Assembly: GCF_910596095.1 (NCBI RefSeq)
Contig: NC_056535.1
Coordinates: 20,166,505 to 20,230,504 of the forward strand
Source of the DNA: Thunnus maccoyii
Taxonomy: Eukaryota; Chordata; Actinopteri; Scombriformes; Scombridae
Reading direction: 5' to 3'
DNA length: 64,000 bases
Under the pieces are notes generated by a model. The model saw only the letters and a program-made list of their open reading frames with translations. It was not told where the DNA came from and searched no databases. How positions within the stretch are numbered: the stretch's first letter is position 1; the number at the start of each line of letters is the position of its first letter. Of this stretch, positions 1 to 64,000 are shown one piece after another. Made by a program: the position numbers and the translations under genes.

Positions 1-30
1 CCCCCCCCCCCCCCCACACACACACACACA
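1..30. repeat. poly-C followed by (CA)n microsatellite, cut by window edge
   Basis: A run of 15 C is followed directly by about eight CA units. The tract begins at the first base, so its true left end is not seen. Confidence 0.9.
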
Positions 31-3000
31 ATATAGACAAGTGGATGCATGTGAAAACAGAGCAAGGCTCAGCACTCATTGACATGCTCTACTAGAGGCC
101 TAATGGCCCCTGGGTAATGGCCTCTTTGGTCTTCAGGAAATCCTCCCTCATGCATACATCAAAGCTGGGATTGAGAAGGATAGAGAGAGGAAAACAGAAG
201 GGAGGAAAGAGACATCAGTGCCACACATGAAGAGGAGAGAGGAGAGGAAGTAACAGGATGCTGAAGGAAGCTCTTACAGGAATCATTTTTGTTTATCATT
301 TTCATGGTAAGGTCAATCCAACACATTTTAGGTGTTAGGTTCGCACCAGTACGGTATACTGGTGTTATGCTAAAACTCTGCCTAGACTGGTTAGATTTGT
401 AGTTTGTATCAGCACCAAAACTCATAACTAAAATTTTGCGATATTTATCCTGATGTTCACATTTTCACCAATGATTCATCCAGTTTACCACTCAGCCCAC
501 ATGGTTAAAGCTACAACAGCTAGTCAATTAATCATTTTTTAAAAATTGTTCAAGTCATTTTTTAATCAAAAATGCCAATCATTTCCTGCTTCCAACTTCT
601 CAAATGTGAGCATGTTCTACTTTTCTTTGTCTAGTATGATAGTGAACTGAATATCTTTGTGCTTTGGACTTAAACACTTTTTTTTATACGCCATTTTCAG
701 CTCGTAAAATCGTGATGGGAATTTTCCACTATTCTCTGACATTTTACTGACAAAACAATTAATCAAGAAAATAATCAGCAGATAAATTGGTAATGACAAT
801 AATCATTAGTTGCAGTTCTAACCACATCCATCTCCGTTCTTCTCTTTCTATCTCTCTTTTTCTCTCTCTTTGCTGACACATGGCATCCCAGAGTTGTCAG
901 CCAGCTGCTATAACTCGAGACCTGTAGCCCATCGCCCCACCACACCGCCCGCCTCCCCTCACTGTCCATGAACCATCTGCTTACTCTGCAGATCTGTCAA
1001 TGCTATCTAATTATAATTCACACAAAACTGTTCATTGTGACCCTGACTGTGTTTACAAAAGTTTTGTCTTGCTCTATATGGTAGGTGTACAGCACAGAAG
1101 GCACGTATGGCTGTATGTAGCTATGAAAGTGTGCATCTATCTGTCTGTCTATCTATCTATTTGTGACCTCTCTCCTGTGAGTAAATACAGCTCAGGATTG
1201 CTCACCTGCTCTCAGAGAAAGCTGTGACCTCAACATGTCCTACACCATGCAGCGAAGCATGTGAGTTGTGCCCCTCGCAACGATTTTCAACTCATCTCCT
1301 ATAGTTCAAGCTTTGGCTTTTGTTCCACCTTCTGGCGAGACTGAGGGAGCCTTACTGTCAAGTGCTTTTAAAGAAATTGTATTGTTTGGGAAAAAAAAGA
1401 TAAAGTAAAATGATCTGCAATGGATGAAATTGGGGTGAAAATGGAGTGAGAGTTACTTCAAGCTGCTCCACAGTCGTATGCCAACATCAAATTGGCCTAT
1501 GATACATTTGCAGTAAGTGAAGCACTAGGTGTTGCCATATAGAGCACATTAAACAGTGTCAGTGTTAAAGAGGCAAAACTAACAGGCCTGTGGCGCCTTT
1601 AGTGGCTTGATAAGGCGAGCGGGTGGTCCCGTCTGAACTTGGTCTACTCCTCTTCTCTTGTCACAGTGGAGTGAGAAGTGCATAGTCGCTTGCCCGCCCT
1701 GCCTTCACATTAAAGAGCATCTTAATTGGCATTAAAACTGGTGATAAGGGCTTAATGAAGGAATTAAAAGATAACACACATTCTGGAGCCTATTCGCCAC
1801 AGTCACACTCTGACACAAACACACACGGCTGTACTCAAACTGGCAGATTTTTACAACCACAGACAGAGTGAGTGGGAATTCATGAGGAAATAGGTGGCCT
1901 GAAGCGAGAGGCAGGACTGAAAGCCTCTAATACATCACATTACCTTGCATGACAACAGCTAACTTACTCCTACTACAACTTTCAGCTTGAATAACATGGT
2001 ACACACTGGCATCACTCCGAGCTGTTTAATGGAGGTTTCATTTGATAGTACTTACCTTTTAAGGTGAACATTATCCCTGTTGGTTGGCTTCATCTTGTCA
2101 CCACTGTTCATCTTTGTCATTTCTTTTTTCTCTGTTAGCATTATGTCATGATTTTTAATATTGTTCAATTTGACCCATTAACCTAGAGCAAATTTAATTA
2201 CTTGGTTTTTGACAAGTAAGTTAATTCAATTTCAATACAAGCTAACATGCACGCAGCTCTGATGTATTGTGGTCTTACAAAATTGTTCTGGCTAATGTGT
2301 TAGCAAACATTTAACTTTATGGTTAGTTTAGCTACTTAACGCTAAAGTTCAGTTACCGTTAGAGTCGTCGTTGGGTGATAATTTTCGGTTATTTTCATCA
2401 CCTACCGCGACCCTTTCACACCACACAGTGCTTTGATGTAATGTTAATATCAAACATACTTATTAGACCAGGTTTACCACAGAGCTAGCGTTTAGTTAAC
2501 GGTTGGTGGGGAATGACGTAAACAGAATGGTGAAACGGCGAATACAGGGCTCGACCAATCAGATTCCTTGACGACAGGACGTTGATTTACGCTCCAAAGT
2601 AACAGAATTTTTTTTAACACCTGCCGCTGCACGACAGGTGCAAAAACACAGGAATTAGATTTAAAACAATCATTTTGATGAATGGTTTGGCCCATATATC
2701 TATTACTTCAGACCAAAAAAAAATCAATGTGTCACCAATGAAGCTTTATTATTGAGTTAACAAACAGAAGTGTATGCCAGAGGTTACAGTAAAAATAATG
2801 ACCAGAGATGGACATTCCCTGGTACAGCAACAGGTAAATAAAGATCCCACTATTCTGGGCTGCCAAAATTGGCAAGCTACAATACCACCATGTGCCACAA
2901 TACCCCTGTCAAATTGTACCACATATGACTCCATGGTGGTTATTTCACTACTGTATGATACATTATTTGAAGAATGGCAAGTAATGTTGTACTATACATG

Positions 3001-3827
3001 CCTTGGCTTGTTCCAAACTGAAAATATCAACCATTACCATTACCATCACAGTACCATGCTTCCTTTTTTTCCGAAATGTTGATATTGGCTACCACTACCA
3101 TTATCCCGTTTTTTTTTTCCTATCTATTTTATCCATAGTTTTTGGACCACTCCTAACACCCCCCAACCACACATCCAAACACACACACCTTGGTGGACAA
3201 AGGACTTTAGTTATTTACAAGCACAGACGCTGTGTCAAAAGCAATTCCTTAGTGGATGAATGAGAATAAATTAAGTTAATAATCACAATATTAATGTTAT
3301 AAATAAATACAGAGATCCCTGGCACAATCAAACAGCCTATCAGCATCCTTCAACAAGCTAGGGAGGTATAGTCTTAGCCTAGAATTTACCATACTGCCTG
3401 GTCTACAGTGCCTGTATGTGCCCTTACTGTATTTCCTTTACACACGGCTCTCCATGGTCTAAAGGACACATATTCCCCACGGCACAGCATTGAAAAAGGC
3501 ATTACAAACAGAAAAAAACTAACCAACCAGGTGAAACCCAAAGCAGAACTCTCATTGATGATGCTCCTTCTGAGCACCTAATGAAGCCAGCAGCGTAAGT
3601 CTCCCCTTGTTAAAGATAATGGTTTTCTTATATGGTTATTTTATCCCAGGCCAAAAAAAAGTGTTTCATAAATAGTTATTGTTATAAGTATTATTATTAC
3701 ATTGCTTTCAGCCTGTAGAGATAAGCAGCATCATATCCATGTGCTCCAATCTAATCTCTCTTATATAGAGTGAAAATTAGGGCACAAATGTTTGTTGTTT
3801 CCGTTCAGACATGTAAGTGTTTATCCA

Positions 3828-3830
<3 letters not shown>
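31..3830. other. Non-coding stretch, no gene recognised
   Basis: I see no protein-like reading frame, splice-bounded exon or RNA gene. Frames opening here are short, of biased composition and unlike any family I know. About 1,560-1,790 is more 'structured' than its surroundings, with several ATTA/TTAAT cores inside moderately GC-rich sequence, and could be a conserved regulatory element. About 3,030-3,110 is rich in short CCATTA/CCACTA repeats and holds a T-run. Confidence 0.5.

Positions 3831-3894
<64 letters not shown>
3831..3894. repeat. (GT)32 microsatellite
   Basis: This is an uninterrupted GT dinucleotide run of about 64 bp. The frame opening through it encodes a Val-Cys repeat and is not a gene. 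Confidence 0.97.
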
Positions 3895-3895
<1 letters not shown>

Positions 3896-6719
3896 GTCTC
3901 TCTCTCCTACTGAGCCACAGGTTTGGGCTATTTTCCCAGAAATGTGTTAGACAGACAGAGGGAGGCAGATGCTTTCCTGTCCTCCCAGAGGAGACTGCGA
4001 CACATGTGGAGAGTGGCTAGGCTGGTCATATTAAACACACCATGTGCACCCTGCATGTGACTATATGTGTGTGTGGCCTAAAAACAAGCATGGAGTGAGA
4101 CATCTAGTGGAAAATGCAGAGTACTTCAATAATAAATGATAGGAATCAGCTACACAAACTTGTGGCTTACTGTATTGTATTTTTAAACAATAAAACACCA
4201 AAACTTTCTGTAATCTGCGATCTGCCAGATATATTTTTTACGAGGGGATAAAGCAAATTTATCATTTGTTTTTTAGCGCTTGTGTGTATTTGCGTGTGTG
4301 TTTTTCAGATTGTGGATATTGCTGCAGTATGATACCATCTTTCCTGCTGTCATAACAATATATCTTGCAGTTGATGGTGATGTATCATCTGTCAAACTAT
4401 CAGTGCCAGGACATGGTCCGCTGGTCCCATGAGGCTGCAGACATGATTCACCACAGTTTTTATGGCGCGTGTCTTCTTTCACCTCTGGTATTGCCTCTGG
4501 ACTGCTGGGTTGTCTGCGCTTGCTGGCCTCTACAGGATGTTGTATTAACTTTGCACTGCTACGCGCTGATTATTTGTGCGGGGGGATATTCAGGATCTAT
4601 GAGCAGCATGGTAAAGCTTATCTCAATTAATCTAATGGCTCGGTAATCAAGACATCTGCACACAAGTAAACAGGCCTCTGCAATCCCTCCATGGTTATTA
4701 GAATCAAATAATCAGACTATAACATTTTGGATCAGCATCAAATTCTGGTTCACCACAAGCCCAACATGCAATAAGCCAACTCTAATCACACGTCTTGTAT
4801 ACCATAACTAAAGAAAATCACAGGTTAATTGGTCACTTTCTGACATTAATACATTTCCTGTAAACTGAAAAGTGAGATCAAGCAAACATGAAATATTTTA
4901 CAGCTGCTTTAATAAGTGGATCCACTATTAAATTTTTAGTTTATCACCAAACCTGACACTTGACATGTTTTTTTAACACCTGTCCCTGTGCACATGTGCA
5001 CAGTCCTTCAGGTTACAACGGAGATAAACAGGTTTTATGATGCATGCCGCCTGTTTGAGCCTCTTCACAATTCTCCAGCCTCTTTGTTACTACTAAGCTG
5101 GGAGGCAGGACCTGCCAGTGGAGTAGCAGACAGGAGATTAAGACCTGAATCAAAAAGCAGATTAATGGGCCTGCATGTGTGTGTTTGTATGGGAGATTGA
5201 GTAGGTGTGTGTGTGTGCGCGCGCGTGCTTGTATGTGTTTATCATCTAAGTGAGAAAATCTACTGTATGTAAATACTGTATGCACTATTGCTGTATCTCA
5301 GCAGCTGCTATTATATATTATAATATATTATACACACATAACCAACCACTTGTACAAGTCACACACATCACACACTCGCCCAAAATGTCACTTAAAAGCT
5401 TTGTAAGCAGATGCAGAATAATCCCCAGGTCCTGACGGGCTGTGATGCAGCTGATAGTTTCAAACAAGGATTGCGACAACAATGTGAAAGGTGATTGTGG
5501 AGGGCACTGACGTGTCATCCCTGGGCATACATCTCCTGGATGCCTCAGTCCTCCGTTCACACTCTGAATTTGTGTGCCGACATCGTCGTACCACCAACTG
5601 GCCTCTGTAATCATCCCCAAGTGATCAGCAGAGATAACATCAAGGAGAGCTCGCTCTGCAGGACAGCACTAACAACAAGTTTGCCATAGAAATTGGATGA
5701 TAGAGCATAAACAAAGGCACACCTCGAATTCAAATCCCTCCATGGATGTTGTGATAATTCAGTTCAACTCCATTGAGCAAGAATAATGATGATGGCAGAG
5801 TGCTTATCAAAAAACTCCTGTGTCTGGGCCACCTGAAGCATGTCCTAGGCTACAATTATCACAGGTACTCCAACGCCAACCTCACATTTGCCCTGTAAAT
5901 GACTGTGCATGTAATTATGATGATAGAGTAATAAAAGACTGTCCTTAAAGTTGGTCCTTAAAGGAACATTTTGTTTTACAACTTCTTCATATTGCTACAA
6001 AAAAAGCAGTCCGATGATCAGACAGGTTTAACGCCAACAGTTTGTCCAAATAATCTAAACAACTTAATCTGGGGTTAAAATGGGAAGTTAGCCTAAAATA
6101 TTAGTCATAATTTTTCATTGCACTGGAAAACTGTGTGTGTGCAGATGGTGGTTTATTGACAGTTTGGGTAATTTTACTGTTAAATAAAGTTTGGCTGAGC
6201 TAGGAGTTTGTCCTGTCTAATCATCTGATGATCCTGTCCCATCTAACTTCTTTTTAGCACGTTATTATGTTCCCAAATCTTGGCTAACAACATAATAGTA
6301 ATGGTAATAACAGTAAATTAGACTCAGGTTGTATAATATTGTAACTTCTCTTCCCGTACTGCAATTTAGTATTGTGGTTCCATATAAGAATTGAAAAAGA
6401 ATTCAAAAAAGAAGTGAAGCAGCAGAGTCTGAGATATCCTGACTTCCTCCAAAACAAGCTGGATCAGACTTTTCTCATAATGCATCTCAATATTGTCTTT
6501 TATTATTTAATGTCATCAGGGTTACTCTTTAAATGTTTGAAATGCTCTAGAGCCACAGAGGACCAACGAATCCTCAAAATTAAACAACAAAATATGTAGT
6601 TTGCCCTCTAGAACGACTCATAGAAGTGTTTTCTGATCCTGGCCCTATCGGTGGGACGACATTATTTGTCCCTGCTGAAAAATAAAGTAGTTTTATGATG
6701 TGATAATGCTATGGTTAAG
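3895..6719. other. Non-coding stretch, no gene recognised
   Basis: No coding exon is supported. There is a short alternating GT/GC tract at about 5,205-5,226, a palindromic AT patch near 5,311-5,333, and a homeodomain-core-rich stretch at about 5,740-5,935 that could be regulatory. Nothing else is recognisable. Confidence 0.5.
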
Positions 6720-7110
6720 ATTCAGTAAGGTGCCAGCACAAAATGTACTTGGTTAGGGTTAGGGAAAGGATGCGAGAGAGGAGGAATGCACACAAGTGTT
6801 GGACAGGTGCTGACTACAATGAAAGTACAGGTGTGAAGGAAGGTAATCACACACTTGTAGCCATGACGCAAAAATATATTTTAATAATTTACCAACATTT
6901 CAACATGACAGTCTTCTTTAGGGTAGGGTTAGGGGAAAGATCATGATTTAGGTTACAATTACTACTTTGTTAAGCTTAGGGAACCTTGGTTGTCATGATT
7001 ACAATAATAATCATGTGTGGTTAAGGTGAGGCGACGACTGTGGTCAAAAGCTAACCAAAGTTCTTTTGTAAAACTGTGGTAAGGAAAACACTTTGACTGG
7101 CGGGTAGAAC
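6720..7110. repeat. Interspersed repeat carrying TTAGGG-like motifs
   Basis: The sequence holds short GGTTAGGGTTAGGG-type runs near 6,752 and 6,920, then a GTTAAGGTGAGG segment. Related wording (aaagatcatggttt / ggttaaaatgatcactt-like) recurs at about 32,130-32,210 and 33,690-33,780. I read it as a dispersed fish repeat family and not a telomere relic, because only two tandem TTAGGG units occur together. Confidence 0.5.
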
Positions 7111-9953
7111 ACAGGAAACAAAGAGAAGGCTCTGTGTTGAAATCCAACATTTTAACCCAGCCATCCATCCACCCCTACCTCCTCCCTACGCTGACTTTGT
7201 CAATCTATTATAACATCATCTGACTTCTTCTTTTTGCTCCTGATGGACAAGAGTCATAATTTCTATGCAAATCCCTCCTACGATTGCTAAAGGGCTTTGT
7301 CACTTAAAAACATAGTTCGCTTTGGGGAATTAGCCAAAATGTTTTTCTTGGGAGGACAGTCTCCAGACATTTGACAACTGTTTTCAAAGGGTGAGTTGTA
7401 CTCTTACTACAACTCCTCATGAGTAAACTGAACTTCATGTGTAACATTGGTGGATTGCCCCTTTAACTGAGTTAAACAGAAATAGAGTGCATAAAACCAT
7501 ATTTCCAATTTTGCTACCACAGAATTAAAAATAGGACTGTGGGGTTGTAATCAAATAAGCATAAATTCATTGTTTAAAAATGTTTGTGCTCATTTCATTG
7601 TGACAAAATGACACGGAGAGGATTGTGCAGAATAATTAACCGTTTGCTCAGCAGATGCAACCAGGAAGTCGTATCGTTAATCTTCCTTTAATTCAAATAA
7701 ACACTGGACCTGTGAACTAAGGTTAGGACTCATTAATCCACTCTCATGTGACACCAGAGTAAACACCGTTGTCAGATCGGTTTTAAGTGTGAGGCTTTCC
7801 ATCTGTGTTCCTGAGCGGAGCGTGCGCTTTTGCTAAGTATGTCTGATTTTCATCGACTGTAGATCACTGTGAATAATAGTAGGAATATCTGTCCTACTGT
7901 CAAACCTGGCAGACAGATGAACAGGATGTGGAGACCCAATGCTGCTGACTGGGCTGGGAGATAAAAAGAGAAGGAAACAGCAGGATTTATAACAGGATGA
8001 GGATTTAGAAATTAACCAGCATGATTTGAAATAGGGTGTCATTTTTGGAGGAGATAGGGCAGCATTGATTTCAAGTTGGGGGAAGGAGAGAATTGATCAC
8101 CATCAAATCTTTGCCGTATATATAGAAAGCAGGTCAGCAGTTTTAAATTGCAAATATTATGTTAAACACATTGGAACAAGAATGTCTTCATCAGCATGCG
8201 CAAACGTGTTTACAAACACATTCCTGCTCCGAAAATGAGCTGAAATGAAGAGACACTCATACGTTTTCCATCTGCTTTGTCCTTGACTCGTCCCAGGAAG
8301 AGAGAAGATTTTACCCTATTTGTTACTCTGGAGATAGCAACTGGCTGTGACTATAGCAGAATTTAAAACAGTAAATAAGGAGGTAATGGGCTTTGAGCCT
8401 ACTGTCATCTCCAGTCTAGCTCTGGCTATCACCCAGGATATTAGCAGATAAATCTGAATGGCTTCCATCTGAGGCAGCGCACAATGGTTATTGATCAGAC
8501 AACCCCGTGCAGAGTGGGGGGAGAGGAGCAGAGTTTATTAATTAGGGATTGACAGCCAATTCCCTCTTCTTATTCAGAGACGGACAGCTCAGGAATCCTG
8601 ATGAGCTGTGCCCTCTATGCATTTGTCAACGCTGAGCTCCGCACTGCCTGCAAGCACAATAACATTGCACCACTGCAAGAATACACAGAGGGAATTGGAC
8701 CGATGACCCTGCTCAGTGCTCATATGGTGTAAACTTGGACACAATGGGAGATCAGCTGGTTATTCAGGTGTAAAATGACCAACCTACCACCTGCTCAGAT
8801 CTTCATTTTCTTAGCCTTTAGTGCTGGATGACTCCCTGAATGTTGGCATGAAGTTTTCACTCTATCTGTTTTAAGATATCAAGACTTTGCTTTGCGGTGA
8901 AGTTTTTCAAGTGAAGTTGCCTCTTCAAAGTATGTTTTGCATTTTCTCGTTTTATTTAAAATCGTTCTTTCCATACGTAGAGTATTTCTTCTTCCCTGTC
9001 GCCACATATCCCCCCCGTCTGTTCTGATGGCTATGTCTTAATGGCTGTTCTCCGGCAGCTCTGCTTCTCCTCCCTAAACTTGACTCTAATAGGATACAGG
9101 GCTTTTCCACTGATTGGGTTGCTAGAGAATAAAATTGGCTCTTAACTGTACCTCAGTGCTGAGCGGCACCCTAATCCAGCCACCCTGGGCTGCCAGGCTC
9201 CGTTGTTCTCCCTCAGCTCTCCCGTATGCTCCGATACGGATCTGATCCCCTGCACAATTTCATGCCTGCTTTGCCCTCTTCTCCTGCAGCAAAGCATCAA
9301 TTACCCTCATAAAACAAATTCTGCCCCCTTCAGAAGCTTCAGCCAAACTCTACCCCCTCCACCACCAACACCCCGACTCCCATATCTCCACGGCAGCCAA
9401 ATAGTCACAACTCACTTTAAACTTTTAGCTCGTTGTGCGAACTCTCCAGCACGTAAACACGTACTCTTCTGAGCATCACAAAAATAAATGTTAAAGATTA
9501 AAAAAGTAGAAAAAAAACCTCCACTATCCACTCAAACAAATCTCTGATGCACTGATGCCCATAGTTATTATACACAAATACACACTTACACAAATACCCT
9601 TGAAGTAAGGAGAGATTTTTATTTTTCCTTTTTTCACAAATATCAGAGGGAAGCATTAAGTTTCAATTCCAGGCTTGTGAGCCAGACTGTGCAGCAGGGC
9701 GACTCACTTACTCCCTGACCCTTGACATCCATCTCTGCCAGGCTAATCCCAGGTTAATGACTGGGCCAAAGGATGTCAGGAGGGGACATAACAGTCATCT
9801 TAAACACAAGCACACACACATTCATGAAACTAGAGCAAAAGCCACCGCACTTCTAAACACTGCCTAAAAAAATGAATACAGAACAAACAATTTTTAGAAG
9901 CTACTTTGACATCCTTTTGTGTTTCATGCAGGTGGCGTTCTCTCTTTCGTCTG

Positions 9954-9954
<1 letters not shown>
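7111..9954. other. Non-coding stretch with a possible conserved element
   Basis: No gene is recognised. About 8,395-8,680 is non-repetitive and balanced in composition. It contains several homeodomain-type TTAATTA/TTATTAATTAGG cores and GATCA motifs, a texture typical of vertebrate enhancers. This is a visual impression only. About 9,000-9,470 is pyrimidine-rich and yields a meaningless open frame. Confidence 0.4.

Positions 9955-10005
<51 letters not shown>
9955..10005. repeat. (CA)25 microsatellite
   Basis: An uninterrupted CA run of about 50 bp. Frames through it on both strands (Thr-His and Val-Cys repeats) are artefacts. Confidence 0.97.
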
Positions 10006-10007
<2 letters not shown>

Positions 10008-11977
10008 AGTGACATGCACTCATAACACGTACACAAACCATACAGACACTTTATCTTGTTGTTGCCCCTTCACTGTGCCCTTGTGCTCACATCTCAACAG
10101 TTCAGCAGGGTCCCTTCCATGCATTTACAGAATCATTTTCCAAAGAAGATATTCAAATGATATTCAATGTTTTATTCCATTTTTTCTTAAGTAATGCATA
10201 TATTACTTATGGGAGAGGCTGGATGTGCACAGAACACACACAGCGTTCTTATCTCAAGGCTGCAAAAAGAGGAAAAAGCCTGACATGGGAAGTTTTTCAA
10301 TGACCCAGACAGCTCAGCAACAGAGCAAAGGGTTGAGGTGCAGAGGGCGATAGGGCTGAAATGTGAAATTAACCATACAAATGCTGCGCTTTTGCGACAT
10401 CAAAGAGAGCTCTATGGACCAGACCTTTTCTATATGTATTGGATACAAGCCGAATGTGTTAAAATACATTATATTGTCTCTTTTTTTTTTAGATTAAAAC
10501 AGGGGATTTTAAGCTAAATTTAATCTACAACTAGCTACAGTAAATAACCAACAGGGCAACATTTGATTTAATTATACTGTAATGACTGTGTATCAAGGTC
10601 AATAGCAATTCATTATCTACTCTTATTTAAACAGTCAATCTATCTGCAGTTAGCGCTTAAAAACGAACTTAACATTTTTAAAGCACTAATTTTCCTTTAG
10701 GTTTCTGTTAATGACTTATTGAGCATTTTCTTTCATCAGCTAATTATTAGTCAAACACAAAAAGGTACTTAATTTCAAAGCAATTATAGCATGATTGGCT
10801 AGCCCACACGAAAAAGTCGCCCTGCTCTCCGTTCTCTTAAACACTTCTGCGTGAATTGATTTACCTATGTGAAAGTGTGTGTGTGTGCCTGTTTGAATAG
10901 ATCTGTTTGGTCACATACATTGCTCAGTGCATGTGTGTGTTGGTGTATGTTAGTACAAAAATACTTTATATACTCTTGACTGCACACAAGTAGGTCCTTG
11001 ACTGTTTTATATTCTCTCAGTCAAGCAAGCACATACTAAGTAGCAGGTGGACAACATCTGCTGTGCAAAGTGAGGCTCGAAATGGAAGGAAACATTGCAA
11101 ACACAAGGTATTCCATCAATATAATTACCTCCACACAAATGCACATGCTCACACACGCACACTCACACTGTGGATGTATAACATTAGGCCTTCAGAGGGC
11201 TCAGGGATCATGCTCTTTCTTGTAGCGGGGAAGAGATAAACAGGAAATGCTTTCTGCAGCAGTCAGCTACTTTCTCCTATCAGCCTCAGCTCTGCATTTA
11301 TCTGCAAAGAATCCCGTGTACACATGCTGGAAATGCCTTGAGATTTCAAAAGTTAATTACAGCATCAAATTAAGTGCATGACAAGTGCCAATTTATGGCC
11401 AATGGAAGGGTCTTTAATCCCCTTTGCTCCCCGGACTCACCTCAAGCGCCACCTCAGCCACTGTTTACCAAATTAAAAAAAATCCCAGCTGTAGAAGGCA
11501 ATCAACAAGCGTGTGGATTTACTCGACTCCTTCCCCCTCACTTGTTTGTTTGTGCGTTATTGAAAGGAAAGTGATGCATGATTTAATTGAATGAGGTCCC
11601 TTTTTGCAGCCAGTTTAAGGGGTAAATTTGATTGCAGTTTTAATTAACCAGCATAGTTCGTCCCTTTCATCAGTCCAAGGGATTACAATTATGAACACAA
11701 TGAAGCAGCAGTTGTGTGATGATTTGGTCATTTGTACTCAAGTGAAGGCTGTTCATCTGCACCTTTAAAGATGCCTGAGCCATTCACACACACAGAAAAG
11801 GTGGCTGGAGTGGGAATTTAGGGGGCATTTTAGTTTAGGATATGAAGATGTTGATTTCAATATTGAGCAGAACTACAAGAAAAAATGATTTGATGTTGTT
11901 ATTGTGAAAATGTTTCATTTGTTTGAGTTGATTGTGGTAGAATATACTGTCTCTCATTTAGTGTTCAGTTATTTTAT
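10006..11977. other. Non-coding stretch, nothing recognised
   Basis: AT-rich non-coding DNA with short CA/GT runs near 10,873-10,886 and 11,140-11,170. I see no exon, RNA gene or mobile-element terminus. Confidence 0.5.
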
Positions 11978-12595
11978 TTAAAGAGGACATAACTTGTACA
12001 TTTCCAGGTCTATTTTTATTCTGAGGCTCTACTGGAATATCTTTGCATGATTTACAGTTAAAAAAAAACCCCAGCCCCTCAGTTCAGCCTCTGTCTGAAA
12101 CAGGCTGTTTTAGCTCCTGTTTCATTATGGACCCCCTCCCGATGAGCCCACTCTGTTCTGATTGACCAGCCTGCAGAAACTGCATAAACAAACAGTAGTA
12201 GTCACATTTTGCTTCTTTTTCCCCAATCATTACTTGAAATATAAATTTCTTGAATACATCTGTACATATTTGAGTCCAAATCCAATCAGAAATATGCGAG
12301 TGGACGACGTGAACAACACATGGTACAACTTTAGCCACAACCTGACCAACAAAGGCTTCAGAACAGACGGCTGTGGGTGGGGGGGGGTGGGGCAAACAAT
12401 CTGATGTCAGTTTGATGGGGAAGTAGAGGTAACACTGCAAACGGAGCTTTCAGAGCAGGTTGAAGCTTTTGACTTTATGGTGGCATTTTTACATACGTTC
12501 ACCTCCAGTTTTGGAACTTTGACCATGTTTAACACAGACAACTGACATTATTACAGTATATAAATGATAGAAAATCATGTTATGTCCGCTTCAAG
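11978..12595 (+). mobile_element. Non-autonomous DNA transposon (MITE-like), copy 1
   Basis: The ends are inverted: the left reads TTAAAGAGGACATAA and the right end, reverse-complemented, reads TTGAAGCGGACATAACATG. The interior is clearly related to 15,872-16,399 in the same orientation. Shared blocks include 'ttcagcctctgtctga', 'taacactgcaaacggagc' and 'acatacgttcacctc'. It encodes no transposase. The terminal TTAA/TTA suggests a family that targets TTAA or TWA, but the class is not certain. The 118-aa open frame inside is a shadow. Confidence 0.75.
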
Positions 12596-12928
12596 TCGAG
12601 TTGTGTTGCTTTTCCTTTCTGTGTCTCATTTGGATGAATGAAGTCTGCAGAGGAGCTACACACTAAAACGTTTCCTGGCAAGAATTACAGTATTTAGTTT
12701 GGTACTAATTACAGGGAAAATAGGGACAAAGTTCTGAAACTGGTTGATTTTCAGAGAAATCTCATTGAAAGAACCGTTCCATTTGAACCCAAATAAATAT
12801 TTACTCATCATCATTTATTCATCTTTGGAAACATTATTCTTCATATACTGTATGTTGAATTGTATTTTCGTATGTACACAAATTGCAGGTCTTTTTAGTA
12901 AATGTCCAAGAAAAATAGGAATTTACAA

Positions 12929-12987
12929 CCCCACCCCACCACCACCACCCACCCACCCACCCACCCACCCACACACACACACACACA
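12929..12987. repeat. (CCCA)n/(CA)n compound microsatellite
   Basis: CCACCACC and then CCCA units run into a CA run. Confidence 0.9.
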
Positions 12988-14707
12988 GTGGTCCACAGTG
13001 TCCTGAGCTGCATTGGCTGGTGAGTTCCCAGTGCAGATGAAACACACTGCCAAGATTCTTAGTAATGCAGTTTCACCACCTGGATTTTATCTCGTCAGTG
13101 CTAATAGGAAGCTTCCTTCCTATTTGAGCTGTGGCCAGACAAACACTGTTTCTCCGTGCCCTCCTCTCTCCATCTCTTTCTTTATCTTTTTTGCTTTACA
13201 ATGAGGAGGGAAGTGGAAGCAGATATGGTATTGTGACTTGGTTCCAGGGCCACTGATCTTGATTCCTAAGTGATATTGCCTCATTAAGATTGCAGTTTGC
13301 TCAGTTGGGTGTTTATTGTAATATGACTCATTATACAAATAAACACAGTCAGTTCATAGTGCCAAACGATAACAGTCATTGCTACTTATCAGATTAACAA
13401 CAATGTTGATGATACATATGAACAACAAGCTATTTATTCATTCGACTCATTTGTAGTTGAATTAGTTTGTTGTCGACACGATACTATGAACACTTATCTT
13501 TGTAACAATTATTAAAGGGTGGGAATATTATACATTATAACACTGTCCAGTACAACAACAGCACAGACTACAACTTCAAATATTACCAGAGTTGGATCAA
13601 CATCTGTCTGTCACAGTGACAGCAAAAACTCAACAAACCTGAAGTAGTAGTTTTATAGTAGTAGTATACCTGTAGTATTTCAAAATTATTCTTAGACTTA
13701 AAATAATTTAACAGTTTCATCCATTTTTTCACACAAACACTGGTTACCTCTTACTTAATTTTTTATTTACTTCCATAAATTTTCCCTCTCATTTCTCTCC
13801 GATTTGGAATTTATGGACATTTTGTATAGCCACCTTTTTGTAAAAACTAAATCAGATCAGTAAATATACTTAAAAGATATATATCTTATATGTGGAAATG
13901 CACATTGACAATAAAAAATTTATTAAAAACCAGAGATGATATTTAATCCAGTCATGCTGTATCAAAAGACCAAGTATGTTGACACGTACAAGGCATTTAC
14001 AGAAGCACAAAGGTGATTTATGTGCATCAATTGATGAATAGATTTCTATAGTGACAATAAAAACATGTTATTTATTATAAAAACAACGTATTTGTGTATA
14101 TTACGCTAGTCTATATGACATAGATGTACAACAAGATAATTTGGGATAACAGGAATTGTTTTCAGACATTACATGGCTGATTTAAGTGCTCATAAGTGCA
14201 GTAGTGCGGAGAAGGAAACAGTCCTTGTGTCTGTGCTTTTGTTTTGCTGTACACTGCTCTGTACTGCCAACCAGAGGGGAGAAGTTAAAACAGGCTGTGT
14301 GCAGGATGTGAGGGGTCTGCAATAATTTTTCAGGTTAAATATTTGCAATCCTGACAAATGAGCAATCAATATTCTGTAGACTCATCATGCACGCTTACAG
14401 TTTACTTAATACTCAACAGATGATGCTCGAGTTGTGACCTCTTTCTTTCTCTCTTTATCAGTGCTGTTCACACCCAGACAAGGACAAGAGGGCGAGGTGG
14501 ACACAGACAGACGCCCCCTGCCCACACACTCCCCCTCCTCTCCCCTCTTCCCCCCCTCCCAAACTGTAAATGATCAGCGCTGGTGTAGATCAGCTCCTCC
14601 TTGCCAAATGGGTTGTGTCAGCTCACAGAGAGCGTCATCATCACGTTGCTTAGTTTAGACTGGCACTCCGCTGGGAGGAGCGAGCTAATGCATTCCAATC
14701 CACAGAC
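12988..14707. other. Non-coding stretch, no gene recognised
   Basis: AT-rich and without supportable exons. About 14,560-14,705 is a compact non-repetitive block with GATCAGC motifs and a GCTAATGCATT core that could be regulatory. Confidence 0.45.
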
Positions 14708-14747
14708 ACACATACACACATACACGCACACACACACACACACACAA
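14708..14747. repeat. Imperfect (CA)n microsatellite
   Basis: CACATA/CACACA run interrupted by single T and G substitutions. Confidence 0.9.
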
Positions 14748-14880
14748 GATTCAACATATCAGAGAGACAGAGGTCACTAAAGAGAGGTGGACAGAGGTTG
14801 GACAGAATTTAGATACAATGAAGAATAAAGTCAAGTGAAGGCTGAATTATCTTCAGACCTTGCTCTGCTCGATTGCACTG

Positions 14881-14883
<3 letters not shown>

Positions 14884-14915
<32 letters not shown>

Positions 14916-14942
14916 TGCGCTCACATACACACACACACACAA
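14884..14942. repeat. Interrupted (CA)n microsatellite
   Basis: Two CA runs are separated by a short gcatgcgctcacat interruption. The open frames on both strands here are artefacts of the repeat. Confidence 0.95.
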
Positions 14943-15871
14943 TGAGGCACAGATCCAACAAGTTCCTGAGGTACACAACAACATTTTTTTGGCACAAATT
15001 TACCTGCAAGCCCTCTTTCTTTCTGCCTCTCTATCATACAGATTTGTGATACGGCACAGGGCCCTGGTGACCATGTGAGTTTAATGGCGTACTGATGAGG
15101 TCAAAGAGAGAGGGGAGTCAGGTTAATTGGGAGCCGCTCAGCAAATCTCAGGTTGAATGATGATTACAAATCCTCCAAATGTTAACGGGGAAAAATAAGA
15201 TAAATATAGCTTCCAGTTCAGCTGAATGGGAATTTAGAGCAGTGTGACGACATAAAGAATCCTCCCTGGAGATGGTATCTCTCAGAATTAGGTTATGATA
15301 CCGTACTAGATAGAGGAAGGGACAATTATCACATTTCCTCTCGTCCAACCACACTCAGTGATTGATAAGACGCCCTGTGGGCTCTTACTGTTGTCACCAG
15401 GATCAGACAAAATCAAAGGTGGAAACATTCATTCACTGATACTGATGTAACTGAGTGATTTTTTTGGTGAACTACTTTTTTTTTTTAATCAGTTGAGTAC
15501 ACTTACTCTTACTTACTAATACACTAATACCCATTGGTATACTGAATATATCAATTTTGGGAGCCACTATCATTGATTCCTGTAGATATTGTCATAATTA
15601 CAGTCGTAAATATGAGGTATGGCCATCCTACATTTATGGATTTTTTTATATGGTTTACAACATGCTCTCATTGTTTGCAAAATGTTTGCTTTTTCTGAAA
15701 TATGATTTCATGTATCTTTGACATTATCTAAAGGGCTTTAGAGAGAGTAAGAACTAGATCCCAGCCAATTCTGGATTTAAAAAAAAAAAAACGTAATATA
15801 TTTTTGAGGGTTAAAATTCAAATTTCATAGACATAAACAAACATTTCTGATTAGGAAATTAAATTTGGTTG
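14943..15871. other. Non-coding stretch, nothing recognised
   Basis: No exon or element is supported. There is a T-run at about 15,475-15,486 and an A-run at about 15,779-15,791. Confidence 0.5.
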
Positions 15872-16399
15872 TTAAAGGGGATGTATCATGCACATTTCTA
15901 AGTCTATATTTATATTCTGGAGAATGATTTGCATGATTTACAGTTTTAAAAATCTTATACTCGCCCTTTATGCAGCCTCCCAGTTCAGCCTCTGTCTGAA
16001 TCAGGACATAGTAGGATTTCACTTCTTTTTCCCCTTTCTTCACTCAAAATATAAACTTCTCAAATACATCCATAAATGTTCGAGCCTGAATCCCATTCGA
16101 AATATAAGAGTGAACAACACAAACAACCTGTGGAACATCTTTAGCAACAACATTTGCAACCAAGGCTGCAGAACGAACGGCCATTTGTGGGCACAAACAA
16201 TCTGACGTCATCATGAGGAGGAAGTAGAGGTAACATTGCAAACGGAGCGTTTGGACCAGGTTGAAGCCCTGGCTTTTGACTTGCAGGCAGCATTTTACAT
16301 ACGTTCACCTCAAGTTTTGGAACTTTAACACCGACATCCAACATCATAACAGTATATAAATAACTGAAAATCACAAAAAGCATGATATGTCCCCTTTAA
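15872..16399 (+). mobile_element. Non-autonomous DNA transposon (MITE-like), copy 2
   Basis: This is the better-preserved copy of the family at 11,978-12,595. The left terminus reads TTAAAGGGGATGTATCATGC. The right terminus, reverse-complemented, reads TTAAAGGGGACATATCATGC, so 18 of the first 20 bases match. About 530 bp long, with no transposase. The outermost TTAA is palindromic, so the target duplication could be TTAA (piggyBac-like) or TTA/TAA (PIF/Harbinger-like). Confidence 0.85.
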
Positions 16400-17389
16400 A
16401 GAATTGCAAAAAGAAAGTGTACTGAGTGAGATTACCTGAACATATTATCATCTGACACGTGCTGATACAGTTACATCTTTGATAAAATAATAGCTGCTGG
16501 TTGGACTCTAGGAAGATGTGAGAGAGCTTTCTCAAACTGTGCAGGGACATGTATTCAAATGATCTGATTAAATTGTGGATATGTGGTTTTCACCAGGCAA
16601 TAACAACATGATGCATTGCTATAGTTTAAACTCCAGCAGAGTTAATGAAGTAGTCAGGCCTGCTGCTCCACTGGACCATTACAACATTAAAATACTGCTT
16701 ACATGTTAAACACTCTCAAAGGGGCTGAACTCCACGATAAGTTGAACACACACATTTGAAGTATTATTTCCATATAAAGTTGATATGGCTAAGATATTAG
16801 CAAGGCAAGAAGAAAGTGTTCAGTGGGTTTATTAGTATCATAAGTTGTGGGCTGTAAAACACGAGGAGCTGAAAGACACAAATGAAGGGAACTGCAGAGT
16901 CAGGTGATAATTCTCTGTGGGTTTATCACCATGAGTGAACCCTCTTCACCTTGCACATGGTCATTTGAACTGTTGTTCATGAAAATATTGAATAAAGCAG
17001 CTTCTACTTCACCACTGGCAATTTTGTTTTCACTTAAGGATCCTTTCAACTGATGTCTTAATTTTTCTGTGAATCCATTTGCAGTAAAGGGTCACTCAGC
17101 AAAGAAGAGATGTTTTTGTAATTTGGTTTTACTTTGCTTGTGCACTTTATTTTATGGCGTCCAGTTGTGCCTCTTTAAACCTGCAGTGCGGAACTTTTGC
17201 ATATAAATGAACGTCTGTTACATTCAAGCCCTTGCCAAACGGGTTCACACAATTCTGAGTAAGCCTATCACCACCAGATAAATCTCTCTGTATTTCACAG
17301 TATAACAGAGTTTTTAATCTGGTGTTGGGTTTGACATTCCCACCCTGGCTGGGCATGCTGTATGGGCAGAGAATGCACACTATAGACTT
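16400..17389. other. Non-coding stretch, nothing recognised
   Basis: No protein-like frame, splice-bounded exon or repeat terminus is visible. Confidence 0.5.
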
Positions 17390-17570
17390 CTGCCGCTGGC
17401 TAACTTCTGATTAGCGCCCTGCTAACTTGAATGGGGATAATATAATTTAATCATATGGCTCTTGCAGACTTTCCAAAGTTACCGGACCAAGCGGATCAAA
17501 TTCTGATAGTGAAATGAATCATTACACGGGGGTTGTGTGACGTTCAAAACAATTTATCCACCATTTTACA
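17390..17570. repeat. Dispersed repeat segment, related to 46,340-46,530
   Basis: The run from 'gccctgctaacttgaa' to 'cgggggttg' recurs in altered form at about 46,370-46,500, in the same order and orientation (shared 'gataa..aattcaat/atttaat', 'ggctctt', 'aattctgatagtga'). At 46 kb it is part of an R1-family element, so this is probably another decayed R1-related fragment. Confidence 0.6.
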
Positions 17571-17838
17571 GCTGCAACAGTAGCTACGGAGTACGCTACG
17601 GCGGAGCCTATGACGTAAACATGTGTCGGCTGTTTTTGTAAATACTCTCACTCCAGCCTTAATCCATTTTGAACCCTGCCCTGTTGGTCATTAGGGGTCA
17701 GAGAGATCAAAAATGTTTTAATCATTTTTATCTACTGTTTACTATTTTCTTTTACTTATAGTGTAGACCTGCTAGATCACTGATACATTTTATTCTCTCC
17801 ACTACTTGGTCATTTATTAATACAGAAATCTTTTCATT

Positions 17839-17859
17839 AAAAAAAAAAAAAAAAAAAAA
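17839..17859. repeat. Poly-A run (21 A)
   Basis: An uninterrupted A tract. It might be a retroposon tail, but no retroposed gene or SINE head is recognisable on its left and no target duplication is evident. Confidence 0.8.
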
Positions 17860-20800
17860 TAGAAGCCCACCTGGATATTTGCACTACACTCAGTGGGACA
17901 AAGGTGCAGATAGCCATTGCACTGAATAATATGCTAATAAGATTTTCTTCTCCTTAGATCAGCTGAAACTACTGAGTGCTGCTGCGGCTGCAGTTCCACA
18001 GAATCATTCATATGAATTTCTGCCCTCTGTTCTGCTGTTCGGAGGCTCCCGCATCCTCGCAGCATCTGAGAAACATCCGTAAACAGTGTCTGCACCGTTT
18101 CCCGGGGGAGACCTTATCTGTGAGAGGTGTTTGTGTAACGGCGTTTTCCAGCCTGGTCGTGCAGGTCACACTGTCTGGAGCAAACAGAGGAAAACAACTG
18201 AGAAAGAGCCAGAGAGAGGGGACAGTGGGACAAAGGAAACAGAATTATGAATAGTAGGTTGTTGGCCTTATCATGCCTAACATGCTGGCTTTTTCTTTAC
18301 AATGCCTTTCAGCAGGATTGTGTTACTGAAGCGTAGACTTATCTGAAGGCAAGGATACAAAAAATATATTAAAAAAAAAAACAGAGCCACATATCACACC
18401 GTTGTTTGATTTTTTTGTTGTTTTTGTTGTCTTGTTAGAAACTGTGCATCAATTCAGATCTCAGCAGCCTCAATCTTTCTTTTCTGTTTCACTGCACATC
18501 CCACACACTTACACCCACACCCACACACAAACTCACATCCGCAACACACAAAATGTACAATTTTTCAGAATACTTCCCACATCTCTCCACCCACATTCTT
18601 TTCCACACAGAGATAGCAGCACATGTATAATTGCAGTGTGCAACAGTGCGCACCTTAGAGGAAATAATTACCACCATAAAAAGAGCAATTACTAACCTGG
18701 CAGAGAGTTGCAGTGGATTTTCTGCCAGTAACGTCTGCTCACATACCGCTCTTTGTTTGTTTGACTAATGGTTTCTTTTGAAGGATAAACAAGCCACATT
18801 TACTAATACTAAAATGCTGTCTGTTTTGCACACACATTGAGACGTAAAACACTGCTTGCAGGTTCTGTGACAATCAGAGGAAGCAGTGAATGCTGGGAAG
18901 AAAAACAGGGCTGAAGGTTAATATGAATTTGATTCATGTAACCAAACATTAAAGGGCTTTATGAGAACTGACTGTTGAGAGGGGCCTGCCTCAATTCAAT
19001 ACCTAATATCCAGTTTTGATTAGCTCATGTGTCACTTCGATCCCTTTCAACTGTTATGAATGAATGCTCGCCAAACTGGCTGTCGGTGTAGGACACTTAT
19101 TCATTTTCCTCTTAAACTTCATTATGAGAGTATCACTAAAATGATAAGAAGACCGAGGTGAGTGAGTGGCTTTGTGATTTGCATTACAACCGCTCAGTTC
19201 TGTGCGTGGAAAATGAAAAAGATGCATTAAGGCGCATAATCGTGTACACACGCCATTAACAAAAAGAAAAGGGGAAATAGCTGCAGCAATCTTTTTAACT
19301 ACTTCCGGGAAATCACTCTGTTAAAGAATTAATCATAATCTGTTCCTGCCCGCTTCAGAGCATACGGCCATCTATCAAAGCCTTTGCTCATCCTTACTAG
19401 ACCACAGTATTCACCAGTCGTCTCACAACTATTGTCTCTGGGCTTCAATGGTCTGATTGATTTTACAAGACAGCCACTGGGGATTATCATTTGGCATCAT
19501 ATCCTGCGTGTAATTGCACAGTATTGACTAATTCTAACCCGTAGTAAAAGTAAGCATTGAAGGAATGAGTAACAATTCCTCAGTTGTCAGTGGTAATTTG
19601 TTAGAATTCAAGAGAAGCAGATCAATGAGCTTCACCTCAGGCACAAACTAATCAACTATCTGGCAAATCAGACTCCAGACAGCTAAAAATGGTTAAAACA
19701 TTTCAAAGAGGGTAACATTTTCTAATGTTACCATTCATGAAAGGTTTATACCCTGTATGTTTATTAATAATTAATACATCTGATGCTAAATTAATATGAT
19801 TAATTGATGCTTTACAGATTAGTTAGAGGCCTCTTTAGTTAGTGTCTTTTAAGCTCTTTAGTTCATCAGATTCACTCCTCCAATGGACCATGTGGCCTCT
19901 GGCCTGGAAAATTAAGGGTTGCAGTGCATCTGGACCACAATCCATTTTACAACTGCAGACTTGATTAACTATCCAATAATAATAATAATAATCATAATAA
20001 TAATAATAATAGTAAAATTGTCAGTGGTTTAGTAGGGCCTCGCTCCTGGCTCTTCCTGACCACATTTCATAGTGTATCTGAGAAAGACACTGAACCCAAA
20101 ATTACTCCTAATGGGCAGGCTGCTGCGCCGTCATCAGAGTCTGAATGAGTGATAAGAGGCAAAATTGTTAAAGTCCTACAGGGTTGAAACACGCTGTATA
20201 AGTGCAGTCCATTTACGATTAACCATAACATTTACAGTACAATTGCAGATGACTTACTAACTTGTTGACTGCTTATCAGACAGGGAGAATGTCGTGATCT
20301 TGTATTAATAATTTTACTGACATCTGTAACTGCAGGATTAATAGTTACGCTTTATTAATGACTTATTAACATGCAGATTTGATGGTTTATTTGAAAAGTG
20401 ATCCCTGAAACTGTTTAGGGCCACACTATAGAGTCCAGCAACAACAGAAACAGTATAGTATGAGCAGCCCTCAAGCCCAGGATTATGACCCTTAGTGGCC
20501 ATATTTCTGGCCTACAGCATTAATTCTCAGTGCATTAGTACAGACCCAGGATAAACTTAGAGCATCTATCAATATTTTTTATTACCAATAGATCACATTT
20601 CTAGAGAATTATCACCTGACTTTGCAGTTCCCCTCAGCTCTACTGAGCTTTTCTGTGTCTTTCAGTTCATTATTTTGGTTTAATAACCAGCAACTGTTTA
20701 GTTTCACTCTCACCACTCTCATATTGTCATTTCCAGCAGCAGAAGCCAGCTTTATTGCCAGAAAAAAAGTAATGTGCCCGGCACCAAACTGCAGTCGGAC

Positions 20801-21122
20801 AAAGTTGACTAGCTGGTAAACATAGTGGAGTATTTAGCTGCTAAAGAACCAAATATTTAACTTATGAGTTGGTGGAGACTTAAAGCTAAAAGGAGAGTGA
20901 ATATTCAACTCAGATTCTTCAGGTGTACAAATAAATGCTAATGTTGCTTATAAGTAACATCTTTTGAATCTCTTTTATTTTAGATCTTATCCTGATTTTA
21001 CATACATTGTCTTTTATCTCACATTAATGGAATTGGTTTTATCTGTTTTATTCTATTCTATCAATTTTTTAAAAGGATAAAATTACTAAATAATTTCTTG
21101 ATTTTAATTTAGCTTTAAGTTA
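17860..21122. other. Non-coding stretch, possible conserved element
   Basis: No gene is recognised. About 19,000-19,260 is a non-repetitive block with ATTA/TAAT cores and a possible octamer-like ATTTGCAT (near 19,177). About 20,622-20,819 opens a chance frame. A-rich and CA-rich patches lie at about 18,370-18,380 and 18,500-18,530. Confidence 0.4.
19976..20011. repeat. (AAT)n microsatellite
   Basis: About twelve AAT/AATA units with one CAT interruption. Confidence 0.9.
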
Positions 21123-21499
21123 CCCAGATAGCATACGGAAGTGGGCCACTTCAGGCAACGATGCGGCACTGCTGGCCTTCTTCTGGCTGGGACAAAATGG
21201 ATGTGAGCCTGAAATGGCCCACATGTAAAATAGCAAATATGGCCCAAATATCCAAAATCAAATGTGGGCCTTTTTTGGTAAAGATGCGGTGCTCTCATGG
21301 TATGTGTATTCTGGGTGTGGGCCAGTTCTGGTTTATCTGATTTGTTCTTTGTTGACAGACGGTTGCTTGTGGCCCAGATATGGGAAACAGGAGCGGACCA
21401 CCCAAGTGCCATCATTCCACACGGTATGTGGGCCGGATGAGAGTGCCGAAAGTGTCGGGTGTGGGCTGGATCTGGGCCACAGTAAATTTGCTATCTGGG
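21123..21499 (+). mobile_element. MITE with TTA target duplication (PIF/Harbinger-like)
   Basis: The element starts CCCAGATAGCA and ends TGCTATCTGGG, a perfect 11-bp inverted repeat, and it is flanked on both sides by TTA (21,120-21,122 and 21,500-21,502). The 377-bp interior is rich in GTGGGCC/GGGCCAC motifs in both orientations and encodes no protein. A 3-bp TTA duplication is the hallmark of PIF/Harbinger insertions; the family assignment is an inference from that. Confidence 0.85.
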
Positions 21500-21502
21500 T
21501 TA

Positions 21503-24500
21503 GTTTTTTAGTTTTGTGTGAAGCATGTAGTAACTTGGGTTTTGAAAATGCACTTTAATTAAAAATAGCATTATCAATATTACAGTATGTTAGTAACAAG
21601 TGGACAAAAATCTGGTTTAATAAAACTTAATTCTACTCCTGCATGACAAACCCATCAGCTAGTCCATCTCCACAACACAACAGTTTATACTTTTTGAATT
21701 ATCAGATTCAATCGTTAAATATGTTAGCACCATGCATTCTTGCAGCCTCTACTTCATGCTTTGAAATATGAAAGAGGATTCCTCAACTTCACTCTTTTGG
21801 ATGCTATTTTATCAATAAATAACAATTTTCATTAATAGATGAAGCAAAGAACTGAAAACCAGCAAGACTGACTGTGAGCATGTAATAGTTTTCCCCCAAG
21901 ACTGTTGATAAAGTCACAACCTCCTTCCATAACATGTATGTAAAATGTCAGTTTCAATAATTGGTGCGTTCCATCCAGATACAGCAGCACCACTGTATAT
22001 ACAGTACGGCTTCCAGCGAGTTGTAGTTTGGGAAGGAGGCCAGGCTTTAAATACTACAAGAGCACATCCCTGATCACATTCCCACGATTCAGCACGCTAA
22101 CAGATTGCTCGCTGGGTTAGGGAGCGATCAGCATCACTCCTACTAGCGGTTTAAGTAACACAATCTGGTGTCTAATTTCAAACAGCTGTCTGCTCCGCCA
22201 CAGGACAGGAGTGGGGGCGGAGGGCCAGAAACACCTTGATGATTCATGGCCTTCGTAATGAAGATGAATATTTTATATGAACTGGCATTAAGAGGTTTCA
22301 ACACAGTCATCCAGATCAAACACAACAGCCTGGCAACCTAGTTCTCCACTGTCTGTTTGAGAGGCTGCCGGCTGTAACACGGTCAATTATATGGTGGGCT
22401 GGCTTAGAGTTGAGGTTTAATATGCATGAGGAATATTTGTTTCTTACTGGAAATTAATGATACAAACTAATTGATACCTATATGTTAATCAGTAATGGCT
22501 GGATTCATTTTGCGAGAGCTGTTTTTTTATGTTTTATTTTGTTTTGAACACATTCGTATTAGCCTTTTTCAGAGTAGAGAAATATTTTACTTTTATTGTC
22601 TGAGATACTGTAATTTGAATTCAATGCACACATGAGAAATTGGATTTAATTTTTGTCTTGATTTAATGCTCTTAATCCTGTTAACTAATGTGGACTGCAT
22701 GTGTTTATGGATGCATACGTGTCAAGTGTACATGTGTGCTACTCCACTGCATGTGTATGCCTCCATGGCTGTTCCCTCCCTAACTAGGTTTGCAGGGGTA
22801 AATTGAGTGTGTGACTGCATATAATTCACTCTCAGAACAGCCCCATTTCCCTCTGCCCGCCTGCTTGGTCACACTGATTCAATGCACCAGTAGCAGCACA
22901 AAATCCATACCAATAAATTTCATCTCCAAGGGGTTGCATGTCCCATCAGCTGGGGATGCCCCTGCCAGAAACCGTACCATAGTTGGTTAGCCACAAGAGT
23001 CAGGCTGCGATTGCCCCTTGGTGCTGATCTCAAGGTGCTTTTACCCTTTTTCCATTATGGTTTATTGTTATGATTACTTAACCTGGGATGGCGCTTTGAG
23101 AACACATTCACACTCATCCACAACTGTCATTAATGTGTTTATAATATGTTGTTAAATCAAGTCAAACCCACAGGGCTGACTGCATTGGTCATCTCATTTG
23201 GTCTGTAATGGCCGAACCCTGTCTCCATGATTGATTCTGCTTATTTGATGTGCATCTCGACGAGGGTCATGGGCCAGCGTTAGATCAGCCACAGAAGTCA
23301 GACTTCAATACTTTGATGTGATGCATGCGCCATTTCTACAAGTAACAATCTGGATTTTATACATAACAGTCCCTTCACACACCATTAACCTGCCCATGGT
23401 CTTCATGTCATTATCGATTCTCAAAGGCTACATGGGCTGTAAACGTTCCTGATGCCCTTCAGAGATATCACACCTAATCATCCCGGGACGCTCAAACGTG
23501 TAAGAAAAGGCTTCACTATGCAGAGAGGTACACTTTCTAATCTCATGCATGTCATCTCATTGTGTTCATTCATGTGTGCGTGTTTGTGCGCAGGGTGTGT
23601 ATGTGTGTTTTGGTGTGGGTTTTGCATGCAAAATGGCGGTTGTTGACAAAACTCTGCTGTTACTGAAACACAGCCACGTACTCCTTTCACACTGAAGTGC
23701 CACTGAGGAAAACAAAGACAGCCAAAGTGAGATCTGAGTGGTGTAACAATCTGTCTCGATGGTTTGGCCACTTTTCAGGTAGGAAGCACGAGCGCTCCCT
23801 CATCACTCGGCTGAGATCCCTTAGAGCCCTTATTAATATTCACAGACGAGATTATAGTTTAGCAAAACATTATCACTGCTGATTAACTGGGGATTGAAGC
23901 AAGGGCCAAATTTTCCCTGGCATTTTCGATTCATGTTTTGATTTTGCAAGCATGTTGAACTCTGGATATGTGCCTCACCAAGGCACTAATTAATGGTAAT
24001 GAGCCTAATTGTGCAGACTGAGATAACAGCAGTGTCCCTTGCTTTATATTCCCCAGTATGTCTGTCCAGACCAGTGTACTGTACGTCACTCCTGGCGTAG
24101 TTGGTGCCAGGGTCAGGCTGGCACCAACTATAGCCTCACCAAGAATTACAACCTGTAATCAATTATTTTTTTGGCGACTTGTGTGCAGCCGAAACAAGGA
24201 TTGACGTGATATGATGTTATAAAGTGAGTAAAAGCAAACAGTTCTTCAGTATTTATTTATTTGCCACAGATACGAAGTAGCATTAGCAGCCTTGTGAATT
24301 TAAGCCCAATATTCACTCTCCTTTCAGTTCTGTTTTTGGTATCCACTAAAATCTGAGGGAAATATCTGTGTGATTAGCTGCTCAATGTTTCACTGTGTTC
24401 ACCAGCTAGCCACTTACTTTGTCTGTCTGCTGTTTGGTGTTGGGCAGGTATTGTACAGTGTTTTTTGTCACTGCTGTATCACTGAAAACAGCTGCCTGTG

Positions 24501-24619
24501 GCCAAAAAGACAGTAGAACACTATGTAGAGCTGACGGAAACAGCAGAGTCAGTCGATAATTATCTGTGGGTTCATTACTACAAGTGACCCCTTTAGAAGG
24601 AGTCATGTGAACCATTATT
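21503..24619. other. Non-coding stretch with candidate conserved elements
   Basis: No exon is supported. About 22,180-22,470 and 23,770-24,060 are non-repetitive and dense in homeodomain-type ATTA/TAATTAATGG cores, palindromic AATATT and GATTA motifs. They are the most enhancer-like stretches by eye. The frames opening here (for example 23,478-23,771 minus) are not protein-like. Confidence 0.4.
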
Positions 24620-27000
24620 AGGCAAGACAAGGCAAGGCAACTTTATTTATATAGCACATTTCATACCTAGGGCAACTCAAGTTCTTGACAGAAGATAAAA
24701 TAAAAAGAATAGCAAAAATAATTCAGAATCATCAAATAAAAACACCAATGTGAGAATAATGAAATAACTATTAAAACAATCAAATTAGAAAGATGTAAAA
24801 CTGAATATTAAAACTATGTAGACACACATGTAAAGGTGCGACATGTAAGAATTATGTAAGAATTTTAGTTTAAAACATTCAAAAATTAACTAAAATTACC
24901 AACAGAAAGTGAAGAAATAATGAAATGAGACCTTCCCCGACTTTCTCAGTTGCCTATAACAGCTGACTGATTTCTATCTAAAGGACTCTGGATGGTTTTG
25001 TCAGGAAAATCCAAAGGATGTGATGTTTACTCACACTCCCGAGTGTCTTTCCTCTCTCCCCCTACAGCGCCAACAGGGTGCAACACTAGCTAAAGTTAGC
25101 CTAGACAGGGAGTCTGCTAACATCTGACCCCGAGCTTGCTTTCTTCCTATTGGTCAAGTAAGCTAACATTACTGCAAAGCATGTGAAATATATTGTGATA
25201 TTGTGGTTTTAGGTGGCTAATGTTAGCACCGCTGCTCAATCGCACTGACAGAGTGCGAGCAAGCGTGTGAGCATGAGCAACAAGATGCTGACTGCAGCTC
25301 ATTTAACGGTGTCATTAATGAGAAAGAATTTCTGATTCTTGCACCTTTAACTTCTTAACATCCACCCTTTTTTTAAAAAAAATTTCAACTATTTGGCATA
25401 CCCAAATGGAAACGCTTATAACAAAAGGACTGTGAGGCCATGTATTAGGCTTCATTTAAAAGATAACATCTTTTAGTTTCTGGAAATGTGCTCGTTTAGC
25501 ATGTAGCTAAAACACAACCAAAATTACATCAGTTCAAATATGACTCAAAAAAGTGATTTTGGTCCTCATCTGTAATGAGTCATATTTGGATAACAATAAC
25601 TAGGACATGCTTTATCACCACATACCTTCTACATCTTGTCAACCACACCTGTATAAAATTTCAGACCTCTAGACCTAACCTCATGGGAACTAGGGAGTTT
25701 TTAGTTTAAGGTATCACTGGTGTCCCCAAACCTATCCAAAATGTCTCTAAGTGGCCAAATCGTGCCAGTTGCTTATGCTCATTACTGTGTGATGTTAAAC
25801 TGCTTACAATTGGCTTAAGTGGGTCACCAGTGTGCCAGTAGATGCTGAGAGATTAAAGTGACTGTGCTGTGGTCTAAGTTAATGTTCAGTAAAAGGTTTT
25901 GGGGAACAGGTGAGTTTTAAGTCTGGATTTAAATGTATCTACAGATGGGGCCTGTCTTAAATTTTCTGGAAGCTGATTCCACTAGTAGGCAGCTTGGTAA
26001 CAAAAAAAACTGCTTCTTCATGCTTACTGTTAACCGGAGGGACAACTAATAGACCAATCCCTGATGATCTGAGGGTTCTAGTGGGTTCAGAAAGAATTAG
26101 CATTTAAGAAATGTATTTAGGGCAAAAGCTGTTAGCTCATTTAAAAACAGGTAAAAGGATTTTAAAATGGATTCTAAAAGTGATTGGAAGCGAATGCAAG
26201 GTTTTAAGAACAGATTGATGTGTTTGTTTTTTTTGCTCTGGTAATTACACTTCCTGCAGTGTTCTGGATGGGTTGTAATTATTTTAAAGTTTTCTTTGGG
26301 AGACCTGAGAAAACGGCATTACAGTCGTCCAGTCTGGTACTAAAGGCCCAGAAACCTGATTGGGAGTCATCAAGTAGATTATTGTCATTCAAAAATGTGT
26401 TAAATTGATTAAAAACAGTCTTTTAAATAATCTTTCCAAGAAAGAAGAGATTAGCTATATATCTGTAATTTGAAAGTGTAGAGATATAAAGGTTACTTTT
26501 TTTTAAAAAGAGGCTTCATAATAGCTGTTTTAGTTAATTTAATTAATTTTAGTGATCAGTTAAAAGCAACATGTTAACAAACTTGAGTATTTTACTAGCC
26601 AGACTAAACTTGTGTCTAATGAACAAGTGGATAAATTAAGTTGCCTTACTATGTCCCCAGTGTTTTATAATCAATGGACCTGAACTGTGCTAGTTGTATG
26701 TCACTCTCTTTGACTTTCGATGATAAAGGGAAAGTGCTTGTCTTCCATGTGGAGTTAGTGATGGCCTGTCTAATAAGTTTTATTTTATCGCTAAAAAAGG
26801 GAGGCAAATTCATTACATTTATCTATTGGAGTTAAGGGGCAATTTGAGAGGGAGGATTAATTAATTTATCAATAGTTGGAAATAAAATTTGTGGATTGCT
26901 GATGTCCTTGTTGCTGATATTGGAAAAAAAAGTTTAGCCAAGTTTTTCTCAATTCTGAGTTAAAAAGATGAAGTTGTTTATTAAAAATAGCATGGTGAAC
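24620..27000 (-). repeat. Large interspersed repeat, minus orientation, with nested insertions
   Basis: The left end carries a GGCAAGACAAGGCAAGGCAA run followed by TTTATTTATATAGCACATTTCATAC. This is the reverse complement of the tail type seen at the 3' end of the L2-like LINE near 60,060-60,114. The body (25,860-26,990) is AT-rich with phrases typical of dispersed fish repeats and no reading frame. Two other repeats seem to be nested (24,832-25,351, and about 25,350-25,860). I read the whole as a decayed retroelement tail plus body; the exact family is not known to me. Confidence 0.6.
24832..25351 (+). mobile_element. Nested MITE-like element
   Basis: The left end reads TAAAGGTGCGACATGTAAGAATT. 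The right end reverse-complemented reads TTAAAGGTGCAAGAATCAGAAATT, giving a short inverted terminus beginning TAAAGGTGC. It contains the 'acagcgccaacagggtgcaac' segment and no transposase. Confidence 0.6.
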
Positions 27001-27169
27001 TCTCCGCGGAGCTTTATATTTAGTGGTGATTATATTAGTAGTGGCAGGTGAAATTCTATTAATTACATTTTCAATTTTTTAATTAGTTTACAAACACATC
27101 AACCAAGTACCTTTAAGGTTGTATTCATGAATTCACTACCAGTGTTGCCATTGCTTTGCTTTGGTTTAT

Positions 27170-27385
27170 AACAAAACACCTACAGATCTAATGACATTCC
27201 CATCAGCCTCAGTTGTACATTGTGTTTAGAGCTAAGTATGAAACGTTAGCATGCAAACGCTAAACTAAGATGATGAATATAGTAAACATCATACCTCCTA
27301 AACGTCAGCATGTTAGCATTGTCATAGTGGTCATGTTAGCATGCTGACATTAGCATGTCTGTAGACTCTTAGTCTTCTTTAAAGG
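27170..27385. repeat. Interspersed repeat rich in GTTAGCATG motifs
   Basis: TTAGCATG-type octamers repeat in direct and inverted form (near 27,246, 27,310, 27,335 and 27,350). I recognise this texture as a common dispersed repeat in teleost introns, but not the specific family. Confidence 0.55.
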
Positions 27386-28241
27386 CATTTCAAATGGTCC
27401 CTGTCTGTTTTGCATGTTTGTCAAGATGTGAGCTGTGTAGTAGAATTTTTCTGTCAGTTTTCCAGGTTTTCTAAAGTTGACTGTTGTCTAATTCTCCATC
27501 TGCCTGTTCTCTGTCTGCAGGTCCACCTAGAGTGCTAAATATCAGAATTTTTTAACTAAAAAAGATTGTTTTGATTGTGTGTGGCCTTATATATCCATGT
27601 ACAGTATTCACTAAATCCCATAGCCCACCAATAAATAAATACAACCCCAGGCACGACTGTATAAGGCAGTTCAGGTCCCTGAATTGTGTTATCCTTGTAA
27701 ACTTGAATGCATCATGACCTTAAACCTCGCGAATGGCTGTTGTTTTAGGTGCGTCGTTACCCTCTGAGAAATAAAAAAATACGGCAGGTTGTCGTCCAGC
27801 TCAGGAAGCGATATACTTGATAGATATCCATGCATTTCATGCTGTCACTTGGTCACTAATGGACCAATAAACAGGATGATGGGAAGATATGGAAGATGAT
27901 CGAGTAAATGTCTCTTTCTCTCTCCACTGAAAACATGGCCGGCTGTGTTATCACGCCTCGCTTCAAATCCATATTCCTATTATGGATGATATGCCTTATG
28001 TCTCCCATTAAGGTCTCCTGAGCAATGACCCAACTAATAGTTAATGTGCATCTTAAGCTGTAGTTAATATCTCCATATGACATTAGCAGTAGCCTTATCA
28101 GGTAGTAGTATTAATGTTTAAAAGTGTATGTATATGGATGATAGCCTTAGCATTAATACTTAAGTCCACTTGTCATGTATTGATTCATGGTGAAAAAAGG
28201 CAGAGGAGAAACTGTCGTCTATTCAGTGACCATGCTGAGGT
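27386..28241. other. Non-coding stretch, nothing recognised
   Basis: No exon or repeat terminus is visible. Confidence 0.5.
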
Positions 28242-28660
28242 GTGTGCCTTTGTGTTTGTGTATTGTTGTGCGAGTGTGTGAGTGATGCAGCAAATTGTCC
28301 ATTTGCAGTATATCCGATGGGCTCAGGGATGTCATTAGTCACAGCGTGCTCGTTCTCATTAAATGGCCCAGTCGCCATGGCAGCCCCACAAAGGCCAGCC
28401 CCTCCCCCCCAGCACATGGAGAGTGACAGGCCAATTAGAGCAGGGCGCTGTGACATGCAGTCTGCTGTGATTACAGCTCTGAGGAGAGAGGAGCCAGGCA
28501 GGGGACACCATACACCGGCAAGGTCCCAACAAGATCCATCTCTAAACAAACACGATGAGCCGGGGCCCTGGAGGTCATGTCTGCTCCGAGAGCGCGACAT
28601 CCTCATCCTTCCATTACATGCGGCACCTGCCATCAAGAGCTGTTAGCTGCGATACCAATG
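28242..28660. other. GC-rich block open on both strands; candidate conserved element
   Basis: About 400 bp is free of stops in one plus frame (28,242-28,646) and one minus frame (28,223-28,636). Neither product looks like a protein: no domain, biased composition, no splice logic. Because open frames on both strands usually reflect GC composition, I call it non-coding. It contains CATTAAATGG and GGCCAATTAGAGC motifs of the kind found in deeply conserved regulatory elements. Confidence 0.35.
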
Positions 28661-29190
28661 GAGGGAGCAGTACAAACTACACCACCCAGATGGCTCTGGG
28701 CACACATTAGATGCCGACAGGTTGATTGTCCTGTGCCATTCTGTGGTGGAGATCTTCATCACCTGTCACAAACCACACATAGCCTACTGTTTTGCTATAA
28801 TCCTCTCAGGTCTGCATCTTTTGGGAAAGCATGTGACAATTCTGTTAAATAACAATCATGGAGACACAGCAGGAGAGTGAAGGAAATATTCTAATCTTGG
28901 CGATGACGAGATGATAACAGAGAGGAGAAAGTGTGACCGAGAAGTGTGGCATCGAATCTGTCATCTTCTCTCTCTACTGCATTCAAGGTATACCACACAC
29001 AACGTGAGGCAGAGGCACACAGAAGACAACATATAGACACATAACTGACTAAAAAACCTTTAATGAAATACTGAAAAACACAGTTCACACAAACTTTTCA
29101 AAAAGCCACAGAGTCAACCATCATCACCAAACAGGCAACGCAGGGTGAAATAAAGTTACTGTAGGTGTTAGGAAAAGAAAAGAATAGAAT
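28661..29190. other. Non-coding stretch, nothing recognised
   Basis: No supported feature. Confidence 0.45.
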
Positions 29191-30583
29191 ATGGCCCCAT
29201 TTACACCTGGAAGTAACATGTGATCTGTATTTGGATACATTACCTGGATAATGACATCTGATCCGTGCATCTTTTCATTTACACCTGGTATTAAAGTGCG
29301 TTGTCGTTATCTCAGTTTTTTAAGTTTTGATCATTGTGATCGGATCTCAATATGAAGATTAGTTAGTTGAGGCTGGTGGACTTGTCAACAAACATGGCAC
29401 ATCCCAGATCAAGAGAAGTGTTGCCACAAATATCATTCATTCTAAATCCCTTTTTGTGAGGGCTTGCTTTATTTGCTTTAGCTAACAGGAAGAGGCGGAG
29501 TTACGTGACCTTTCAACTCGCTGGGCCGATTTTGTGCTTATAACTGTGGTCACGCATTTACAACTGGCTGAGATCCGATCAAAATGTGAGCCTGGCCACC
29601 TCCAAATGTAGTCTGGCTGATCCAATCACATTCCGATTCCAATGTGTTGCTGCGTGCATTTACAACTTGCAATAACATGGTTCGTCTTATCCAGATAACG
29701 TTTCCGGATACAGATTGAATTCAAGCAGGTAGCTCCTGGTCTAAAAAGTGAAGAGAAATGCGTAAGTGCCTTAAAAATGCATTTTTTCCAATGGCTATCA
29801 GGGATCCACTCCACTGGTTGCAAGAAGAAGTCCAATTGTATGGAAGAGAAATGACCCTACTTCTCACTTGATTTATTACCTCAGTAAACACTTTCCTAAC
29901 GAGTTTATGGTCTCAATTGCTAGTTTCAAGTCTTCTTCAATACAGCATGATGTTCATTTTGTAAATTATGGTCCCATTTAGAGTAAAATAGATGACAAAG
30001 CAGGGTATGCCTTAGGGCGTGGCTACCCTGTGATTGACAAGTCGCTACCACGGTAACAACGTTGATAAAGTAATGTAACCACGGCGTAACTCCAGATTCG
30101 CAGAGTATAGGTGTAGCTGCCACTATTTCACAGTGTGTTTTCAGTTCATGAAAGTTAATTGAGACATTTTGGTCATCTAAAAAAAGTCTTGTTCAGCGTT
30201 TGGTTGTACTAAGAGACCCTCTAAGGAGTCGGCTGTTAGGTTTTTCTGGTAAGTACATTTAGTTTTAATGGCTGTAGGCCTGTTTTTCGCTAGTAAAAAC
30301 GTGCATTAGCATTAACATTATCACAGTTAACCGCAGACTGTAAATGCACCATGCTAACCAAGCTAACAGCTAGCGCTAGGGTAAGCTCCACCCTCTCGTC
30401 CAACTATGGTCACTTCTGGCTCCAAACATCAAAGATGGTGATGTTCAAATCCAAGATGGCGATGATCAACTCTCTAAACACGAGGCTTCAAAATGGCAGT
30501 TCACGAACCAAAGGGTGACGTGTGTCCATATTTTTTTACAGTCTATGATCGCATTTTAAAGCCAGATGTAAATGGGGTAAATG
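29191..30583 (+). mobile_element. Non-autonomous DNA transposon interrupted by an R1 element
   Basis: The left end reads GGCCCCATTTACACCTGG. The right end reverse-complemented reads TTACCCCATTTACATCTGG, so the ends are inverted over about 17 bp, and both sides continue into a tGTGATC/tGCGATC motif. The same CATTTACACCTGG wording repeats inside (29,276). No transposase is encoded. The stretch 29,727-30,548 is a second repeat (R1) that also occurs elsewhere, so the outer element is split by it. Confidence 0.65.
29727..30548 (+). mobile_element. R1 repeat, copy 1 (about 820 bp)
   Basis: The sequence matches 54,828-55,643 along its whole length in the same orientation. Examples are the shared 'ccactccactggttgca', 'tacagcatgatgttcat', 'cagattcgcagagtat' and the terminal 'ccatatttttt..cagtctatg'. 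The minus-strand open frame at 29,926-30,123 also reappears in the other copy, only because the two are copies. R1 has no transposase. Shorter relatives are at 36,180-36,811 and 46,164-46,869. Confidence 0.8.
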
Positions 30584-32082
30584 TTCTCTTACTAGCTTTT
30601 TCCAGAGCTTTTGACCATGTCTCTTGGTTTTACAAATGGAACCTGCTCAGTGCTACCATGTGACTGAAGCCCGAGGTAACAGGTGGACTGGGAAGGTGTT
30701 CAAGTCATTCACTGAAAAAGCCCATTTGTTCAGGGGATCCAGAAAAAGCTAGCTAATGAACCTTGAGTTTAGAATATTTTATCACAGATGTGTTTCCAAG
30801 GTTGAGAATGAAGCTCATAGGATAGAATCTCTCTAGAATTGAATAGAATAGAGTAGAAAGATGTTTGGGGGATACAGGTATGCTCACATATACATGGAGA
30901 GAAAATCGCAGAGTTTAGCTGCTGTAGGCCATGTCAGCAGCGAGTAGAAGAGTTAAATGCCACTTAAAGCTTTTTCTGTGAGCCACAATAGAGAAAATAG
31001 AAAAACGAAGAAGAAAAGAACACTCTGTCTGGGCAGATCGAGCCATTGGCCTCTCTCACTGCACATCTTTTGTGTTTCTGAGAAAATGGTTCACCGCCTT
31101 TTGACAATAAAAACCATGGGGAGAAAAAAAAACACATAATTTTCTTCAGGCAATGCTCTCTTCCATTGCTAGCTGCTACATGAACAGCTTCATAAAAAGC
31201 TGGGAATTTAAAACTGTGCATTTTGGTAGCAGTTTAGTATGAATTGCATTTCTCCTCATACATAAACATACAGATTTTTTTTCTTTCATCCCGAGGAGGC
31301 GGAGATGACATGGTAGAACAGAAAGGCAGCGACAGAGTAATGATTTAATTGCTGGCAAGGACAAAACGAAAGCAAAGGCGGTGATTTTGGTGTATGATAT
31401 TTATCTTGATGTCATATTGAAGTACACTCAAACACAGGGCTCGAGCCACTGCTGAAGACACAAGCAGAAGGTCACAGTCGTCACTTTTTCTTTTTTAACA
31501 TCCATTTATATTTTTCACACAAATGTGGAATTCATATATGAGTATTTATAAGCATTAAATAAAATTATTTGTGTTGTACAGTATTTACATTCTAAAATCC
31601 CATCCTCAACCAAACAGTTTTTCCACATTAAAGGAAAAAACAACAACATCAAACTCTGGTATGATGCCTCCTGACCACATTTTACATCCTGGGTAACATG
31701 AGCATCTGTTATAACATAGGTTTGGATTTCTAAAGTCTATCCTCATACAATACTCACATGCCATATGTTTATTTTAAGATTCACTGGTCACTAATCAATT
31801 CTCCTTTCCATATCAGCCATGACACAATCCCCTCCTAACATGAGTCCAATATAAGTGATAGGGGACAAAATCCACCGTTCTCGTTCTGTGCAAAAATGCA
31901 TTTCAGTTCAATTGAAGCTAATATGATCTCCATTCATTCTCTAAAATGAGTAAAGAACCATTTAAACCACATATAAATAAAAATATGTGATACTGTATAA
32001 GCTTTTCTCTGAATATTTCATTTTTTCCTTTTCTTTGAACATTAAAATGTTTTTTTAAATCTGCCCTAAGCATAGAAGGAAG
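30584..32082. other. Non-coding stretch, nothing recognised
   Basis: AT-rich with no exon. The frames at 30,957-31,364 are of low complexity on both strands and are not protein-like. Confidence 0.5.
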
Positions 32083-32123
32083 CTCTTAAAGGATAGGTAC
32101 CTTAGGGACCTATCCTTTAAGAG
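32083..32123. repeat. Perfect short hairpin (16-bp arms)
   Basis: CTCTTAAAGGATAGGT (32,083-32,098) is followed after 9 bases by its exact reverse complement (32,108-32,123). Weaker complementarity (CCTAAGC / GCTTAGG) extends outward on both sides. It lies at the left end of a GTTAAGG-type dispersed repeat. Confidence 0.9.
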
Positions 32124-32559
32124 TCCTTAGGCTTAGGAAAGATTATGGTTTGGGTTAAAATGATCACTTGAAACGTGATTTATACTTCCTTAAAGTAATG
32201 CAACCTTCATCATCATGGCAACAGTAAACACCACAATGTTACTTTTAAAAAAAAAAAATATCCCGACTTGCGGTTGGAAACATAACACTTGAATGTTTTT
32301 TCCACTCGAATGACTTACTTTTCTGTCCTCAAAACTGAGAAAGGGTCATTATATTTCATAACAAAAGATCACAGTTCAAGATAGTTTGCAGATAAAAACA
32401 GGCTCTTATTCCAGGCTTCTTGAGGACTCTCACAATACTGGGGACAGACCCTAATGCCAGACAAAAATTTGAAATGATTCTGAAAACCCCCGGATTACCT
32501 TTAGTATTTTTTCATGTCTCATGTCACTTGTTTTAAAAGTCTTTCTTTCTTTCTATGTA

Positions 32560-33686
32560 GGGCAGACGCCACTGTGCATGCGTAAAAACCTTTCCAGTTA
32601 CAGTACTTCGCTAACTAACTAAGTCAGTGTTGTCTAAGCTACTTGTTGACTTTATAGTAAAGTTACTTACAATGTACAGTGTAATACAAAGTCAAGAAGT
32701 TGTAATATGCAGCACAACAAGCTAGTGAAGCATAACCGCATTCCTGTGCATGCGCAGTGGCATCTTCTGTACAAGGAGCTACCCTCCAGACGGTTAAAAT
32801 GTGATCGCTGTTATTGTACTAAGTATGATCAAAAAAGACAATATATGATGGAAGAACTCAGGAAGAGTGGAGCTCAGCATTAAAACTTTAATGAACCTGC
32901 CAAGTAGGTGGAGTAGCAGTTTTGGGTTTTTTTTGAGTTTATTAGACAGACAGGATTGATGTGTAGGATTTAATATTTGGTCTACAGTCTGAAGCGGAGG
33001 GTGGCGGTAATGTGCCTAATATGCTATAATATAGCTATCGTTAAAGCGTGTGGCCGTGGCGTGGCGTTGAGTTTTGATGTTTCGCCATGACAGAGGAAGT
33101 TGCTATAACTTTAGTGCAAATGTTCCAGTCTGCCCCAAACTTTACATGTTTGATAAGAGTCCCGGCCTGAACACGTCCTCATGACAATATTCAGTCAGTG
33201 ATGCAAACTGGCTGAATAGCGCCCCCTACGAAATCGCAGTAAAGCAGCCCCAGCAGCAGGCAAAATAGTGGACAAAGGAAGTGATGTTTCTCTCCTTCTT
33301 GCACTGTCTGAAAACAGCCCGGGTCTGAAGACATCTACATGTCCGTGACAGAAGCGCTTCGACTGCGCCGCAGCCCGATGTGTGCAAAGGCGCGAGGGCC
33401 TGTTCAACGCTGCTTGCACCTTTAATTAGTCTTTGGAGCTGTTTCTAAACAAGCTAATGTGTCCTCTTCGAGGTGGAGGAACATGCCACCCAGTGCAGCA
33501 GTGTGTCTCATTGATGTGTTTTTAATAGTTTTTGGACAACAAGGTCTACAGCACAGAGGAATAAGATATATCAGACTTTGGATGCATACACAATACTTGT
33601 AAGTAGGATCAATTCATTGTTGATTTGGCTCTGCACATGTGATTTGACAATGAGAAAAATTTTTTAAAAAAACAAATCCTTTAAGG
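32560..33686. mobile_element. Degenerate copy of the 43.7-kb foldback element, interrupted
   Basis: 32,690-32,800 matches the centre of the palindromic element at 43,691-44,412 ('acaaagtcaagaagttgt', 'gcacaacaagctag.gaagc', 'gtacaaggagct'). 33,430-33,640 matches its right arm ('gtctttggagctgtttc', 'cacccagtgcagcagtg', 'acacaatacttgtaagtag'). An unrelated segment (about 32,880-33,425) with 'gcgccccctacgaaatcgcag' sits between and looks like a secondary insertion. The right end, AAATCCTTTAAGG, parallels TTTATCCTTTTA at 44,401. Confidence 0.65.
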
Positions 33687-36179
33687 TTAGCCATATATTG
33701 CCTAACATTAATATGGTTAAGGTTGCCATAACCATGATCTTTACCCCGCAAATACTGTGGATATGGTTAAAAAATATATATTTTAGGCCTGTGACAGGAT
33801 GCAAATTCTGGTCTCACACATGAACATTGGATTTACAACATGTCCATCCACCCCCCTGACTTTCTACCTTGCACCCTAAAGGGCAATCAACTTTCTGCAT
33901 TTTTAACATTTGGCTTAAATTGTGAGGGGGCAGAATTGACCAATATAAACGTACTTCCTAGGGATACTGGGCTGTCAGGCCCTGGGAAGTTAGTTCCAGT
34001 AATCCACCGCACTATGACACCCTTGCATGCAGATAAGCAGGCACACCCATGTATTAAGTCCTCCTCTATCCATCATTATGCATGACTTCACCTATGAAGT
34101 TTGGCAACTTATTTCATGATTGGTATAAAGAACATTCCTCTCTTTTACCTCTGTGTTTCTTTCTGTCTCTTGCTCTTTCTCCCTGAGGACAGAAAAGTGA
34201 CTGAAATTTAGGATGACAGGACAAGGTGAGCGAGGGGAGAAGAGGCTCTAAGTGACTTAAGAGTAGGAACTGCAAGTAAAAAAAAAAAAACGAGAAAAGA
34301 GAGAGTAACACAAGCCTGGAGTGAGAATCGTAAAAAATGTCTGTGAGTGGCAATACGGTGAGGGTGTCTGGGGCTTTGAAAATGAAAGGAAAAGTGTAAA
34401 GAGAGAGAGTGAAGGAGACAAAGAGAAAGGGAGAAGACGGTGGTTGAAGGGTTAAGGGCGAAGTTGGAGTCTATGTGACAGTATCAAAGCCACAGGAGCA
34501 GCAGAGAAAAGCTGTTAACGGGAGCTCACCGTGCCTTAATCGATTGTGAACAGTGCTGCAGAGCACAGCCAATCACAAGAGCTCCTGGAGACTTCTCTGG
34601 GTTAGAGCACTTACACGCTGTCTGCCGCCCGATCAGGCAGACGACGGAGGGAGAGGAGAGTGAAAGAGACAGAAAGAAAGAGGGGGGAAAAAAACAAAAA
34701 GATGAGGAGGGAGGGCGGTGTTAGTCAGGGAGAGGGAAAAGTGGGACTTGAAGATTTTGGTTTTGCTTTTTCATCTTGGTGACCTTGAAAGCTCTTGTTA
34801 GGGGGAGGCATGTTGGAATGAATATGCATCAAGTGTTCCTTCTTTTCACTCGCTGTATGTCTATCTGTCTTTCTCTCCGCCTGATTATCTTTCAGCTGTC
34901 TTTCCTTGACTTCACAATCTCTCTTTTTCTAGATGACAATATGTTGTACGCATGACCTACAACGGCACGTCATATGGCATCAAAAGGAAATTTGGACATT
35001 GTAACAGCATATGACATTTTGTAAAGGATTCAAGTGAGTTTCTTGAATGGATGAATCCATCTGGCATGAAACTTCTGGAAAATGTTGCTCCTGCATAAAA
35101 TGAAAAAAAAAAGAAAGCCCCCATACACCTTGTGGACATAACGCTGTGTCTGAACTCATCATGAAGAAAACACGTAGATAAAAGAATCTTTTTCTGACAC
35201 TAAACCAATGAAAATGTAAATAGATGCAGCAAAGCAGCTTATATGATCTAGTTCTGTCATCTTCATGTATTTGTTTGATCTCGCTATTCCCGGTTTTGAC
35301 ATTGTAACCGCTTCATTAGTTGGAACAACTCACAAAGCATCCACTAAACTCAACAATTCACAGACTGATGTGACTTCAGACAGAATTAACTGACTAAACC
35401 TATAACGTCTCTTTGTGATGACTCCGGGACTAATTTTCATACAGCTTTAAGTCTTCAGTCTAATTACTTTTTTGCTCGCTGTAATTGGAAATTTGTAAAT
35501 GAATGTTGTAACAGCTCAGAAATGACTCAGTAAATTGGCACTTACTGTTTATTTTGGGTGTGTTACACTGAGATCCAAACAGCGTTGTGCTGACTGTGAA
35601 GCAAAGCAGGGAATGAGTATTAGGAAAAGCATGAGTTTGCACAAATTATATAATCTCTGTAATCTCTAAAAAAAAAACCCTGATCTTTCACTGTGAAACA
35701 TGACACAATAATTTACAGGATTAATGAAGTAACAGCAGGTAAACATAACTCTGAATAATCTGAGTAAAGTTGGAATTATTGCTGATGTTTGAAGCACTAA
35801 AAATAGCTTTACCTGCAGCTGTTTCAGAGGAAGTTAAAAGTTCAGAAAATAAATTGGGTCCAATCTACTGTATCTATCTAATCTTTTTAATAACATTTTA
35901 ATAACTTGGCCTTTATGGAAAGAAATAAAATTAAAAAGAAAATGTCTCCTCTCTTTGTTCTTGTTATAAGCATAACCGCTGTAATTGATTCACTTGAGAA
36001 AATGATTAAAAAAAAAATTAACAGAATAATGACAATTATGAAATTTGTGTAATTGTAAAATAGAATCCATGTGGAGCTGTGATTTGACTTATATCTCAAA
36101 ATTTAATCCAAAAACAGTGCTCCTTTTTCTTACAGGCAGCCTGCTCAATGTTATTACCTGATAAACTGAACAGTTTTTT
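33687..36179. other. Non-coding stretch with purine-rich tracts
   Basis: No gene is recognised. 34,375-34,440 and 34,643-34,740 are strongly purine-rich (GA/GGGA) on the plus strand. A small GTCTGCC...GGCAGAC hairpin lies at 34,620-34,642, next to a CCAAT-type motif (AGCCAATCAC, near 34,568). This could be a regulatory block, but no transcript can be proposed. Confidence 0.4.
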
Positions 36180-36811
36180 TTTTTACCATCAATGACCGTT
36201 TTGACTTACTCAGGAGATCCACTCAAAAAAATCCTTGGCTCCAATAGACTCCCATTCAAAAAGCATCAAATTCTCTCTAAAAAGTCAATCTTTCTTCTTT
36301 CAACAAATTGTTTTAGTCTCAATCGCTAAATTCAGGCCCTCTAATAAGTGTACTGGTGGTCATGTTGGAAATTATTTCTCCGTTAATAAGATTTGAAGAC
36401 TTACAGTAGCTTTGATGTCTGCTGTGTGGTTGTTGATTGACAGCTGTGATTGACACACCCGCTGCTCTCCCCGGCTCCGAGACTCGCATTAAGTCGGATT
36501 ATTGTCACACTATTATAGTAAGTTTAATGTTACTTGATTATGATACCTGTCCTGTTAGCACAATTTAGCTAAAGTAGCTACTGTCACGTTAGCCCAGGTG
36601 TGCACTGTTCCCAGTAAGCTAGTGTTAGCTGCGGTCCGAGGTAGCGAGGTGTGACAGGCAACATCCCACACTCCTCATTTAGAAGGTACTGGCTCCAAAC
36701 AGAAAAGATGGCACCAACCGTAAGCAGCAGCTCTGGGCTTCAAACTGGCTCCAATGTAAACCAATGGGTGACATCACAGCTCGCTACGTCCATCTTTATA
36801 CAGTCTATGGT
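36180..36811 (+). mobile_element. R1-related repeat, copy 2
   Basis: The right end (ccaatgggtgacatcac, then tacagtctatgg) and the interior (ctggctccaaa.agaaaagatggc) match the other R1 members in the same order. The left end is not well defined. The plus-strand 98-aa frame at 36,651 is not a gene. Confidence 0.65.
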
Positions 36812-37797
36812 CCCCACACAGATTTTAAGACATAACACAGTGAAGCAAAACATTGCAAATAAGGGCGTTAACTATGGGGTAATGGTCCTGAAACGTTACT
36901 ATCACCATACAAGAAAAGAGAGCAACACCTCTTTGTCAAATCCATAAACCAGAGGAGATTTAAAACACACAAAAAAACAATTGTTCATGTTAAAGGACTA
37001 CTGATTACACAGCCTGTGAAAACAGTTTTAAAATGTCTGTCTTCTGTGGGTCATCAGGGTCAGTTTTCCAGGGATAGTCTAAAGAAAAAATGGTTGTTTT
37101 ATGAGAAATGTTTTCTTTTTTTTTTTAGCTTGATTCATAAATTGCAGCACTAGCATCTATCTATCTTATGAATATCGATGTCGTCTCTCGTTCACTTCAA
37201 TTGAAAATTCAAGTATGTGCTCCTACACTTCGATACAACGTGGAGGTTGCAGCTCGGACTATTTGTGTGTTCTCCTACAAGTTGCCGGTATAGATTGTTG
37301 ATAGTGAAGAGAACATTGAGCGAGTTGAAGAAAGCCTCAGTAATTTGCTTCTTTTCAGTAACGCACGTCTAGCGAAGACATCTCCACTTCAAACATTCTG
37401 CTTGCTGTGATTGCCGCCCTATCACAGTGAATGAAAGAGCACAAACACAGCAATTGCACAGCAGTAGTCTCCCATTCAATGATGAGACAAGGCACGATAA
37501 GCCCTGATCATATACAATGCAATCGAGTTTAGTGTTTAATGGTAGTTCCACCAATGGGTCCAATGCTGAACATCTATAAATCCATCTTAACCACTTTACA
37601 TACTGTTCATATTCTGACCCTTCACAGTCTCCCTTCATAATTAGTCTCTTTACCAAAGTTCTGAACCACAAATCTATTTATACATTTCTTATCGGTCATT
37701 AACAAATGGGTGGTTAATCCTTAATTAAGCTTTCGACAAGCAGCAAGAGTGTATTCTTTAGGTTTTACACTATTGGTTTATGGAGAAAACTAATGCA
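36812..37797. other. Non-coding stretch, nothing recognised
   Basis: No exon is supported. The minus-strand frame 37,369-37,671 has no recognisable domain. Confidence 0.45.
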
Positions 37798-38163
37798 ACC
37801 CAATACAGCTCTGCCATAAATCCTACATTTATGAAGCTTATACATTTTTCATTTTTTGTTGATATTGTCAGAAAGGTGATAATTCTACTTTATGTTTATT
37901 ACTGAGGTCATAGTAGGTTGTGGTGGTGTACTGGAGTGCATATTATTGAATGGTGTTCCTAAGATTTTGTCCACTCCATTAACATACATGAGGAGGGCAA
38001 AATATTAGGAACACTTTTCAATATAATACACTCCAGTAAACCACCACCACACACTACAACCTCATAATAAACATAAAGGAGAATTATCACCTTTCTGACA
38101 ATGTCAACAAAATTGAAAATGCTTCATAAATGTAGAATTTATGGCAGAGCTGTTGTATTGGAT
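37798..38163. repeat. Long palindrome (arms about 175 bp), foldback element
   Basis: The left arm runs from 'acccaatacagctctgccat' near 37,798. Its reverse complement runs out through 'atggcagagctgttgtattgg' ending near 38,163. Paired blocks include 'gaaggtgataattctacttt' against 'ggagaattatcacctttc' and 'gtggtggtgtactggagtg' against 'cactccagtaaaccaccaccac'. A spacer of about 15-20 bp lies near 37,975-37,990. The flank 'caggtgtttctaattaagtgg' resembles a widespread vertebrate DNA-transposon end. No coding capacity. Confidence 0.9.
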
Positions 38164-39324
38164 TGCATTGGATTGCACAGGTGTTTCTAATTAAGTGGCT
38201 GTTGAGTGTATAATGGTCCTATGTTACATAAAACAGGATAAACATAACAGCCATCCTGATTTCAATAGATGTTATTGAATTTTAGGAATGCAACATTTTT
38301 GAATAAAACATTTAACCCAGAACACTGTATCAGCTGCATGAAAATTTAAAAAGTTGAAATATTTCCATTTTTGTATATTCTGGGTCACTTGAAGAAAAAA
38401 AAATACTGAGCTGAACAGAATTTCAGGGTTAAAAGTCAGGATATCTCAGCATATGCTGCATGAATTCTGACCATCCTGTTTAAAATCTGCCTCTCCTGTG
38501 TCCTGCAGCTTTGCAGAGGTGCAATACAAAATTGCTGTAGAACCCTTTTAAGGTGATGGAATTACAAATTTACACATTTTTGTCCTAAAACGGTTTCTTC
38601 CTCATTAAAATAACCAATGCATCATGATTTCTCTGTTTTTCTTTTTACCTCTCTGTCATTGATGTGCTGCTCTTCAGGTAGAATATCAGGTCTCTCCAGA
38701 TACAAAACCAGTGCTGCTATTCTGAGGTGAGAAATCCTGTTATTTTTGCTTGACTGGTTTCACCTGTTAGTGAATAATTTCGCCATAATCATCAGGAGGA
38801 AACAGGAGATGGACTGCCAGATTGGGACATCGGTCTCTGTGTTGATAACATAAAGGAGGGTTTAAGGAGGACTTCACCACAAGATATCAGAGCAGGAGGA
38901 GTTATGACGACTTTCCATCACATTCATCTGGTTTAATATTGATTTGGTGGTGTGGTGGTTACACTATTGGGTGCCAATGTCTACATAAACCTGTTATTCA
39001 GTTACTCAACTGAATCTAACGCTACACCTACACAAGTGCTGTGCTGCCAACTTTAGTTTGCTCATTTCAGCCACACTTTCCATTTAGGCTGATTTCCCAC
39101 ATTAAGCATAAACTATGACTCAAATCCTCCCTCAGAGGAAATCTTTTCTTGAATTAAAGTGCACCAGACAAGGTTAAAATGTGAAAATACCAGCTGGAGC
39201 CTCTCCTGTTTTATTTTTCCATCCTGTTGCTTCACCCAAAAGTGAAGAGTTAATGTGCAGTTTGCAGCTGTAAGTGTTTGCTTTTCCACAACAGCCACTC
39301 TCAGCGCACATGAAGGGACACTAA
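38164..39324. other. Non-coding stretch, nothing recognised
   Basis: No supported exon, repeat terminus or RNA gene. Confidence 0.45.
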
Positions 39325-40144
39325 GGGGCGAATTCACAAAAAAATCAATACAAAAACAATATAATACAAACAAAAAGCAATACAAAAAAGCTTATCTCGG
39401 ACTTTCAGAAATGTCCTGATAGCGCTGATGGAGCTCAAGATTCAGGGCTGCTTTATCACAAACAATTCCACCATATAAAATTGTCTGTATGTAAAAGCTG
39501 ACCTGTGTAGGTGTGTAGCAGATCACAGAACATTAATTACCGTCAGATGCCGACCGATCCGGTGTTAATGCAGATACCGTTGCTGTGCCGCGTGCGTAAA
39601 TGCGCACAACCTCTCTCTCAGTTGGGAGACGCACTTATCGTTGCAGCTGCTGTGTGATGCTGTAGCCAGCTGTGACACACAGCCGGCTGTGGGTAACGAA
39701 CAGAACATCAATACTGATGTTTCTGTGAAATCCCGTTGACAGTGACACCTGAACGACATTGATTCAGATATTAATCTAACACGTTTCAGACCTGCCTGAG
39801 TCAGATATATAATTGAAAGTTGGTTTATGATTGTGGAGAGCTCTGTGTGTGCCCACCTCTGCTAATTGAAGAAATGCAATTTGAGGCTTTTTTGCTCTCT
39901 GCAGTTTTCATTATGGACCAATCTGTGTGCTGAAATGTGGAGAAAAGCCTGAAGCCGATCAGACGCAAAACAAGGGCAAATTGCACTTAGCTGCAAAACT
40001 TTATGGGCGTGTTTGCGCTGGCATATAAATAGCGCGGTATCTTTTGTGAATCGGATCTTCAGACAGGGAAAATAGCGGGTTGCGGATGATGCGCAATTCA
40101 CGGTGCTATCAGCAGCCACAATGCAGTCTTTGTGAATTCGCCCC
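39325..40144 (+). mobile_element. Non-autonomous DNA transposon with 16-bp TIRs
   Basis: It starts GGGGCGAATTCACAAA. The right end, reverse-complemented, starts GGGGCGAATTCACAAAG, so the termini are perfect inverted repeats over 16 bp across an 820-bp element. The interior is GC-richer than the flanks, has no transposase frame and contains several CpG-rich CGTGCGTAAATGCGC motifs. Flanking duplications are not clear, so the superfamily is left open. Confidence 0.85.
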
Positions 40145-40270
40145 CCGAGTTTCTGGTGCACTTCAGGGAGGAAAAAATAAAACAGTCAAGTTGAACCAAA
40201 CAGTTTTTCAAGTGCAAGCAGAGAGTGCTGGTCAAGGGCAAACAGTCAATAACCAGAGCCGCCCCTTTAA

Positions 40271-40489
40271 ATGTCAGTTGTCTTGGAAACAGGCGCAGAA
40301 ACGGAGGATTTGGAAGTGGCTGAGCAACCCGGGAGCCACCGTTTAGCAACGCCCCAGAACAACAGCATGCCAAACGAATGTCACCCTGCAGAGCCACGCT
40401 GCTCCACTGAAGCACTGAAAGCTGCAATTCAAGCAAACTGGGGGGTCGAGGACCACGAGAAACAGCAGAGAGACCACCTGATGTTATAA
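40271..40489 (+). CDS. Possible small ORF (72 aa), unproven
   Basis: An ATG-started frame of 72 codons in a locally GC-rich patch immediately right of the transposon ending at 40,144. The product is acidic to mixed in composition, low in hydrophobic residues, with no domain I recognise. Two RFX/X-box-like motifs lie at its left and inside it (GTTGTCTTGGAAAC near 40,276 and GTTTAGCAAC near 40,349), suggestive of promoters of ciliary or testis genes. No splice donor clearly ends it and there is no second copy. It may equally be chance. Low confidence. Confidence 0.15.
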   Translation: MSVVLETGAETEDLEVAEQPGSHRLATPQNNSMPNECHPAEPRCSTEALKAAIQANWGVEDHEKQQRDHLML

Positions 40490-41304
40490 TCCTCATCTTC
40501 AGTGTAATTCATGGAAAAAATACAGTAACTGTGGAACTCAGAAAACATGCGACTGTCTGAAGTCAACAGTTCTGAAATTTCACATTTTTTTCTATGGTAA
40601 AATATTCCAGCAGTTAACATTTCTTTGCCTCACCGTGATTTGAAATTCAAGAATAGTTGAATAAACTAAAATACTGAAAATACAAAATTTATGTTAAATT
40701 ATTTTCCATTAGTTCCTGATTGTGAAATTGTGGCTACAACTGGCTTACATCTGTTTGCATTTTTAGAGATTACCACCACCTACACAGTATATAAGCACAC
40801 TCATCACACTCCGGTTTTATCCCTATAGAAGAGGAAAAGCATTCACTGGAAAAAATACTTATGACCTCGCCCAGAAACACTGAAACAAAACAGGCATCTT
40901 GGTAGACTTTGTGGCTGTGTCTCTCAGTCGAAACGCTATTCACTACTGCCCCCTGCTGTGGGAATAACCTGGACCCTGATGTGACGCATACTGTGAACAC
41001 TTTTCCCAGCAGTGGACAGAAGACTAGAATATCCTACCAAAGAAGAGGTAATGTTATTTCACTGAAATAATACTGACGTCAAAGCCAGATTACTTCTGTT
41101 GAAGACTATTCAGTAGACATATGTGCACTCTGAGAGGTTAAATATGGCATCCTGACTGTAATTTTCCCGAACCTTTTGACCTTTTGACTGTAATAAATTC
41201 TGTAATGCTCTCCAAAAGAGATGATTGACTCTTAATAAGGAAGCTCTCTCAGAAGCTCATTCACAAGATGAAGTTCAAAACACATTTAAATAGAAATAAC
41301 TAGG

Positions 41305-41341
<37 letters not shown>

Positions 41342-43599
41342 CTTGACTTTGTCGAAGTAGCTACGTAATCTAAAATCAACCACAGTAAAAGTAGAAAGTG
41401 CTCGAAAATGTAAAAAGGTTCAAGAAAAAGGTATTCAGTGTGAGCTCTTGTAACAATTTATGGTTTTTTAGAAGATAATCTATATCATAAACTGCCTGAT
41501 CTGTCCTAAATTATCAGTCATTTTTCAAAGGCTGGAGTCATTTTAGAGTCATTTCAGAGTGTCCGCTCCATCTCCAGAACCAAAGGTCAGCTCTAACCTA
41601 TTAGACCAGCTGATTATTTTATCTCTCATACTAAACTGTTCCAGTCTTCCATGTAGGAAATTGGAGTGTTTTAACAGCTGGTGGCTGGGTTGGATGTACT
41701 CCAGGTTTTTGTGTCATCTACATTGTTTTATTTGAGCCTGTTTTTTTAAAATATGTTTTACACATTTTTAGCCATGCTGAGCAGTGTGGCTCGATGTATA
41801 GTACATTGGTCTGTCAGGATAATAAAGTTAAAGTTTAAAAGTTGAAAGTAGGTCACAGTGATAGCAAAACAGAATATGTGTATAAATGAATTATTTTTGC
41901 AAATTTGGGTAAACTATTTCCTTACATTACTCTACTCCAACTGTTGCTGTGATCAATGTGCCCAAGAAAAAGGTTAACATGGAAGAAAACATCCCTGCAG
42001 CAGCCTCAAAAAGAAACAACAATGTAATGCAGATCTCCATTTGTCTATCCTTGCTGACATCGAGGACATCCTCTGATCTCTGTGGTTAAAGCAAGGAGCT
42101 GCCATTGTCAGTTTCGTAACTCATGACCGGTAGTGACAGATAAACGTCAGCACTTCTGCAAACGGATCTGCCTCTAATACCGCCTACTACATCCGTCTTT
42201 TCTCCCACAGCCTTTCTCTCATATCCTACTCCCCTACCACTCATGAAAGCATCCACAAAAAAAAAACAACAAAAAAAAAAACTGCTGAGACATATCAAAT
42301 GGATTCTTTTCTATCATTAGGATCACATTCTGTGTCATGTTCCTTCACATCTTACATCCTCGCCTCTCAAACACAGAATGACCCAGCTCCTATTCTCCAG
42401 CCACAGCTGATTAATTGAGGGCAGGGAGATGCAGATACAGCGGGACAGATCAGATCCTTAACTTCGCTGCGCGCCGTATAGTGCTGGTGTTGCTGAACTG
42501 TGGAGGCAAGATAGCCGGTGGGTATGACTTGGATGGGGACCTTTCAAATCCAATTGCATCACGTTGGTCCCCGTCCCGGGCCCAGCCACGCTATCAGAGC
42601 AGATAACGTGCTCTAGTAAAGGTTACGACTCACCATGACATTTCTGTTGAGACCCAGCAATCCCAGATTCCTGTGGACTAATCTTGAATTCATATAAGTG
42701 CCGTGTTTGTGTGTGTTGCCCTGCTATGTGAGTGTGTGTATGGGCTCCATACTCTCTTGTTTATAATAAAAGGTTATGGAATAAAGAGTAACAGTGGGTA
42801 AATCAAAATAGATGGAACAGACAGTCGATTAAGATAGTGAAATAGGAGTCATGAATCCCATTAAATCACATTCTGCCTTTATATGTTTTAGGTTCAAACA
42901 GCTGCACTGAGATCACAACACTTTCCAGAGGCAGGAAATTACTGTTGTACCACTTTTTCGACCTTATTTATAAGCATATAATATAAAGAAGTGAATAAAA
43001 CCAACATTTTATTGCAGATATCAGTTTATTTGTCACTCTTTAATGTTTTTTTAATGAAAATGAAGGAACTGAGCATCAATAAAAATGCCCAGCACGTTGA
43101 GTTTTCAAAAGTGAAATCAGAGACATGGTAAGAAGGACAGTAATTTCAGTGAATTATAAATGCAGGGAAAAAGAGAGCCTGTGGCATCTCACCATGGTGC
43201 TGAAAGGTTTCCAGCTTCATCTGAGCTCTTTCAACTTTACTTTCACTCACACAAATATAAAAATACCAGTTTTCTCAGCTGCCTCTGACTCCTGTGTGCC
43301 GTCTTTGCACGCATGGTAGAAAATAATTATAGAAAGGTCAGGATTTGGTTAAATTTTTTAAAAAGTTTAACTATTTACATGAAGTTAAAATTCGCACAAA
43401 GTATTGCATTGTAAAAATCAACATGTTACAGTTCATTTTATTACTATTTCATCGCAAGGAGCAATGACCTCCTGCAGTCTCTGCTGGTTGTTTGGCAACC
43501 TCACAGTCACAACAATACTTTGGTGTTCAACGAATTAAACAAATGAGACATAATGTGTTAATTAGTGAGCTTTAGATGTGCTAGTAGGTGGATTTTATT
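40490..43599. other. Non-coding stretch, possible conserved element
   Basis: No gene is recognised. 42,390-42,620 is GC-richer, non-repetitive and contains GATTAATTGAGG and an octamer-like AATTGCAT motif, so it may be regulatory. An A-rich run lies at 42,257-42,282. Confidence 0.4.
41308..41339. repeat. (TA)15 microsatellite
   Basis: Uninterrupted TA run. Confidence 0.95.
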
Positions 43600-44520
43600 A
43601 CCTTTGGACAGAGCCAGGCTAGCTGTTTCCCTTTGTTTCCAGTCTTTATGCTAAGCTAAGCTAACCCTGTCCTAGCTGTAGCTGCATATTTAAAGGATAT
43701 TGATATAATTTTCTTATTGTCAACAAATCGCATGTGCAGAGCCAAACCAACAATGAACTGATCCTACTTACTACTGTATTTTGTGTGTATCCAAAGTCCG
43801 ATATATCACATTCCTCTGTGCCGTAGAGCTCTGTTGTCCAAAAACTTTTAAAAACACCTCAGTGTTCCTTCACCCAGAAGATTATGGTCACGCTAGTTTG
43901 TTTAGAAACGGCTCCAAAGACTAATAGCAGTGATGAGATTGTCACTCTCAGGAAAGAAGTTCCTTGTACAGCAGCTGCCACCGCGAATACGAACAAATGT
44001 GTTTCATATCACAACCTCTTGACTTTGTCCTGAAGTTCTTTGAGGAATTTATAGTGTGGCACAAAGTCAAGAGGTTGTGAATTTGTAGCACAACAAGCTA
44101 GCGAAGCTCTATAAATGGAACCGCGTTCCAGTGGCGTCTGCCGTACAAGGAACTTCTCTCCTGAGAGTGACGATCTTATCACTGTTATTAGTCTTTGGAG
44201 GTGTTTCTAAACAAACTATTGTAACTATAATCTTCATGGTGAATGAAAATGTCACCCAGTGCAGCGGTGTGGCTCAGTGACGTGTTTTTAATCATTTTTG
44301 GACAACAATGGCAGCACATTCTTTGAATCACACACAATACTTGTAAGTAGATCAGTTCATTGTTGGTTTGGATCTGCACATGAGATTTGTTGATGCCAGC
44401 TTTATCCTTTTACAGACACGTGTAAAAGTGGTACTGATCTTCTCATCTAATTCTCGGAAAGAAAGCAAATAAACGTATTTCCCAAAATGTGGAACTATTG
44501 CTTTTAAGAGTTCTCTTAAT
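43600..44520 (+). repeat. Dispersed fish repeat split by a foldback element
   Basis: 43,605-43,690 (GGACAGAGCCAGGCTAGCTG, then 'tttatgctaagctaagctaac') and 44,413-44,520 ('gatcttctcatctaattctcgg', 'aaacgtatttcccaaaatgt') are the two halves of a repeat whose uninterrupted relative is at about 46,900-47,092. The two halves are separated exactly by the palindrome at 43,691-44,412, so the palindrome inserted into an existing repeat. Confidence 0.7.
43691..44412. mobile_element. Foldback transposon (long nested palindrome, about 720 bp)
   Basis: The left arm (about 43,691-43,990) and the right arm (about 44,130-44,412) are reverse complements with scattered mismatches and indels. Examples: 'aaaccaacaatgaactgatc' against 'gatcagttcattgttggttt', and 'ctgtttctaaac..' against its partner. 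The centre carries a second, inner inverted repeat (CACAACCTCTTGACTTTGT against ACAAAGTCAAGAGGTTGTG). Termini are TAAAGGAT and ATCCTTTTA. No transposase. A decayed relative is at 32,560-33,686. Confidence 0.85.
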
Positions 44521-46163
44521 TGGAACTAATAGGCCCAGCCCAAACTATGAAAAACAGCCCTGGATCAAGAGTACATAAAAATATTGTTCATATAGTTATG
44601 ATCATCTTGTTGGTGCCAGTAGGAAATTACGCCAATCATATCACCCAGACAGTCAACCTCAACAACCACAAGACAAACTCAAATATTTTTTGTGACAAGG
44701 CTTCTGCTCTACAAGCCAACATGGAGACTGAGATCTATAGTGATTTGTGTTTGTGTGAATGAGACCCACTTCCCACTTTTGAAACACCCTGCTCCTCACT
44801 CTTGACATTCCTACTCTGTCAAGAAATTACAAATCATTATTGGTATTCTGCATTAGATTTGAATCTGGTATCCAATCAGTAATTTCCCTGCTGAGGTGAC
44901 CAGTGTGACACTCCTTTGTGCCACAGCAGTCTCCACTCATAACAAAAGCATTTTTCTTCTGAGATCCACTTCATTACCCAGACTAATATGGAGCAAAATG
45001 TTTATTCAAATGAGCCAAGATCAAATCCTATAAAATGAATGAGAAAAATGCTGAAATGGATTATATGCCTGCAGAAAAAAAAATCATATTTGAATTAATT
45101 ACAAACTGAAAGGGCACCAGGATTGACAAAAACGCTTATTCTCCTTTCATTTCCTAGTTATTTTCTATTTAGCTTGCATTTATTTATTCTCATCAATATG
45201 TGTCCATGAAAACACAGAATAATTACATTTTATCAGGATCAACATGACAACGACAAGCATTGTGAGCAACTGATTGGCCGTAGTTTTGAGGAGAAAGCAC
45301 ATTGTGAGCTTTTGATTGGCTGCTGCTAGAGGAAAGAATTTCTATTAGCGATTGATTGGGCAGTGTAATTTTCCACCTGAATGGCTCGCAGGCACACACA
45401 CTCATTGTGTGACTTTGGCAGGAGCCACCTTTGTGTAAGTGTGTGAGTGTGAGCTTCCTTTTGCTCTTAAATGGTATTCTCTTCAGCTCAGATGGGGTTT
45501 TGTGGGGTGGGGGGGTGGGTGGGGGGGGGGGGGGGGGGTAGGATTGAGCAGAGTGCTGCCCGTCGCAGGATAAGTCACATGTGACAGTCTGTCAGGTCAC
45601 TTCTCATCAGGAGGCATACAGCAGAGAAAGCAAGTCCTCAACATCAATAATACACACATGAACACTTGAACAAAAAAGGCTCACAATCTTTATTTTCTTG
45701 CTGTACATCTCTCTGATCTTTTTTTGTACAAAGGCAGCACTGATTCACGTACAAATACGTTGATCACCGTCTGCATCCAGCCATGCGACACGCTACTGCA
45801 GGATGTGGCCTTGCTGCTCATGGCAGTGACTCTGCCAGTCAACAAGCAGCAACTAAGTGGAAACATATCAGAGCTCCATCTCCTGAGAAATAGGACGCCG
45901 TGACCTCCAACACTCCGCCTTTTTGCCTTTTTCTATTTCATGGCTCCGATTCCCCGCACTGATTTCATTTACTTACATGGAGATGTGATAAAATTTGATT
46001 CAAATATCGCTTTCCATCAGTTTTTACAACCTATTCCCTCACAATCAGTTGCTTTTAGTGTGAAATAATACACAGTAAAATGTCAATTCACTCAGGAGTT
46101 GCTGCTTTTCTACTTCTTATGATAGAAAACAGAATTTTCCTGTTTTCTTTGAAGGAATAGTAA
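44521..46163. other. Non-coding stretch, nothing recognised
   Basis: No exon is supported. It includes the G-run listed separately. Confidence 0.45.
45493..45538 (+). repeat. G-run with G-quadruplex potential
   Basis: GGGG, GGGG, G7, GGG and a terminal run of 18 G are separated by one to four bases. This satisfies four or more G-tracts with short loops, so it could form a quadruplex on the plus strand. Run lengths are prone to sequencing error. Confidence 0.85.
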
Positions 46164-46869
46164 CCACAGACTGTAAGTCATGGGTGTATAAAGAGAACTG
46201 GATACAGCGTCAGAGGTGGGGCCCCATTCATTCTTATGAAAGTTGCTCAGTGGCGCATGAAGCAAAAAAAAATCGACTTCTCAGTATCAAAGTACCCGGA
46301 TCTTCCGCATTGTGCGGCCCATAGAGCGTGTGCACTCGTGACTTTCGCTGGCCGAGTCGGCTACTTCCGGTTTAGCCCTCCAGCTAACTTGAACGGGGAT
46401 AAAACAATTCAATAATGCGGCTCTTCTAGGCTTTTGAAATATGATCGGACCGAACAGATTTAATTCTGATAGTGAGACAAGTCATTTCGCGGGGGTTGGG
46501 ATGCTCAGAAAAATGTATCCGCTGATTTACAGACGTCTCTTTCACAATGTAAGTCTATGAGAAAAAGTCTTTTTGGGCCAGTGTGCATCATGTGACGTTG
46601 TAATTACACGGTTTGGCCACTATGTCAAATTTGCTTCAAAGCCTGGCGCTCTTCCTGTATCCAGTTCTCTTTGTACATCCATGCTGTAAATGCACTGTGC
46701 TAACCAGGCTAGCAGCTAGTGTTAGGGTCAGCTTCACCCTGTCCAAATATGGTCACTTATGGCTCCAAAAATCCAGGATGGCGACGGTCAAAATGGCAAA
46801 CTCAAGGCTTCAAAACACAAATCCACCAACCAATGGGTGATGTCACTTTTTTTTTTTTTAATGTCTATG
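46164..46869 (+). mobile_element. R1-related repeat, copy 3
   Basis: It starts CACAGACTGTAAGTCATGG and ends near AATGTCTATG, inverted termini of the AGACTGTA/TACAGTCT kind seen in other R1 members. The right third (gctaaccaggctagcagctag, tatggtcact.atggctcc, aaccaatgggtga) aligns with 30,350-30,548 and 55,450-55,643. The left part aligns with 17,390-17,570 and is absent from R1 copies 1 and 4. Confidence 0.75.
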
Positions 46870-46899
46870 TTTTACTCATGTAACACTACAAAGTGTTGT

Positions 46900-47092
46900 T
46901 TTTACACTTCAGTTTTTTGTATTATGTTAGGAATCTGTAGATGTGTTTCCCCTGTTCCCTGTCTTTATGCTAAGCTAGGCTAACTGCGTGCTGGCTGTAG
47001 CTTCATATTTAGTGTACAGAATTGAGAGTGGCACCAATGTCAAACTCTTAGCAAGAAAGTGAATAAAATTGTCAGACTATTCCTTTAAGTCA
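46900..47092 (+). repeat. Dispersed fish repeat, uninterrupted relative of 43,600-44,520
   Basis: Shares 'ctgtctttatgctaagcta', 'gctgtagcttcatattta' and a 'caaactattcctttaa'-type end with the split repeat at 43.6-44.5 kb. Confidence 0.65.
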
Positions 47093-48317
47093 CATTTTCA
47101 TGGGGAATCATCCTGCCTTTAATAGCCTAATCAATGCATGCCGCCATGACTTTGGTGACATATACGCACATAAATCATGTAAACAAGTGCATCAGATCTT
47201 TAAGAAACCTGATCAGAGAGTTGACTCCTCTGAAGGACACAGACATAGAGCGTGACAAAACAGTTATTAAACCAAGAGCGAGCGAGACGATCTCTAGACC
47301 GAGCAGCAGGGAAAGGAGAGACGTGACCATGGAGGGGTGACAGAGCAAGACGCCAACATGAAGAAATGCAGAGATGAGAGGATAGAGAGATAGAGGGCCT
47401 GCCAGACCGGACAGAGAGGAAGGAGGAAAAAGAGAAGGAACACTCAAGCCAGATAAACAGATCAGAGTGGCCTCTAAGCGTGTACAGGCAGTTATGACAC
47501 TGAAAGTTCAATTTTCAACTCTGTGATATTATTTTAAAAGGAGGCTCATGATGTATGAAATTCACTGTGAAACTGTAATATCAAAATAATACTGCATTTG
47601 ATGTTTCAAACTGCTGTAAAAAGTCAAGTGCATGTGGAATTTTTCATTTTCATAGTCAAGTTCAACTATAACATTGGGTTTTGAATATGATTTTTATATT
47701 GTAAACAAAACAATTTTAATGAACCCAAGTCTATTAAAAACAACACAGCTTAAATATTATTCCTACTCAGAGGAAGACGGTGTTAGGTGGTGAGGGTGAA
47801 TAAAAACTTTTTTAAAGATGAACAGACTGACAAGCAGTGTTGAATGTCAATCAGTATGAGAGCCCTGTTGTGTTCCTGAAATTATCAAGTAGCTACAGGC
47901 AAATATAGTGTTTTAGGAGAGACATAACATTTAGTCTTTAGCCTTCGAAAAACCAATTGTTTTCAGTTTGTCTGGTTCAGCAAACTAAACACTCTACTTA
48001 AAAGACCAAAATTATTTTTAAAAAGCACAGGCTGTAGATGTCTCTCCACAGCTTTCAAAAAAAGCACCTATCTCCTCCTCATTTCCTCACCATCCAGCAA
48101 ACAACGATAAAGCCGGAAGTAACGGCGGGGGCCTTGTGGGAGTCTGTTCTTCCAGTCTGCCAAGCCTGTCCCAAGGGGACAGAGGAGGGAAATTACTATC
48201 AACGACACCAGTTTGGAGCGGCAGTGGCTATCAGATAAGAAGACAACATTGTACACGCCACTCGTAAATCAATCAAGGTCACCTTATGCCCTCTTTGCTC
48301 TTTTTTGTTTGATGTTA
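47093..48317. other. Non-coding stretch left of the hyaluronidase locus
   Basis: No gene is recognised. 47,260-47,450 is purine-rich (GAGA/GGAGA). The frames there are low-complexity shadows. Confidence 0.45.
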
Positions 48318-49605
48318 GTGGGTTTAATTCATCATGAACACTTCAGCTGCTGCAGAGTTGGGATATAAAGTTATCAGAATCTGACATACTGAGTAAAATA
48401 TTGGTTTTCTTCTGAAGTTATTTGACTTTGACTCTTCTGTGATTGCTAACAGCCCAAAGCTCTGATCTTGGTGTCTCTTGCCTTTCCTCTAGTTAGCTGT
48501 CCCACAACACCACCTGCTGGTCATGAGCCTAAAAACAAATATCTATAATAAAAGTTGGTTATCTTCAGTGGTAGAAGTACTCATATCTCAAGTTAAGGTA
48601 TGGATGATCACTATTTTAGTGAAGGTCCTACATTCAAGATTTTACTTACATAAATGTTCAAAAGTATTTCATTACCAAATTAAGTGGTGTTTAGTTGAAA
48701 ACTAAAATCCCAACATACTGTTGTTACAATTTACATTAAAGACCTGCTCCAGACATATTTTTAGATGTAAAAATACTCTGCTTGGAATAATAATTTGTGT
48801 TTGTGTTTCCCTAAAATTAAATCTTCCCATTCTCCCTCACTGAAAGAACAGATGATCTATGAATATGCAAAACAATATTGTTTCAAAAGTTTAACTACTG
48901 GATGACTTGATGTCTCCCTCTTCTCTGTGAAGTCCATTCTCAGTGTTTGTGCACTGGAGGCTTCAAGTTTCCATACTTGCCACAGATATAAGTTGCATTT
49001 TGAACCGTGATTGTTATCCAAACTGGTAGTGATGTCACAAATTCATGCTCATCCAAAGACGAATTAAACTCAGTTTTAAGGTGAGCTGAATGTGAAAACA
49101 GCCTTTTAGTGTCAAAGTGAAGCTCAAACATCCAAGTGAAGTAACAATAAGTAAAACTTTATTTTCATTGAAAGTTTCAGACTGATTTCTGGAACTCAAA
49201 TAGTAACAAGATTTGACACATTTTTTTTCATTGAATAATTCATTCTTCATTTATTATAGTACATGCTATGAAAAGTAGAAATTAGTCTACAAGCTTTGTA
49301 AATTAGTGATTTGTTTTAAAAGAAAAGGTCAACAAACAACATTAATTCATATGAATTAGGAAAAAAACATAGAAGTATTCGATAAGAAAACACATTGGTC
49401 AAAGATTTGGAAATTTGCATTCACAGCAGACCACATGCCACAGAACGAGCCCCAGTCTACTTCTGGAGTGGTTCATTCAATCAATATCATTCAATCAAAT
49501 CAATCAATCAATAAATCAAGTTTATTTGTCATCATATAGGGTACAATCACAGTAATCTTTACACTTACAAAGATTTGAATGCTATTTATTGGACTAATAC
49601 TGTCA
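48318..49605 (-). repeat. Duplicated 3' flank of the hyaluronidase gene (block A)
   Basis: From 48,318 rightwards this sequence is repeated at 57,405-61,194 (interrupted there by a LINE), and its last 230 bp also at 53,668-53,928. Homology begins abruptly ('gggtttaattcat' against 'caggtttaattcat' at 57,405), so 48,318 is a duplication breakpoint. The minus-strand frames at 48,940-49,131 and 49,035-49,250 are kept in both copies, but they overlap each other in different frames and look like no known protein. The copies are recent, so conservation is not evidence of coding. Confidence 0.8.
49521..49590 (-). promoter_or_regulatory. Candidate polyadenylation signals of the intact hyaluronidase gene
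   Basis: On the minus strand AATAAA occurs at 49,590-49,585, 15 bases past the stop codon, and again at 49,526-49,521. The nearer one is also present behind the exon copies at 53,929 and 61,195. Which is used cannot be told from sequence. Confidence 0.4.
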
Positions 49606-49956
49606 TTAGACTTTCTGCGAGAAAAATGCTTTGCCCTTATTTAGCTTGGAGCAGCTCTCCCCACCCCACCCGGAGTAACACTTGCACTGAAACTGAGACT
49701 TCATGCGTGTTACGTCATTTGTCCTCATCTGCCCGAGCACCCTGTAGTGTGGTCCCCCTACTGGTTTCTTCTCAGTCACAACTGTCCACATGGCAGGATC
49801 GAGGTGGAGGTAGGTACTTGATGTTGGGTTCCTCCTCTCGCATCTTCCCTTTGAGGAACACAAGGTCTGACTGCAAAGAGCAGCTGCTGATGTTACATTA
49901 ACCAGGTAGGGACCCAGAGTCTGGTCGATGAAAGACTTGACAGCTTCACAAGAATC
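49606..49956 (-). CDS. Hyaluronidase coding exon 3 (EGF-like C-terminus), copy A
   Basis: Acceptor TTCTTCTCTCAG then GATTCTTGTGAA. It encodes residues 333-448: the last cysteine of the catalytic-domain disulphide, the NVTSAA...LCS linker and an EGF-like module (C360, C365, C371, C423, C425, C434). Compared with copies B and C it runs eight residues longer, because a small difference after 'CSK' removes the stop at which they end. Intron 2 (49,957-51,775) is 1.8 kb. Confidence 0.95.
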   Translation of the reverse strand, partial: DSCEAVKSFIDQTLGPYLVNVTSAAALCSQTLCSSKGRCERRNPTSSTYLHLDPAMWTVVTEKKPVGGPHYRVLGQMRTNDVTRMKSQFQCKCYSGWGGESCSKLNKGKAFFSQKV

Positions 49957-52870
49957 CTGAGAGAAGAAAAGAAACAGGGGACAGTAAACAGGTGATGCTC
50001 CAAAGCATTAGTGGACTCGGGGGGGCAAAAAAATACTGTGAAATTTCCCTCTAAGGTGCCAGCACAGTATAGCAAACATGATAAAATGCCCTCTAATGTG
50101 CCTGCATAAAGGAGAAAACATACCAATGTTATGTAATCGCTGTCTCAGTTATGGGTAAATCAGAATGAAGGGCCCTAGAGCGCCTCTATATGTGACAGTC
50201 TGGAATGAAGTGCCCTCATGGGTACACTTTTAGTAGATGAAAATGTGATAGTGCCCTGTAAAGTACCCCCCAAGATGTAATACAGCGCCCTATGAGTTGC
50301 CGTTGTAACAGGGTGAGTTGACAGTTCTGTATTGGTGCCCTTCTAGTGAACAAAAAAAGTGGAAAAGGTGCCATTTAGGGCTCCCCTAAGTCTAACATAC
50401 AGAAGTGCAGAATTGGGTGCCATTTCAATCAAAGAAAAAACATGATGAAGTGGATTCTAGGGTGTACTACTCACTAGTTTGCTCAGTCACACCCCCTTTA
50501 GATTGTTCTGTTGTCTTTGGGTCAGTGCAGCTGTAACCTTGATACTATGACATTTTGTGAGGTAGGTCACATAGCAAGGCAACTGAAATGAATCTATTAA
50601 TTAAATATTATTAAGGATGCATTACTAATGTTTGTAGACTGTATTTTCTAAATTGGTTTTATGTTTAGGCCTGTCCAAAGCTGTATGACATGCTAAACAA
50701 TGTGATAAATGGACAGTAGCTAGCGAGTTAGATATGTACTCAGTCATCTATATACTAAATATTTGGTACAAATATGATTGTCAAGCACCACTACAAACAA
50801 AGCACAAATCTTTGGAGTAAACATACTCACTGAAATCAAACTGAAGGGACGGAAAATAGGAACGATCTAAGAGCCTAATATGATTGATCCAATTTATTTT
50901 AGGATGCACATTATTTTATTTTTAAATGCAGCCCTTATTTTACTATTATTACTAAATTACTGCCTATTATTTATATCATCTGTGTATAATAGAATGTTTC
51001 TTTCATGTTGTTGGTGTATATACTCATTCACACCTCACACCAACTGTATTAATTTTTCTATGTGTTGAAGTAGCGGCCGGAGGCCAAGATATTGGCCTGT
51101 TCTTAACAGGCATGTTTTGAACGGTCACTGCACTAGTTATATAAAAAAGAGCAATGGTGAGATGTCATGTGACTCACTTTACAGCATGTGAGAAAAGCAC
51201 ATTTAGTCTAAATGTCTAATTCTGAGAGGTTCAGTGTGAGCAATTAAAACACATTACACAATTATTCTCCAAATGTTTTTGGCTATCTTGCCTTCATCTA
51301 GTTGGTGTCTGTGACATGTGACTGATATATCACTATAGATAATAAGTACACAAAACAATATTATTGTCTGCTTTCTGAGTACTTTTCACAAAATACAGTT
51401 TTTTATCTAAAGAAATTTTAAAGAGGAATATGAAGGACTTTACAATACAACCAACTTTTTAAAAGGCTCAAGCACAGTATATTTAAATGTCTTCCATCTC
51501 TTCATACTTCATACTCTTCATACACTAATTTCCAAAAATCGTCAGCATCATTTAGTGCAAAATTCCTGGTGTACTGCAGTTGTGCAATGTGTTTTAATTC
51601 TGAAACTTTTTGTATGACTTTTATCTACAGTATGACAGTTTCTAAAGTTTTCACACTGCTGTGTAGGGAGATTTCAGTATCAAATGATACTGTGTGCATG
51701 GTTGCTGTATTAGAGCAAAAAAATTATCAGATCATCTTAAGAGTTAATGAGTCAGAGTTGTTATTATTGGTGTACCTTAGATTCCGAGTAGGTGCTGTCG
51801 CCCCAGAGCACTATCCCTGCAGTCCCTAAAGCAGCACTCTCTCCGATGGTGTATTCCAGGTGCTCCTGCAGGAGGGAAAAACAAGAGGTAAGCAGAAGAT
51901 TCAAACAAATCCATGACAATCCAATAACTGCCTGGAGTTAAAAAAAAAAACTTGTGCTTCTTGCCTGAGAGAGGAAATCTAGTGAATAGGTGTAAACAAA
52001 GCGAGAGTATGGGAAAATAGGTGGTGTTGATTGAGTTGCCTTAGCCGCTACTCTCTTGGCCTCCAGGATGCGATGTTGAGTGTAGAGGAGCACATCTTTG
52101 CCAAGGCCACTCAGCTTGAGGCTGAGGTAGATATCAGGATACAGAGCTGAGGAGGTGTCCCACAGCCAGAACAGCTCATCATTCCTCTTCAGCTCTATAG
52201 GTGGACACTCTCCTGTGTATTTTGTGCTTTGGTCATAGTGGTTGTAGCAGTTGGGAAAACCATAGAAACCCCACAACCCATTTGGCCTTTCCTTCTGCCC
52301 CAGCTTCAGAGTTTCCTCCATGATTTTCCTCCCTGCCTCCTCAAACTCTACCCGGGCTGCAGCTTCTATCTGTGCAGGACTCCAGTCTGGGTGCTTGGCC
52401 CTTACTAGTTCTTCCGATCCCTCCTTGTACACCTTCATACCGGACCAGTTTCTCTCCCACACAGGTCTCCAGCTCTCCCAGTCCACTACAGCAAGGCCAT
52501 GGAAATCCCTGTCAGGGATATCTGTCTGGATATCGATAGAGGCAGCTCTAAGATGCTTGGCAAGACTGGCGTTCTGTGGCACCCCACCATTAATAGCCAC
52601 CCCTTGGCTATTGTACTTGGGATACAGACCAAGCTTGTTTTCGTAAAAGAGCGTTATTTTTTCACCCATAAAGATTTGATTTTGGTTCTGAATGATGCTA
52701 AATGTTCCCAAGTTGAGGTCCACACCATATTTAGAGAGGCAGTGGGCACTAGGGGCATTCCACACACTGAAGAAAGGCAACTTGGAAATTGGTGATGCTG
52801 CTTCCTGCAGGCCTGAAACAAGGCTGATCGTATTTAAGAACAGCAGCAAGCCGGGATGAAAGAAAGCCAT
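49606..52870 (-). CDS. Hyaluronidase (GH56), intact 448-aa gene, three coding exons
   Basis: Coding segments on the minus strand are 52,870-51,965, 51,865-51,776 and 49,956-49,606: 906 + 90 + 351 bp, all joined in phase 0, giving 448 aa. Hyaluronidases cleave the beta-1,4 links of hyaluronan. What I see: signal peptide (residues 1-20), a GH56 catalytic domain with D130 and E132 in a DxE motif, Y203, Y248, R267 and W323 at the positions of the substrate-site residues of HYAL1, cysteines C44/C335 and C208/C222, then an EGF-like module with C360, C365, C371, C423, C425, C434. N-glycosylation sequons are at N100, N141 and N352. There is no hydrophobic tail after the EGF module, so the product should be secreted, not GPI-anchored. 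The start is set by a splice acceptor two bases before the ATG. Length and the 90-bp middle exon match the vertebrate HYAL/SPAM1 family. The exact orthologue (hyal4/spam1/hyal6-like) is not decidable here. Confidence 0.96.
50056..50110. repeat. Single 42-bp minisatellite unit in intron 2
   Basis: One unit (GTGCCAGCACAGTATAGCAA...) lies about 100 bp from exon 3. The equivalent place in copies B and C has two units. Confidence 0.7.
50780..51128. other. Segment of intron 2 unique to block A
   Basis: Blocks B and C share 'gtagtaaacccttaaaagtaaatcagag' after the 'ctaaatatttgg' motif, while block A has an unrelated AT-rich 350-bp sequence. Homology to block C resumes at about 51,129 ('tatataaaaaagagca'). 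It is an insertion in A or a replacement. No element type is recognised. Confidence 0.55.
51129..51420. repeat. Intron 2 segment shared with 63,308-63,830
   Basis: The run 'ccaaatgtttttggctatct' through 'gatatatcactatagat' is nearly identical at 63,717-63,787, with looser homology leftward. This shows that block C continues through intron 2 and that its missing exon 2 should lie further right. Confidence 0.8.
51776..51865 (-). CDS. Hyaluronidase coding exon 2 (90 bp)
   Basis: Acceptor CCCTCCTGCAG, donor AAG/GTACAC. It encodes 30 residues beginning EHLEYTIGESAALG and containing the LWGD segment whose W aligns with W321 of HYAL1. A 90-bp phase-0 exon at this place is the usual arrangement in vertebrate hyaluronidase genes. 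It is too short to be seen as an independent ATG-started frame. Confidence 0.93.
51866..51964 (-). other. 99-bp intron with a GC-AG boundary
   Basis: The 5' boundary is CAG/GCAAGA and the 3' boundary TCCTGCAG. A GC donor with a strong CAG before it and AAG after it is the accepted form of the rare GC-AG intron class. The alternative of reading through gives a stop eight codons later and loses the EGF module, so the splice is required for a complete enzyme. Confidence 0.85.
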
Positions 52871-52872
52871 CC
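51965..52872 (-). CDS. Hyaluronidase coding exon 1 (signal peptide and most of the catalytic domain)
   Basis: The exon starts after a good acceptor (TTCCTTCTTTGCAG), with only GG before the ATG at 52,870-52,868, and encodes residues 1-302. It ends CTCTCAG followed by GCAAGA, a GC donor and not GT. The reading frame would run on for eight codons into the intron before stopping. Joining to the next exon restores the family sequence FLSQ-EHLEYTIGE. The catalytic DxE pair, Y203, Y248 and R267 are all here. Confidence 0.95.
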
Positions 52873-53229
52873 CTGCAAAGAAGGAAAGACAGCACAGCTT
52901 ATATCACTGCTGATATCACTGAATTACGGTGTTGTGAAACTTTGAGATGATATTGCAAAATTGTGCTGTGCATTTAAGATTTTTTAAAGTTGTGAGGCAA
53001 CTAGAGTATCAAAAAACAAAATTCAAAGCAAATCAGGTCGACTTTCAGAATGTGTAAGACTTTTGACCTAATATTCTGTTTTCTTCATCTATTAAACCTG
53101 CAAAATTTTCTAGTTAACCACAAATGTTGTGGTGTGGCTATACTGGAATAAAGTTATATGTTATAATGTAATATAGTGTGTAAAAAGGAAAGTGCAAATG
53201 GCTTTTAGACAAAATCATAAACAACTTAC

Positions 53230-53385
53230 CGGACAACTGGATGAGGATTTTGCTTTGTGGTCTGAACTTGTAGGAAAACAGCCAGTAGTCTCCTGAAAAC
53301 AGAAGTGCGCTCTGGGATTTCCAACACTCAATAAGAAGTGCATGCAGGTTTTCCAGCAACCAATTAGATGTGCCGACAGGATTTT
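53230..53385 (-). promoter_or_regulatory. Probable non-coding first exon and promoter of the intact hyaluronidase gene
   Basis: A donor CCG/GTAAGT ends an exon at 53,230. The next acceptor is the one just before the start codon, giving a 357-bp 5'-UTR intron (52,873-53,229). The exon start is unknown. Upstream on the minus strand are an ATTGG (inverted CCAAT) near 53,370 and a TTATTGAG near 53,333, but no convincing TATA box. About 40 bp of this flank (53,346-53,386) recurs at 56,061-56,105. In gene A it is then cut off by the minisatellite. Confidence 0.6.
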
Positions 53386-53389
53386 TAAG

Positions 53390-53650
53390 GTGCCAGCACA
53401 ATAGAGCAAACATGATAAGATGCCCTCTAAGGTGCCAGCACAATAGAGCAAACATGATAAGATGCCCTCTAAGGTGCCAGCACAGTAGAGCAAACATGAT
53501 AAGATGCCCTCTAAGGTGCCAGCACAGTAGAGCAAACATGATAAGATGCCCTCTAAGGTGCCCACATAGTAGAGCAAACATGATAAAATGCCACCTAAGG
53601 TGCCCCCACAGTACAGCAAACATGATAAAATGCCGTCTAATGTGCCCACA
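53390..53650. repeat. 42-bp minisatellite, six units, beside the hyaluronidase promoter
   Basis: Units start at 53,390, 53,432, 53,474, 53,516, 53,558 and 53,600 with a partial seventh at 53,642. The first four are almost identical; the last two are diverged. Because 42 is a multiple of three, all frames stay open and give apparent 110-160-aa proteins made of 14-residue repeats. These are artefacts. The same unit occurs once or twice in intron 2 of blocks A, B and C. Confidence 0.93.
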
Positions 53651-53780
53651 TTCGATATTCTATAATCTATTCATTCTATTCGATAAGAAAATACATTGGT
53701 CAAATATTTGAAAATTTGCATTCACAGCAGACCACATGCCACAGAACGAGCCCCAGTCTACTTCTGTAGTGGTTCATTCT

Positions 53781-53782
53781 TT

Positions 53783-53822
<40 letters not shown>
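53781..53822. repeat. (AATC)n microsatellite in the 3' flank of copy B
   Basis: Ten uninterrupted TCAA/AATC units. The equivalent sites at 49,486-49,518 and 61,056-61,090 are shorter or interrupted. Confidence 0.9.
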
Positions 53823-53824
<2 letters not shown>

Positions 53825-53928
53825 GTTTATGAAGTACAATCACAGTGAACACTTACACTTACAAATACTTGAATGCTATTTATTGGACTAATACTGTCAT
53901 TAGATTTTCCCCTGTGAGAAAAAATCTT

Positions 53929-54255
53929 TTATCCCTTTTTCGGCTTGGAGCAGCTCTCCCCACACCACCCGGAGTAACACTTGCACTGAAACTGAGACTT
54001 CATGCGTGTTACGTCATTTGTCCTCATCTGCCCGAGCACCCTGTAGTGTGGTCCCCCTACTGGTTTCTTCTCAGTCACCACCTTCCACACATCAAGGTCG
54101 AGGTGGAGGGAAGTCCTTGATGTTGGGTTCCTCCTCCCGCATCTTCCCTTTGAGGAACACAAAGCCTGACTGCAAAGAGCAGCTGCTGATGTTACATTCA
54201 CCAGGTAGGGACCCAGAGTCTGGTCGATGTAAGACTTGACAACTTCACAAGTAGC
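53929..54255 (-). pseudogene. Orphan hyaluronidase exon 3, copy B
   Basis: Acceptor TTTTCTCAG at the right, stop TAA at 53,931-53,929. The 108 codons are open and match copy A exon 3 apart from scattered substitutions (ATCEVVKSY for DSCEAVKSF at the start). It carries an extra cysteine (GWCGESC for GWGGESC) from one G-to-T change in the EGF module, which would disturb disulphide pairing. It ends after SKPKKG. No exon 1 or 2 lies to its right before exon D, so it has no gene of its own. Use as an alternative last exon of an upstream gene is conceivable but unsupported. Confidence 0.85.
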
Positions 54256-54351
54256 CTGAGAAAAGAAAAGAAACAGGGGACAGTAAACAGGTGATGCTTC
54301 AAAGCATTAGTGGACTTGAGGGACAAAAATATACCATGAAAGTGCCCTCTA

Positions 54352-54441
54352 AGGTGCCAGCACAGTACAGCAAACATGATAAAATGCCCTCTAAGGTGCC
54401 AGCACAGTACAGCAAACATGATAAAATGCCATCTAATGTGC
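54352..54441. repeat. Two 42-bp minisatellite units in block B
   Basis: Two tandem copies of the GTGCCAGCACAGTACAGCAA unit, at the same position relative to exon 3 as in blocks A and C. Confidence 0.8.
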
Positions 54442-54827
54442 CCGCATAAAGGAGAAAACATACCAATGTTATGTAATTGCTGTCTCAGTTATGGGTAAAT
54501 CAGGATGAAGGGCCCTAGAGCACCTCTATATGTGACAGTCTGGACTGAAGTGCCCTCGTGGGTACACTTTTAGTAGATGAAAATGTGATAGTGCCCTGTA
54601 AAGTACCCCCCAAGATGTAATGGAGTGCCCTATGAGTTGCCGTTGTAACAGGGTGAGTTGACGGCTCTGTATTGGTGCCCTTCTAGTGAACAAAAAAAGT
54701 GGAAAAGGTGCCATTTAGGGTTCCCCTATGTCTAACATACAGAAGTGCAGAATTGGGTGCCATTTCAATCAAAGAAAAAACATGGTGAAGTGCCCTCTAG
54801 GTTGCACAGTATTGGAGAAAAACAAGC

Positions 54828-55643
54828 GGGTAGCTCCCAGTCTGAGAAGTGAAGCCAATGCGAAAGTGCCTTAAACCTGCATTCTCTCTAATGGCCAAAG
54901 GGGGGCAACTCCACTGGTTGCAAAAGGAAGTCTGATTGTATGGAAGTCTATGAGAAAATGACCTTACTTATCACTTGATTTATTACCTCATTAAACACTT
55001 TCCTAATGAGTTTATGGTCGCAAACGCTAGTCTCAAGTCTTCTTCAATACAGCATGATGTTCATTTTGTAAATTATGGTCCCATTTAGAGTAAAATAGAT
55101 GATAAAGTAAGGTATGCTTTATGGCGTGGCTACCTTGTGATTGACAAGCCGCTACCACTAAGACAATGTTGATAATGTAACATAACCATAGCATAACCCC
55201 AGATTCGCAGAGTATAGGCATAGCTGCCACTATTTCACAGTGTGTTTTCAGTTCATGAAAGTTAATTGTAACATTTTGGTCGCCTAAAAAAAGTCTTGTT
55301 GAGTGTTTGGTTGTGATAAAAGACCCTCTAAGGAATCGGCTGTTCCGTTTTTCCAGAAAGTACATTTAGTTTCAATGGTTTTAGGCCTGTTTTTCACTAG
55401 CAGAAATTAGCATTAGCATTGTCACAGTTAACCATAGGCTGTAAATGCACCGTGCTAACCAAGCTAGCAGCTAGCACCAGGGTCAGCTCCACCCTCTCAT
55501 CCAAATATGGTCACTTCTGGCTCCAAAAATCAAAGATGGCGAAAGTCAAATTGCTAAACTGAAGGCTTCAAAACAGCGGTCCACAAACCAATGGGTGACA
55601 CCACGGTGACTACATCCATATTTTTAGATATGGACGTCTATGG
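54828..55643 (+). mobile_element. R1 repeat, copy 4, inserted in block B only
   Basis: Full-length match to 29,727-30,548. In blocks A and C the flanking 'aaaaacatg.tgaagtg' runs straight into 'ctagggtgtactactcact'. In B that phrase is present on both sides of R1 (54,776 and 55,647), which is consistent with a duplicated target or a gene-conversion edge. The insertion therefore postdates the split of B from A and C. Confidence 0.8.
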
Positions 55644-56061
55644 AGAAAAACATGGTGAAGTAACCTATAGGGTGTAATACTCACTAATGTGCTGAGTCAC
55701 GCCCCCTTTAGGTTGTTCTATTGTTTTTGGGTTAGTGTAGTCTAAGCTGTAACCTTGATGATATGACAGTGTGTGAGGTAGGTCGCATATGAAGGCTTTT
55801 TTGCAATTAAAAGGAGTCTATGGATTAAATATTATTAAGGATGCATTACTAATGCATGTAGACCGTATTTTCTAAATCGGTTTTATGTTTAGGCCTGTCC
55901 AAAGCTGTATAACACGCTGAACAATGTGCTAGATGGATAGTAGCTAGCTAGATAGCTAGTTAGATATGTACGTAGTCATCTCTATACTAAATATTTGGTA
56001 CAAACTGTAAATCAAATTTGTGGTGTAGTAAACCCTTAAAAGTAAATCAGAGTATTCTTCT

Positions 56062-56105
56062 AGGTTTTCCAGCAACCAGTTAGATGTGCCCACAGAATTT
56101 CTAAA
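56062..56105 (-). promoter_or_regulatory. Relic of the hyaluronidase promoter flank
   Basis: 'aggttttccagcaacca.ttagatgtgcc' matches 53,346-53,375. To the right the sequence continues into unduplicated DNA and then exon D. This is probably the ancestral upstream flank that gene A itself has lost to the minisatellite. Confidence 0.7.
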
Positions 56106-57178
56106 AATCAATCATGAGAGACATGCAGATCATTTTATGGAGGAGTCAGAAAATCACAGGCAAGTTAAAACCTCATTCACTCATACTATATTTCACTAAC
56201 AGTTTATTTTTAGTAAAATATGTAAATATAAAGGAAGGTTAAAGAGTTTGAGCAAACTTGACCTGGAAAAACTGAGTAGCCTTTACAGCTCTACTCTGAA
56301 TGACTGTCAAGCAAGCCATAATGAACTCTTCCTCCTCCAAATGTAAATGTATGCCTCCTTCAACTCTTAAAAGTAGTAAAAAATCACTCTTGGCTTAACA
56401 GCACCCAACAATTAAATGAGGAGGGGGGTATGAGGCTGGAGCCATGCAACATGTGTCCTTCCCTAGGACAAGCTGGCTTTGCTTCCCCTCAGTAGCCAAT
56501 GGTGACATGATTTCCCCTCCTCAGCTAAACTTTAATCATCTGCAAACAGCAAAACCATATTTGTGTAATCTTTTTGGTGTATCTCAAAAAGAGAAATACA
56601 CAAGGAGCTGAACAAAGACGTTTATTTACTTTGGCAATAGTCAGATTTGAGAAAACAGCACACAGAGTCAGTGAAATTGTGGAAGAAATCTGCTTCTTAC
56701 ATCGTTTGTGCTTCTGAAGTCAAATTGCCGCTGAAACATGAGGCTGTTATTTTTAGCAACACCTAAAAATACATTCAAATAAATAGTAATACTGTAATTG
56801 CCTCAATAAAAACATCTGATGTCAGAGAGAGGTCGTAGTGATGGCATTTTAAATATATTGTGCTATTACCAGAGCATCAAATCCCCTTTTAACACACAGC
56901 AACTGATACACATCCACTCATTCATCACATTTCCACCCAAAAAAACCTCTTCTCTGTGAGAAACAGGGAATATGACACCTTGAGAAACAGTGACTGATAG
57001 CACAGGGGAGCGGAAACTGAGAGCAAAATGTAAACAAGGTAATGTCCAGCAAAAAACAGATTAAAAAGTATGAACAAATATAACTTTGCAATTTCCACAG
57101 TGTTTGTTAAGGAAAAATAATTTAATATACTTTAAAGCAATTGAAAGATAAAACTCCAATTTCAGTATGTAAGATACA
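56106..57178 (-). other. 3' flank of exon D, no gene
   Basis: Unique AT-rich DNA. On the minus strand AATAAA at 56,626-56,621 is a plausible polyadenylation signal for exon D, giving a 3'-UTR of about 550 bp. No reading frame is supported. Confidence 0.45.
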
Positions 57179-57406
57179 CTAACAGAGGAGCAGAGAAACA
57201 ATCAGTAAGATCACACATTGCAGTATTGATGCCACGGCTTGAGATGCCGCCCCTCTTTGGTGCAGAGGGTCTGTCTGATCGCAGCCCTCTCCTTCATAGC
57301 CGCTGTAGCACTGGCACTGAAACTGGGTTTGAAAACTCATCTTCTCTGCTTCGCCAAGCTCACCGGTAACTGTCAGCTTGCCACCCTCACTGAGAACCAC
57401 ACAAGG
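57179..57406 (-). pseudogene. Truncated last exon of a GPI-anchored-type hyaluronidase (exon D)
   Basis: About 75 codons end in TAG at 57,181-57,179. They hold the end of the EGF-like module (FQCQCYSGYEGEGC), a linker, and a hydrophobic C-terminal segment (VASILQCVILLIVSLLLC) of the kind removed on GPI attachment in PH-20/SPAM1 and HYAL4. The sequence before the EGF end is lost: at about 57,405 it passes without a splice acceptor into the duplicated 3' flank of block C, and a stop lies at 57,409-57,407. It differs clearly from exons A, B and C, so it is a second paralogue broken by the duplication. An intact parent may lie beyond the window. Confidence 0.85.
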
Positions 57407-57536
57407 TCAGGTTTAATTCATTATGAGCACTTCAGCTGCTGCAGTGTTAGGTTGAATCATTCATTATCAGAATCTGACATACTGAGTCAAATATGGTGTT
57501 TCTTCTGCAGTTATTTGACACTTCTGTGGTTACTAG

Positions 57537-59994
57537 GGCAGAAAGGGGGATGGGGGGAGGGGGGCGAGGTGGTAGCCATATTTAAAGATTCACACCAGTG
57601 TCAGCAAGTGTCATTTGGTAATTTTATGTCTTTTGAATTCCTCTGCGCTCTCCTTAAATGCTCACCTTGCATTCCATTCTACTTGTAATTATTTAGACCG
57701 CCAAGACACAACATTTTTTCGAATAGCTGAGCAAACTCTTATCTGTGATTTGCACAGACTTTGATTTTCTCCTAATCGCTGGTGACTTCAACATCCACAT
57801 TGATAACCCAAAGGATAATTACGCTAATAAACTTACTACTTTTGGCCTATGTCAGTATGTGAAGGAGCCCACCCACTCTCAAGGACATACTCTGGACTTG
57901 ATCATCACTAAGGGTCTCCATATTTCAACACTGGTCAAGGACTTGACTCTATTGGATCATTTCTGTTTATTTTTCGACTTGTTTATTACATCCAATCCAC
58001 AAATCTGACAACAACCTGCGGTTGTAAAAAAAAAAAGGTAAAACCAAACTACATATACATTATAATATTTACAAAGACATGGTCCACTCTTACAACAATA
58101 CAATTTGCAAAGCAAGACAAACCTTTTTCTCCAGTATCATAAACAAAAATAAAAATAATGCTTGCACTTTATTTGCAACGGTAGAGAGACTGACAAATCC
58201 TACCCTGCAAATAGCTCCTGAATGTCCCTCAGCTGATAAGTGTGATGAATTTGCTTCCTTTTTTAACAATAAAATTGACAGTATCAGACTCGACATCAGC
58301 TCTTAGCTGAACCAAACCTTCATCTTCCCAACTACACCTTTAAGGAAACCAGTCCTGATATTAGAGTTCAGCCCCATCAACAGAGATTAGAAACAGTGCA
58401 GCACCTAAATTCATCCACTTGTTCTCTTGACAGTTTTCCCACTAACTTTTTAAAAAATGTTTTTAACTCCATAGAAACTGATAACCTTAACATAGTGAAT
58501 GCATCAATTCTGTCTGGCATCTTTCCCTCATCCTTGAAAACTGCAGTTGTCAAGCCCTTATTTTAAAAAAAGGCATCCTAGATACTTCTACCCTTAGGAA
58601 CTTCTGACCCATCTCAAACTTACCCTTTTACGCAAAATTATAGAGAAAGCAGTTGTTAATCAGCCAACACACTGCTCAATTTTAAATGACTATTTTGATC
58701 AATTTCAATCAGGCGTTTGTGCCAATCACCACACAGGGACGGCTCTTATAAAGGACTTTAATGATATTCATTTTAATAGTGATTCAGGCAAGACATCAGT
58801 TTTAGTTCTCTTAGACCTTAGTTCAGCCTTTGATACCATCGATCACAGAATACTTTTACATAGACTAGGAAACTGGGTTGTTTTTTCTGGAACAATCTTA
58901 AAATGAATGAAAACATACTTGGAGGGCAGGGATTATTTTGTCACTATTAGGAACCATAATTCAAAATGCACGCCCTTGCCCTGCGGGGTACCTCAAGGGT
59001 CAATTCTTGGCCTGCTTCTGTTTAACCTATACATGCTCCCACTTGGCCACATCCTTCAGAACAATAACCTTGTCTACTATAGTTATGCTGATGACACTCA
59101 GATTTACTTAGCTCTCTCATCACATGACTACAGTCCTATAGAGTCATTATGCAAATGCATCGTGCAAATAAATAACTAGATGTCTCAAAACGTCTTGCAA
59201 TTAAACAAAGAAAAAACAGGTAATTTTATTTGGCAGCAAAGATTAGAGGCGCAGGGTTGCTGCTCACTAGGCAGTAAGGCACTAAAATCAAAAGAGCAGA
59301 TTACGAACCTTTGTGTTTTAATTGGCTCCGACCTGAGTTTTAATAGTCATGTAAAAGCAATAACAAAATAAGCATTTTATCAACTTAAAAACAAAGCCAA
59401 AGTCAGGGACCTTATGTCAAAACAAGATTTGGAAACACTGATTCATGCTCATACTGCAATGGACTTCAGGCAGGACTTCCTAAAAAGACCATCAGGCAAC
59501 TGCAACTTGTTCAAAATTCAGCCGCAAGAGCCCTGACAAAAACCAAAAGACAGCCCAAATCATCAGCAGTTCTTAAATCTCTACACTGGTTGCCAGTAAG
59601 CCACAGAACTGATTTTTTAAATTCTTATTACTTCTTTATAAATCTCTACAGGGAGTAGGCCCTGAATACATGACTGATATACTTTAGCAATATAACCCTG
59701 CAAGACCTCTTAGATCATAAGGGAGTGGACTGTTAGTGGTGCTCATGGTAAAATCTAAACAAATCCAAACAATTCAGTCATTATGCAACACAGTGCTGGA
59801 ACCAACTGCCTGATGGTCTCAGGAACACCCAAACCCTCAAAGCTCTTAAATCCAGACTGAAAACCATATTATTCTCAAGCACTTTTAACTAAATATTTTT
59901 AAAACTCAAGGTCTTATTATTATTGTAGTTATTTTGTATTATTTTTAATCTTTTTATTTATCTATTATTCTTTGACTCTTTTATTGTATGTCTT

Positions 59995-60029
<35 letters not shown>

Positions 60030-60114
60030 CTTTTATTTTGCTTTGAATTGTGTTGCTTTAACTTCTCTGTAGAGCACCTTGAGTCTACCTCTGCGTATGA
60101 AATGCCTTGCCTGT
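57537..60114 (+). mobile_element. 5'-truncated L2/CR1-type LINE, inactive
   Basis: About 2.58 kb. It starts inside the apurinic endonuclease domain (FKDSHQCQQVSFGNF near 57,575, GDFNIHIDN near 57,782, GHTLDLIIT near 57,888, LLDHFCLFFD near 57,950) and runs through reverse transcriptase (LDLSSAFDTIDHRILLHRL near 58,812, GVPQGSILG near 58,987, YADD at 59,084-59,095) to a 3' tail with TATGAAATGCCTTGCCTG. Many stops and frameshifts break the frame, and a TA run lies at 60,000-60,026. It interrupts block C at the place matching 48,446 in block A, between 'gattgct' and 'aacagcc'. No clear target duplication is visible. Confidence 0.93.
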
Positions 60115-61055
60115 CAACGACTCAAAGCTCTGACCTTGGTGTCTTTTGCCTTTCCTCTAGTTAACTGTCCCACAACACCACCTGCTGGTCATGAACCAAA
60201 GAACAAATATCTATAATAAAAGTTTCAGTGTTGGAAGAAGTACTCTTAAGTAAAAGTATGGAATCCCACTATTCAAGTTAAAGTCCTACATTCAACATTT
60301 TGCCTAAATAAAAGTACAAAAGTATTTCATTACCAAATGAAGTGGTGTTTATTTGAAATATAAAATCCTAACATATTGTTGTTTTAAGTAAATCTTCCCA
60401 TTCTCCCTCACTGAAAGAAACAGATGATCTATGAATATGCAAAACAATTTTATTTCAAAAGTTTAACTACTGGATGACTTGATGTCTCCTTCTTCACTGT
60501 GAAGTCCATTCTCAGTGTTTGTGCACTGGAGGCTTCAAGTTTCCATACTTACCACACATATAAGTTGCATTTTGAACCGTGATTGTTATCCAAACTGGTT
60601 GTGATGTCACAAATTCATGCTCATCCAAAGACGAATTAAACTCAGTTTTAAGGTGAGCTGAATGTGAAAACAGCCTTCTAGTTTCAAAGTGAAGCTCAAA
60701 CATCCAAGTGAAGTTACAATAAGTAAAACTTTATTTTCATTGAAAGTTTCAGACTGATTTCTGGAACTCAAATAGTAACAAGATTTGACACATTTTTTTT
60801 CATTGAATAATTCATTCTTCATTTATTATAGTACATGCTATGAAAAGTAGAAATTAGTCTACAAGCTTTGTAAATTAGTGATTTGTTTTAAAAGAAAAGG
60901 TCAACAAACAACATTGATTCATATGAATTAGAAAAAAACATAGAAGTATTCGATAAGAAAACGCATTGGTCAAAGATTTGGAAATTTGCATTAACAGCAG
61001 ACCACATGCCACAGAACGAGCCCCAGTCTACTTCTGGAGTGGTTCATTCTTTAAT

Positions 61056-61090
61056 CAATCAATCAATTAATCAATCAATCAATCAATCAA
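61056..61090. repeat. (AATC)n microsatellite in the 3' flank of copy C
   Basis: Interrupted AATC/TCAA run at the place equivalent to 53,781-53,822. Confidence 0.85.
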
Positions 61091-61194
61091 GTTTATAAAG
61101 TACAATCACAGCGAACACTTACACTTACAAATACTTGAATGCTATTTATTGGACTAATACTGTCATTAGATTTTTTCCTGTGAGAAAAAATCTT

Positions 61195-61521
61195 TTATCC
61201 CTTTTTCGGCTTGGAACAGCTCTCCCCACCCCACCCGGAGTAACACTTGCACTGAAACTGAGACTTCATGTGTGTTAAGTCATTTGTCCTCATCTGCCCG
61301 AGCACCCTGTAGTGTGGTCCCCCTACTGGTTTCTTCTCAGTCACTACCTTCCACACATCAGGGTCGAGGTGGAGGGAGGTCCTTGATGTTGGGTTCCTCC
61401 TCTCGCATCTTCCCTTTGAGGAACATAAAGCCTGACTGCAAAGAGCAGCTGCTGATGTTACATTAACCAGGTAGGGACCCAGAGTCTGGTCGATGTAAGA
61501 CTTGACAACTTCACAAGTAGC
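61195..61521 (-). CDS. Hyaluronidase last exon, copy C (rest of gene outside window)
   Basis: Acceptor TTTTCTCAG at the right, 108 open codons, TAA at 61,197-61,195. It has all EGF cysteines in normal positions (GWGGESC) and ends after SKPKKG like copy B. Differences from A are mostly conservative (ATCEVVKSY start, NDLTHMKS for NDVTRMKS). Its intron 2 continues to at least 63,830 with no exon 2 before the edge, so exons 2 and 1 would have to lie further right. It may be part of a functional second gene or an orphan like copy B. Confidence 0.75.
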   Translation of the reverse strand, partial: ATCEVVKSYIDQTLGPYLVNVTSAAALCSQALCSSKGRCERRNPTSRTSLHLDPDVWKVVTEKKPVGGPHYRVLGQMRTNDLTHMKSQFQCKCYSGWGGESCSKPKKG

Positions 61522-61607
61522 CTGAGAAAAGAAAAGAAACAGGGGACAGTAAACAGGTGATGCTCCAAAGCATTAGTGGACTCGAGGGACAAAAATATAC
61601 CATGAAA

Positions 61608-61700
61608 GTGCCCTCTAAGGTGCCAGCACAGTACAGCAAACATGATAAAATGTCCTCTAAGGTGCCAGCACAGTACAGCAAACATGATAAAATGCCATCT
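61608..61700. repeat. Two 42-bp minisatellite units in block C
   Basis: Two tandem GTGCCAGCACAGTACAGCAA units at the same distance from exon 3 as in block B. Confidence 0.8.
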
Positions 61701-62443
61701 AATGTGCCCGCACAAAGGAGAAAACATACATGTTATGTAATCGCTGTCTCAGTTATGGGTAAATCAGGATGAAGGGCCCTAGAGCACCTCTATATGTGAC
61801 AATCTGGACTGAAGTGCCCTCATGGGTACCCTTTTAGTAGATGAAAATGTGATAGTGCCCTGTAAAGTACCCCCCAAGATGTAATACAGCGCCCTATGAG
61901 TTGCCGTTGTAACGGGATGAGCTGACAGTTCTGTGCAGGTGCCCTTCAAGTGAACAGGAAAAATTTGGGAAAGGTGCCATTTAGGGTTCCTCTAAGACTA
62001 ACATACAGAAGTGCAGAATTGGGTTCCCTTTCAATAACAGAAAAACATGGTGAAGTGCCCTCTAGGGTGTACTACTCACTAGTTTGCTCAGTCACACCCC
62101 CTTTAGATTGTTCTATTTTCTTTGGATCAGCGCAGCTGTAACCTTGATACTATGACATTTTGTGAGGTAGGTCACCTACCAAGATTTTTTTGCAATTAAA
62201 ACAAGTCTACGGGTTAAATATTATTAACGATACATTACTAATATATGTAGCCTGTATTTTCTAAATTGGTTTTATGTTTAGGACTGTCTAAAGCTGTATA
62301 ACATGCTAAACAATGTGCTAGATGGACAGTAGCTAGCTAGCTAGATATGTACTTAGTCATCTCTATACTAAATATTTGGAACAAACTGGGAATCAACCTT
62401 GTGATGTAGTAAACCCTTAAAAGTAAATCAGAGCATTCTTTTC

Positions 62444-63283
62444 TCAAAATGCATTTACAATCTTTTAGCTTGGATTTACTTGCTTTTGTAGAGAGGTAGA
62501 TTAGCATTTGGGTTACCCTATGATTACAGAATGCCAAGAAGAGAAAGAAAATTGAAGACTATACAAAGGGATCTGCAAAATGCAGCTAGAGGCAGCAAGG
62601 GGGGAGATGAGAGAGATAAGGGTAAGTTTGCATTAGCCATTAGCAATTAGATGGGATGCCCAGTAGAACTTAAACCTGTGCCTAGGCATGTTGAAAGGAC
62701 AAAACTCCTCAAAGTATATACTACATTGCCAGTGACAACTGCATCAGTTGACCGATCATTCTCCAAACTGAAGCTGATCAAGACCCAGCTTAGAAACAGA
62801 TGTGGAGAAGGAAAGCTCTCAGATCTTCTGCTGTTGTCCATTGGGAGGGACATCCCAACTGACCATAACAAGGTCATTAACATTTATAATCTCATGGCCA
62901 AAAGAATTCTCCTTTGATTTCACCAGTCTTGCTTCTTGCTTCCCCAACACTTCCTGCTTCCCTAACAAGACTGCTAAAAACAGCTAATTCTCAAAATGTT
63001 CATAGTTCCATGTTTTTACTACAGATGTGTTTAAGAGATACACATTTAAAACGTTACCCATTCCCTGTATTTTATTACAGAGATGTTTGCAAAATAAATG
63101 TTTAAAAAGTAAATCCTTTTTAATACAGAGGTGTTGTTTTCCTTATATTCAGTCTTAGTTGGGGATGTAGCCTTTTTACCAAACAAGGATCATTGTTCTC
63201 TGCTGATGGCGGCCCATTGAATGTATCAGATGTCCTTTATATTTTTTTGTCCCTTTCCCTCAGACAGTCAGAGTCCGCCACTG
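62444..63283 (+). mobile_element. Internally deleted hAT transposon remnant
   Basis: 62,651-62,917 encodes the hAT C-terminal dimerisation region: LPVTTASVDRSFSKLKLIKT, then LRNRCGEGKLSDLLLLSIGR. About 62,527-62,590 reads in another frame as a basic N-terminus (KKRKKIEDYTKGS) of the kind that starts these transposases, so the central part including the catalytic residues is deleted. The right end reverse-complemented begins CAGTGGCGGACTCTGAC, a hAT-type terminus. The matching left terminus is missing, so the left boundary is approximate. It lies within intron 2 of block C only. Confidence 0.85.
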
Positions 63284-63830
63284 CTCCAAAATGTAATATT
63301 GGTGATACCATTATATAAAAAGAGCAGTTTCTCAACAGGTGGGATATCATGTGACTTACTTCACAGCATGTGAAAAAAGTGCACTGAGTCTAATTAAACA
63401 TTTTTTTCTGGTCTAAGCAGTTTATCAGACATCAGAGGAGCCATCTGCAGAAAATCCATTTCGATTATTTGAAGGTGCATCACAAGAAGGAATATGATGA
63501 GTATGAGGATGTAGAAAACATTCAAATTAAGGGAAGTACTAGAAATATCCCTCCCACATTTAACTCCCTTGACATTTGCGTGGTATGAACTAAAGAAACA
63601 GGAAGTAATGGTAATGGTTTTGAAATATTTTTAAAAAAAAAAGTTTCTCTGAGGAAGGGCGTAATTCTGAGAATGCACTCAGCGAGATTCAGACCACACG
63701 TTGCACAATTCTTCTCCAAATGTTTTTGGCTATCTTGCCTTCATCTAATCAGTGTCTGTGACATGTGACTGATATATCACTATAGATAGTAAGTACACAG
63801 AACAAGATTATCATCCGCTTTTTGAGTAAC

Positions 63831-64000
63831 CTGACGCACCAGATGGTTTGTTACACGGAACCATCTGAGAAGTCGTCCTTGGAAACTGTTTGGAAAAGGG
63901 TAGGCACTTTCAAAAAAATACTTGGCAGGTGATTGGATGAATCATTTGTCTATCACTGTCTTACCTTGTGAATCCAGCCGCCTCACAAGGTAGCTTTTTG
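63831..64000. repeat. Repeat-like sequence at the right edge
   Basis: Homology to block A stops and a sequence with a short inverted motif (CCTTGTGA / TCACAAGG at 63,963-63,993) begins. It resembles a dispersed fish repeat and runs off the window. Confidence 0.35.

Follow-up and report, generated by a model that had tools for sequence, protein, structure and literature searches.

Genes at the locus

Three hyaluronidase genes, here called A, C and E, lie on the minus strand at a locus of Thunnus maccoyii and are all transcribed leftwards. The window, meaning the whole stretch of 64,000 nucleotides that was analysed, is C3:20166505-20230504, with window base 1 at C3:20166505 and positions above 64,000 continuing the window numbering. 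Inside it exon 3 occurs four times, always on the minus strand, at 49,606-49,956 (A), 53,929-54,255 (B), 57,179-57,393 (D) and 61,195-61,521 (C), together with a single exon 1 (52,870-51,965) and a single exon 2 (51,865-51,776), and these coordinates confirm the count given in a preliminary description of the same DNA. A GH56 family search of the fish's own genome (782,140,779 bases, 54 contigs) returned 28 exon-level matches and found GH56 exons to the right of position 64,000 as well. With the exons of A and E as queries, tblastn over a 90-kb stretch located exon 1 three times, exon 2 three times and exon 3 five times; three whole genes plus two fragments, B and D, explain this count.

Gene A has an exon 1 with a coding part of 302 codons that includes a DWE motif (matched by phmmer to the human HYAL1 structure 2pe4), an exon 2 of 90 bp with an AG acceptor and a GT donor, and an exon 3 whose coding part makes an EGF-like C-terminus. 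A probable promoter with a 5' UTR exon, read by eye from the bases alone, lies on the same strand at 53,230-53,388 and has a CCAAT-like ATTGG and the donor CCG/GTAAGT. Copy C of exon 3 closes a second intact gene, and the rightward search for exons 1 and 2 suggested in the preliminary description finds them on the minus strand outside the window, at 66,260-67,168 and 64,347-64,436 respectively. Whole genes thus occupy the sequence right of 64,000, where a lack of hyaluronidase exons had been named in advance as a reason to abandon the earlier reading, and the picture of a single intact gene plus three surplus last exons gives way to one in which C belongs to a second intact gene and gene E follows. 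Intron 1 opens with a GC donor (CAG/GCAAG) in both A (51,964) and C (66,259). Within intron 2 of gene C the stretch 62,440-63,311 is without a counterpart in A and, by eye, resembles a decayed piece of hAT-type transposase.

Spliced, A and C give uninterrupted proteins of 448 and 441 aa, each carrying a whole Glyco_hydro_56 domain (Pfam; 448.7 bits for A and 463.9 bits for C, profile positions 3-335 of 335) above the curated cut-off of 23.2 bits. Both contain VDWE, a DxE motif, and VVDWES of A aligns with VIDWEA of human HYAL1; the DxE pair is presumably the catalytic one in both proteins. Human HYAL1 was the best of the solved structures for A (417.7 bits, aligned over residues 30-436), with PH-20 at 362.9 bits, and in an exon-1 tree of 12 rows with a midpoint root A pairs with C (81/86) and with neither HYAL1 nor PH-20. 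It seems that A and C would each make a full hyaluronidase using its own last exon.

Gene E (68,914-71,661, minus strand) consists of exon 1 at 71,661-70,735, exon 2 at 70,150-70,061 and exon 3 at 69,306-68,914, which splice to an uninterrupted protein of 469 aa with a hydrophobic tail that by eye is of GPI type. Its exon 1 was the top match of the GH56 family search, at 408.2 bits. A relative of gene E (73% identity in exon 1) is found about 1.9 Mb off on the same chromosome, at G000:C3:18327465-18329757, and a second GH56 cluster at G000:C5:2277543-2347240 has five exon-1 places; in that cluster the gene at 2344240-2345124 has no [VI]D[WF]E motif in the aligned exon-1 piece, and the gene at 2327730 is matched over only part of exon 1.

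Vertebrate GH56 hyaluronidases (HYAL1 / PH-20 type) occur in tandem clusters. A and C resemble them in the GH56 domain with its DxE motif and in the arrangement of a large exon 1, a 90-bp exon 2 and an EGF-like last exon, as does the tandem order of A, C and E, whereas the duplicate pair A/C with two fragments and the GC donor in intron 1 of A and C set this locus apart. Among the titles and abstract openings searched, none described this locus. Outside the hyaluronidase copies a scan of nine open frames gave reverse transcriptase for two and no match for seven, so the cluster was not placed by its neighbours; in the window, scans for tRNA and Rfam families gave no matches.

Fragments and inserted repeats

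A and C are homologous in a series of collinear pieces, 48,321-53,388 against 57,410-67,701, to an extent far above chance, with 90% identity across 2,020 bp; the match of B to C, likewise far above chance, reaches 94.5% across 1,133 bp. At 63,828 the A-C homology breaks and at 63,993 it resumes, and it had seemed to end at 63,830 because a common SINE-like repeat (63,829-63,993, plus strand) is inserted there, in intron 2 of gene C. What had been taken for the right end of the duplication is accordingly the left end of this repeat. The insert is flanked by a direct repeat of 11 bp (63,818 and 63,994), a target duplication, gene A has the empty site, and all of the 40 copies scored out of 1,055 candidates in the fish's own genome match it at 89-100% (itself included). 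The left flank of copy C holds a LINE-like insertion with reverse-transcriptase pieces (57,536-60,122, plus strand). At the junction of A and B lies a 42-bp minisatellite of 6.2 copies (53,386-53,646, plus strand), and a related minisatellite stands in intron 2 of each of A, B and C.

Copy B (53,677-56,059, minus strand) comprises 3' flank, exon 3 and part of intron 2, in that order along its match to C (53,677-54,807 and 55,644-56,059), with 54,808-55,643 having no counterpart in A or C. Past its intron 2 the sequence jumps to a second copy of a promoter 43-mer (56,062-56,104, minus strand; the first copy is at 53,346-53,388 in gene A), by which the right edge of B is marked, and then runs on into the spacer and D. 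B lacks exons 1 and 2, the 5' UTR exon and the likely start site. Exon 3 itself is open and has its acceptor, the 35 bases before it are identical in B and C and differ by one base in A, and AATAAA stands about 50 bases beyond it. The tails encoded by B and C are of equal length and share the final residue; five amino acids differ, and three of the changes are B-only (E to G, P to L, and G to C, the last a new cysteine in the EGF-like region). Pfam matches of B alone all fell below cut-off, namely a scorpion-toxin family (18.1 against 27), Glyco_hydro_56 (16.7 against 23.2) and two EGF families, and are taken as chance or partial. Among the best genome candidates scored, the DNA of B exon 3 matched itself, C and A.

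Copy D (57,179-57,393, minus strand) comprises the last 70 codons of exon 3 of gene E, including the GPI-type tail, with 67 of 70 residues identical. D is a piece of the last exon of E and no version of that of A. The match extends beyond the exon, 56,758-57,393 corresponding to 68,398-69,128 at the end of gene E and 56,064-57,393 to 67,661-69,128. It stops at 57,393, where a 16-bp filler (57,394-57,409) forms the junction, and from 57,410 the sequence is that of the left flank of A (48,321 onwards). The edge of D looks like the junction of a tandem duplication whose right breakpoint fell inside the last exon of E, as read from these bases. Pfam gave D alone only EGF-type matches, all below cut-off. 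The earlier claim that the copies keep acceptors and open frames stands for A, B and C, each open to a stop; in D only the 70-codon end is open, the acceptor having been lost.

Divergence and selection among the copies

The similarity of the copies is patchy. In a multiple alignment of the blocks common to A, B and C the distances for A-B, A-C and B-C were 13.3, 12.4 and 4.1% in the 3' flank, 7.6, 7.3 and 3.1% in exon 3, 5.9, 7.9 and 6.7% in near intron 2, 12.8, 10.1 and 12.5% in far intron 2, and 9.8% for every pair in the promoter 43-mer (41 columns). Pairwise BLAST columns put the non-coding mismatch between A and C at 2.2% in 48,815-49,400, at 6.3% and 7.5% on the two sides of exon 3, at 7.6-12.4% in four blocks beyond 50,467 and at 11.8% at the left edge. 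The two methods disagree on the A-C 3' flank, with 12.4% by multiple alignment (49,376-49,605) and 6.3% by BLAST (49,401-49,605), because a simple repeat there can be aligned in several ways.

Between B and C, 20 of 591 non-coding sites mismatch in the exon-3 tract and 163 of 1,718 outside it (Fisher p 5.5e-7), and between A and C 63 of 1,282 in the tract and 201 of 1,801 outside (p 3.8e-10), in tests that treat sites as independent, use tract edges picked after the identity profile had been seen, have no outgroup and count twice a few columns at overlapping HSP ends. Gene conversion would account for this, having kept B and C alike in exon 3 and the 3' flank, and A and C alike downstream of exon 3; the patchiness might instead come from a local duplication of the 3' part at a later time. 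That the region of the EGF-like exon behaves differently, as was first claimed, is borne out, but multiplication as the cause is not, homogenisation being the likely one. That B is as a whole a recent copy of C was considered and rejected, given that its far intron 2 and promoter 43-mer lie 9.8-12.8% from A and C; its near intron 2 differs from them by 5.9-6.7%.

Outside the most similar tracts the non-coding difference is about 11% for A-C and 9.5% for B-C, and differences of roughly 9-11% mark the copies as paralogues.

For exon 3 the pairwise dN/dS values are 0.50 (A-B), 0.46 (A-C) and 0.28 (B-C, from 5 silent and 5 non-silent changes). Private changes of B and C taken together are 5 of 10 non-silent (p 0.13, on small numbers). 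The open exon 3 of B with its intact acceptor, its AATAAA and a dN/dS of 0.28 leaves room for some constraint. Against this, an exon of that kind stayed open in 81% (5 random changes) to 66% (10 random changes) of runs of a substitution-only simulation. In exon 1, A and C differ at 97 of 906 bases (10.7%), near the non-coding level of 201 of 1,801 (11.2%), and over the 302 codons there are 60 amino-acid and 21 silent changes (dN 0.105, dS 0.154). A simulated exon given 97 random substitutions stayed open in only 2.4% of cases, so A and C are both probably real genes, and their catalytic part is probably under relaxed or diversifying change.

Origin of the cluster

The locus is very probably a tandem cluster in which three GH56 genes (A, C and E) have intact frames and two fragments (B and D) are the ordinary leftovers of duplication, on the evidence of sequence comparison. 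The bases show two tandem copies of a unit that reaches from the left flank of A (48,321) to inside the last exon of E, which gives genes A and C and leaves D as a stub of that exon at the junction 57,393/57,410. B sits between two copies of one promoter 43-mer and may stem from a smaller duplication, exons 1 and 2 being lost afterwards, or from a template-switch insertion of a 3' segment; the minisatellite at its edge, resembling that of intron 2, would point to a replication- or recombination-based event. Both B and D are probably dead pieces. Introns and flanks were copied with them and the other exons are missing, which is how duplicated (unprocessed) pseudogene fragments are recognised, and with such fragments in tandem arrays they share breakpoints inside genes and patchy similarity; no substantive difference from these was seen, B happening to keep an open last exon. 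A decaying tandem array, one of the two readings first offered, suits B and D and does not suit C, the last exon of an intact gene. A retrocopy origin was rejected on the copied introns and flanks, and amplification of the exon alone was rejected on the presence of exons 1 and 2 of gene C right of the window and on the matches of B exon 3, confined among the best genome candidates scored to itself, C and A.

It is improbable that B serves instead as an alternative last exon for read-through transcripts of gene C, spliced over 10 kb from 64,347 to 54,255 and yielding a slightly different EGF-like tail. The kept acceptor and frame, and the B-C dN/dS of 0.28 on 10 changes, would suit such a use, but gene C meets its own last exon and AATAAA first, the tails of B and C have the same length and are only five residues apart, and the three B-only replacements come with no detectable constraint (3 of 5 B-only changes non-silent, p 0.45 against a neutral expectation that assumes two-thirds transitions, at low power).

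The other reading first offered, in which last exons were multiplied alone as a selected cassette of alternative C-termini, one of them of GPI type, is very hard to credit. The window alone gives a ratio of four exons 3 to one each of exons 1 and 2, and in D the GPI-type tail is open, with a single AG in phase at 57,386. Once the right side is included, there are five exons 3 to three exons 1 and three exons 2, as three genes and two fragments would give. Such a cassette would need an acceptor in the right phase in every copy, and D is without both the acceptor of its source exon and that exon's first 60 codons. The best acceptor-like sequence at its edge, GGTTCTCAG, leads at once to a TGA after the phase-0 exon 2. 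Eight AGs stand in the register of the D tail across the 318 bases scanned upstream, and seven of them run into stops; the one that remains, at 57,386, four bases past the AG of the best acceptor-like sequence, is in phase and open but weak, with a pyrimidine tract that by eye is broken. On acceptor and phase grounds D is unlikely to serve as a GPI-type tail. For C the idea of an alternative C-terminus fails, C serving its own gene, and for B, as for D, it is unlikely. The junctions proposed from 51,776 to 54,255 or 61,521 would moreover run backwards, since both acceptors are upstream of A on the minus strand.

An assembly artefact of uncollapsed haplotypes or misjoined copies, for which blocks as similar as 94.5% across 1.1 kb might speak, is scarcely believable beside a non-coding mismatch outside the tracts of 11% (A-C) and 9.5% (B-C) that suits old paralogues, insertions peculiar to each copy and a precise breakpoint junction.

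Implications

The first picture of the locus was shaped by the edge of the window, beyond which the gene that ends in the lone last exon C is complete. In annotation C should be labelled an intact gene, and B and D gene fragments. How fast amino acids have changed from A to C in the catalytic exon is a point that hyaluronidase specialists might take up. It is conceivable, although unlikely, that B has been kept as a conversion partner that passes changes on to the neighbouring exons 3, with rapid divergence of the catalytic exon in A and C; if so, the cluster would hold a shared tail and vary the enzyme.
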